Source: Bacteroidia bacterium
GTDB taxonomy: Bacteria; Bacteroidota; Bacteroidia; J057
NCBI GenBank assembly: GCA_019695295.1
Contig: JAIBAH010000034.1
Coordinates: 1-37,943 of the forward strand
DNA length: 37,943 nucleotides
Reading direction: 5' to 3'
In this document: in pieces, positions 1-37,943 of the stretch
How the letters are laid out: each line of letters starts with the position of its first letter
Position numbering within the stretch: the first letter of the stretch is position 1
Program-made: the position numbers and the translations under genes
Notes under the pieces: model-generated
What the model was told of the DNA's origin: nothing
What the model saw: only the letters and a program-made list of their open reading frames with translations
Databases searched by the model: none

Positions 1-248
1 AACACAAATATTGACTACGTAATCTCTGTTGGCCTTGTGATTAGATTATATAAGGCAATATATTGTTCTATGTCTCATTTCACTAACTATTATTATGCCT
101 GATTATTATTACGAAAATTAAATGTTTTGGTTTAGAGTTTTTGGATATGGATTATGTATAAAAAACATAAAAATAGAACCCTTCTCGTTTTTAGAAAAAA
201 TGGGAATAGGAACATTTGTATTCAAAAATTTAGCTATTATTTATCTCC
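1..248. other. AT-rich left edge, no clear gene
   Basis: The first frame on the plus strand stays open from the window edge to a TGA at 100-102 (about 33 residues), so the 3' end of a gene entering from the left is possible but not recognisable. Nothing else is seen up to the stop codon of the AbiJ-like gene at 249. Confidence 0.3.
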
Positions 249-1118
249 CTAAGTAAATACTATATCTGCTTTTATTGATTTAGCTATAAGATAATTTACA
301 AATGCAGAACAGGAAATAATCATATATTTTGCATCCTCAAAGTCGCAAATATCGTTATCCATTAAAGCATGTCTTATTCCTTTTTCATCACTCGTATAGC
401 CATAAATTTGACTAAATCCTCCTACTAATGAAGTATGTAGATTTATTTCCCCTTTTATTCTATTAAGGGCTACTCCTAATGAATCTTTTTCTTTATTTGA
501 AATAAGTTTTGCAATAGATTCTACTGCGGAAATTGATTCTTTAATAGAATTTCTATAATTTGGATTTTGTTTGTCAGACAAAAACTCTAATGCTGTTGTA
601 AGATGAATATTAGCTCCATTAAGAGATGTAAATGGTTTTGTTTGCTCTATTGCTTCTAAAAGTGATATTATTTCATATTCATTAGTAATAGGAGCAATTA
701 TTCCATTAATAAAACGATAAGCTGAGTTTTCTTTTTTTAATATTTGATTTGTTTTGTCAATAAAAGTATTATATATAAAATCATTTTGCGAAAAAGCGAG
801 CAAAAATTTTGATGAAAACTCTATTAAATCATAAATTTTATACCATGCAGTTTCAGGAGAAAGGAAAAAATCATGTAGTGATTCTTTAAATCTAAATGGT
901 TTACTGTCTAATGTCTTTTTGAAAAAATTATGCCAAATACCATCTGAAAAGTGTGTTTCATAACCACCCCCTACATTTTTAATTGGCATAAATAAGTATT
1001 TCGAGTATATGTTCCAAAGAGTATTTTTTAAGTCTTCGTTAATATAATTTATTTGCATAGCTCCTGAAATTGGTGTTATACCAATTCTTTGAGAAAATGA
1101 AAGTTCGTTATCTTGCAT
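249..1118 (-). CDS. AbiJ_NTD4/HEPN-like abortive infection protein
   Basis: Resembles the AbiJ family of phage-defence proteins: an AbiJ_NTD4-type N-terminal domain followed by a HEPN-like C-terminal helical domain. The N-terminal block begins at FSQRIGITP and continues through LKNTLWNIY and WHNFFKK; the C-terminal half has NYRNSIKESISAVESI, YGYTSDEKGIRHAL and a final CSAFVNYL helix, in the order typical of the family. HEPN domains are often RNases with an R/H motif; the RH in GIRHA is a candidate, but activity is inferred. I start at the ATG at 1118 (289 aa) because family members begin just before the FSxRxG block. An ATG at 1178 would add a 20-residue hydrophobic stretch (309 aa), which could be a real membrane anchor. 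The gene stands alone in DNA much richer in AT than the rest of the window, suggesting horizontal transfer. Confidence 0.75.
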   Translation of the reverse strand: MQDNELSFSQRIGITPISGAMQINYINEDLKNTLWNIYSKYLFMPIKNVGGGYETHFSDGIWHNFFKKTLDSKPFRFKESLHDFFLSPETAWYKIYDLIEFSSKFLLAFSQNDFIYNTFIDKTNQILKKENSAYRFINGIIAPITNEYEIISLLEAIEQTKPFTSLNGANIHLTTALEFLSDKQNPNYRNSIKESISAVESIAKLISNKEKDSLGVALNRIKGEINLHTSLVGGFSQIYGYTSDEKGIRHALMDNDICDFEDAKYMIISCSAFVNYLIAKSIKADIVFT

Positions 1119-1178
1119 AAAAATTAATATTATAAAACTAATAATTAAAATGTTTAAAATAATAACAACACCGAACAT

Positions 1179-1576
1179 TTATAGAAATGGTACATTTACT
1201 TATGATAAAATTCATAAAGTTTTTAGAATAACTTTGTTTAAAATCACTTATATTATTCCGATGTAAGATTTGTTCTTTCTAATACGTAAGTCCTTCATAA
1301 TGTTCTATTGTAAATATCAACAGCAAACATATAAACAAGTTTTCTCTTCACCAAATACATTAGTGAAAAAAAATATTCGGGTGTCCCTTTTTTTCTTTCA
1401 CCGGAAAAGAATCCACAATACTCGCAGCCACATATTGCTGTTCTATATCTTCAGAACTACTAAGTACCAGGCCATAAAAAAATAGCAAACCATGGATTTA
1501 TGACCGTTTACAGATACTTACAACAGTAGGGGACACTTTAGGCTACTTACTTAACACCCTTTTTTGAGTAACCCCA
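1179..1576. other. Non-coding stretch with possible insertion-sequence scar
   Basis: No convincing gene. A perfect 7-bp inverted pair, GTGTCCC at about 1381 and GGGACAC at about 1530, encloses some 155 bp. Inside it a short minus-strand frame (about 1497 down to 1369) reads like degenerate protein, including EDIEQQYVAASIVDSFPV, without a start codon. It could be a remnant of a transposable element; I cannot name a family. Confidence 0.3.
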
Positions 1577-1881
1577 AAACAATCCCGATGAAACAGAAAA
1601 CAATCAGCCCTGAAGCCCAATCAATCGGGATGAAACATAAAACAATCGGGGTGAAACTTCAAACAATCCCGATGAAAGATAAAACAATCGGCTCTGACGC
1701 TCAAACAATCGCATCGAAACCATAAACAATCGGGGTGAAACTTCAAACAATCCCGATGAAAGATAAAACAATCGGCTCTGAAGCTCAAACAATCGCATCG
1801 AAACCATAAACAATCGGGGTGAAACTTCAAACAATCGCGATGAAACATAAAACAATCGGGGGTGAAGTTCAAACAATCGGG
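1577..1881. repeat. 21-bp minisatellite, about 14.5 copies, with 84-bp higher-order period
   Basis: Fourteen consecutive 21-bp units begin at 1577, 1598, 1619 and so on every 21 bases up to 1850, plus a partial unit at 1871. Each starts AAACAATC (one AATCAATC) and most continue with nnnnTGAA. The variable bases cycle through four types (CGGGGTGAAACTTC, CCCGATGAAAGATA, CGGCTCTGAAGCTC, CGCATCGAAACCAT), so an 84-bp unit is itself repeated. Neighbouring units carry ATCGGG and CCCGAT, which are complementary and could pair. Because 21 is a multiple of three, long frames stay open on the minus strand (RLFxVSx heptads), but these look like by-products. Confidence 0.95.
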
Positions 1882-2115
1882 TATGTTTTTCACTCATTTC
1901 CAGCCGGACAGAAAAAAACAGGGCAAAAAAAACAGGAAATGAAACACACTCAGCCTCATTTCGGCACATATCCGGAAAAATCACACAATCCACCCCCCGA
2001 AAGAAAAACCGTATTTACCTAAAATGCCATAACCGGAGAGTTTAACCACCCGCCACCTTAGAAAAATACAAAAGAACGACACACCATGTATATTTTCATA
2101 GAGAAAGCCCCAAGC

Positions 2116-2148
2116 TTCTTTAAGTTTACCGAAGCGTAACTTAAAGAA
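2116..2148. repeat. Perfect 11-bp inverted repeat (hairpin)
   Basis: TTCTTTAAGTT at 2116-2126 is the exact reverse complement of AACTTAAAGAA at 2138-2148, with an 11-nt loop. The left shoulder GCTTC (2114-2118) can alternatively pair with GAAGC in the loop (2131-2135), giving two exclusive folds. No T tract follows, so it is not an obvious terminator, and no gene adjoins it closely. The rest of 1882-2350 holds only short frames that I do not believe are genes. Confidence 0.6.
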
Positions 2149-2352
2149 TTAAATGAAGCCGCTGTTTCTAACTTCCGCACGCAAAAAAGGTGCAAACTTT
2201 TACCCATTAATCCTTTTCAGTCACAGACGGAAAAGTACGGAGAAACGTTTTCCGAAACGGGGGGCGTTTCTCCAAACCTACCGGGATATTCCTGCCAATA
2301 TCCTGTTTACATTTCCCCGGCGAAAAAAGACAGACAAAAACCTCAATAAAAA

Positions 2353-2386
2353 AATCGTGCCAATATTAGAAAATATTGACACGATT
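2353..2386 (-). terminator. Rho-independent terminator of tRNA-Ser
   Basis: AATCGTG/CACGATT and CAATATT/AATATTG form a stem with one internal mismatch and a 4-nt loop. On the minus strand it is followed by a run of eight T, about 35 nt beyond the tRNA 3' end. Confidence 0.75.
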
Positions 2387-2420
2387 AAATTTTTGAATAT
2401 CGAATAATCAGATATGCAAG

Positions 2421-2504
2421 CGGAGAGAGAGGGATTCGAACCCCCGGTCCTTTTGGGACAACGGTTTTCAAGACCGCCGCATTCGACCGCTCTGCCATCT
2501 CTCC
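2421..2504 (-). tRNA. tRNA-Ser(UGA)
   Basis: On the minus strand the acceptor arms GGAGAGA (from 2504) and TCTCTCC (to 2422) pair, with discriminator G at 2421. The anticodon loop reads CTTGAAA, giving anticodon TGA (reads UCA/UCG serine codons). The variable arm is long, as in class II serine tRNAs, and the T-loop is GGTTCGAATCC. CCA is not encoded. A terminator follows at 2386-2353. The tRNA separates the AT-rich accessory segment on the left from housekeeping genes on the right. Confidence 0.93.
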
Positions 2505-2639
2505 GGGTGCAAAAGTACGGCGATTTTTTATTTTTACAAAAAAAATAATTAAAAAAAATACGGAATTCAGAAATTCATCTGATTACCAAAGAATTACAAA
2601 AAAATATTTTTTTCAGAAAGAGGAAAAAATATCGTTTTA

Positions 2640-2670
2640 TTGTTAAAACAGAAATTGTTTTATACTTTTA
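2640..2670 (+). promoter_or_regulatory. Promoter of the M48 protease gene
   Basis: TTG at 2640-2642 and TACTTTTA at 2663-2670 (7 of 8 matches to TAnnTTTG), separated by 20 bp. The expected transcript start is about 2677, leaving a leader of roughly 33 nt. The same TTG-N20-TAnnTTTA arrangement precedes the next gene. Confidence 0.5.
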
Positions 2671-2709
2671 CCTCCGGATTAATCATTACAAAAGCAAAAT
2701 AACAAAACG

Positions 2710-3510
2710 ATGAAAAAGATAATAATTTTTACGGCGATTTTTATTCTTATTACAGCGTGTAGTAAAGTGCCGATTACCGGACGTAAACAAACCCGTCTTT
2801 TGCCGGAGTCTGAGCTTATGGCGATGAGTCTTACGCAGTATCAGCAGTTTTTGAAAGAAAATCAGCTGAGTACCAATCAGGCTCAGGCTCAGATGGTGAA
2901 GAATGTAGGGGACAAAATCCGGAAAGCGGCGGAGACCTATTATGCCAAAACCGGAAGAAGCAAGGAACTTACCGGATATAAATGGGAGTACAATCTGGTC
3001 AATTCCCCGGAAATCAATGCATGGTGTATGCCCGGAGGGAAAGTGGTTGTTTATTCCGGAATCATGCCCGTAACCAAAGATGAAGACGGACTTGCCGTAG
3101 TAATGGGGCATGAGATTGCACACGCTCTGGCAAGGCACGGAAACGAAAGAATGTCACAGGCTTTACTTGCACAGGCAGGAGGAATGGCCTTATCTGTAGC
3201 CCTGTCGAGCAAGCCGCAGCAAACGCAGGACCTGTTTATGCAGGCTTACGGAGTAGGCGCTACCGTAGGGGCACTCTTACCCTTCAGCCGCTTACAGGAA
3301 TCAGAAGCCGATCAGGTAGGATTGTATCTCATGGCAATGGCAGGATATAACCCCGATGTAGCCGGAGATTTCTGGAAAAGAATGGAAGCCGCATCCGGAG
3401 GAGGGAAAATGCCCGGATTTCTCAGTACACACCCTGACCCCTCCAAAAGGTCCGAAAACCTGGTGGCAATGGCCCCTAAAGCCAAAGCATTTGCGCAAAA
3501 ATACCGTTAA
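2710..3510 (+). CDS. M48 family metalloprotease, lipoprotein
   Basis: Zinc endopeptidase of the M48 family (BepA/LoiP-like), probably acting on misfolded or envelope proteins from the periplasmic side of a membrane. It starts with a lipoprotein signal (ITAC lipobox, Cys17). The zinc site is HEIAH, with His134, Glu135 and His138, and the third ligand lies in the ESEAD motif (Glu197). A segment before it (NAWCMPGGKVVVYSG) is the conserved pre-motif strand of the family. The 266-residue length matches single-domain periplasmic M48 proteins; there is no TPR extension as in BepA. It is monocistronic: its own promoter lies upstream and the next gene has another. The exact substrate cannot be read from sequence. 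Confidence 0.9.
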   Translation: MKKIIIFTAIFILITACSKVPITGRKQTRLLPESELMAMSLTQYQQFLKENQLSTNQAQAQMVKNVGDKIRKAAETYYAKTGRSKELTGYKWEYNLVNSPEINAWCMPGGKVVVYSGIMPVTKDEDGLAVVMGHEIAHALARHGNERMSQALLAQAGGMALSVALSSKPQQTQDLFMQAYGVGATVGALLPFSRLQESEADQVGLYLMAMAGYNPDVAGDFWKRMEAASGGGKMPGFLSTHPDPSKRSENLVAMAPKAKAFAQKYR

Positions 3511-3567
3511 AACGGATTCTTATTCCCGGACTAATCAGGCAACGAACGGAAAGGAATTCTGAAAAAA

Positions 3568-3598
3568 TTGGGAAAACATCCAAAAAGTCGTAATTTTA
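3568..3598 (+). promoter_or_regulatory. Promoter of the AddB-like gene
   Basis: TTG at 3568-3570 and TAATTTTA at 3591-3598, 20 bp apart, close to the Bacteroidota consensus. The predicted start near 3604 gives a short leader of about 18 nt before the ATG at 3622. Confidence 0.5.
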
Positions 3599-3621
3599 GC
3601 CCGAAAAACGCATAAACGCGA

Positions 3622-6522
3622 ATGACAGACTCCTTTCATTATGATTTAGCAGTATCTTTAAAAGAGCGTTTCGGAGACAAAATCTCTGATATATGCATCA
3701 TATTCCCGACAAGAAGAGCCAAACTTTTTTTCGGTCAGGCATTGCATCAAGTCTATCAAAGCAGCCTGTGGATGCCGGAAATTTATGCGATAGACGACTG
3801 GATTTGTGAAATCAACGGAGGAATCTTTCCCGATACTCTGGAACTGATTGTGATTTTGCACGAAGTTTATCAAAAAGAAATGCGGAAAATTGCCCCGTCA
3901 TTCCGCGAAAAACTCGATGAATTTTATGCATGGGGAGAAATTCTGCTCAGGGACTTTGAGGAAGTAGATAAATACATGGTCAATGCGCAGCAGCTTTACA
4001 ACAACCTTAAAGACATCAAGGATATAGAATCTGCGATTGGACTGCCCGAAGAAGTGCAACTATCCGTTCAGAAATTCCTCAAGGCAATCAACCGGGAAAA
4101 CTATACCCGGATTCAGAAATCCTTTCTCGACCTATGGGAAGTCCTTTATCCCGTGTATCTGGCTTTCAGGGAAAGACTTTCACAGATGGAGCGGTATTAT
4201 CAGGGAATGGCCTACCGGAATGTAGCCGAAAAAGCCTTATCCGGAACCCTGACCCTGACACAGGAACACATCGTATTTGCAGGGCTGAACCTGCTTTCCC
4301 GTTCCGAAGAAGTGCTGATTCATAAATTGATTAAATCCGGAAAAGCGTCCGTTTACTGGGATATCCTCGTGATGGGAAACAAAGCCGCACGTCCTTCCCT
4401 GCTGAGAACGCCCTATTCCTTTATTGGGCATTACCATAAAAAATGGAGGGATAAAAACAGTATCTTAATCAAAACCGAGCTTATCACCCGGAGTAGAAAT
4501 ATCTATATTACAGGAGTCCCTCAGCAGGTAGGTCAGGCGCGGTTTACCGGCGAAAAACTCCTGCCTTATATTCAGTCTTCCGTTACAGACCCCAAAAGGA
4601 TAGGCGTAATCCTTACCGACGAGCAACTGCTTTTTCCGGTATTATACTCCCTGCCCAAAGAAACAAAGGCGCTCAATATAACAATGGGATTCCCCTTGAG
4701 GAATACGCACATTTATCAGCTGCTCATTTCGGTACTGAGTCTGCTCAGAAGTGCCAAAAAACAAACCGGCGGCGGGGTAACCTTTTATCACCGGCCGGTG
4801 ATTGCTATTTTTCAGAATCCCTTTATCAAATCCCTGATACCGTCCTTATCCTCAGAGATTTGTCTGTATCTCGGCAAAGAAAATCTCATCTGGACCTCAG
4901 AGCAGGCGCTGAAAAAAAATCCGCTGCCCCTCGTACTTCAGCAGATATTTACCCTGCCTGAATCGGTAGAGGCTGCGTTTGAGTATATGGAAAATACCTT
5001 TTCCCTCCTGCTTCAGGAAGCCGAAGAAAACAACCGGAAACTGGAGGCAGAATACCTGTTTTTTTGTTTCAGGCAGTTTCACCGGCTGAGAGACATCCTT
5101 GTGCCGGGTGAATTGACGTTCAAGGGATTCCTGAATCTGCTCAAAGAATCCTTCAAATCCATCAAAATTCCTTTCGAGGGAGAGCCTTTGGAGGGAATAC
5201 AGATTATGGGGCTACTCGAAACCCGTACACTCGACTTTGACGTCTTGTTCATTCTGAATGCCAATGAAGGAACGCTGCCTTCAGAGCGCGCTCAAAACTC
5301 CTTTATTCCCAACGAATTGCGGAGAGGGTTTCAGTTGCCGAGGGAGCAGCATCGCACACAGATTGTCTCCTATCATTTTTACCGGCTCCTGCAGCGGGCC
5401 AAAGAAATACACATTGTTTACAATACAGAAGTAAAAAGCAATGGCAATTCCGGAGAAGTCAGCCGTTTTGTCCTTCAGCTCCGGCACCTTTTTGCAGGCA
5501 ATCAGTTTCCGGACATACAGTTTTCACAAAACAAAATCGCTTTGCCTTCGGTCAGCTACCCGAACCGCAGGATTGTGATTCCCAATACGCCGGAAATACG
5601 GCAAATCCTCACGGATAAATTCGGGGAAACCGGGGATAATTTTCATGCGCTGAGTGCCACTTCCTTAGGTACCTACCTTACCTGCGGGCTGAAATTTTAT
5701 TTTAAATATATCGCCCGTTTGCAGAAACCCAGAGTGGTGGAAGCCGCAATCGATGACATGAAACTGGGGGAAATGATACACAAAGTGATGGAAATGCTGT
5801 ATCATCCCTATATAAAGATGGTTACGACCCACGAGGATTTTGATCGGATTATCCCTAAAATACCTGCCGTTGTCAAAGAAGTATTTGTGGAATTCGGATA
5901 TAATCCGGAGAATAGTCTGGAGGGGAAAAATTATCTGAGTATGGAGCTGATGATGCGGGCCTGCAAATGGTTTGTAAGTCATGATGCAGAAGAATCCCGG
6001 AAAAATCCCTTTGTAATCGAAATGCTGGAGAAAAAACACTATTTCCAGTATATGCTTCCGGTGCCTTTGGAGGGTACAAGCATCCGAATGAGACTGGATG
6101 GCAACTTTGACCGCCTGGACCGCCTGAGAGATAAATTCAGAATTGTGGATTATAAAACCGGGAAGATAGAGGACTTGAAAGTACTGGATATATCCAAAGT
6201 GTTTAAACGGAACTCCGACACCTTTGCCAAAACCGAGTTACAGGGTGTGTTGTATGCCTATTTATTATCAAAAAAAGAAGCCTTTTCCCGCCTGCCGGTT
6301 ACGGTTGGATTTTATTCGCTAAAAAAATCAGGTCAGGCACTGAATTATCTTCACAAAGGGGAAAATATTGGGGAAGACAATCTGATTAGTTTTGAACAGG
6401 AGCTACAGGTGCTCATCAGCGATATTCTGACCAAAGATTTTGTTCAGACCACAGAGGAATCAATGTGTAAACTATGTGAGTTCAATGGAATCTGTAGTAA
6501 AAGCGCAGAAGAAGACGAGTAA
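3622..6522 (+). CDS. AddB-like PD-(D/E)XK nuclease, inactivated helicase
   Basis: Likely the nuclease/scaffold subunit of an AddAB-type double-strand-break resection complex. The C-terminal nuclease domain starts at LSATSLGTYLTCGLKFYF (about 682-700) and has the MRLDGNFDRLD strand and the catalytic VDYKTGK (Asp843, Lys845). Four cysteines, Cys688 with Cys949, Cys952 and Cys958 (CKLCEFNGIC), form the pattern that holds a 4Fe-4S cluster in AddB. The N-terminal part looks like a helicase fold without a Walker A motif: FPTRRAKLFF stands where a GKT loop would be. At 966 aa it has the size usual for Bacteroidota AddB proteins. The partner helicase AddA is not in the window, although the two are often adjacent. 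It converges with the next minus-strand gene, leaving only 5 nt between the stop codons. Confidence 0.8.
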   Translation: MTDSFHYDLAVSLKERFGDKISDICIIFPTRRAKLFFGQALHQVYQSSLWMPEIYAIDDWICEINGGIFPDTLELIVILHEVYQKEMRKIAPSFREKLDEFYAWGEILLRDFEEVDKYMVNAQQLYNNLKDIKDIESAIGLPEEVQLSVQKFLKAINRENYTRIQKSFLDLWEVLYPVYLAFRERLSQMERYYQGMAYRNVAEKALSGTLTLTQEHIVFAGLNLLSRSEEVLIHKLIKSGKASVYWDILVMGNKAARPSLLRTPYSFIGHYHKKWRDKNSILIKTELITRSRNIYITGVPQQVGQARFTGEKLLPYIQSSVTDPKRIGVILTDEQLLFPVLYSLPKETKALNITMGFPLRNTHIYQLLISVLSLLRSAKKQTGGGVTFYHRPVIAIFQNPFIKSLIPSLSSEICLYLGKENLIWTSEQALKKNPLPLVLQQIFTLPESVEAAFEYMENTFSLLLQEAEENNRKLEAEYLFFCFRQFHRLRDILVPGELTFKGFLNLLKESFKSIKIPFEGEPLEGIQIMGLLETRTLDFDVLFILNANEGTLPSERAQNSFIPNELRRGFQLPREQHRTQIVSYHFYRLLQRAKEIHIVYNTEVKSNGNSGEVSRFVLQLRHLFAGNQFPDIQFSQNKIALPSVSYPNRRIVIPNTPEIRQILTDKFGETGDNFHALSATSLGTYLTCGLKFYFKYIARLQKPRVVEAAIDDMKLGEMIHKVMEMLYHPYIKMVTTHEDFDRIIPKIPAVVKEVFVEFGYNPENSLEGKNYLSMELMMRACKWFVSHDAEESRKNPFVIEMLEKKHYFQYMLPVPLEGTSIRMRLDGNFDRLDRLRDKFRIVDYKTGKIEDLKVLDISKVFKRNSDTFAKTELQGVLYAYLLSKKEAFSRLPVTVGFYSLKKSGQALNYLHKGENIGEDNLISFEQELQVLISDILTKDFVQTTEESMCKLCEFNGICSKSAEEDE

Positions 6523-6527
6523 AAAGC

Positions 6528-6857
6528 TCAGAGTTTCTCAATCTTGTCCATTACTTTCTGATAAATCGGATCTACAAAAAACAAAAATCCCATACCCATT
6601 CCCAACAGTACAAAGGAGTCTGCATTTAATGCTTCACCAATGGCAATACCGGTAAACATACTTGCCAGAAAAAATGCCCATCCATAATGCTTCTTTTTTT
6701 CCTTAACGGGCTCCGGAAGTACCTCTTTTTGTGTGACTACGGATTGCTCAGTATTGATTTCCGGCAGATTTTGCAGATTGATATCTTCCGTTTTGGGATT
6801 ACGGTTTTCTTCGTGAATATCAATTATTTTTACATTTTTGGAGTCCAGTAAGCTCAT
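6528..6857 (-). CDS. Small membrane protein of unknown function
   Basis: I do not recognise this 109-residue protein. The first 60 residues are polar and end in a lysine-rich stretch (PVKEKKKHYG). Two hydrophobic segments follow (about 62-78 and 80-97) with a short turn, then a charged tail (QKVMDKIEKL). This suggests a cytosolic N-terminus and a hairpin in the inner membrane. It lies 76 nt downstream of the glycosyltransferase on the same strand and may be the last gene of that operon. No frame competes in this interval, and its stop sits 5 nt from the stop of the AddB-like gene, which supports it as real. Confidence 0.65.
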   Translation of the reverse strand: MSLLDSKNVKIIDIHEENRNPKTEDINLQNLPEINTEQSVVTQKEVLPEPVKEKKKHYGWAFFLASMFTGIAIGEALNADSFVLLGMGMGFLFFVDPIYQKVMDKIEKL

Positions 6858-6933
6858 TTGAAGTAGTAATTAAAGAGAGTATATATATTGAAACTATAAA
6901 ATACGGGATTTCGGAAAAAAAGTTTTGGGTCTG

Positions 6934-7680
6934 CTACATTTTCTCTCCGGAGTACAGAGACATCAGCCGGCGGTATTTTTGAAACACTCCGTTCGCCGTC
7001 GTTTTGGCAATAAAAAACCCTTCTTTTCCGTCCAGAAAGCCCCGCTGCAAAATAAACATTTTAATAAACCGGAAAAGGGGCGAAAAAATCAGGTGAAAAA
7101 CAGTACTCTTTTTGCCATTCCGGTACAATTCCCCGGCCGCCAGGGCTGAATACTTCGCCGTTTTATGGAGAAACTGCTCCCGGTTTTCATACGCCTGATG
7201 AAGCAGGTCACCGTTCAGCAGCGTCACTTCTTCGGTTGTAATCAGTTTTTCGTGTACTTCTCCCTCCCACCGGGAAACCGCTTTGGGAAAAAGCCTGATT
7301 TTTAAATCCGGATACCATCCTCCTCCTTTTATCCATTTACCCGAAAAAAAATTTTTCCGCTTCATCTTATATGCACCCCTCAGCCGGGTTTTGATACGCA
7401 TGATTTCGGCACGAAGCGGCTCGCTGAGACTTTCATCTGCATCCAGCGAGAGCAGATACGGAAAAAAAGCCAGGCTGTTCGCATAATTTTTGGAGGCCGA
7501 ATACCCTTCCCATTCCTTTTGAACCAGTCTTACCTGTTTTTCCCGGCAAATCTCCGGAGTAGCATCCGTACTGAATGCATCGAGTACAATGATTTCGTCT
7601 GCCACTCCCTGCAAAGAATCTATACACCGCCCGATATGTGCGGCTTCATTCAGGGTGATGATAATGGCAGAGATATACAT
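6934..7680 (-). CDS. Family 2 glycosyltransferase, WaaE/KdtX-like
   Basis: GT-A fold glycosyltransferase similar to the WaaE group that adds a sugar to the lipopolysaccharide core; it would act at the cytosolic face of the inner membrane. The N-terminus MYISAIIITLNEAAHIGRCI is the nucleotide-binding strand, LDAFSTDAT follows, and the metal-binding LDADES motif lies at Asp80-Asp82. Further family features are the KRKNFFSGKWIKGGGWYPD block and the GEVHEKL histidine. The length of 248 aa is normal. It starts 23 nt after the stop of the cysteine desulfurase gene, so the two are likely co-transcribed, without an obvious functional link. The donor and acceptor sugars are unknown. Confidence 0.85.
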   Translation of the reverse strand: MYISAIIITLNEAAHIGRCIDSLQGVADEIIVLDAFSTDATPEICREKQVRLVQKEWEGYSASKNYANSLAFFPYLLSLDADESLSEPLRAEIMRIKTRLRGAYKMKRKNFFSGKWIKGGGWYPDLKIRLFPKAVSRWEGEVHEKLITTEEVTLLNGDLLHQAYENREQFLHKTAKYSALAAGELYRNGKKSTVFHLIFSPLFRFIKMFILQRGFLDGKEGFFIAKTTANGVFQKYRRLMSLYSGEKM

Positions 7681-7703
7681 TTTGGAGGTGTAAAAAAAAA
7701 TGA

Positions 7704-8846
7704 TTAGGATTTGACCGTAGTTTGAAGTGCCTTTAACAGGATTTCTCCTCCCCTGAGAATTTCATCCTCTGTAGTAAACCTGCCCAGACTAAAGCGTAAC
7801 GAACCATATGCTTCTGCTTCGCTCAGTCCCATTGCCATCAGTACATGCGAAGGACTTTGGAGGGCAGAAGTACAGGCAGAGCCGGAGGATATAGCCAGTT
7901 GAGGAATCCGGGAGAGCAGCGTTTCGCTTTTTACCGAAGGAAAAGAGAGGCTGCTTACATGCGAAAGCCTTTGCGTAATACTTCCGTTAATTTTTGCTTC
8001 TCCCTTTTCAATCAGGAAAGACTCCAGCCGGTTTCTTAACGCTTCCAGCCTCCGGTATTCCGGCATCAGGGTTTCCATACAGATTTCTGCGGCTTTGGCC
8101 ATTCCAACAATTCCCGGGACATTGAGCGTACCGCTTCTGAGGCCTTTCTCGTGCCCTCCTCCATGAATCAGGGGAGAGAGTTTTACCCTGGGATTCCGCC
8201 GCCTGAGATACAAGGCGCCTACTCCTTTGGGTCCATAAAATTTATGTGCCGAAAGAGGCATAATATCAATCCCGAGGTCATCCACATTCAGCGGAACCTT
8301 CCCGAAAGCCTGTACACAATCACTCATCATCCAGGCCTGATGCTGATGGGCAATCGCAGCGATTTCCCTGATTGGCTGGATTACGCCGGTTTCGTTGTTT
8401 GCCATCATTACACATACCAGAAAAGTACCCGGTGTGAAAGCTCGTTTTACCTCTTCAGTGTCCACCAATCCATCGTGATTTACGGGTAAATACGTAATAT
8501 TAATTCCTCTTTCTGACAGGTATTCGCAGGTATCCAGTACCGCTTTGTGCTCAGTCTGAACGGTAATGATATGATTTCCTCCGGGAGCATGAATTTCCGC
8601 TGCTCCTTTCAGTGCGAGATTTATCGCCTCTGTAGCCCCCGAAGTAAAAACGATTTCGGATTCTCCGGCACCGATGCACTCTGCGATAATGCCTCTTGCC
8701 TCTTTCACCGCTTCTGCTGCTGTCCAGCCCCAGTAATGCGTATTGCTTGCCGCATTGCCAAAATACTGATTAAAAAAAGGCAGCATTTTATCCAGAACTC
8801 TTGAGTCAACAGGGGTTGTGGCGTTATAATCCCAGTAAATCTGCAT
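7704..8846 (-). CDS. Cysteine desulfurase, IscS/NifS family
   Basis: PLP enzyme that takes sulfur from cysteine, leaving alanine and a persulfide used for Fe-S clusters or thio-modified tRNA. Visible features: His100 in the TEHKAV motif, the PLP-binding Lys202 in SAHKFYGPKGVG, and the persulfide Cys325 in SSGSACTSALQSPSHVL, the long flexible loop of the IscS-type (group I) enzymes. The 380-residue length fits. No iscU, sufE or tRNA thiouridylase gene is nearby, so the partner cannot be told. It follows the 149-aa lipoprotein gene by 9 nt and precedes the glycosyltransferase gene by 23 nt, which points to one transcript. I give no symbol because IscS, NifS and related desulfurases of this phylum are hard to separate by eye. 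Confidence 0.9.
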   Translation of the reverse strand: MQIYWDYNATTPVDSRVLDKMLPFFNQYFGNAASNTHYWGWTAAEAVKEARGIIAECIGAGESEIVFTSGATEAINLALKGAAEIHAPGGNHIITVQTEHKAVLDTCEYLSERGINITYLPVNHDGLVDTEEVKRAFTPGTFLVCVMMANNETGVIQPIREIAAIAHQHQAWMMSDCVQAFGKVPLNVDDLGIDIMPLSAHKFYGPKGVGALYLRRRNPRVKLSPLIHGGGHEKGLRSGTLNVPGIVGMAKAAEICMETLMPEYRRLEALRNRLESFLIEKGEAKINGSITQRLSHVSSLSFPSVKSETLLSRIPQLAISSGSACTSALQSPSHVLMAMGLSEAEAYGSLRFSLGRFTTEDEILRGGEILLKALQTTVKS

Positions 8847-8855
8847 ACATTATTT

Positions 8856-9305
8856 TTATTGTTTCATTCCCGAAGCGCCCATAAAAAAGAAAATATCATT
8901 TTTGGGTTTCATGTTTTCGGGCATATGTTTGTTTTTAGCCGCAGGGATAAGCAGAACCCACTTGTTTCCCCCATCCAGTGTGGCGATTTTATAAGTATTG
9001 TATTTTGTAATTTCAGGCCTTACGGCATCCCTTCCGTCGAGGGTTGCAATCCCGTCGGGCCAGTTGCTTTCGGTTCCATACTTCTCAATCTTACGGATAT
9101 CTTCATCTTTCAGCCCCTGAGTAATCAGGTTTTTCCTTTCGGAGGCTGTCAGTTCATAGGTAGAATACAGTTCGCCGGAATCAATAATTGTAGCTGCGGG
9201 ACTTTTTTTTCCGGCAAAAGAATAAGTAGAAGCACCACAAGCCGATAAAACAAGGAGCAGGGAAACCAAAGAGAAAAGCAGGTAATAATTTTTGTTGGAA
9301 TTCAT
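8856..9305 (-). CDS. Putative lipoprotein, 149 aa
   Basis: Function unknown. It begins with a lipoprotein signal peptide (LSAC lipobox, Cys23). The mature part carries a motif that occurs twice, IATLDGRDAV and IATLDGGNKW, around residues 86-110, and ends in IFFFMGASGMKQ. No catalytic pattern is visible. It is the first gene of a probable four-gene minus-strand unit, with the cysteine desulfurase gene starting 9 nt after its stop. The upstream 220-bp gap, shared with the divergent esterase gene, should hold its promoter; I see no clear one. Confidence 0.65.
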   Translation of the reverse strand: MNSNKNYYLLFSLVSLLLVLSACGASTYSFAGKKSPAATIIDSGELYSTYELTASERKNLITQGLKDEDIRKIEKYGTESNWPDGIATLDGRDAVRPEITKYNTYKIATLDGGNKWVLLIPAAKNKHMPENMKPKNDIFFFMGASGMKQ

Positions 9306-9524
9306 AATTTTGTTTAACTTAATAGATAATGCTACGAATATAAGTACTTTTGTATAAATCAGGAAGCCTTTGAGAAAATATTTTTTAATAAACCCGGGAT
9401 TCGTGTCCGGAAAAGGGTTTTAACGAAAATATAAAATAAATTGTGCTTATTTGTAAAAAAAATGTTATGCTTGCATAAAAATTTAAAGAAGAGAAAAACT
9501 GCGGTTCAAATTCAGACAAGAAAT

Positions 9525-10448
9525 ATGGCAAGTTTTCAGCATACATTAACCCGGGAAGCGGTTCGAAGGCTAATTCAGGGTTTGCAAATCAGACAATCAG
9601 ACATTCCTTTTGTACGCAGGGTAGGAGACAGCGTAACCGCAAAAATTCCGATTCCTTTGGGTACAAGTATCAAAGATATTGCATTTGAAAAATTTTCTGC
9701 TGAACTGATTCGTCCCGCCGGAGCAAGAAAAGATTTTATTCTGCTCTATTTACATGGAGGAGGCTATGTTTTGGGGTCCGCCAAAACTCACAGGGCATTT
9801 ATCGCAAAACTTGCCAACGAATGCGGAATCAGGGCATTGTCTGTAGATTACCGTCTTGCGCCGGAAAACCCCTTTCCTTCTTCTCTCGACGACGCCCTCG
9901 AAGCGTATTTCTGGCTGATAGAGGAGATGAAGTTTGATCCTTCTCAGATACTCATTGGCGGAGATTCTGCCGGAGGAGGACTTGCGCTTGCTACGATGCT
10001 TGCCCTCAAAAAAATGAAAAAACCGCTTCCTTTGGCTGCCGTATGCCTCGCGCCGTGGACAGATTTAACAGTAAGCGGGCAGTCAATCATTGAAAATAAA
10101 ACAAAGGATACCATGATTCAGCATTTTGATATCCCTTCCTGGGCCAAAATGTATTATAGCGATTATGACCCTCAGCATCCTTTGATTTCCCCCCTTTTTG
10201 GCGACCTCGAAGGGCTTCCTCCTATCCTGATTCAGGTAAGTGAAGACGAAATGCTGAGAGATGACGCCGTTCGTTTTGCATGGAAAGCCCGTGAGGCAGG
10301 CGTAGAGGTAGAGCTTCAAAAATGGAAAGGCCTCATTCATGTATGGCAAATGTTCTGGCAATATATTCCTGAAGCCCGGGACGCAATCAAACAAATGGAG
10401 ATTTTTATGAACCGTCAGATTCAAAAGAGCGAAATGCTCATCCGTTGA
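9525..10448 (+). CDS. Alpha/beta hydrolase, HSL-type esterase
   Basis: Carboxylesterase/lipase of the hormone-sensitive-lipase family, cytosolic as far as can be seen. With the start at 9525 the oxyanion-hole motif HGGGYVLGS begins at residue 77 and the nucleophile Ser148 lies in GGDSAGGG. The acid is in VSEDEMLRDDA and the histidine in GLIHVWQMF, completing the triad. YRLAPENPFP between them is typical of the family. The frame extends upstream to an ATG at 9441, but the extra 28 residues are basic and unlike the family, so 9525 (307 aa) is preferred. Substrate is unknown; short-chain acyl esters are usual. It is divergent from the lipoprotein operon and ends in a hairpin shared with the next convergent gene. 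Confidence 0.85.
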   Translation: MASFQHTLTREAVRRLIQGLQIRQSDIPFVRRVGDSVTAKIPIPLGTSIKDIAFEKFSAELIRPAGARKDFILLYLHGGGYVLGSAKTHRAFIAKLANECGIRALSVDYRLAPENPFPSSLDDALEAYFWLIEEMKFDPSQILIGGDSAGGGLALATMLALKKMKKPLPLAAVCLAPWTDLTVSGQSIIENKTKDTMIQHFDIPSWAKMYYSDYDPQHPLISPLFGDLEGLPPILIQVSEDEMLRDDAVRFAWKAREAGVEVELQKWKGLIHVWQMFWQYIPEARDAIKQMEIFMNRQIQKSEMLIR

Positions 10449-10456
10449 TTTTATAT

Positions 10457-10505
10457 AAAAAGCCCATTCCCTGAACTCACTGAATCCAAAGAATGGGGCT
10501 TTTAC
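10457..10505. terminator. Bidirectional terminator
   Basis: AAAAGCCCATTC (10457-10469 region) pairs with GAATGGGGCTTTT (10491 onward) with one bulged G. The A-rich left arm and T-rich right arm let it serve both convergent genes. Confidence 0.7.
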
Positions 10506-10517
10506 AGAGGATATTTT

Positions 10518-11456
10518 TTATTTAGTAACGGAAATGTTTCCGGTCTGAATGTTTCCGGACTCATTTTCAAGGCGATAGAAATACAATCCCTCAGGGAAGT
10601 CAGCGGTATTGATTTCGGTGTTTGCGTGGTTCAGATTGTAAGTACCTGTTTTTTGTCCGGTAAGATTGAAAATCTCCATTTTGGCAAACGCAATATTCTC
10701 ATGTAAACGAACATTCAGTTTATCGGTTGCGGGGTTTGGAAATACCTCAGAGAAGATACTCACCGGCATGAAAGAAGACTGACTGCAGGTCATTAATACG
10801 GCTACTTCATCAATATAAAGCGTACTTCCTTTTCTTCCTGCATTGGTTTCGGAGCCGGCGCTGGAAGTAAGTACAATATTAATAGAATCCGGGGTGTCAT
10901 TGTTCAGATAGGTAAAAGGAATCTGAAACATTGTATAGGAATTCACCGTAGTTTTCACGACCATAGACGCTTCGCCCACAGTAGCACCGCCCTTTGTAAG
11001 ACGGGCATAAATCGCTGCTGAATCCCCGAATACAGGAAGGTATTTATAGTATCCCTGAAAACAGGAAGGACGACCAGAGTAAGGCTTTCCCTGCTGAAGC
11101 GGGTTGGTAAAGTTACCGGGGTCGAGCGTACCGGAATTGATAAGGCCGGGAATCAGCCTTGCAAACAAGCCGGGAGTACTATCCGCATTGGCGATACCTA
11201 AGATATCGGAGCGTAGTTTTGCGGCAGTTCCCAGATAGGCGTCTGTCGTTTTTTTTACTGTTACTATGGAATTTCCTAAAGAACACAAATTATTCAGCGT
11301 AGTCCAGTAATTGGTGGGGGTAGGATCTTCGTAATTGGGCAATCCTGAACCACATGAGCCTTGCTGCCACTCTGTATCATCCAAACGAAGGTTAATATCC
11401 TGAGAAAAACCAGAGAATGAAATACCTAATAATAGAAATGTAAAAATTTTTTTCAT
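10518..11456 (-). CDS. T9SS-exported protein with C-terminal sorting domain
   Basis: Secreted or surface-anchored protein of unknown role. It has a signal peptide (residues 1-19, ending SGFSQ) and a type IX secretion type A sorting domain over roughly the last 75 residues: FPNPATDKLNV, then MEIFNLTGQKTG, then FPEGLYFYRLE and a final strand. This domain carries cargo through the outer membrane and is removed on attachment. The middle (about 20-230) looks like a beta-sandwich, with SINIVLTSSAG and TLYIDEVAVL strands of the kind seen in carbohydrate-binding or jelly-roll modules, but no catalytic residues are recognised. The promoter at 11489-11520 is good. T9SS machinery genes are not in the window. 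Confidence 0.85.
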   Translation of the reverse strand: MKKIFTFLLLGISFSGFSQDINLRLDDTEWQQGSCGSGLPNYEDPTPTNYWTTLNNLCSLGNSIVTVKKTTDAYLGTAAKLRSDILGIANADSTPGLFARLIPGLINSGTLDPGNFTNPLQQGKPYSGRPSCFQGYYKYLPVFGDSAAIYARLTKGGATVGEASMVVKTTVNSYTMFQIPFTYLNNDTPDSINIVLTSSAGSETNAGRKGSTLYIDEVAVLMTCSQSSFMPVSIFSEVFPNPATDKLNVRLHENIAFAKMEIFNLTGQKTGTYNLNHANTEINTADFPEGLYFYRLENESGNIQTGNISVTK

Positions 11457-11488
11457 AAAGAAATTTAGTTTTTAGATGAATTAAGTAC

Positions 11489-11520
11489 CAAAAATACGAA
11501 GAAATATTGATATGCATCAA
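11489..11520 (-). promoter_or_regulatory. Promoter of the T9SS cargo gene
   Basis: On the minus strand TTG (11520-11518) and a perfect TATTTTTG (11496-11489) are separated by 21 bp, matching the Bacteroidota consensus; the start codon follows at 11456. Confidence 0.6.
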
Positions 11521-11608
11521 TTTTTACTCTTCTTCGTAAAAATAAGTCACGAAAAAATCCTCAGTATACCCAACGGGAATTTTATCGGTTAAATTGAAAA
11601 AATACTTA

Positions 11609-11616
11609 TATCTTTG
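11609..11616 (+). promoter_or_regulatory. -7 element of the DUF3467 gene
   Basis: TATCTTTG is a perfect TAnnTTTG, 17 nt before the ATG at 11634. No clear -33 element is seen at the usual distance. Confidence 0.5.
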
Positions 11617-11633
11617 CAAAAAAATATTTATTT

Positions 11634-11957
11634 ATGGCAAATAATAATCCAAATCCCCCATTTCAGATTGAATTACCGGAAGAAGTAGCCTCCGGAGTAT
11701 ATTGCAACGTAGCCGCAATTGCACATTCTCATGCTGAGTTTATTCTTGACTTTATCCAGATGCTTCCTGGTCCGGGACCTGTAAAACCCACTGTAAAATC
11801 CAGAATTATTATGGCTCCCGTACACGCCAAGCAGGTTTTGATGGCGCTGAAAGATAATATCGAGAAGTTCGAAAAAATACATGGTGAGATAGAAATGCCC
11901 GACGACAAAAATAATATTCCGCCTATGTTTGGTGGCGGACCTGCCGGAGTTGCATAA
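11634..11957 (+). CDS. DUF3467 family protein
   Basis: Small conserved protein whose function is not established. The sequence IELPEEVASGVYCNVAAIAHSHAEF, followed by FxxMLPGPGPVKPTVKSRIIMAP and a helix HAKQVLMALKDNIEKFEKIHGEI, is the typical DUF3467 layout; the last 20 residues are glycine- and proline-rich (PPMFGGGPAG). The length of 107 aa is normal. No signal peptide or membrane segment is present, so it should be cytosolic. The sodium symporter gene begins only 37 nt downstream, and the -7 promoter element lies directly upstream, so the two are probably co-transcribed. Confidence 0.85.
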   Translation: MANNNPNPPFQIELPEEVASGVYCNVAAIAHSHAEFILDFIQMLPGPGPVKPTVKSRIIMAPVHAKQVLMALKDNIEKFEKIHGEIEMPDDKNNIPPMFGGGPAGVA

Positions 11958-11994
11958 TACACAAGGATTTATCTTACAAACCACTCAACAGTAA

Positions 11995-13914
11995 ATGTCT
12001 TCTATATTACCAAAAGAATCCTGGGGGACCCGGCTTGGGTTGATTCTGGCAATGGCAGGAAATGCAGTAGGATTGGGAAATCTGCTTCGTTTTCCGGTTC
12101 AGGCTGTACAGAATGGAGGAGGTGCATTCATGATTCCGTATCTTGTGTGCTTCGTTCTTCTTGGGATTCCGATGCTTTGGATGGAGTGGGCAATAGGACG
12201 TTTCGGAGGGAAGGAAAATCATCATCATACCCCTTTTATTCTTCATTCTTTAGACAAAAAACGGGCTTTCTGGAAATATGTGGGAGCATTCGGTTTGTTT
12301 ATCAATATCGCCGTTGCAGCGTATTATATCTACGTGGAATCATGGACGCTTTCCTATTCATTATATTCTTTTTTCGGCTATTTTAACGGAAAAAATCCGG
12401 AGGAAATCGCTTCTTTTTTTGACCTTTATGTGGCGGGAGAGGTTACAATTGCAGGAATGCCGCTTTCTATCCTTGTGTGGATTTTGTGCCTGGGGCTGAA
12501 CGTGTGGATTATCAGTAAAGGGATAAAGGACGGAATAGAAACCGTCGCAAAAATCGCAATGCCTTTGTTGATATTTTTCGGACTTTTGCTTGCGGTGAAG
12601 GCTGTTTTTCTGAAAGGGGGAGGAGAAAGCGGAGCCGTTTTTGATGGATTATTCGGATTGAATTATCTGTGGAAACCGGATTTTTCTACCATCTGGTCCC
12701 CGAAAGTATGGCTTGCAGCAGCAGGTCAGATTTTTTTTACGCTTTCGGTCGGGATGGGAGCGGTTCAGTGCTACGCTTCTTATGTCAGGGAGAAGGAAGA
12801 TATCGCCCTCAATGCAATGGCTGCCGGCTGGCTCAATGAGTTTGTGGAGGTAATCATCGGAGGCGGAATTGTAATCCCGATTGCGATTGGCTATCTGGGG
12901 ATTGACGGGGTGAATGCCATTATTGCCCAAAGTGGGGGAATCGGACTGGGATTCAAAACCCTGCCTTCTCTTTTTGCTAACTGGGGTACAATCCTTTCCA
13001 TTATTGCCGGGACGATGTGGTTTTCGCTCCTGTTTTTTGCAGGAATCACCTCCTCGCTTGCAATGGGGCTACCGGTTACGGCCTTCGTAGAGGAAAGCCT
13101 CTCTGTAAGCAGGAAAAATGCCTCCCTGATTTTTGGAGGGGTGGTTCTGGCTTTAGGGCTTCCGGTTGTACTCTATTTTAAATATGGGGTATTCGATGAG
13201 TTTGACTACTGGGCGGGAACGGTTGCTTTGGTGATTTTTGCCATTTTTGAAACGATATTGTTTGGATGGATTTTCGGGATTGAAAAAGGATGGGCAGAGA
13301 TTCTTGAAGGGACTGAAATCAAAGTGCCGGTATTTTTTAAATACACCATAAAATACATTACGCCTTTCCTCCTGATATTATTCCTTGCGGCAAGTTTTGT
13401 CCAGCCTGAGTATAAGGAAGGCAAAATCATTACGCATTTTGACGTCATTAAAAAGGACACATTGTTCTGGAAAGATACCGTAAAAGGAAAGGAAATAGTC
13501 CGGTTTAAGGCATATAAAAATGATACCATTGTAAAACGCGATACGCTTGCCAATTCCAATGAGTGGGCGAGGGCGCTGGATTCGGTCTCAAGGGGAAAAA
13601 TGTGGGCGATGGATGATAATGCAATTATTTCCCGAATCTATCATAAAAATCTCCGGTCTGAGATTCTGAAAATGGAGGATACGCTTACGCTTTTATACAA
13701 AACCCGGAATAAACCTGAAGTCTTTAAAAAAATTGAGGCTGCGCATAAAAAAATTCAATTTCTCAGAGCCAAAAGAAGGTTTGTCAATGGCTCAAGATTG
13801 CTGCTGCTGACGGTTTACTTTGGGCTGTGCCTGCTTGTATTCAGAATGAAACCGATAACGGAAAAGAAAAAAGAACCGAATCCGGAAAACACTCCGGATG
13901 AAGTACAGAAATAA
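11995..13914 (+). CDS. Sodium-dependent transporter (NSS/SNF family) with extra periplasmic domain
   Basis: LeuT-fold symporter that brings a solute, usually an amino acid, into the cell with sodium. TM1 carries the hallmark AMAGNAVGLGNLLRFP with the unwound sodium-site region, followed by NGGGAFMIPYL. TM6-TM8 features include FFTLSVGMGAVQCYASY. Twelve membrane segments can be traced. The last two (ITPFLLILFLAASFV, about 458-473, and SRLLLLTVYFGLCLLVF, near 600) are separated by about 120 polar residues, with repeated KDTLFWKDT/NDTIVKRDT stretches and a likely coiled coil (LRSEILKMEDTLTLLYKTRN). LeuT has only a short loop here; by topology this insert faces the periplasm. Total length is 639 aa against about 450-510 for simple members. 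The substrate is unknown. Confidence 0.88.
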   Translation: MSSILPKESWGTRLGLILAMAGNAVGLGNLLRFPVQAVQNGGGAFMIPYLVCFVLLGIPMLWMEWAIGRFGGKENHHHTPFILHSLDKKRAFWKYVGAFGLFINIAVAAYYIYVESWTLSYSLYSFFGYFNGKNPEEIASFFDLYVAGEVTIAGMPLSILVWILCLGLNVWIISKGIKDGIETVAKIAMPLLIFFGLLLAVKAVFLKGGGESGAVFDGLFGLNYLWKPDFSTIWSPKVWLAAAGQIFFTLSVGMGAVQCYASYVREKEDIALNAMAAGWLNEFVEVIIGGGIVIPIAIGYLGIDGVNAIIAQSGGIGLGFKTLPSLFANWGTILSIIAGTMWFSLLFFAGITSSLAMGLPVTAFVEESLSVSRKNASLIFGGVVLALGLPVVLYFKYGVFDEFDYWAGTVALVIFAIFETILFGWIFGIEKGWAEILEGTEIKVPVFFKYTIKYITPFLLILFLAASFVQPEYKEGKIITHFDVIKKDTLFWKDTVKGKEIVRFKAYKNDTIVKRDTLANSNEWARALDSVSRGKMWAMDDNAIISRIYHKNLRSEILKMEDTLTLLYKTRNKPEVFKKIEAAHKKIQFLRAKRRFVNGSRLLLLTVYFGLCLLVFRMKPITEKKKEPNPENTPDEVQK

Positions 13915-13915
13915 G

Positions 13916-13947
13916 AAAAGAGGCAGTTTTTAAGGCTGCCTCTTTTT
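13916..13947. terminator. Bidirectional terminator
   Basis: AAAAGAGGCAG (13916-13926) pairs with CTGCCTCTTTTT (13936-13947). The stem lies between the symporter stop and the stop of the minus-strand kinase gene and has A and T flanks for both directions. Confidence 0.85.
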
Positions 13948-13951
13948 CATT

Positions 13952-14833
13952 TTAAAAATCTCCATAGTTTACCTGAAGGCAGGGAAGCCCCAGGTCAAGC
14001 CGCCATAAATCCACCACCTGGTCTCTGTCATCGAGCACAAAGCGGATGAAGTACCGGTTAAGAATATGCAGTTCGTACAACTCTTTTTTGACGATAGCGT
14101 CTCTTCGTTTGTCTCCGGCTTCACGCATAAATAACGCGTCGTACGGAATCTGATGCTTTGCAAGCCAGTTTTCGGTTTGTGTACGGGCGTCGTCTTCCCT
14201 ACCGGAAAGCAGAATAACCCGGGTATCATTATGGGCATAAGTTCTCAGAACCTCTGCAACCGGTTCGTTCAGCAGGTCATTTTCGCATTCCGTCCCATTG
14301 TACGGGCTTCGTCCATTCAGAATTGCAAGGGTTCCGTCCAGGTCACACAGAATGGCCGGGGTCAGGGTCTCGTCCTGTTTTTGGTAGTGGGGTCCTCTTT
14401 CATTTTTTAAAACATGTTGTTTGTACATTTTCATAATTACTTTTTTTCCAACGGGTTCTTCCCGCTTTGCATCTCTTTTGATACATTCCTCCAGCGGAGT
14501 ATCTATCACTCTGATTTCCACAGCCACCTTCTCTCCGGTTTCTGCACAGTAGGTTTTGATTACATTCTGTATTCTTTCTGTGGCTCTTTCTGCGAGGTTG
14601 GTGTCGTCTATGATTACGTGCTTCCCGGCGGCCAGTGCTTCACAGAGCATCAAATCCCGGACTTTTTCCACGAATTTTTCATTTTCGGGGGTATAATGTC
14701 TGGCATCCAGCATTTCCCGAAGCTCGTCTTTATTCAATCGTTTGTACATACCCGGGTTGTCTGCTACAAGTTGCTTTGCAAAAGTAGATTTTCCGCTTCC
14801 GGGAAGTCCTTTCATGATGATTACTTTTTTCAT
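13952..14833 (-). CDS. T4-type polynucleotide kinase / 3'-phosphatase
   Basis: Two-domain RNA end-healing enzyme with the same domain order as phage T4 Pnkp. The N-terminal kinase adds a phosphate to a 5'-OH end: P-loop GLPGSGKST with Lys15, then LNKDELREML, DDTNLAERA, and lid arginines in IKRDAKREEP (Arg120, Arg124), matching the spacing in T4. The C-terminal HAD-type phosphatase removes 3'-phosphate or 2',3'-cyclic phosphate: CDLDGT (Asp164, Asp166), LLSGREDDAR and VLDDRDQVVDLW. The length of 293 aa is close to the 301 of T4 Pnkp. It lies 73 nt downstream of the RNA ligase gene on the same strand, with no clear promoter between. Together they would turn broken tRNA or other RNA ends into ligatable ends and join them. 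Confidence 0.9.
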   Translation of the reverse strand: MKKVIIMKGLPGSGKSTFAKQLVADNPGMYKRLNKDELREMLDARHYTPENEKFVEKVRDLMLCEALAAGKHVIIDDTNLAERATERIQNVIKTYCAETGEKVAVEIRVIDTPLEECIKRDAKREEPVGKKVIMKMYKQHVLKNERGPHYQKQDETLTPAILCDLDGTLAILNGRSPYNGTECENDLLNEPVAEVLRTYAHNDTRVILLSGREDDARTQTENWLAKHQIPYDALFMREAGDKRRDAIVKKELYELHILNRYFIRFVLDDRDQVVDLWRLDLGLPCLQVNYGDF

Positions 14834-14906
14834 ATTTTTTGTGTTTTATTGTTTGTATAAAATTAAAAAAGAATAGTGTTTTTTTCAGAGAGCAAAGTGA
14901 AGTATA

Positions 14907-15926
14907 TTATTCTGTTTCGTATTTTGCAAAGGGCTTCTCAAATTTCGGTCTTACCATTTTCCAGATAATCTGAGCATAATCTCTTTGATCCAGCATACTA
15001 AACAGAATTTTGGGGTGCTTGCAGGAAAGATAATACATTGCTGCTTCTTTCCGGTCATTCATAATCCGGAACTCAGCATTGGCCTCTGCTTCTATCCGCT
15101 GAAATTCGGTCAGCAATTCCAGATGTACCCGTCTTACCCAGTCATAAAATTCATCCGGAACCCTTTCGAGTATTCCGTTCATCGGTTTCTGGTCTTTCAG
15201 GTACTCCCATATTGTTAGGCTCGAGACCTGCGTTACGATCCGGTGAATCCGCTGATACTCCCCGAACTTTACCTTCAGGCGGAATCCGTCGGGAAATTTC
15301 ACCACGAACCCTTCCCGGTTATTTTCCTCCAGTTGCTTCAGAATCCATACATCCGTTATCCCGTCATATTTTTTTACCAGCGGAAACCCGATTGGCTCAA
15401 GCGGTAAATCCCTTCCGGTTTGAGTTTCAATTACCGCCAGCAAAGTAAGGGATTTTTCGTCATCATAATTTACTACGATTCGGTTTTCCGGATAAATGAT
15501 TTCAAAAAGGTAGGTATAATCCGGATTGAGGCGGGCGATTGCATGCGCATACTGACTATACAGCATCTCATTGGCCGCCAAAGCCTGCTCACTCGAAAAT
15601 GACCCTCTTGTAGCAATATACGGATTTCCCTCCCTCCAGTAGAGAATCCCCAGTGAGCCGTCTAATTTTTCATATACCTCAAAGGAGGAAATCTCCGGCT
15701 GAAAATTTTCCAGTTCTTCCAGGTTAAAAAACTTCTGAAAAGGACGCGCCACAATTCTCATCTCTCCGTCAGTAATCAATCCCCGGCAGGCAAGCGTACA
15801 TTCATTCCACTCTCTTTCGTACTGGGTTTTGGGGGAATAATTGTAAATATACAACTCTGCCTCAGGGTGTTTCTGCACCTTGATAAACTCCTCTTCAATC
15901 ATTTTTTTTAATAGTTCCCTGTTCAT
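14907..15926 (-). CDS. T4 Rnl1-family RNA ligase
   Basis: ATP-dependent RNA ligase that seals 5'-phosphate to 3'-OH ends. Nucleotidyltransferase motifs in order (numbered from the ATG at 15926, 339 aa): motif I EKLDGSLG with the AMP-accepting Lys87; RGSFSSEQA; motif III/IIIa YLFEIIYPENRIVVNY with Glu142; motif IV EGFVVKF with Glu205; motif V LKVKFGEY with Lys218/Lys220. The upstream CRGLITDG block and the basic helical C-terminus also fit the Rnl1 group. The frame extends to a TTG at 15944, but the promoter at 15981-15953 would start the transcript near 15947, which favours 15926. It is the first gene of a two-gene unit with the kinase/phosphatase. T4 uses this pair to mend tRNA cut by the host PrrC nuclease; the bacterial target is unknown. 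Confidence 0.9.
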   Translation of the reverse strand: MNRELLKKMIEEEFIKVQKHPEAELYIYNYSPKTQYEREWNECTLACRGLITDGEMRIVARPFQKFFNLEELENFQPEISSFEVYEKLDGSLGILYWREGNPYIATRGSFSSEQALAANEMLYSQYAHAIARLNPDYTYLFEIIYPENRIVVNYDDEKSLTLLAVIETQTGRDLPLEPIGFPLVKKYDGITDVWILKQLEENNREGFVVKFPDGFRLKVKFGEYQRIHRIVTQVSSLTIWEYLKDQKPMNGILERVPDEFYDWVRRVHLELLTEFQRIEAEANAEFRIMNDRKEAAMYYLSCKHPKILFSMLDQRDYAQIIWKMVRPKFEKPFAKYETE

Positions 15927-15952
15927 ATTTACGAGATTAATCAAATACGCTG

Positions 15953-15981
15953 CAAAGATAAAATAGTACTACGCAATCAAA
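15953..15981 (-). promoter_or_regulatory. Promoter of the RNA-repair operon
   Basis: On the minus strand TTTG (15981-15978) and a perfect TATCTTTG (15960-15953) are 17 bp apart. The predicted transcript start is near 15947, giving the ligase gene a leader of about 20 nt. Confidence 0.7.
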
Positions 15982-15991
15982 CTGCGCAGTT
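15980..15991. promoter_or_regulatory. 12-bp palindrome overlapping the -33 element (possible operator)
   Basis: AACTGCGCAGTT is a perfect palindrome that overlaps the -33 TTTG of the RNA-repair promoter. A dimeric regulator bound here would block polymerase. No regulator gene adjoins it, so the role is inferred. Confidence 0.45.
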
Positions 15992-16298
15992 AAAAAATAA
16001 TTCAACATTTTTTTTCAGGCGGGAAACGGAAACAAAAATATCAGGGAGAAAGTGCTGCTTCCCCTGATACTTTCCTTTTTTTTGCAGCGGAAAAACACTC
16101 AGAAAGGACTGATAATCAGATACCAGACTATTTATTGTTTCCTGCGATTGAGAGAGAAGATTTTTTTTAGGTAGAACAAGGGATTCTGTCAGAAAACAGT
16201 TGGGTTTTCTGATATTTTACTCAATTATACCTCTCTGAATTTCATTTACAGGCAGAAAAATTACTGCCAGGTACTTCGGCTTTTAGCCGAAAAAGTTG
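15992..16298. other. Gene-free stretch with three hairpins
   Basis: No gene is seen. Besides the terminator at 16039-16069 it holds TCAGAAAAC/GTTTTCTGA (16189-16212, 9-bp stem, 6-nt loop) and TTCGGCT/AGCCGAA (16275-16291, 7-bp stem), the latter just beyond the stop codon at 16299. All lie downstream of the anti-sigma-like gene and may shape its mRNA 3' end. Confidence 0.5.
16039..16069 (-). terminator. Terminator of the sigma/anti-sigma operon
   Basis: TATCAGGG (16039-16046) and CCCTGATA (16062-16069) form the stem; on the minus strand it is followed by TTTTTGTTT. It sits about 230 nt after the stop of the 476-aa protein and ahead of the RNA-repair promoter, insulating the two units. Confidence 0.65.
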
Positions 16299-17729
16299 CT
16301 AGAAAATCCGGAAGGCTGTTTTTACCTGTATGGACGCACTTAAATTCGGGTCTCTGTTCTGAGAAGAAATGACTTTCGGGTCTGAGAGCATTAGTTGAGG
16401 CATTACCCCAAATTGAACCCTTTTCCAGTCATACTGAAGTCCTATGCCTGCCCATACGGGAGCATTCCTCTTTCCATGGTTCTGAGGCGAAAGGTAAAAG
16501 CTTTCTTCTTTGGGCTCAGGCGGGCCTCCGGCAGCCATAGACTGATATTTGTAGGAAAACCGGTCACGGGAATTCAGCAAGACTCTTTTTCCGAGATTTG
16601 CCACAATGCTCAACTGTCTCCACACCGGCTGACGGTACTGAACTGAAATAACTGCGTCCCACTGTCTTTTATCCTCTCTGATAGCAGAATAGCTTGCTCC
16701 CATTTGCACGTCTGTTGGAACAATCGCACTGAACTGAGTATCATTTTTAATATTATACTCCAGCTCATCTGCATAAACTTTGGGTGGAATCAGGTTATAA
16801 TCAATGCCAATATTCATGCTGAGCCTGGGCGTGATACCGATATTTCCGGCGATTCCCACAAGGGATTTGTCCTCCATATAGGCATAGGAAATCCCTGCGG
16901 AACAGGAAGGCTTTATTCTGACCAGCGGTTTACGGGAAGGCAAAATCGGTCCATTATTCTCCAAAGCGATATCCTTTGAAGCGGAATTCACCTTCAGATT
17001 CGTGATATACTCAGACTGAATACGGCGAATCGGATTTTTTATAGCCAGTGATTTTTTCTCTGACGATTTTTCCGGTTTTACTGTATTTTTCTCGGTTTCA
17101 GAAACGACAGACTGATAACTCTCATTCATTTTGGGAGAGTAAGGCTCCTGTACCGAAGAATTTTCCGTAATCATGGTCTTTTTCTCCTCTTTGAAGGGGA
17201 AAGAAGGGGGAGTATTGTTCATTTCAGGAGAATAATTATTGTTTTTCCTCTCTTCACCGGGCTGAGCCAAAAATATTTCCTCCTTAACTGGGGGTTTGAT
17301 TTGCGGTTTGGGCGTAAAAGCAGCGGAAGAAGTTGTCTTTGTACTGACATTTTCTTTCGTACCCCCCACTAAAGAAGGAGACGTTTTTGTTTTCTCTTTT
17401 GCTGAGGGGGAATCGGGGGGTACCGCTACCGGTGGACTTACTTTCTCCGCAGAGGAATTTTTCTGAATAGTTTCCTTTTTCACTTCAGCAACCGATTCCG
17501 GTTTTTGGGGATGCGATAATTGATAATTCTGGAAAGACAGAAAAACAATTAAAACAGCCGCCGCCGCAATCCCGCTATAAAAACCCCATTTTTTGAGATT
17601 CAGGCCAGCGGGAGCCTTATAGCCGGGCGCAAGTTGCGGGCTAAATTTTTGCCAGGCTACTTCTTCGTAGTCAGGCTCAAAATCGAGCACTTTTTTGCGT
17701 ATTTTATTATCGAAGTTATCGTTATTCAT
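16299..17729 (-). CDS. Trans-envelope anti-sigma-like protein with predicted outer-membrane barrel
   Basis: Membrane protein encoded 14 nt after the ECF sigma factor, so it is probably that factor's regulator. Residues 1-48 are cytosolic and acidic (KIRKKVLDFEPDYEEVAWQKF), similar in feel to anti-sigma N-termini in this phylum. One transmembrane helix lies at about 50-66 (FYSGIAAAAVLIVFLSF). A Lys/Ser/Pro-rich low-complexity linker of about 180 residues follows (to about 245), long enough to cross the periplasm. The last 210 residues alternate polar and aromatic or hydrophobic residues (AGISYAYMEDKSLVGIAGNIG, VISVQYRQPVWRQLSIVANLG, AGIGLQYDWKRVQFGVMPQLML) and end in phenylalanine, as expected of an eight-strand outer-membrane barrel. 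The barrel is inferred from pattern only. Confidence 0.65.
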   Translation of the reverse strand: MNNDNFDNKIRKKVLDFEPDYEEVAWQKFSPQLAPGYKAPAGLNLKKWGFYSGIAAAAVLIVFLSFQNYQLSHPQKPESVAEVKKETIQKNSSAEKVSPPVAVPPDSPSAKEKTKTSPSLVGGTKENVSTKTTSSAAFTPKPQIKPPVKEEIFLAQPGEERKNNNYSPEMNNTPPSFPFKEEKKTMITENSSVQEPYSPKMNESYQSVVSETEKNTVKPEKSSEKKSLAIKNPIRRIQSEYITNLKVNSASKDIALENNGPILPSRKPLVRIKPSCSAGISYAYMEDKSLVGIAGNIGITPRLSMNIGIDYNLIPPKVYADELEYNIKNDTQFSAIVPTDVQMGASYSAIREDKRQWDAVISVQYRQPVWRQLSIVANLGKRVLLNSRDRFSYKYQSMAAGGPPEPKEESFYLSPQNHGKRNAPVWAGIGLQYDWKRVQFGVMPQLMLSDPKVISSQNRDPNLSASIQVKTAFRIF

Positions 17730-17743
17730 TGATTTTTTACTTT

Positions 17744-18334
17744 TTAGTCTGAAACATTATACATAAAACGAACATTAGGGTTGATATTTAGCAGTTTGGT
17801 TTTTAGTTTTGCCCGGGCAATGGAAAGATTGGATTTGGAAGTACCTTCTGAAATACCGAGAAGTTCCCCAATCTCCCTGTGATTATAGCCCTCAATCACA
17901 TAAAGTACAAAGACCGTCCGGTAGGAAGCAGGCAGTTGCCTTACCTGCTCCAGAATTTCCTCCGCTGAAATTTTATCCAGAATATCATCATCAAAAGGAG
18001 CGTCGTAGGTTTCATTGAGCGGAATAGTATCCTTATATTTTTGCTCTTTTCTCAAGGAATCAATTGCGGTATGAATCATAATCACTTTTATCCATGCCCT
18101 GAAAGAGTTTTCAGGATTAAAACTGCTGAGGTTTTGAAATATTTTCAGGAAACCACTGTTCAGTACTTCCTCGGCGTGTTTTTTGTCCGGACAATACCGC
18201 ATACAAATACTTTTTGCATAACCATAATACAGCTTAAAAAGCTGTTTTTGAGCGTCTTGCCTGTTAGCCAGACATCCCTCAAGAATCTCTTTGAGTTTTG
18301 GCTCATTGCTGCTATGGAATACGCTGTAAGTCAA
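17744..18334 (-). CDS. ECF RNA polymerase sigma factor
   Basis: Sigma-70 family factor of the extracytoplasmic-function type, directing polymerase to a small regulon. Region 2 runs from QLFKLYYGYAKSICMRY through HAEEVLNSGFLKIFQNL to FRAWIKVIMIHTAIDSLRK. Region 4 is ILEQVRQLPASYRTVFVLYVIEGYNHREIGELLGISEGTSKSNLSIARAKL, with the helix-turn-helix near the end. The start is uncertain: the longest frame begins at 18502 (252 aa) but its first 55 residues look untranslated, while a TTG at 18334 gives 196 aa, the usual ECF length. A tract of ten A lies just upstream of that codon. It is followed after 14 nt by the anti-sigma-like protein and is divergent from the lipoprotein gene at 18548, a possible target. 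Confidence 0.88.
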   Translation of the reverse strand: MTYSVFHSSNEPKLKEILEGCLANRQDAQKQLFKLYYGYAKSICMRYCPDKKHAEEVLNSGFLKIFQNLSSFNPENSFRAWIKVIMIHTAIDSLRKEQKYKDTIPLNETYDAPFDDDILDKISAEEILEQVRQLPASYRTVFVLYVIEGYNHREIGELLGISEGTSKSNLSIARAKLKTKLLNINPNVRFMYNVSD

Positions 18335-18547
18335 ATGAAGTCGTTTTTTTTTTGAGATTATACACTTAATACGTAAGCAAGGAAGGAACGGTGGGTTAAA
18401 AAATAAAATAAATATTTTTTCATGCATGAACCCACCCTTTCCAAATCCTGAGCGTAATGGTTGTAAATTGAGGAAATAAGCAAACCGGTTAAAGTTTCTC
18501 AATCCGTGTTAAAATTCATTTTAATAATTTAAAATTATTTATTCTTT

Positions 18548-19039
18548 ATGAAGAAATCAATGTTTTTTGTTGCTATGCTTTTAGGGATGTTCTTTTTACA
18601 ATCCTGCCAAAGAGAAAAAATCGGGAAAGAGATTAATCTGGTTACCAAAACAGAGTCCGCTGCGATTAAATTGGGAGAGACTTATTCCTATACATTACCG
18701 ACAGATATCGGTGACGACCCTTTCGCTATCGTAACTCAAACCGTAAATCATCAGAGAAGCGAACTTACCACCAATACCAACGGAGAATCTGTATATGTAT
18801 ATGTGCCTCAGGCCGGATTTACAGGAACAGATGTTGTGGTTATTTCCAACGAGCATAATCCTGATATAATTGAATGCAGTACCGGTGAGCACGCAGGTGG
18901 AGGTCGTCCTCCTCTTTTTGGCCCCCGCGGTCCCCGTCATCACGACATGGATATGAAGGAAGATCATACGCATTATAATATTACCATCACCATCGAAGTT
19001 ACGGGTAAGGGCGAAGTAAAAATCGCTTCTGTGAACTAA
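18548..19039 (+). CDS. Putative lipoprotein with His/Met/Asp-rich segment
   Basis: Unrecognised 163-residue lipoprotein (LQSC lipobox, Cys20). Residues 40-110 form a likely beta domain with Thr-rich strands (ESVYVYVPQAGFTGTDVVVIS), of the kind seen in bacterial Ig-like or cadherin-like modules. Then comes a short flexible stretch rich in Gly, Pro, His, Met and Asp (GRPPLFGPRGPRHHDMDMK) and a final strand ITITIEVTGKGEVKI. The His/Met/Asp cluster could bind a metal, but this is a guess. The gene is divergent from the ECF sigma operon and has its own terminator at 19088-19120. Confidence 0.7.
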   Translation: MKKSMFFVAMLLGMFFLQSCQREKIGKEINLVTKTESAAIKLGETYSYTLPTDIGDDPFAIVTQTVNHQRSELTTNTNGESVYVYVPQAGFTGTDVVVISNEHNPDIIECSTGEHAGGGRPPLFGPRGPRHHDMDMKEDHTHYNITITIEVTGKGEVKIASVN

Positions 19040-19087
19040 AAATCTGTCTTAAAAAAATAAATTTTCATAGTTAGTTTTCGGTTACAG

Positions 19088-19120
19088 ATAGCGCAGGACT
19101 TGGGTTTTGCGCTATTTTTT
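19088..19120 (+). terminator. Rho-independent terminator
   Basis: ATAGCGCA (19088-19095) pairs with TGCGCTAT (19108-19115), followed by a run of T. It separates the first lipoprotein gene from the Kunitz-domain gene. Confidence 0.8.
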
Positions 19121-19140
19121 TAAATAAACACATTCAAAAA

Positions 19141-19392
19141 ATGAAAAAAAATATTTATTCTCTTTTATTTTTCGCTTTCTGCCTGATTTTTTTATCTCAG
19201 TGCAAAAAGAGTACGTTGACCAATGAGCGGTGTATGTGGATACCGGATCCGGGGCCCTGTGAGGCTTATATCCCCAAGTATTACTATGATCAGGACGAAA
19301 AAAAGTGCAAAGAATTCATTTACGGAGGCTGTGCGGGAGTAGTTCCCTTTGATACCGAAGAAGAGTGCAAACAAGCCTGCGGCTGCAAATAG
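19141..19392 (+). CDS. Kunitz/BPTI-domain lipoprotein
   Basis: An 83-residue lipoprotein (LSQC lipobox, Cys21) whose mature part is a single Kunitz-type domain. The cysteines at 31, 40, 56, 64, 76 and 80 have spacings 8, 15, 7, 11 and 3, against 8, 15, 7, 12 and 3 in BPTI, so one residue is missing in the fourth loop. The FIYGGC core and PFDTEEEC match the family signature. The P1 position (residue after the second cysteine) is Glu41, not Lys or Arg, so trypsin would be an unlikely target; an acidic-specific protease or a non-inhibitory role is possible. A seventh cysteine (Cys82) lies at the C-terminus. Kunitz domains are common in animals and rare in bacteria. Confidence 0.85.
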   Translation: MKKNIYSLLFFAFCLIFLSQCKKSTLTNERCMWIPDPGPCEAYIPKYYYDQDEKKCKEFIYGGCAGVVPFDTEEECKQACGCK

Positions 19393-19440
19393 CGTCGCAA
19401 TCAGAACGTTTTCTCCTGTCACATTGGATTCCTTTTTCCA

Positions 19441-19854
19441 CTACATAGAGTCCACTTTTGTATAAAAGAAGCTCTCGCCCGTGAAGTGATTACCGGTTTT
19501 GATTTTATTACCGCCTACATTTCTGATACAAATCAGCTGATTGATGGAAACCAGCATTTCACTGTCGCATACGTAGAGATTGTCCTGATATTCTTTATTG
19601 TCAATGAATACAATTACCAGAAATTTTTCCCCTCTTTCGGCAATGGTCATTCTGATTTTGGGGTCGTTGACCAGAACATAATTTCCGGTTTGTATTCCCC
19701 CGCAGGTGGATTTTCCCGAAGGTTTATTGTTTTGAATAGTTGTTGCCGTTTCTGACTGTTCGCTGCCGGTCCGGGTTTCCGTCTTTCCGCAGCCGCTAAC
19801 GGAAGTAAGGATAAAAAGTACTGTCAGAATCTGTAAAAATAATCGGAAATGCAT
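19441..19854 (-). CDS. Putative lipoprotein, 137 aa
   Basis: Unrecognised lipoprotein (VSGC lipobox, Cys22). A Ser/Thr/Gln-rich linker (residues 24-48) precedes a compact domain with TCGGIQTGNYVLVNDPKIRM, FLVIVFIDNKEYQDNLYVCD and SINQLICIRNV. Three cysteines in the mature part (in TCGG, YVCD and LICI) could form a disulfide. It is convergent with the Kunitz gene and has a perfect -7 element upstream. No enzyme motif is visible. Confidence 0.65.
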   Translation of the reverse strand: MHFRLFLQILTVLFILTSVSGCGKTETRTGSEQSETATTIQNNKPSGKSTCGGIQTGNYVLVNDPKIRMTIAERGEKFLVIVFIDNKEYQDNLYVCDSEMLVSINQLICIRNVGGNKIKTGNHFTGESFFYTKVDSM

Positions 19855-19921
19855 AAGGATTGTTTTTAAAAGGTATCACCGTCATTTCGCTTGTGTTCAG
19901 GTCCCAAATGACAACTTATTG

Positions 19922-19929
19922 CAAACATA
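19922..19929 (-). promoter_or_regulatory. -7 element of the 137-aa lipoprotein gene
   Basis: CAAACATA on the plus strand is TATGTTTG on the minus strand, a perfect TAnnTTTG about 68 nt before the start codon. A TTTG lies 12 bp further upstream, closer than the usual -33 spacing. Confidence 0.4.
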
Positions 19930-20068
19930 CTTATAAAAGTCCAAAGTGTTTTACTTTTTTTAATCGGCATTCCATTTCGGCAATTTATTCAGGAATAAAC
20001 AGGGAAAATGAAAACCGGGGTTCTTAAACAATCCTTTTTCCGTATCCATTAGTTTAGTAAAATAAAAA

Positions 20069-21325
20069 ATGAATTTAGTCACACTCCATACAGTTACCCG
20101 GAACCTTACAGGAGAAATCCTGCTGCCGGCATCCAAAAGCGAAAGCAACCGCGCACTCATTATGCGTGCCCTTGCGAAAGAGCAGCATCGATGCAGTTTT
20201 CCCGAAAAACTGTTCAGCAATCTTTCTACGGCTAATGATACGATTGTAATGCAGTCCTGCCTCAAAGAGTTATGGAGAAGCGAATGGAACGTTGAAGACG
20301 CCGGTACAGCCTGCCGCTTCCTGACAGCTTTCGCTACAATCACCGGCAGAGCCGTGCGGATTACCGGTTCAGAGAGAATGAAAGAACGTCCGGTTCTGCT
20401 CCTGACAGAAGCATTGAAAGAAATAGGGTTTGAAATTCAGTATCTTGAAAAAGAAGGCTTTATTCCTTTGTACATCAACGGAAAAAATTTCGTTCAGAAA
20501 CAATCCCGGATTACTATTCGGGCTGATATTTCCAGTCAGTATATCTCTGCTTTGCTGATGATTGCACCTTTACTGCCTCAGGGGCTGGAAATTGTCTTTT
20601 CAGAAGGAGAGGTGTATTCATTTCCCTATATCCGGATGACGCTTAAGATGATGGAGCACTTTTGTATATTGTATGAAACGATTCCCAACGGATACAAAAT
20701 TCCCCCTCAGCAATATTATATGAAGCTTTTTGAAGTAGAATCGGACTGGTCGGCGGCGAGCTATATCTATAGTTTTGCGGCACTGTCCGAAAAAGCCAGT
20801 ATTTTTTTACCCAAACTCAGGAAAGAAAGCCTTCAGGGAGATTCAAAAATAGCCGAACTCATGGAACACTGGGGCGTCGAAACCCGCTTTACCCAAAAAG
20901 GAGTACGCGTCAAAAAGACAAAATCCAAAATCCCTCAGGATATCCGGTTCGATTGTAAACAAAGCCCTGACTTGGCTCAGACGGTGATAGTGGTAGCCGC
21001 CGCTACCGGAGCAAATGTGGAATTTACCGGAATGGAAAGCCTGAGAATCAAAGAAACCGACAGAATCTCTGCCCTGCAAACGGAGTTGATTAAAGCCGGC
21101 GTTTCCCTTTATGAAAAAGAAAAGGGCGTTTTCGGTCTGAGTGGTACTTTTAAACCCATTGAGGTAGCCGTAGAAACCTACAAAGACCACCGGATGGCGA
21201 TGGCTTTTGCTCCTTTGATAATGATACAAAATACCCTGACAATCCATAATCCCGGCGTTGTCAAAAAATCTTTTCCGGATTTTTGGGAGGCAATCGCCGG
21301 ATGGGGGAAAACGGAAAACATCTGA
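20069..21325 (+). CDS. aroA: 3-phosphoshikimate 1-carboxyvinyltransferase (EPSP synthase)
   Basis: Sixth step of the shikimate pathway: transfers the enolpyruvyl group of PEP to shikimate-3-phosphate, leading to chorismate and aromatic amino acids. Motifs: LPASKSESNRAL with the substrate-binding Lys23, Ser24 and Arg28; DAGTACRFLTAFAT (the usual GTAMRP-type loop, here Cys and Phe); SERMKERPVLLL; SSQYISALLM; SDWSAASY; KETDRISAL; and YKDHRMAMAF near the C-terminus. The length of 418 aa is normal for this phylum. The N-terminal GTACRF loop departs from the GTAMRP/GTALRP usual elsewhere. No other shikimate gene is in the window. The pseudouridine synthase gene follows on the same strand 65 nt later. 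Confidence 0.93.
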   Translation: MNLVTLHTVTRNLTGEILLPASKSESNRALIMRALAKEQHRCSFPEKLFSNLSTANDTIVMQSCLKELWRSEWNVEDAGTACRFLTAFATITGRAVRITGSERMKERPVLLLTEALKEIGFEIQYLEKEGFIPLYINGKNFVQKQSRITIRADISSQYISALLMIAPLLPQGLEIVFSEGEVYSFPYIRMTLKMMEHFCILYETIPNGYKIPPQQYYMKLFEVESDWSAASYIYSFAALSEKASIFLPKLRKESLQGDSKIAELMEHWGVETRFTQKGVRVKKTKSKIPQDIRFDCKQSPDLAQTVIVVAAATGANVEFTGMESLRIKETDRISALQTELIKAGVSLYEKEKGVFGLSGTFKPIEVAVETYKDHRMAMAFAPLIMIQNTLTIHNPGVVKKSFPDFWEAIAGWGKTENI

Positions 21326-21390
21326 TTTCTTCCAACGTTGATTTTTTTTCAAAAAAGGTTACACTATATTTTCACTCACTTTCTCAAACA

Positions 21391-21966
21391 ATGAAGTATC
21401 AGTATTTTGCAATCTATAAACCCTACGGAATGCTCAGTCAGTTTACGGAAGAAGCAGAAGGACAAATTACGCTGAAGCATCTCGGATATCCATTTCCGAA
21501 GGATGTGTATCCCGTAGGGAGATTAGACGCAGACAGCGAGGGATTACTGATTCTGACCAACGACAATGAATTGAAAACCCGCCTGCTTAATCCCGGCGAC
21601 GGGCACGAAAAAACCTATTGGGTGCAATTGGACAATGATATTACGCCTGAGGCTATCGGGACACTTGCGCAGGGAGTGGAAATTAAAGTGAACAAAAAGC
21701 CGTATGTAACCCGTAAGGCAAAAGTACAGAAATTGCTTTTGCCCCCCGTTTTACCGGAAAGAAATCCTCCGGTCAGATTCCGGAAAGAGATTCCCACTTC
21801 CTGGATTTCAATTACCCTGAATGAAGGAAAAAATCGTCAGGTACGGTTGATGACGGCAAAGGTCGGGTTTCCTACACTCAGGCTTGTGAGGGTAAAAATG
21901 GGTAAAGCAGAACTTGGAACTATGCAGCCCGGAGAAGTGCGGGAAATATCCGGAAGTGTGCTTTGA
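21391..21966 (+). CDS. 23S rRNA pseudouridine synthase, RluE-like
   Basis: RsuA/RluB/E/F-type pseudouridine synthase that isomerises one uridine in rRNA (RluE acts on U2457 of 23S rRNA in E. coli). It opens with YFAIYKPYGMLSQFT, and the catalytic Asp46 lies in PVGRLDADSEGLLILTND. The KTYWVQL strand, the SWISITLNEGKNRQVRLM block and the closing LVRVKMG also match. There is no S4 RNA-binding domain, as in RluE. The frame is open from 21283, overlapping aroA, but the ATG at 21391 (191 aa) places the family start correctly. The site modified is inferred from resemblance only. Confidence 0.88.
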   Translation: MKYQYFAIYKPYGMLSQFTEEAEGQITLKHLGYPFPKDVYPVGRLDADSEGLLILTNDNELKTRLLNPGDGHEKTYWVQLDNDITPEAIGTLAQGVEIKVNKKPYVTRKAKVQKLLLPPVLPERNPPVRFRKEIPTSWISITLNEGKNRQVRLMTAKVGFPTLRLVRVKMGKAELGTMQPGEVREISGSVL

Positions 21967-22019
21967 TTCGTACCCGGCCTTTTCGTGAAAAAAAGATAAA
22001 ATTTATGCCCTTCGGTACA

Positions 22020-22044
22020 AAACGGGATAAAATCCGTTACTTTG
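22020..22044 (+). promoter_or_regulatory. Probable promoter and imperfect palindrome before the TonB receptor
   Basis: AACGGGAT (22021-22028) and ATCCGTT (22032-22038) form a near-perfect inverted repeat that abuts TTACTTTG (22037-22044), a 7-of-8 match to the -7 consensus. A bound protein would affect the promoter. Confidence 0.35.
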
Positions 22045-22087
22045 CATAATAATTCGTTTCATTCATTGAACAGAGTCGCTTTTAATC

Positions 22088-24388
22088 ATGACGAAAAAAC
22101 AATATTTCTTATTTTCTTTGCTGATACTGCTTGCTCTCACCGGGTTTACGCAGAAAAATGTAACGCTCAGCGGATATGTGAAAGATGCCAAAACCGGCGA
22201 ATCCCTGCTGGGAGCAACGGTGGCTCTCCCTGAACTGGAATCCGGCACCTATACCAACGGGTACGGGTTTTATTCTCTGACGGTCAGGGAAACAGATTCT
22301 CTCGTTGTGATTTTTTCCTACCTTGGCTATGCGGATAAATACCTTAAAGTGGCCATGAGGTCGGATGTATCGCTGGATATCAAAATGGAAATTGCAGATG
22401 TCTCTACCGACGCAGTAGTGATTACGGAGAACAAAGCCCGTCAGAATGTAGAAAAACCCACGATGGGCGTAATTGAGATGTCCATTGAACAGGTGGAAAT
22501 GCTGCCCTATATCGGCGGAGAAAAAGATTTGCTCAAAGCCCTGCAATTGCTTCCGGGGGTTCAGGGAGGGTCTGAAGCTTCCGCCAACTTTTATGTGAGG
22601 GGCGGTCAGGGAGACCAAAACCTCATTTTGCTGGATGAAGCCTTAGTGTACAATCCTTTTCACCTGGGCGGATACATGAGTACTTTTAATACCGACGGAA
22701 TCCGTAACGTTACCCTTTACAAGGGGAGTTTCCCGGCTCAGTATGGCGGCAGGCTTTCTTCTATTCTGGATATTTCGATGAAGGAGGGAAACAATCAGAA
22801 ATGGGCTGCAGAAGGCGGCATTGGCTCTGTAACCTCCCGGATTCTGGTAGAAGGCCCGATTATCAAAGAAAAAATGTCCCTGATGGTTTCTGCAAGAAGA
22901 ACGTATCTGGACCTGCTGATTCGGCCTTTTTTACCCAAAGGTACTGATGTAGGGTATTTTTTTCATGATTTAAACGGAAAATGGAACTGGAATATCAGCA
23001 AAAAAGACCGCGTTTATCTGAGCGGATATTATGGAAGAGATAAGTTATATACCAATCTTTTTACCCCTACGGATACAACAAAATTCGGGGTGTACTGGGG
23101 CAATAAAACGATGACGGCAAGATGGAATCATCTGTACAATGATAAATTATTTTCCAATACGACTTTTGTCTATAATGATTATCTTTATAACAATGATTTT
23201 ACGCTTCAGGGTTTTTCCATTCGCCTGATGTCGGGAATCAAAGACATAAACGGAAAAATAGATTTTGATTATTTCCCCAATCTGAGACATAAAATCAAGT
23301 TCGGGGCGAATTATACTTATCATACTTTTACTCCTTCGTCGGTGAAATTCAAAACATCAGCGATTGATTCTCTGGATTTTACCAACATTCAGCAAAAATT
23401 CGTTCATGAGAGTGCGGTATATATCAATGATGAATATATTTTCAACGAAAAACTCAATATGAATCTGGGTTTCAGGGCACCTTTTTTTGTATATAAAAAA
23501 ACGCAGTATTTCGGACTTGAGCCTCGCTTTACGCTGAATTATATTCTGGATAAAAACACTTCTATCAAAGGAAGTTATACGATGATGAAGCAGTTTGTAA
23601 CTCAGATTAGCAGTTCGTCTATCTCTCTTCCTTTTGACTTATGGGTGCCGGCAACAGATACTGTCAAGCCTCAGACAGCGCATCAGGGAGCAATCGGGCT
23701 TTTCAAAAATTTCTTTGAGGACAAGTACGAAGCAAGTTTTGAAGCGTATTATAAATATATGACCAATCAGGTAGATTATAAGGAAGGCACCAATTTCTTT
23801 TTTAACAGTAATTATCAGGGAGCACTTGTCTTTGGAAATGGCTGGTCTTACGGAGGGGAGTTTTATCTGAGAAAACGTTCCGGGAGGTTTACCGGATGGC
23901 TGAGTTATACCCTTGCATGGAGCAGAAGACAGTTTGATGACCTGAATGACGGCAAGCCTTTCGCATTTAAATATGACCGGAGACATAATCTTTCGCTTGT
24001 GGCCATTTATAATTTCAATAAAAGATGGTCGTTTTCTTCTGTATTTGTGTATCAGACAGGAAGCGCACTCACCTTACCTGAGGGAAGATTGTTTGTCCCG
24101 GTATATGGATGGACGAATAATTACTCCTGGTATAATGATTATACTGAGAAAAATGGTTACCGTCTCAAGGCCTATAATCGTCTGGATATTGGGTTAAGGT
24201 ACAAAGCCGGGAAAAAACTCCGGTCCGAAATTCATATTGATATTTACAATGTATATAACCGCAGAAATCCTTTTTTCGTCTATATGACTCAGGAAAGAGA
24301 TTCCCGCTCCAATGGGACAAAATTCGTGGCAAAGCAAATTTCTTTACTTCCGGTTATTCCTTCTGTTTCCTATAATTTCAGCTTTTAA
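22088..24388 (+). CDS. TonB-dependent outer-membrane receptor with carboxypeptidase-like N-domain
   Basis: Outer-membrane active transporter powered by TonB. After a signal peptide (residues 1-22) comes a carboxypeptidase-regulatory-like beta-sandwich (VTLSGYVKDAKTGESLLGATV, to about 105). The plug follows (about 125-235), with LLKALQLLPGVQGGSEASANFYVRGG and QNLILLDEALVYNP, then a 22-strand barrel ending in phenylalanine. The length of 766 aa is shorter than most SusC proteins, and no SusD partner is present, so it is not a classic glycan locus. The gene downstream, 12 nt away, encodes a DUF4249 lipoprotein, a frequent companion of this receptor group. The ligand is unknown. Confidence 0.9.
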   Translation: MTKKQYFLFSLLILLALTGFTQKNVTLSGYVKDAKTGESLLGATVALPELESGTYTNGYGFYSLTVRETDSLVVIFSYLGYADKYLKVAMRSDVSLDIKMEIADVSTDAVVITENKARQNVEKPTMGVIEMSIEQVEMLPYIGGEKDLLKALQLLPGVQGGSEASANFYVRGGQGDQNLILLDEALVYNPFHLGGYMSTFNTDGIRNVTLYKGSFPAQYGGRLSSILDISMKEGNNQKWAAEGGIGSVTSRILVEGPIIKEKMSLMVSARRTYLDLLIRPFLPKGTDVGYFFHDLNGKWNWNISKKDRVYLSGYYGRDKLYTNLFTPTDTTKFGVYWGNKTMTARWNHLYNDKLFSNTTFVYNDYLYNNDFTLQGFSIRLMSGIKDINGKIDFDYFPNLRHKIKFGANYTYHTFTPSSVKFKTSAIDSLDFTNIQQKFVHESAVYINDEYIFNEKLNMNLGFRAPFFVYKKTQYFGLEPRFTLNYILDKNTSIKGSYTMMKQFVTQISSSSISLPFDLWVPATDTVKPQTAHQGAIGLFKNFFEDKYEASFEAYYKYMTNQVDYKEGTNFFFNSNYQGALVFGNGWSYGGEFYLRKRSGRFTGWLSYTLAWSRRQFDDLNDGKPFAFKYDRRHNLSLVAIYNFNKRWSFSSVFVYQTGSALTLPEGRLFVPVYGWTNNYSWYNDYTEKNGYRLKAYNRLDIGLRYKAGKKLRSEIHIDIYNVYNRRNPFFVYMTQERDSRSNGTKFVAKQISLLPVIPSVSYNFSF

Positions 24389-24400
24389 CCTTCATTAAAT

Positions 24401-25306
24401 ATGAATAAGAATATTATTTCCTTTTTCTTATGGATGGCCGCTTCGGCTCTGTTCTTTACTGCCTGCCAAAAAACGATTCACATTGATTTGAATGATTACG
24501 AGAAAAAAGTGGTTGTATTTAGTGAAAATGCCTCCGGCAGGTTTCCGGAGATTTACCTTACCGAATCCCAGTCTTATTATGGCTATCTCGAAATACAGAA
24601 TAGCTTCAAGTTTTTAAAGGACGCTACGGTGATTCTCCGTACCGCAGGCTCTTCCCAAACGCTTACTCCTGCTACCCGCTTCGATACTGTCCCCGATTGG
24701 TGGGGCGGCTCCGGAAGGGATTCCGTGGAGGTATATTATTATACCGGCACGACCCCGCTGGCTGAAGGACAAAAATATGAGCTGGAAGTCGTTCATAATA
24801 ACCGTACGGTGACTTCTGAAATGGAAATTGCTGCTCCGGTACAGGTAAAATCCATAAAGGAGGAAACCATTAATGACCCTTTTTCTGGTCAGCTTTTTCA
24901 GGCAAGTGTGATATTCGACGACGCTAAGGGCCAAAAAGATTACTACCGGGTTGGAGTAATTACTACCAATTCTTATGCGCAATGGAATCCCAATACAGGG
25001 CAATTTGATGATACCATTTATTTCTCCAGTACGAATTACTATATGGTACCGGAAGTAGAGGATGGACAGGAGCTCACAGCGAGTGTGTACAATTCGTACC
25101 CGGGGAGCACAGATATCACAAAACTCAAAATTTTTATCCAGCGCCTTTCCTACGGATTAGGTAACTACCTTGAATCAGTCAACTCTCAAAGCAATAACGG
25201 AAGTGACCCGTTTACAGAGCCTACCCTCCTCCGCTCCAATATACAAAACGGAATTGGCGCCTTTGGAGGATACTCCGTTTCGGATACGGTGTACAGGGAG
25301 TACTAA
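24401..25306 (+). CDS. DUF4249 lipoprotein, partner of the TonB receptor
   Basis: Lipoprotein (FTAC lipobox, Cys22) of the DUF4249 family, which is found beside TonB receptors in Bacteroidota and probably sits on the outer membrane as a substrate-binding or lid subunit; that role is inferred. The mature part begins with the typical KVVVFSENASGRFPEIYLTES and continues as an Ig-like beta domain with LAEGQKYELEVVHNNRTVTSEMEI, then a second part ending GIGAFGGYSVSDTVY, the usual family C-terminus. The protein therefore appears complete at 301 aa. It starts 12 nt after the receptor gene, clearly the same transcript. Confidence 0.85.
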   Translation: MNKNIISFFLWMAASALFFTACQKTIHIDLNDYEKKVVVFSENASGRFPEIYLTESQSYYGYLEIQNSFKFLKDATVILRTAGSSQTLTPATRFDTVPDWWGGSGRDSVEVYYYTGTTPLAEGQKYELEVVHNNRTVTSEMEIAAPVQVKSIKEETINDPFSGQLFQASVIFDDAKGQKDYYRVGVITTNSYAQWNPNTGQFDDTIYFSSTNYYMVPEVEDGQELTASVYNSYPGSTDITKLKIFIQRLSYGLGNYLESVNSQSNNGSDPFTEPTLLRSNIQNGIGAFGGYSVSDTVYREY

Positions 25307-25610
25307 GCGTCTGACCCTGAAAAACCTGACAAATATTACTGAAAGAAGGTAATGGATTAACAGGGGTTTTATGAAAGTGCGGCAAAAATCATTGATTTAA
25401 AAAGTATTGATAATAAATATCGGGCTTTATGGATAAATACCATTTGCCGTTGCTGGTGTGTCGAAGACCACCAACAACCTAATTGCTCAGGATACATTCA
25501 GGTGGAAAACACCTGAATGGGCGAAATAAAACTCTGCGTGTAAAAAACTCCTCTCTTTGCGGCTTCCGCGGCTTTGCGTGAAACAAAAAAAACTCCGCGT
25601 AAAAAAAACC
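25307..25610. other. Gene-free stretch with several hairpins
   Basis: No gene. From left to right: an inverted repeat GTTGCTGGTG/CACCAACAAC (25449-25478; perfect on the minus strand if a G-U pair is allowed), a perfect 10-bp stem CATTCAGGTG/CACCTGAATG with loop GAAAA (25495-25519), and copy A of a dispersed 32-bp repeat (25553-25584). All lie between the ends of two convergent genes. Confidence 0.6.
25553..25584. repeat. Dispersed 32-bp repeat, copy A
   Basis: Starts CTCTTTGCGG, ends CGCGGCTTTGCGTGAAAC. Copy B (34684-34715) differs only in the three bases of the loop of a GCGG/CCGC mini-hairpin (CTT here, TCA there). It belongs to the TTTGCG-rich intergenic repeats found in many bacterial genomes. 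Confidence 0.75.
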
Positions 25611-25641
25611 AACCCTTCGGAAAAATATTCTCCGAAGGGTT
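25611..25641. terminator. Bidirectional terminator
   Basis: AACCCTTCGGA (25611-25621) and TCCGAAGGGTT (25631-25641), an 11-bp perfect stem flanked by a run of A on the left and T on the right. It serves the convergent DUF4249 and alpha-2-macroglobulin genes. Confidence 0.88.
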
Positions 25642-25682
25642 AGTTTTTGGGTTGCTGTTAATAGCGCAAATCTATTTACGGC

Positions 25683-28600
25683 TTACTCCACCCGGATCAT
25701 TCCGCCGGAAGTATGTGCATTAAATTCAGGTGCGTACATGCTCTGAATCGTAGCAATACCGGAAGAGAAAGAGCCTTTGTAATACGTTTTCAGTTCGTAT
25801 TCGATAATGTGGTCGCCTTTTGGGAGATTATCTATGAAGAAATGCGTAGCCACATCCCGGTTACTCTGATAATATCCGATTTTTCCATTGGATTTATAGG
25901 TAGAGATTTGTTCCACCGGCTCAAAACAACCTGCTCTCAAATCTTTCAGGTGTACATATTCCATATCTCTTCCGGTAGAAAATTCGAGTTTTACAAAAAT
26001 CTTATCTCCTGCCTGCAGACTCATTCCGTCTGATACCGGCATTTTATTGCCATATCTTTCCACATAATAGGTTTTCTTTAAAGACAAGCCACTTGTAGCG
26101 TTGGATACCGCATAAATCGGCTGGAAATACTGCCAGTATAAAGCTCCGTAACCATTCCCAATACTGTTTTTGGTGATAGTCCATTCTGCCATTTCAGGTT
26201 TGATTTCTTCCGGTTTCCAGCTTACTTTTACGTATCCTGTACCATCCTCTTCCACGCCTTTATCGGAAGGACTGAAGAACTGACCGCCGAATTTATAGTC
26301 GGTTTGATTGGAGCTTTCGAGCATATTTTCTCCTGTAAGGAAAAGCAGATTGCAGGCGGCCACAGTTGCAGTAGTCGTTTCCCAGGAGCGATTCCGTTTT
26401 TTGCGGAGCATCCAGTTTTTCACCTGATTTACGATTTCCTGGTCATCATAAATTTCATCAAAAGCCTCAGCGACCAAAGCCTGAGTTTCCACTGCGGACT
26501 CGTACCAGAAATATCCCCCCTTTTCATTCCATGACACTCCGTCTTCCTTATCTCTTACAGCAGAATTTTTGAGTGCGTCAAGAATCGTTTTGGCTCGGGC
26601 CGTTTCCCCTCTTCTGTGCAGTGCAAGCGCGAGCATTGCCTGACCAAAAGGAGTGTATTTACCGATATTTTTCACCGCACTTTCTGCAAAGAAGGTATAA
26701 GCCTTTTCTTCGGGTTCAGACATTTTTACCTCCGGATAAAAAGAACGGGTATAGAGCGCCTGAATATCCGAAATACTTGCAATATATTCCTCTTTTCTAT
26801 CTTCTTTTTTGGCGTCCTTATACACTTTCTGAATTTCATCATCAGAATATCTGACCGCTTTTTCCATTTTTTCCTTTACGGTTTCACTGGCTTTCACTCC
26901 AAGTTTATTCAGATGTCCGAAGCCTTCGAGCAAGAGACGGGTGATATAATTACTTGCACCACCGCCGGGGAACCAACTGAAACTTCCGTCACTGTTCTGA
27001 CGATCCCAAAGCGTTTTTTCGGCTTTATCCATCTCAGAAGCCATACGCTCCATATCCATCAGTGTCCCGATTCTTTTTTTCCAGTCATCCTGTTTTGCAT
27101 TCAGTATCCAGGGCGTTTCTTCCAGCATAGCCGACTTCAATTCTTCATTTTTGGAAAGCATATCTAAGATTCCCTCCTTGTTTTCGGAGCTTTTAGTCCA
27201 TTTTTCCAGTACTGATTTTACGGCGGGAGTACTGTTCAGTACATGATTGCTGATGGCATTGGCATAATACCGGCTGAATAACTGTTCAGAACATTCATGA
27301 GGGAACTCCATCAGGTAAGGCATGGATTGCAAGGCGTACCAGGCCGGATTTTCCGAAAACTCCATGGTAAACAAAGAGTTACGGATTCCTCTGTTCATAG
27401 AGAAAGACTCCCTGAGCCCGGGCATTATAAAAGTTTTTGTTTCCTTACTTTTTACATACAAAGGCAGGCTTTCGGTAATCAGGACATCGTCAGTGAGTAC
27501 AGGAAGTGCGTTTTCCTCCCCGTCCGCAAACTCTCCGGATTGTGCAATTACTCTGTAAGTAAGTGCCGAAACATCTTTGGGCACAGAAATACTCCATGTC
27601 AAAGAAGCATTCTGATTCATTGGCGCACTAAACGTTACTTCCGGGCTGCCGCCGTTGAGCATTTTAGCAGTCACATCCTGTCCGGAAATGATATCTGTAA
27701 ACTGAATCTGCGCTTTTCCCGTTAATTCTTTTCCGGTCTGATTAATTACCGTAGCAGCAAACTTCATATTATCTCCCATTCGTACAAAACGGGGGTTATT
27801 CGGCAGAATCATCATTGGCTTTTGCGTAAAGATATCAGAAGAAGTAATCTCTCCGGATTTTCCATCTTCAGTATGAGCAAATGCAGCAAATTTCCATTGG
27901 GTTAACGCTTCAGGACTGGTAAAATTCACCAGAACATCTCCTTCTGCATTGGTTTCAAGGTGAGGGAGGAAGAAAGCTGTTTCCTTCAGATTGGTTCTTA
28001 CGAATTTTTCTTTTTTCATTTCCACCGCCTGACCACTTACAGTCGATTTGGCATCCTGTTTCGCTCCCTCCGGAGTATCGGGTTCTTTGTCGGCTAAATC
28101 CGGAATGCCATCCGCATCTGACTCTTCGCTTACCAGTTTTTGAGTGTCGGGACTAACAGCAAAAGCAGCATATCCTGTCCCTGAATCTTTCGATTGTCCC
28201 ATACTATCCATTACTGCCATACTTGCTTCTGGTGCTTCTCCTTTTTTGCCGGATTTGGGTTTAAACCCGGCTGCTTTTTGTTTTTGAGCATAATAATTCA
28301 GCTCCGCAAAAGAAATATCTGCATTGGGAACTCTGGGTGTCCGGTTGATAAAATAGAAGGAAGGCGAGATAACGTCAAACCCTGAACCCTGACTTACTAC
28401 CGGATTATAATAATAGCGGTAGGGATTAGAATTCTGATTGCTGAAAGACGGAACGTACCAGGAATTATAGAAGATGGCGTCCAGGGATTTGTCATACATA
28501 AGCGCAAGCAATTCCGCAGAAACAGGGCTTCCGCCATTCAGTGCCGTAACGTTCAGTTTCCATTCCTCTCTGGCTCCCGGCACAAGCTTGTTGCGGAAAC

Positions 28601-31600
28601 TCATCCATTTTACCTTTAGTTTATGATTTTCGGATTTTACGGTAAAATTATCTTCAAAAGTCAGATACTGATTGTTTTTGATGGTAACCATTACAATCTG
28701 ATAATTTCCTTCCCAGCTTCCATCTACCGGCACTTCAACTATATTTTTTCCGCCCCGGATTTCTTTCAGGGTAGAATATACTACTCGTTTGTCTTTTACG
28801 ACGAGATAGTTCAGGTAGAGCATTTCATTCTGGGAATACAGATAATGTGTCAGCGTATTGCCGGCAATGATTTCCGGATTGGCAATGTGTGACCATAAAG
28901 TAGTGGTAAAAGGAGATTCATTCGAGGTAGAATCCCACAGGGTAAAACTACCGTTAAAGGTTGCCGTGTCACCTGTTTTGTCCACCACATTCATAGTGTA
29001 ATAATATCTTCCTACTTGTTGTGTACTTAATACAGTAGGGATAAAATTTACGGTATCCGCCGCAGAAAAAGGCATTTCTCCGGTTTTGGAAAGGCTTTTG
29101 ATATCCACTCCATAAAAATCCTTATCAGCAGGAATCAGATAAAAAGCAAGTGTTCCTCCTCTGGGTACGTTCTGATTGTCCACATTGTTGATATGTAACT
29201 CAACGGGTTTGAGTCCGGATTTATTCATGAACTCAGGAAAACTTGCGTAAGGGCGAACACTTTCCTTCGTAAGTACTACCGTTTGATCCAGTTCATAAAA
29301 CTCACCGGAAGCTTCGGATACTTTTGCTGTCATTAGAATGTACAGGGAAGTCAGGTTTTTAAGGGAATCTGTTTTGACGGGAGGAACGATTACATTGAAC
29401 TCTCCTTTCAAATCGGTTTCTGTTACTTTATTAAAAGAAGAAATCAGATTGTTGGATTCCCAGTAATTGCCTGTATAATGCCGGTATTCAACCTTTACCT
29501 CTACTTTTGCCCCTCTCAGCGGTACACCGGCATAATAAATGGCTTTTCCTCTGAGGGTTACACTGTCTCCGATTTCGACTTCATTCTTTACAGGAAGCGT
29601 TTCCACCCAGAATTTCGGTCTTTTATATTCTTCTATTTTCAGGATAAGTCTTCCGAAATACTTGCGGGAGGGCTGATTGTTTTGAATCCATTCTACAATT
29701 ACTTCTATTTCGCCTGAGGAGGTTTTGGGTAAAATAAGGGAGTCACTGAAACTTCCGTAGCGGTTGGTTATCAGGGTGTGTTCTGCCAGTTTTTCACCAT
29801 AAGTAATCCTGAAGGTATCTTCTTTAATGGGGATAAAAGTATTACTGCCCCGGTTATAGGGAATGGCTTTTATATACACCGTTTGTCCCGGGCGGTAAAT
29901 TTTGCGGTCAGAGAACATCAATACCCCCTGCTCGAGTATTTCTCCTCCGTAATCGTAGGTATAAGGGTCGATTTTTTCGTCAAGTTCCATTATTACAGGC
30001 CCGGAATCAATCGGAACCGGTTTCACTTCTTCTTTTTTGGGGGTATTTTTTTTCTTTTTATCCGGAGTAAGATTCATATCGGAAACCAGATTCCATGAAA
30101 CATAATCGCTTTCGGAAATGGTTAAAGTATTGGCCATTGTCTCAGTCCCGTTTCGGAATGCAAACATATACCGGAGATAGGAATCGCCTGAATACAGCGG
30201 CTTCACAAAATCAAAATGCCCTTTACTATCCGTACTGTAAGTACTGTCCTGCACAAAATCAATGGCTTTTTCGTCGGGGAAATAATAACGTACCGCCTGC
30301 ATTCCATCGAGGGGTTTACCGGTTTTACGGTCGGCAAAATACAATTTATAATACATAGGGTCATCTACATAATAAAAGGCAATATCGTTTACATAAAAAT
30401 GTACTGCCTGAACCGTCCCTGTTTTGGCGTTAAAACCGGCATTGTCCGACATTGCAAGCCAGTATTCCCCTTCTGAGATAGCCGGTATTTTGATTTCTTT
30501 GGTGTGATAACGATAATCTGAGGATTCAAAGGTTTCATCCCAGGATTGTACCGCAGTGAGCTTGGCAAATCCTTCCGGTTTGACACTGGCGGTAGTCGCA
30601 TTAAAAGGATAGAGACGAAACCATATCTGTCCGGCATTCCGTTGTCTGACCAATACCGGAATCGGGGTCATGGAGGGGTTTACTTCCGGAAAGGATAAAT
30701 CCATGCTTTTTGCACTTAAATCCTGCTGAATTTGTTTACACACCATCGCTCCGTGAGAGGTGGGATAACGCTTTATGGCTTCTTCACATATCCGGTTGGC
30801 TTTTATAAAATCCTGGAAATAAAGAGAGTCATTTTTATTGTCGCTGTACATATAGTTCAGCCCGCGGTTAGCATAGAACTTTGCCATGAAAGAATACACA
30901 TCGGTAACGGCGGGATGTTCATTGTTGAGCTTGGCTAACTTCTGTAAAGAGGCAATGTATAAGGAATCGGCGGATTTGCTGCCGTATGGAGCAACACTTC
31001 TGCCAAAATCCAGCCTTTCCAGGTCGGCAAGAATGAGCGCAAAGGTATCCTTGCGGGAAATATGAAGATTCAGCAGATTCTGATAAATATCCGTGGCAAT
31101 TTTATGGGCTGCGCTTGTATCCGGAGTAGTAAAATTCGTTGTGAGGTAAGTACGGATATCAGAAAGAGCAGCCTCCGGTTTTAACACAAAAGGACTGGGT
31201 ACCGGATCCGGGCTAATCCTGTCATTTTGAAAAAACTCCAGTGCATGATGTGTCATTACATCATAAATCGTAGGACGATACTGAAAAGAAAGCGCCTTTG
31301 ACTCAGGGTTCTGAAGTAAAATCCCCGAATATTCCACTACACTTAATCCTTTCAACCCATTTTTGTTGGAAATAGAATTGACATACAGACCAGTGATTTC
31401 TTTATAAAAACGCTTTAAGTCCCACGTATGATAATTATCGCTCATGGGCGTATTGTTCTCATTGATGTTGTTGATAATCCAGTATTGTCTGTTGAGGATA
31501 TCGTTGTAGGTATTCGCAAGTGTATTTTGCAAAATGGCATTTACAGGGAAGTTAGCTTTGCCGATTTCTTCTTTCAAAAAATCAATGTTGAGCGAGTCCA

Positions 31601-31850
31601 CAGTAGCGGCTTCTTCTATTGCTCCCTGATATTTCATAATATAAAATACCGCATTTACCCAATCCTGGGTTTTGTTCTGCTCTTTTGCTTTCTGAAGGAT
31701 TTTGTAGGCTGTAGTCCGGGCAGCCCTTAAGTTGGCTGCATCTTCGTTTTTAAAAAGTTCTTTCCAGTCAGTTTCTATCGGTGTAGTCTGACTGTATCCG
31801 GAAAGAACAAATAACATTAACAGAGGAATAGAAGCAATTAGTTTTTTCAT
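25683..31850 (-). CDS. Alpha-2-macroglobulin family protein, thioester type
   Basis: Very large secreted or periplasmic protein (2055 aa) that in characterised relatives traps attacking proteases: cleavage of a bait segment triggers a fold change and covalent capture by a thioester. Signal peptide: residues 1-21. MG-type beta domains occupy the first 1200 residues (for example MFSDRKIYRPGQTVYIKAIPYNRG). The A2M block VRTNLKETAFFLPHLETN and the SPEALTQWKF strand follow. The thioester motif is ECSEQ (Cys1520, Glu1522, Gln1523), then an alpha-toroid and receptor-like end. A variable stretch (about 1195-1290) before the A2M block includes a calcium-binding-like DADGIPDLADKEPDTP (from Asp1245) and is the likely bait region. 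The start at 31850 gives a clean signal peptide; an upstream ATG at 31925 would add 25 residues. No pbpC gene accompanies it. Confidence 0.9.
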   Translation of the reverse strand: MKKLIASIPLLMLFVLSGYSQTTPIETDWKELFKNEDAANLRAARTTAYKILQKAKEQNKTQDWVNAVFYIMKYQGAIEEAATVDSLNIDFLKEEIGKANFPVNAILQNTLANTYNDILNRQYWIINNINENNTPMSDNYHTWDLKRFYKEITGLYVNSISNKNGLKGLSVVEYSGILLQNPESKALSFQYRPTIYDVMTHHALEFFQNDRISPDPVPSPFVLKPEAALSDIRTYLTTNFTTPDTSAAHKIATDIYQNLLNLHISRKDTFALILADLERLDFGRSVAPYGSKSADSLYIASLQKLAKLNNEHPAVTDVYSFMAKFYANRGLNYMYSDNKNDSLYFQDFIKANRICEEAIKRYPTSHGAMVCKQIQQDLSAKSMDLSFPEVNPSMTPIPVLVRQRNAGQIWFRLYPFNATTASVKPEGFAKLTAVQSWDETFESSDYRYHTKEIKIPAISEGEYWLAMSDNAGFNAKTGTVQAVHFYVNDIAFYYVDDPMYYKLYFADRKTGKPLDGMQAVRYYFPDEKAIDFVQDSTYSTDSKGHFDFVKPLYSGDSYLRYMFAFRNGTETMANTLTISESDYVSWNLVSDMNLTPDKKKKNTPKKEEVKPVPIDSGPVIMELDEKIDPYTYDYGGEILEQGVLMFSDRKIYRPGQTVYIKAIPYNRGSNTFIPIKEDTFRITYGEKLAEHTLITNRYGSFSDSLILPKTSSGEIEVIVEWIQNNQPSRKYFGRLILKIEEYKRPKFWVETLPVKNEVEIGDSVTLRGKAIYYAGVPLRGAKVEVKVEYRHYTGNYWESNNLISSFNKVTETDLKGEFNVIVPPVKTDSLKNLTSLYILMTAKVSEASGEFYELDQTVVLTKESVRPYASFPEFMNKSGLKPVELHINNVDNQNVPRGGTLAFYLIPADKDFYGVDIKSLSKTGEMPFSAADTVNFIPTVLSTQQVGRYYYTMNVVDKTGDTATFNGSFTLWDSTSNESPFTTTLWSHIANPEIIAGNTLTHYLYSQNEMLYLNYLVVKDKRVVYSTLKEIRGGKNIVEVPVDGSWEGNYQIVMVTIKNNQYLTFEDNFTVKSENHKLKVKWMSFRNKLVPGAREEWKLNVTALNGGSPVSAELLALMYDKSLDAIFYNSWYVPSFSNQNSNPYRYYYNPVVSQGSGFDVISPSFYFINRTPRVPNADISFAELNYYAQKQKAAGFKPKSGKKGEAPEASMAVMDSMGQSKDSGTGYAAFAVSPDTQKLVSEESDADGIPDLADKEPDTPEGAKQDAKSTVSGQAVEMKKEKFVRTNLKETAFFLPHLETNAEGDVLVNFTSPEALTQWKFAAFAHTEDGKSGEITSSDIFTQKPMMILPNNPRFVRMGDNMKFAATVINQTGKELTGKAQIQFTDIISGQDVTAKMLNGGSPEVTFSAPMNQNASLTWSISVPKDVSALTYRVIAQSGEFADGEENALPVLTDDVLITESLPLYVKSKETKTFIMPGLRESFSMNRGIRNSLFTMEFSENPAWYALQSMPYLMEFPHECSEQLFSRYYANAISNHVLNSTPAVKSVLEKWTKSSENKEGILDMLSKNEELKSAMLEETPWILNAKQDDWKKRIGTLMDMERMASEMDKAEKTLWDRQNSDGSFSWFPGGGASNYITRLLLEGFGHLNKLGVKASETVKEKMEKAVRYSDDEIQKVYKDAKKEDRKEEYIASISDIQALYTRSFYPEVKMSEPEEKAYTFFAESAVKNIGKYTPFGQAMLALALHRRGETARAKTILDALKNSAVRDKEDGVSWNEKGGYFWYESAVETQALVAEAFDEIYDDQEIVNQVKNWMLRKKRNRSWETTTATVAACNLLFLTGENMLESSNQTDYKFGGQFFSPSDKGVEEDGTGYVKVSWKPEEIKPEMAEWTITKNSIGNGYGALYWQYFQPIYAVSNATSGLSLKKTYYVERYGNKMPVSDGMSLQAGDKIFVKLEFSTGRDMEYVHLKDLRAGCFEPVEQISTYKSNGKIGYYQSNRDVATHFFIDNLPKGDHIIEYELKTYYKGSFSSGIATIQSMYAPEFNAHTSGGMIRVE

Positions 31851-31956
31851 TATGAATATATGCCTGAATGAATAAAAATTATAAGATAATTTTTTAGACA
31901 GATTCTTAGTAACGAAAAAGTTCATATTAAATTTTCCCGTTCCTGAAAATCGTTTA

Positions 31957-31964
31957 CAAAACTA
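31957..31964 (-). promoter_or_regulatory. -7 element of the alpha-2-macroglobulin gene
   Basis: CAAAACTA on the plus strand is TAGTTTTG on the minus strand, a perfect TAnnTTTG; a TTTG lies 23 bp further upstream (31991-31988). The leader would be about 100 nt to the preferred start. Confidence 0.45.
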
Positions 31965-32192
31965 CTCATTTTTTTCAATAGATTACGCAAAATGGATTGT
32001 TTTTGTGTCATAATACCATTAAATGATGTTTTTTACTTCTTGGTAAGCGATTTGTGGACTTATAGATTACGAATCCGAAGCAGGGAGGACAATGTTTTTA
32101 TGGATACACATTTTGAACAGTCCCGAAAAAACAAATACGGGAATTGGAGGTTTTATGAAAGCAGTGTACATTTGGAAATGGAAATCAGATAA

Positions 32193-32204
32193 CGGTATAT
32201 ACCG
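32193..32204. promoter_or_regulatory. 12-bp palindrome upstream of folA
   Basis: CGGTATATACCG is a perfect palindrome 28 bp before the folA start. It could be an operator; no regulator is known for it. The rest of the gap 31965-32232 shows no gene. Confidence 0.35.
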
Positions 32205-32232
32205 GTAAACCTTTAACAGCAATACTTTAAAA

Positions 32233-32724
32233 ATGCAAACGATATCAGTCATTTTTGCGGCTTCAGAAAATCATGTAATTGGTTACAAAAATCAGTTACC
32301 CTGGCGGTTATCCGGAGACTTGAAGTATTTCAAACGGATTACCTCCGGAAAAACAGTGATTATGGGGAGAAAAACCTATGAATCACTGGGAAAACCCCTG
32401 CCCAACCGCCGAAACATCGTTGTCTCCTCTCTGTTTACGGAGGTAGAAGGAATCGAAGTAGCCCCCAATCTTAACGCTGCACTGAAATTATGTGAAGGGG
32501 AAGCCGAGGTGTTTCTGATTGGAGGTGCACAAATTTTCAAAACAGCCTTTGAAGAAAAAATAGTGGATAAGATATATTTTACCCTCGTTCATGCCGAAAC
32601 AGAAGGAGATACTTTTTTTGAAATTCCGGATAAAAATCACTGGAAAATTGTGGGCGTGGAAGCCAATCAGGCAGATGAAAAAAATGAGTATGCCTATACC
32701 TTTATCACGATGGTAACCACCTGA
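32233..32724 (+). CDS. folA: Dihydrofolate reductase
   Basis: Reduces dihydrofolate to tetrahydrofolate with NADPH, supplying one-carbon units for thymidylate and purines; cytosolic. Motifs: VIFAASENHVIGYKNQLPWRL, the catalytic acid Asp29 in SGDLKYFK, the NADPH-binding IMGRKTYESLG, PNRRNIVVS, and VFLIGGAQIF followed by DKIYFTLVHAETEGDTFF. The length of 163 aa is standard for the chromosomal enzyme. No thyA gene adjoins it, although the two are often linked. It converges with cysS. Confidence 0.94.
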   Translation: MQTISVIFAASENHVIGYKNQLPWRLSGDLKYFKRITSGKTVIMGRKTYESLGKPLPNRRNIVVSSLFTEVEGIEVAPNLNAALKLCEGEAEVFLIGGAQIFKTAFEEKIVDKIYFTLVHAETEGDTFFEIPDKNHWKIVGVEANQADEKNEYAYTFITMVTT

Positions 32725-32730
32725 AAAAAA

Positions 32731-32757
32731 ACAGCGCAGCTTTTGAAACTGCGCTGT
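32731..32757 (-). terminator. Terminator of cysS
   Basis: ACAGCGCAG (32731-32739) and CTGCGCTGT (32749-32757), a 9-bp perfect stem. Its minus-strand exit reads a run of T, so it mainly ends the cysS transcript; the plus-strand side lacks a good T tract. Confidence 0.8.
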
Positions 32758-32771
32758 GTAGAAATTTTAGC

Positions 32772-34295
32772 TTATTCTTTTATCCATTCTGTACCCTGAG
32801 GGGTATCTTTTAATTTGATGTTCATTTTGATAAGCTCATCCCGGATAAAGTCAGAAACCTTAAAGTTTTTGTCTTTTCGTGCGTCGCTTCGGATACTTGT
32901 AATGACGTTCATCAGACCCTGAACCATTCCGTCACTTTCTCCTCCGGCTGAATCTTCTTCCGTTTTGAGTCCTAAAATATCGAAGAAAAAGGTTTCAAAT
33001 TCTTTGGAGAACTGCATCAGCGTTTCGGCAGACACCGCTAACGGCCCGCTTCTGTCAGCATAAAGCTGATTAATCACCGGAACCACCTCAAAAAACCGGG
33101 CGATGGTTTTAGCAGTATTAAAATCATCATTCATAAAACTCTCAGCGTCTTCACGGAACGTTTTCAGGTTTTTCTCCATGTCCTCATTCAGCGCAACCAA
33201 TCGGTTTTCCCCCTTGATTTCTCTCAATCGTTTGAGGGCGTCAGTGATTCTTTTGAGTGCTTTTTCCGCTGACTGAAGCGATACATTGGAAAAATCAATC
33301 GTGCTTCTGTAGTGAGCCTGAAGGATATAGAAACGAATCGTCATGGGAGAGTAAGCCTGTTCCAGCAAAGGATGTTTACCGGTATAAAGTTCCTTCAGAT
33401 TGATTCCGTTCCCCAGTGATTTTGCCATTTTCTGCCCTTCGAGCGTAATCATATTACAGTGAAGCCAGTATTTCGCCTCTCCGTAATGATCGAATCCGGG
33501 AGCATGATTGCACGCATTGGACTGAGCGATTTCAGCTTCATGATGCGGAAAAATCAAGTCCAGTCCGCCTCCGTGAATATCATATTTTTCGCCCAGATAT
33601 TTGGTGCTCATAGCACTACATTCGATATGCCAGCCCGGAAAGCCTGTGCTCCACGGAGAACTCCATTTCATCAAATGAGATTCGTCCGCTTTTTTCCACA
33701 GGGCAAAATCTGCAGGATGTCTTTTTTCGTCCTGCCCTTCCAGGTTTTCCCTGTATCCCGAAACGATTTCCTCGAGGTTTCTGCCGGACAATTCTCCGTA
33801 TCCGAATACTTCATTGTATTTGAGCGTATCAAAATAAACGGAGCCGTTGATGATATAGGCAAACCCATTCGCAAGGATTTTTTCAATCATTTCAATTTGT
33901 TCCGGAATATGTCCCGTAGCCCGGGGTTCTATGCTTGGACGCAGTACATTCAGTGCATCCATGTCAAAATGATAACTATCGGTGTATCGCTGTGCTATCT
34001 CCATTGGCTCCAGGCGGTCGGCCTTGGCTTTCTTCTGAAGTTTGTCTTCCCCATCGTCGCTGTCTCCGGTAAGATGTCCCACATCCGTGATATTCCTTAC
34101 ATACCGTACTTTCATACCCATATAAGTAAGATAACGATAGACAATATCAAACGTGATTGCCGGGCGGGCGTGCCCAAGATGTGCATCTCCATATACCGTA
34201 GGTCCGCACAGATACATTCCGGTAAAAGGCGGATGCAGGGGCTCGAATTTTTCTTTTTGACGGGTTAATGTATTGTAAACAAAAAGATTTAACAT
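32772..34295 (-). CDS. cysS: Cysteinyl-tRNA synthetase
   Basis: Class I aminoacyl-tRNA synthetase that charges tRNA-Cys; essential and cytosolic. The signature HIGH appears as HLGH (39-42) after [11 protein letters not shown], where Cys30 is a zinc ligand. Further zinc ligands are in [10 protein letters not shown] and HHEAEIAQS, and the KMSKS loop is KMAKS (289-293). The C-terminal helical domain (from about 335) contains [13 protein letters not shown] and ends in [11 protein letters not shown]. The length of 507 aa is at the long end but normal for this phylum. It is alone on its strand; the promoter is probably the TATCTTGA-like sequence close upstream. Confidence 0.95.
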
Positions 34296-34683
34296 GTTTA
34301 TAGATTTTTAGTGTCAAGATAAATAATAAAAAAACAGCAGGAAAGAAGCTATTATAAAAATAGGTAACCCCTGTTTTACTTCAAAAACGGTGCAAAATTA
34401 ATAATACTTAATGAATTTGTGTGAAATAAAATATTATACCCCCTGTGGGGTACAACAATTGCGGCAGGAAAAGAAGAAGAATAGAATGTTCATTCTCTTT
34501 TTGTAATAAAAATTAAGTGAATGCAGATTGAAATAACAGGATGCATTCAGGACACAAAGATACTACTTTTTTTTAATATTCCAAAAAAAATGACACGGAT
34601 TATTCACGCTAAGTTGCTGAGGGGCTTGGGTTGTAGAATCTCTCGAAGAGTCGCTAAGAAGCTAAGGGGGGTAAAACTTCTAT

Positions 34684-34715
34684 CTCTTTGCGGTCACCGC
34701 GGCTTTGCGTGAAAC
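34684..34715. repeat. Dispersed 32-bp repeat, copy B
   Basis: Same ends as copy A at 25553-25584; only the loop of the GCGG/CCGC mini-hairpin differs. It also sits downstream of a minus-strand envelope gene. Similar TTTGCG and GCTAAG words extend some 80 bp to its left. Confidence 0.75.
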
Positions 34716-34735
34716 AGAAAGCATATAAAATACCA

Positions 34736-34762
34736 TAAGACCACCCGTCACGGATGGCCTTA
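34736..34762 (-). terminator. Probable terminator of the second TonB receptor gene
   Basis: On the minus strand TAAGGCCATCC pairs with GGGTGGTCTTA using two G-U pairs, followed by a weak T-rich stretch. As DNA the arms show two mismatches, so RNA pairing only works on this strand. Confidence 0.5.
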
Positions 34763-34826
34763 CAGCTTTTACCACTTAATACTAATTTTATTTTTGCAAA
34801 AGGATTATTATGACTTCTTTGATTTT

Positions 34827-37199
34827 TTAATACGAAACTACAATCCCAACGGTAGGCTGAATAATGCCTAAATCATTTGGAATAAAGTAGGTCTGATAAA
34901 AGGCCGGGTTATCCGGATTTACCAAAGGTTGCCCGTCACTGTCCCTTCTTACATTCAGGATAGACGGTGCCGGAATTTTATAGTTATATACATTCTGCAT
35001 ATCAAAATACAGGTTCAGATTCCATTTGGTGAAAAACCATTTTTTATCTACTCTCAAATCCAGCCTGTGAAAGGATTTAAGACGTTGAGTATTGAGCAAA
35101 TCATAATTGGGAACTCCCTGCTGAACCGAATTCCATACAGAAGTGAGGCTTGAAGTCAGGCTGTCGGTAGGAGTAAAAGGAGCCCCTGTCTGAAAACGCC
35201 ATTTTGCACCCAGCTCCCAGTTTTTCGCGAATTTTTTCCCGGCAGTGAGGGTCACAATGTGTCTGCTATCCCAGGCAGAAGGAACATAATTTCCTCTCTT
35301 ATCCGTAAACTCACTCCAAACCAGCGTATATGCCACAATTCCATAAAAGCCTTTAAACAAACGCTGCTGCGCAAGTACTTCCAATCCATACGTTCTGCCC
35401 TTTGAATCGGAGTTTGCGGGCTCATTCCCTACGATTCCAAAGTCTCCTCCAAAATTTGCCAGGCTCAGGGAATCTCTCAGCAGAAAAGGATAGTTCTGAT
35501 AGCCTTTGTAAAAGCCTTCGATAGAAATTTTGGAATTGGTAGGGGTTACATAGGCAAATCCTCCTACGATATGATTATTCCGGATATACTCCAGACGATC
35601 TTTGTTTTCCAGCGTTTTATCTTCCGTTTTTCTGTATCCCATTACTGTATAGGTTGGCAGCTGATAATAGATTCCTGTATTGAAGTTTGCTGTCAGTTTC
35701 TCATTAAAGGCCCATGAAGCTGAGAAACGGGGCGAAAACTGTTTGAAAGGATTACTCATTTTGGAAGAGTAGCTGCTACCATCGATTCTTGCTCCTGCCG
35801 AGAGCGTAAGCCGGTTATTCAGCACAGTATTACTCACCTGACCAAAAGCTCCGTACCGGAAAAACCGGAGTCTGGATTCAAAATCTACCAGTCCAAAAGG
35901 AAGTTGATTATAGGTATCGCTGAGATAGCGGTCATATTCTCCTCCGGCTCCGAAATTGATTTTCCAGTTTCCATATCTCGCAGTATGCTCAACCCGGAGT
36001 TTATTCTCACTTTCCTGAGAAGTATAATCCAGTAATTTTGTCTGGCTCTCGTCGTTGTTTTTGTATTTAAAAGCACGGAAGTTAATCATATTCCGGCTGA
36101 GGGCTACAGTCCAGAATCCTTTGTCACCAAAATATTTATAACTTGACCCCACTGTATAACTCCACTGAGTCTGAACAGGAAGATATCCCAATACATATTT
36201 TTGAAATTCGGTAGAATCATCTTCCAGATTCAGCTTGAATAAATCATAAGAACCCAGACTCATTAAATTCAGCTCGCTTCTTTTCCCTAATTTAAACTTG
36301 TGTTTGTATTGCCAGTCATGATAAGTAGGCAAAAACGGCAATTCCAGGGCTTTAAAAAGCAACTGAAGATAAGAGCGGCGAACGGAAAGCAGATAGGAAG
36401 AATTTTTGCCGGAAGGACCTTCTACCGTAAGCGCAAGGTCACTTGCTCCCAGTGTAGCCGTAAATCCGGTACGGTCTTTTCTTGCCTCTCTTTGTCTGAA
36501 CTGAAATACAGAACTTAAGGAGTTCCCCCGGTTAGCAGGAAATGCTCCTGAATAAAAATCTACTTCATTGATAAAATCCACATTAATCATCCCCACAGGC
36601 CCTCCGGATCCTCCCTGTGTAGCAAAGTGATTGATATTGGGGACTTCAATGTCATCCAGATAAAAACGGTTTTCGTTCGGTGCTCCCCCTCTGATTAAGA
36701 TGTCATTCCGAAAGCTAACGGTACTTCCCACTCCCGGTAATGACTGTATTACTTTTGAAATATCTCTGTTTCCGCCCGGATTACGCTGTATTTCATTGGT
36801 TCCAATCGTTCTGAGTGACACAGGCGCTTCTTCTGATTTTTTGAAGGGAGAAGCTACTATAAATACAGAGTCACTGCCTTTGTTGTCTTCTTTCAGGCTA
36901 AGGTCCATATAGACCGGTTTATTGTTGGTAACCTGAATTTCATAATAAATGCGGGTCTCGAACCCTACGGCACTCACCTCAAGATTAAAAAGTCCAGGAG
37001 AAAGACCGGATATCTCAAAGTTTCCAGCACTGTCCGCATAAGCTCCCAGCTCTGTATTCTGTACAAAAACTGTGGCAAATGCAATCGCCTGATTGTTCGT
37101 CTCGTTTTCTACCCGCCCCTGAATAATACCTGTCTGCGCCAGCAACCGGCTGCTAAGTCCAAGTATGATTAATAATGTAATAAGTGATAACTGCTTCAT
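34827..37199 (-). CDS. TonB-dependent receptor, second copy, without partner lipoprotein
   Basis: Outer-membrane TonB-dependent transporter. Signal peptide to about residue 22 (SSRLLAQ), then a carboxypeptidase-like beta domain (GIIQGRVENETNNQAIAFATV to about 105). The plug follows, with VIQSLPGVGSTVSFRNDILIRGG and NRFYLDDIEVPNINHF, then the barrel to a terminal tyrosine (VGIVVSY). The length of 790 aa is similar to the receptor at 22088, and the two share the same layout but little identity at sight. No DUF4249 or SusD gene is adjacent. The 5' region runs into very AT-rich DNA; no clear promoter was found. The ligand is unknown. Confidence 0.9.
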   Translation of the reverse strand: MKQLSLITLLIILGLSSRLLAQTGIIQGRVENETNNQAIAFATVFVQNTELGAYADSAGNFEISGLSPGLFNLEVSAVGFETRIYYEIQVTNNKPVYMDLSLKEDNKGSDSVFIVASPFKKSEEAPVSLRTIGTNEIQRNPGGNRDISKVIQSLPGVGSTVSFRNDILIRGGAPNENRFYLDDIEVPNINHFATQGGSGGPVGMINVDFINEVDFYSGAFPANRGNSLSSVFQFRQREARKDRTGFTATLGASDLALTVEGPSGKNSSYLLSVRRSYLQLLFKALELPFLPTYHDWQYKHKFKLGKRSELNLMSLGSYDLFKLNLEDDSTEFQKYVLGYLPVQTQWSYTVGSSYKYFGDKGFWTVALSRNMINFRAFKYKNNDESQTKLLDYTSQESENKLRVEHTARYGNWKINFGAGGEYDRYLSDTYNQLPFGLVDFESRLRFFRYGAFGQVSNTVLNNRLTLSAGARIDGSSYSSKMSNPFKQFSPRFSASWAFNEKLTANFNTGIYYQLPTYTVMGYRKTEDKTLENKDRLEYIRNNHIVGGFAYVTPTNSKISIEGFYKGYQNYPFLLRDSLSLANFGGDFGIVGNEPANSDSKGRTYGLEVLAQQRLFKGFYGIVAYTLVWSEFTDKRGNYVPSAWDSRHIVTLTAGKKFAKNWELGAKWRFQTGAPFTPTDSLTSSLTSVWNSVQQGVPNYDLLNTQRLKSFHRLDLRVDKKWFFTKWNLNLYFDMQNVYNYKIPAPSILNVRRDSDGQPLVNPDNPAFYQTYFIPNDLGIIQPTVGIVVSY

Positions 37200-37751
37200 T
37201 TCTTGAAAAGAAAGTTAATTAATATGTATAGTATCTTGTGGAAAAAAATGTTGAAATTTCATGAAAACAACTACTTAACGCATTTGAATCTATATTTGTT
37301 TAACTTTTTCTTCATTTTTTTTAAACAAAATTTATTTTATTATTCATTAAGATAAATTTCTGTATTTATAAAGTATCTCAGGGGTAGTGCTCACTCACAG
37401 AAAGCCGCCTTATGGCCTGGATGAACGATATTTTTATTGGGTAAAAAAGAAGAAATAATTCATATTTATACCCTTATTTTATCCTTATTTTTGAGTAAAA
37501 TATTTTTTTTTAATTTTTTTTAAAATTTTATAAAAATATCAATTCTTACTCTTAATATTTAATAAAATAATTATATATTATAATTATTTATAATATATAA
37601 AAATGATTATTAGTTATTTATGATTATTAAATAAAACAATAGAATTCTATTTCTTACCTTTTTATTTTTCAAAAAAGTATTAAAATTGCCCATTAAATCT
37701 CCAAAAAAGACAATTCAATAAATTTTATTTTTAATTATAAATATTACCCTT
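37200..37751. other. Extremely AT-rich gene-free stretch with a 13-bp inverted repeat
   Basis: From about 37440 the DNA is nearly all A and T. It contains a perfect inverted repeat TTATATATTATAA / TTATAATATATAA (37571-37600, loop TTAT), a 9-bp direct repeat TGATTATTA (37604 and 37621), and a perfect plus-strand -7 element TATATTTG at 37291-37298. No gene is seen. Confidence 0.6.
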
Positions 37752-37759
37752 TATATTTG
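37752..37759 (+). promoter_or_regulatory. -7-like element before the 58-bp repeats
   Basis: TATATTTG, a perfect TAnnTTTG, 35 nt before the first repeat unit and pointing into the array. The palindromic CGATAT-TTG-ATATCG (37770-37784) follows. In such AT-rich DNA a chance match is possible. Confidence 0.35.
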
Positions 37760-37793
37760 TAAAATAATTCGATATTTGATATCGTTATTATAC

Positions 37794-37943
37794 AAACAAG
37801 AGCAAGGGCTGAGGTTGATTCGCTAAATTAGTTTGAGTCCCTCGGTTTTTAAAACAAGAGCAAGGGCTGAGGTTGATTCGCTAAATTAGTTTGAGTCCCT
37901 CGGTTTTTAAAACAAGAGCAAGGGCTGAGGTCGATTCGCTAAA
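37794..37943. repeat. 58-bp tandem repeat, 2.6 copies, continues past the window
   Basis: Units start at 37794, 37852 and 37910 (AAACAAGAGC). The first two are identical over 58 bp; the third has one T-to-C change (37932) in the visible part and is cut by the window edge. Each unit contains CTGAGG and CCTCGG, which can pair (with one G-U) around a loop of about 25 nt, followed by TTTTT. Unit composition is balanced, in contrast to the AT-rich DNA before it. Confidence 0.95.

Follow-up and report, generated by a model that had tools for sequence, protein, structure and literature searches.

The window, that is the whole stretch of 37,943 nucleotides analysed here, closes inside a spacer-free array of 58-bp units that runs from position 37794 to the contig end. 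The initial annotation, made from the sequence alone, had described 2.6 visible units, identical over 58 bp, behind an AT-rich leader and a perfect -7 element aimed at them, and this description was accurate. Units 1 and 2 are identical, the partial third unit has one T-to-C change, and Tandem Repeats Finder gave 2.6 copies of period 58 (score 293, 98% match). The leader is 82% A+T between 37200 and 37793 and 87% between 37440 and 37793, against a window average of 59%. The sequences CTGAGG and CCTCGG and the T5 run that follows them were found as claimed. The features of the locus are as follows.

37689–37697, plus strand: LytTR-like direct repeat CCCATTAAA, 63 bp upstream of the -7 element
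37710–37718, plus strand: LytTR-like direct repeat ACAATTCAA, 42 bp upstream of the -7 element
37752–37759, plus strand: -7 element TATATTTG, a perfect match to the Bacteroidota TAnnTTTG type, pointing into the array
37766, plus strand: predicted transcription start, about 7 nt past the -7 element
37770–37784, plus strand: leader hairpin CGATAT-TTG-ATATCG of the predicted RNA, where isolated copies of family f1 have a 5' hairpin
37794–37851, plus strand: unit 1, 58 bp, covariance-model match of 74.9 bits
37799–37808, plus strand: unpaired 5' tail AGAGCAAGGG of unit 1, almost invariant in alignment A1
37809–37845, plus strand: bulged hairpin of unit 1
37809–37814 and 37840–37845, plus strand: outer stem CTGAGG/CCTCGG of this hairpin
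37815–37816, plus strand: 2-nt bulge TT
37817–37821 and 37835–37839, plus strand: inner helix GATTC/GAGTC (GAUUC/GAGUC in RNA)
37822–37825 and 37829–37832, plus strand: apical stem, the variable part of the hairpin
37846–37850, plus strand: T5 run after the hairpin, a weak intrinsic-terminator-like tail
37852–37909, plus strand: unit 2, identical to unit 1
37910–37943, plus strand: unit 3, partial, cut by the contig end

The transcription start was placed by the promoter spacing of Bacteroidota. The hairpin is strand-specific, since folding is seen for the sense strand (-17.3 kcal/mol, z -2.54) but not for its complement (z +0.05). A simple terminator scan gave no site at the array, because it demands an uninterrupted stem with a loop of 3–8, a rule that the bulged hairpin fails; scans of this kind, based on sigma-70 promoters and terminators, are ill-suited to Bacteroidota-type promoters and bulged hairpins. 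Elsewhere in the window, the minus strand encodes a 2080-aa bacterial alpha-2-macroglobulin-like protein (25683–31925).

The other end of the array was found on contig C34 of the same genome, which begins inside the same 58-bp repeat with two full units and a partial one (C34:1–168), the last of them ending in T6, and continues into a LytS-type histidine kinase gene. We infer that the window contig (C55) and C34 join within the array. If so, the array has at least six units, because the T/C variants of the two ends (T, T, C at one and T, T, T at the other) do not allow an overlap.

A DNA search detected related units in 17 of 100 relatives, and a covariance model found the RNA in 18 of the 22 genomes of the order, with up to 48 copies per genome; G002, G013, G019 and G020 gave no match above threshold. 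Among 395 sampled genomes of the class, the only ones outside the order to carry it were three of one further family. The RNA occurs both as isolated small RNA genes of about 50–85 nt and as arrays of 3–40 units, with unit lengths of 52–58 bp. The longest arrays are those of G005 (40 units of 56 bp) and G007 (18 units of 52 bp), and shorter ones were present in G009 (7 units), G008 (4) and G006 (3). The source genome also holds one isolated copy, of another subfamily, with a weak model score (E 0.006; C38, locus L108). In G007, four copies of one subfamily, each with its own upstream region, are clustered within 5 kb (L158, 4208–9025), three of them within 700 bp. A 19-unit array was found on a 6.4-kb contig labelled Okeania hirsuta, a cyanobacterium (L084, NZ_RCBY01000327.1). 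This contig is probably contaminating or associated Bacteroidia sequence: it encodes a dynamin-like GTPase that shares 61% identity with the G007 protein over 196 aa. All other named records with the RNA are uncultured Bacteroidia or Bacteroidetes MAGs. An exact 40-mer had no match in genome_contigs, nor the degenerate pattern in viral contigs, so that there is no sign of a phage origin.

Conservation of the hairpin was measured on two alignments. In alignment A2, made of 73 distinct sequences, standard pairs fill 99.1% of the pair cells and 10 of the 15 base pairs show double compensatory changes, counts that lean towards the structure because A2 was fitted to the covariance model; the MAFFT alignment A1, which was not so fitted, gave 9 of 15 independently. 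The covariation score on A2 was 0.523 versus 0.220 for shuffled alignments, and none of 500 shuffles reached it. Compensatory changes are found even between units of one array, in G007, where ATGC/GCAT and ACAC/GTGT both occur. At one position of the inner helix U-G is the commonest pair, which fits an RNA rather than the symmetry of a DNA palindrome. While neighbouring pairs covary freely, four of the 15 are invariant and a fifth has a single exception; the 5' tail AGAGCAAGGG, the 2-nt bulge and the inner helix are all almost invariant across the family. This pattern of invariant inner-helix pairs beside covarying ones suggests recognition by a protein. The isolated copies form at least four subfamilies, whose 5' parts differ from one another and are conserved within each, before the common hairpin; in family f1, most copies carry a 5' hairpin there. 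No Rfam family matched the array above its gathering score, and the isolated copies gave nothing even when hits with E values as high as 1 were admitted.

The promoter regions of the isolated copies show a regular organisation. These copies follow TANNNTTG, with direct repeats at -42 (n = 18), -63 (n = 16), -84 (n = 10) and -105 (n = 4), and few at other positions. The 7-mers CCATTCA and CCGTTCA are enriched 20- to 40-fold upstream of them, with a 21-bp period, and the isolated copy of the source genome has repeats at all four positions. Only one of the 90 TANNNTTG sites of the window, counting both strands, has two phased repeats, and it is the one at the array. In the other fetched loci, which were picked for holding the RNA and whose remaining sites serve as control, at least two phased repeats accompany 14 of 1572 TANNNTTG sites, and all 14 precede the RNA. 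Most other arrays have the same phasing, with leaders of about 90–143 nt, and the -7 element is poorly matched for two of them (L036 and L037). No TANNNTTG lies inside the 58-bp unit. From this organisation, the element at 37752 is likely the promoter of the array.

LytTR sites usually consist of 9-bp direct repeats with 10–13 bp between them (PMC11347149), and the repeats found here, recurring every 21 bp, have this operator spacing. Together with the gene linkage described next, the spacing leads us to propose that the LytS/LytTR-linked regulator may bind the phased repeats. A further set of repeats, 15 copies of a AAACAATC motif at exact 21-bp spacing, lies at 1577–1893 of the window, flanked by a tRNA gene and by a gene that encodes an AbiJ N-terminal domain (249–1178, minus strand). 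It resembles the LytTR-like direct repeats of this genome in period and core; no phased -7 element was found beside it.

In nine loci, the gene directly downstream of an isolated copy encodes a LytS-type histidine kinase of about 800 aa, and the gene after the kinase is a LytTR response regulator in all nine loci checked. G003 is a tenth genome with the RNA upstream of this kinase. In the source genome it is the array that precedes the orthologous gene (C34:382–2802), ending about 210 bp before it, so that the RNA lies just upstream of a conserved kinase in ten genomes and the source genome. The C34 kinase is 38–43% identical to those of the other loci, for most of them over about 750–795 aa. 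The LytTR regulator of the source genome is encoded on another contig (C208:5700–6461, 64% identity), where its domains were confirmed. Across the order, the kinase was found once in each of the 22 genomes and the regulator in 21. Four of these kinase-bearing genomes (G002, G013, G019 and G020) gave no RNA match above threshold, so this two-component system does not require the RNA.

The initial annotation had proposed that every unit could end a transcript, which is only half borne out. The hairpin and the T5 run are indeed present in the units, but the T-runs of internal units are short, 4–6 with a mean of 5.0 (81 units), as compared with 5–9 and a mean of 7.1 for isolated copies (61 copies). 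Last units of arrays are intermediate (mean 5.9, 9 units), though in G005 the final unit has the same T5 as the units before it. The shorter internal T-runs make read-through likely. If the serial terminators were strong, the later units would serve no purpose, and weak termination with read-through is thus the simplest reading. The early suggestion of tandem small RNAs, or else an uncharacterised element, is supported by these data: in relatives the unit also occurs as single genes, each behind a promoter of its own and followed by a longer T-run, and the tandem small RNA reading is further backed by the strong covariation of the hairpin and by the element at 37752, the likely promoter, whose activator-like repeats are correctly phased.

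We consider it probable, reasoning from sequence, that the locus is a small RNA gene under LytS/LytTR control, multiplied head to tail downstream of a single promoter and containing internal terminators of low efficiency. In this model, the kinase encoded on C34 and the regulator encoded on C208 would sense a signal, and the regulator would bind the direct repeats at -63 and -42 and activate transcription from TATATTTG. RNA polymerase would then transcribe the leader hairpin and the successive units, mostly passing the weak T5 tails, and stop at the last unit, with its longer T-run. Each unit would fold as a bulged hairpin with an invariant 5' tail, giving many copies of one recognition module per transcript. 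Array copies and co-regulated isolated copies elsewhere in the genome may together bind and titrate an RNA-binding protein. The computation itself shows the unit, the conservation of its fold, the phasing of the promoter and the linkage to the kinase and regulator genes, whereas transcription, read-through, control by this regulator and the decoy role are predictions.

This last step, in which the units act as a protein decoy by the logic of RsmX/Y/Z with a different RNA and a different protein, is plausible, if somewhat short of probable. The invariance of the inner helix and of the bulge speaks for binding by a protein, and a shared control of array and isolated copies fits the dosage of one module, as for RsmX/Y/Z (PMC7911923). 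As for the partner, CsrA/RsmA was found in none of the 22 genomes, with positive controls, and Hfq in none above the cut-off, and both were rejected. RRM proteins, the RbpB type, are present in 18 of the 22 genomes. They are missing from two of the RNA-carrying genomes, G014 and G018 (the latter only 56% complete), and an RRM protein as necessary partner is therefore not supported. More speculatively, and in our view rather unlikely in this full form, the array could represent a CsrA- and Hfq-independent type of titration, in which one two-component-driven concatemer of up to 40 bulged-hairpin modules soaks up an RNA-binding protein, and the number of units, alterable by recombination, sets the output.

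A close rival to the protein decoy keeps the same gene and the same control and takes the units as base-pairing small RNAs, like FopS, Qrr or NsiR1, with the tail AGAGCAAGGG as seed. The array would then raise the dosage of a single small RNA, either because some transcripts end at each unit or because an RNase cuts the concatemer. We regard this as a serious possibility, though a little below an even chance. An unpaired and nearly invariant tail fits pairing equally well as a decoy, 5' regions that differ among the four subfamilies and are conserved inside each behave as seeds would, and the FopS small RNAs of Bacteroides, of about 65–70 nt and multicopy, pair with susC mRNAs (PMC11697453). 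Against pairing, exact 12-mer complements to the tail outside the RNA genes were few and scattered, and the ten examined share no gene, a search that would miss a 7-nt seed. The absence of Hfq above the cut-off from all 22 genomes also speaks against it, and a seed leaves the invariance of the inner helix unexplained.

Alternatively, the array could be a cis-acting attenuator, a leader of serial terminators controlling the downstream gene, which is the kinase here and a dynamin-like GTPase in several relatives. In its favour, an isolated copy precedes the kinase gene on the same strand in ten genomes, at a distance of tens to a few hundred nt, and arrays lie about 75–300 nt upstream of a GTPase gene in G007, G008, G009, G010 and the Okeania-labelled contig. 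These GTPase genes, directly downstream of the array in four genomes of the family and in the Okeania-labelled contig, are on the same strand as the array (L033, 6320–8047; L035, 10820–12535; L037, 2016–3746, minus strand; G010:C354:350–2002), and some of the arrays also lie downstream of a TonB/TPR gene. However, roughly half of the isolated copies have a gene converging on them, the 40-unit array of G005 is in a genome with no detectable GTPase orthologue, and the array of the source genome stops about 210 bp short of the kinase start. We therefore hold attenuation to be improbable.

The GTPase itself showed only weak dynamin-type (LeoA/LeoBC) similarity in PADLOC. Homologues about 50% identical, without an adjoining array, are present in five other genomes, including the source genome (C125:7709–9418). 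A two-part system made of array and GTPase was rejected on the case of G005, and the location of the source-genome array, elsewhere and before the kinase, further counters such a pairing. A type III toxin-antitoxin RNA of the ToxIN kind was likewise discarded, the downstream gene being a LytS-type kinase or a dynamin-like GTPase and not a ToxN-type endoribonuclease.

A neutral minisatellite or a mobile repeat of the REP/BIME or MITE kind, merely varying in copy number, would account for copy numbers of 3 to 40 and for units homogenised within a genome. It is very unlikely, given that compensatory changes preserve the hairpin even within one array, that the phased activator-like repeats keep one orientation to the RNA, and that the position beside one gene pair is conserved in 11 genomes. 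Finally, a CRISPR array with its first spacers missing, suggested by tandem repeats behind an AT-rich leader, is refuted by the relatives, whose arrays of 40 (G005) and 18 (G007) contiguous units hold no spacer further in, and by isolated, promoter-borne copies in the same genomes as arrays.

With these data, a branch of Bacteroidia represented here solely by uncultured genomes gains an RNA family that Rfam lacks, and the family is tied to a two-component system present in nearly every genome of the order. The data also pose a question: with up to 40 serial terminator-like hairpins behind one promoter, why are the later units kept, when working terminators in the earlier ones would leave them rarely transcribed? 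Candidate answers are weak terminators, antitermination, processing or a sponge function, and the solution would tell how the number of units lets bacteria adjust the amount of a regulatory RNA.

The kind of gene proposed here, a multicopy, tandem, regulator-driven small RNA, is already known. The RNA family itself, of which we found no description in the literature, and a single-promoter concatemer of up to 40 units appear to be new. A close arrangement is that of NsiR1 in Nostoc sp. PCC 7120, which belongs to a different phylum and is likened here by its organisation: a tandem array of a small RNA of about 60 nt, upstream of a conserved regulatory gene (hetF for NsiR1), under one developmental regulator (PMC9045159). 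There, however, each of the 12 tandem copies has its own promoter (PMC9045159), whereas the 58-bp unit is promoterless and up to 40 units follow one promoter. Tandem small RNAs with terminators are also found in Pseudomonas aeruginosa, where read-through of the first terminator between PrrF1 and PrrF2 gives the longer PrrH (PMC4211561); these are two copies split by a unique intergenic stretch, as opposed to an array of up to 40.

Within the phylum, the FopS/GibS family of Bacteroides thetaiotaomicron has 14 members of 65–70 nt with a conserved 5' region and phylum-type promoters (PMC11697453). The present RNA is also multicopy, shorter than 90 nt and provided with a conserved 5' region, a likeness of description. 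The FopS members are not described as tandem arrays in that paper (PMC11697453), and the RRM proteins of the RbpB type were, as noted, not found in the RNA-carrying G014 and the incomplete G018. With respect to control, close parallels are RsmX, RsmY and RsmZ (and CsrB), paralogous small RNAs under GacS/GacA, some in tandem, with shared upstream sites and repeated hairpin motifs (PMC7911923). In our system, the copies have phased direct repeats in common and are linked to a two-component pair, LytS/LytTR, whose regulator may bind these repeats; control of the Csr/Rsm kind would fit this. The system differs in the type of this regulator, in a unit devoid of the GGA motif, and in an order of bacteria devoid of CsrA/RsmA.
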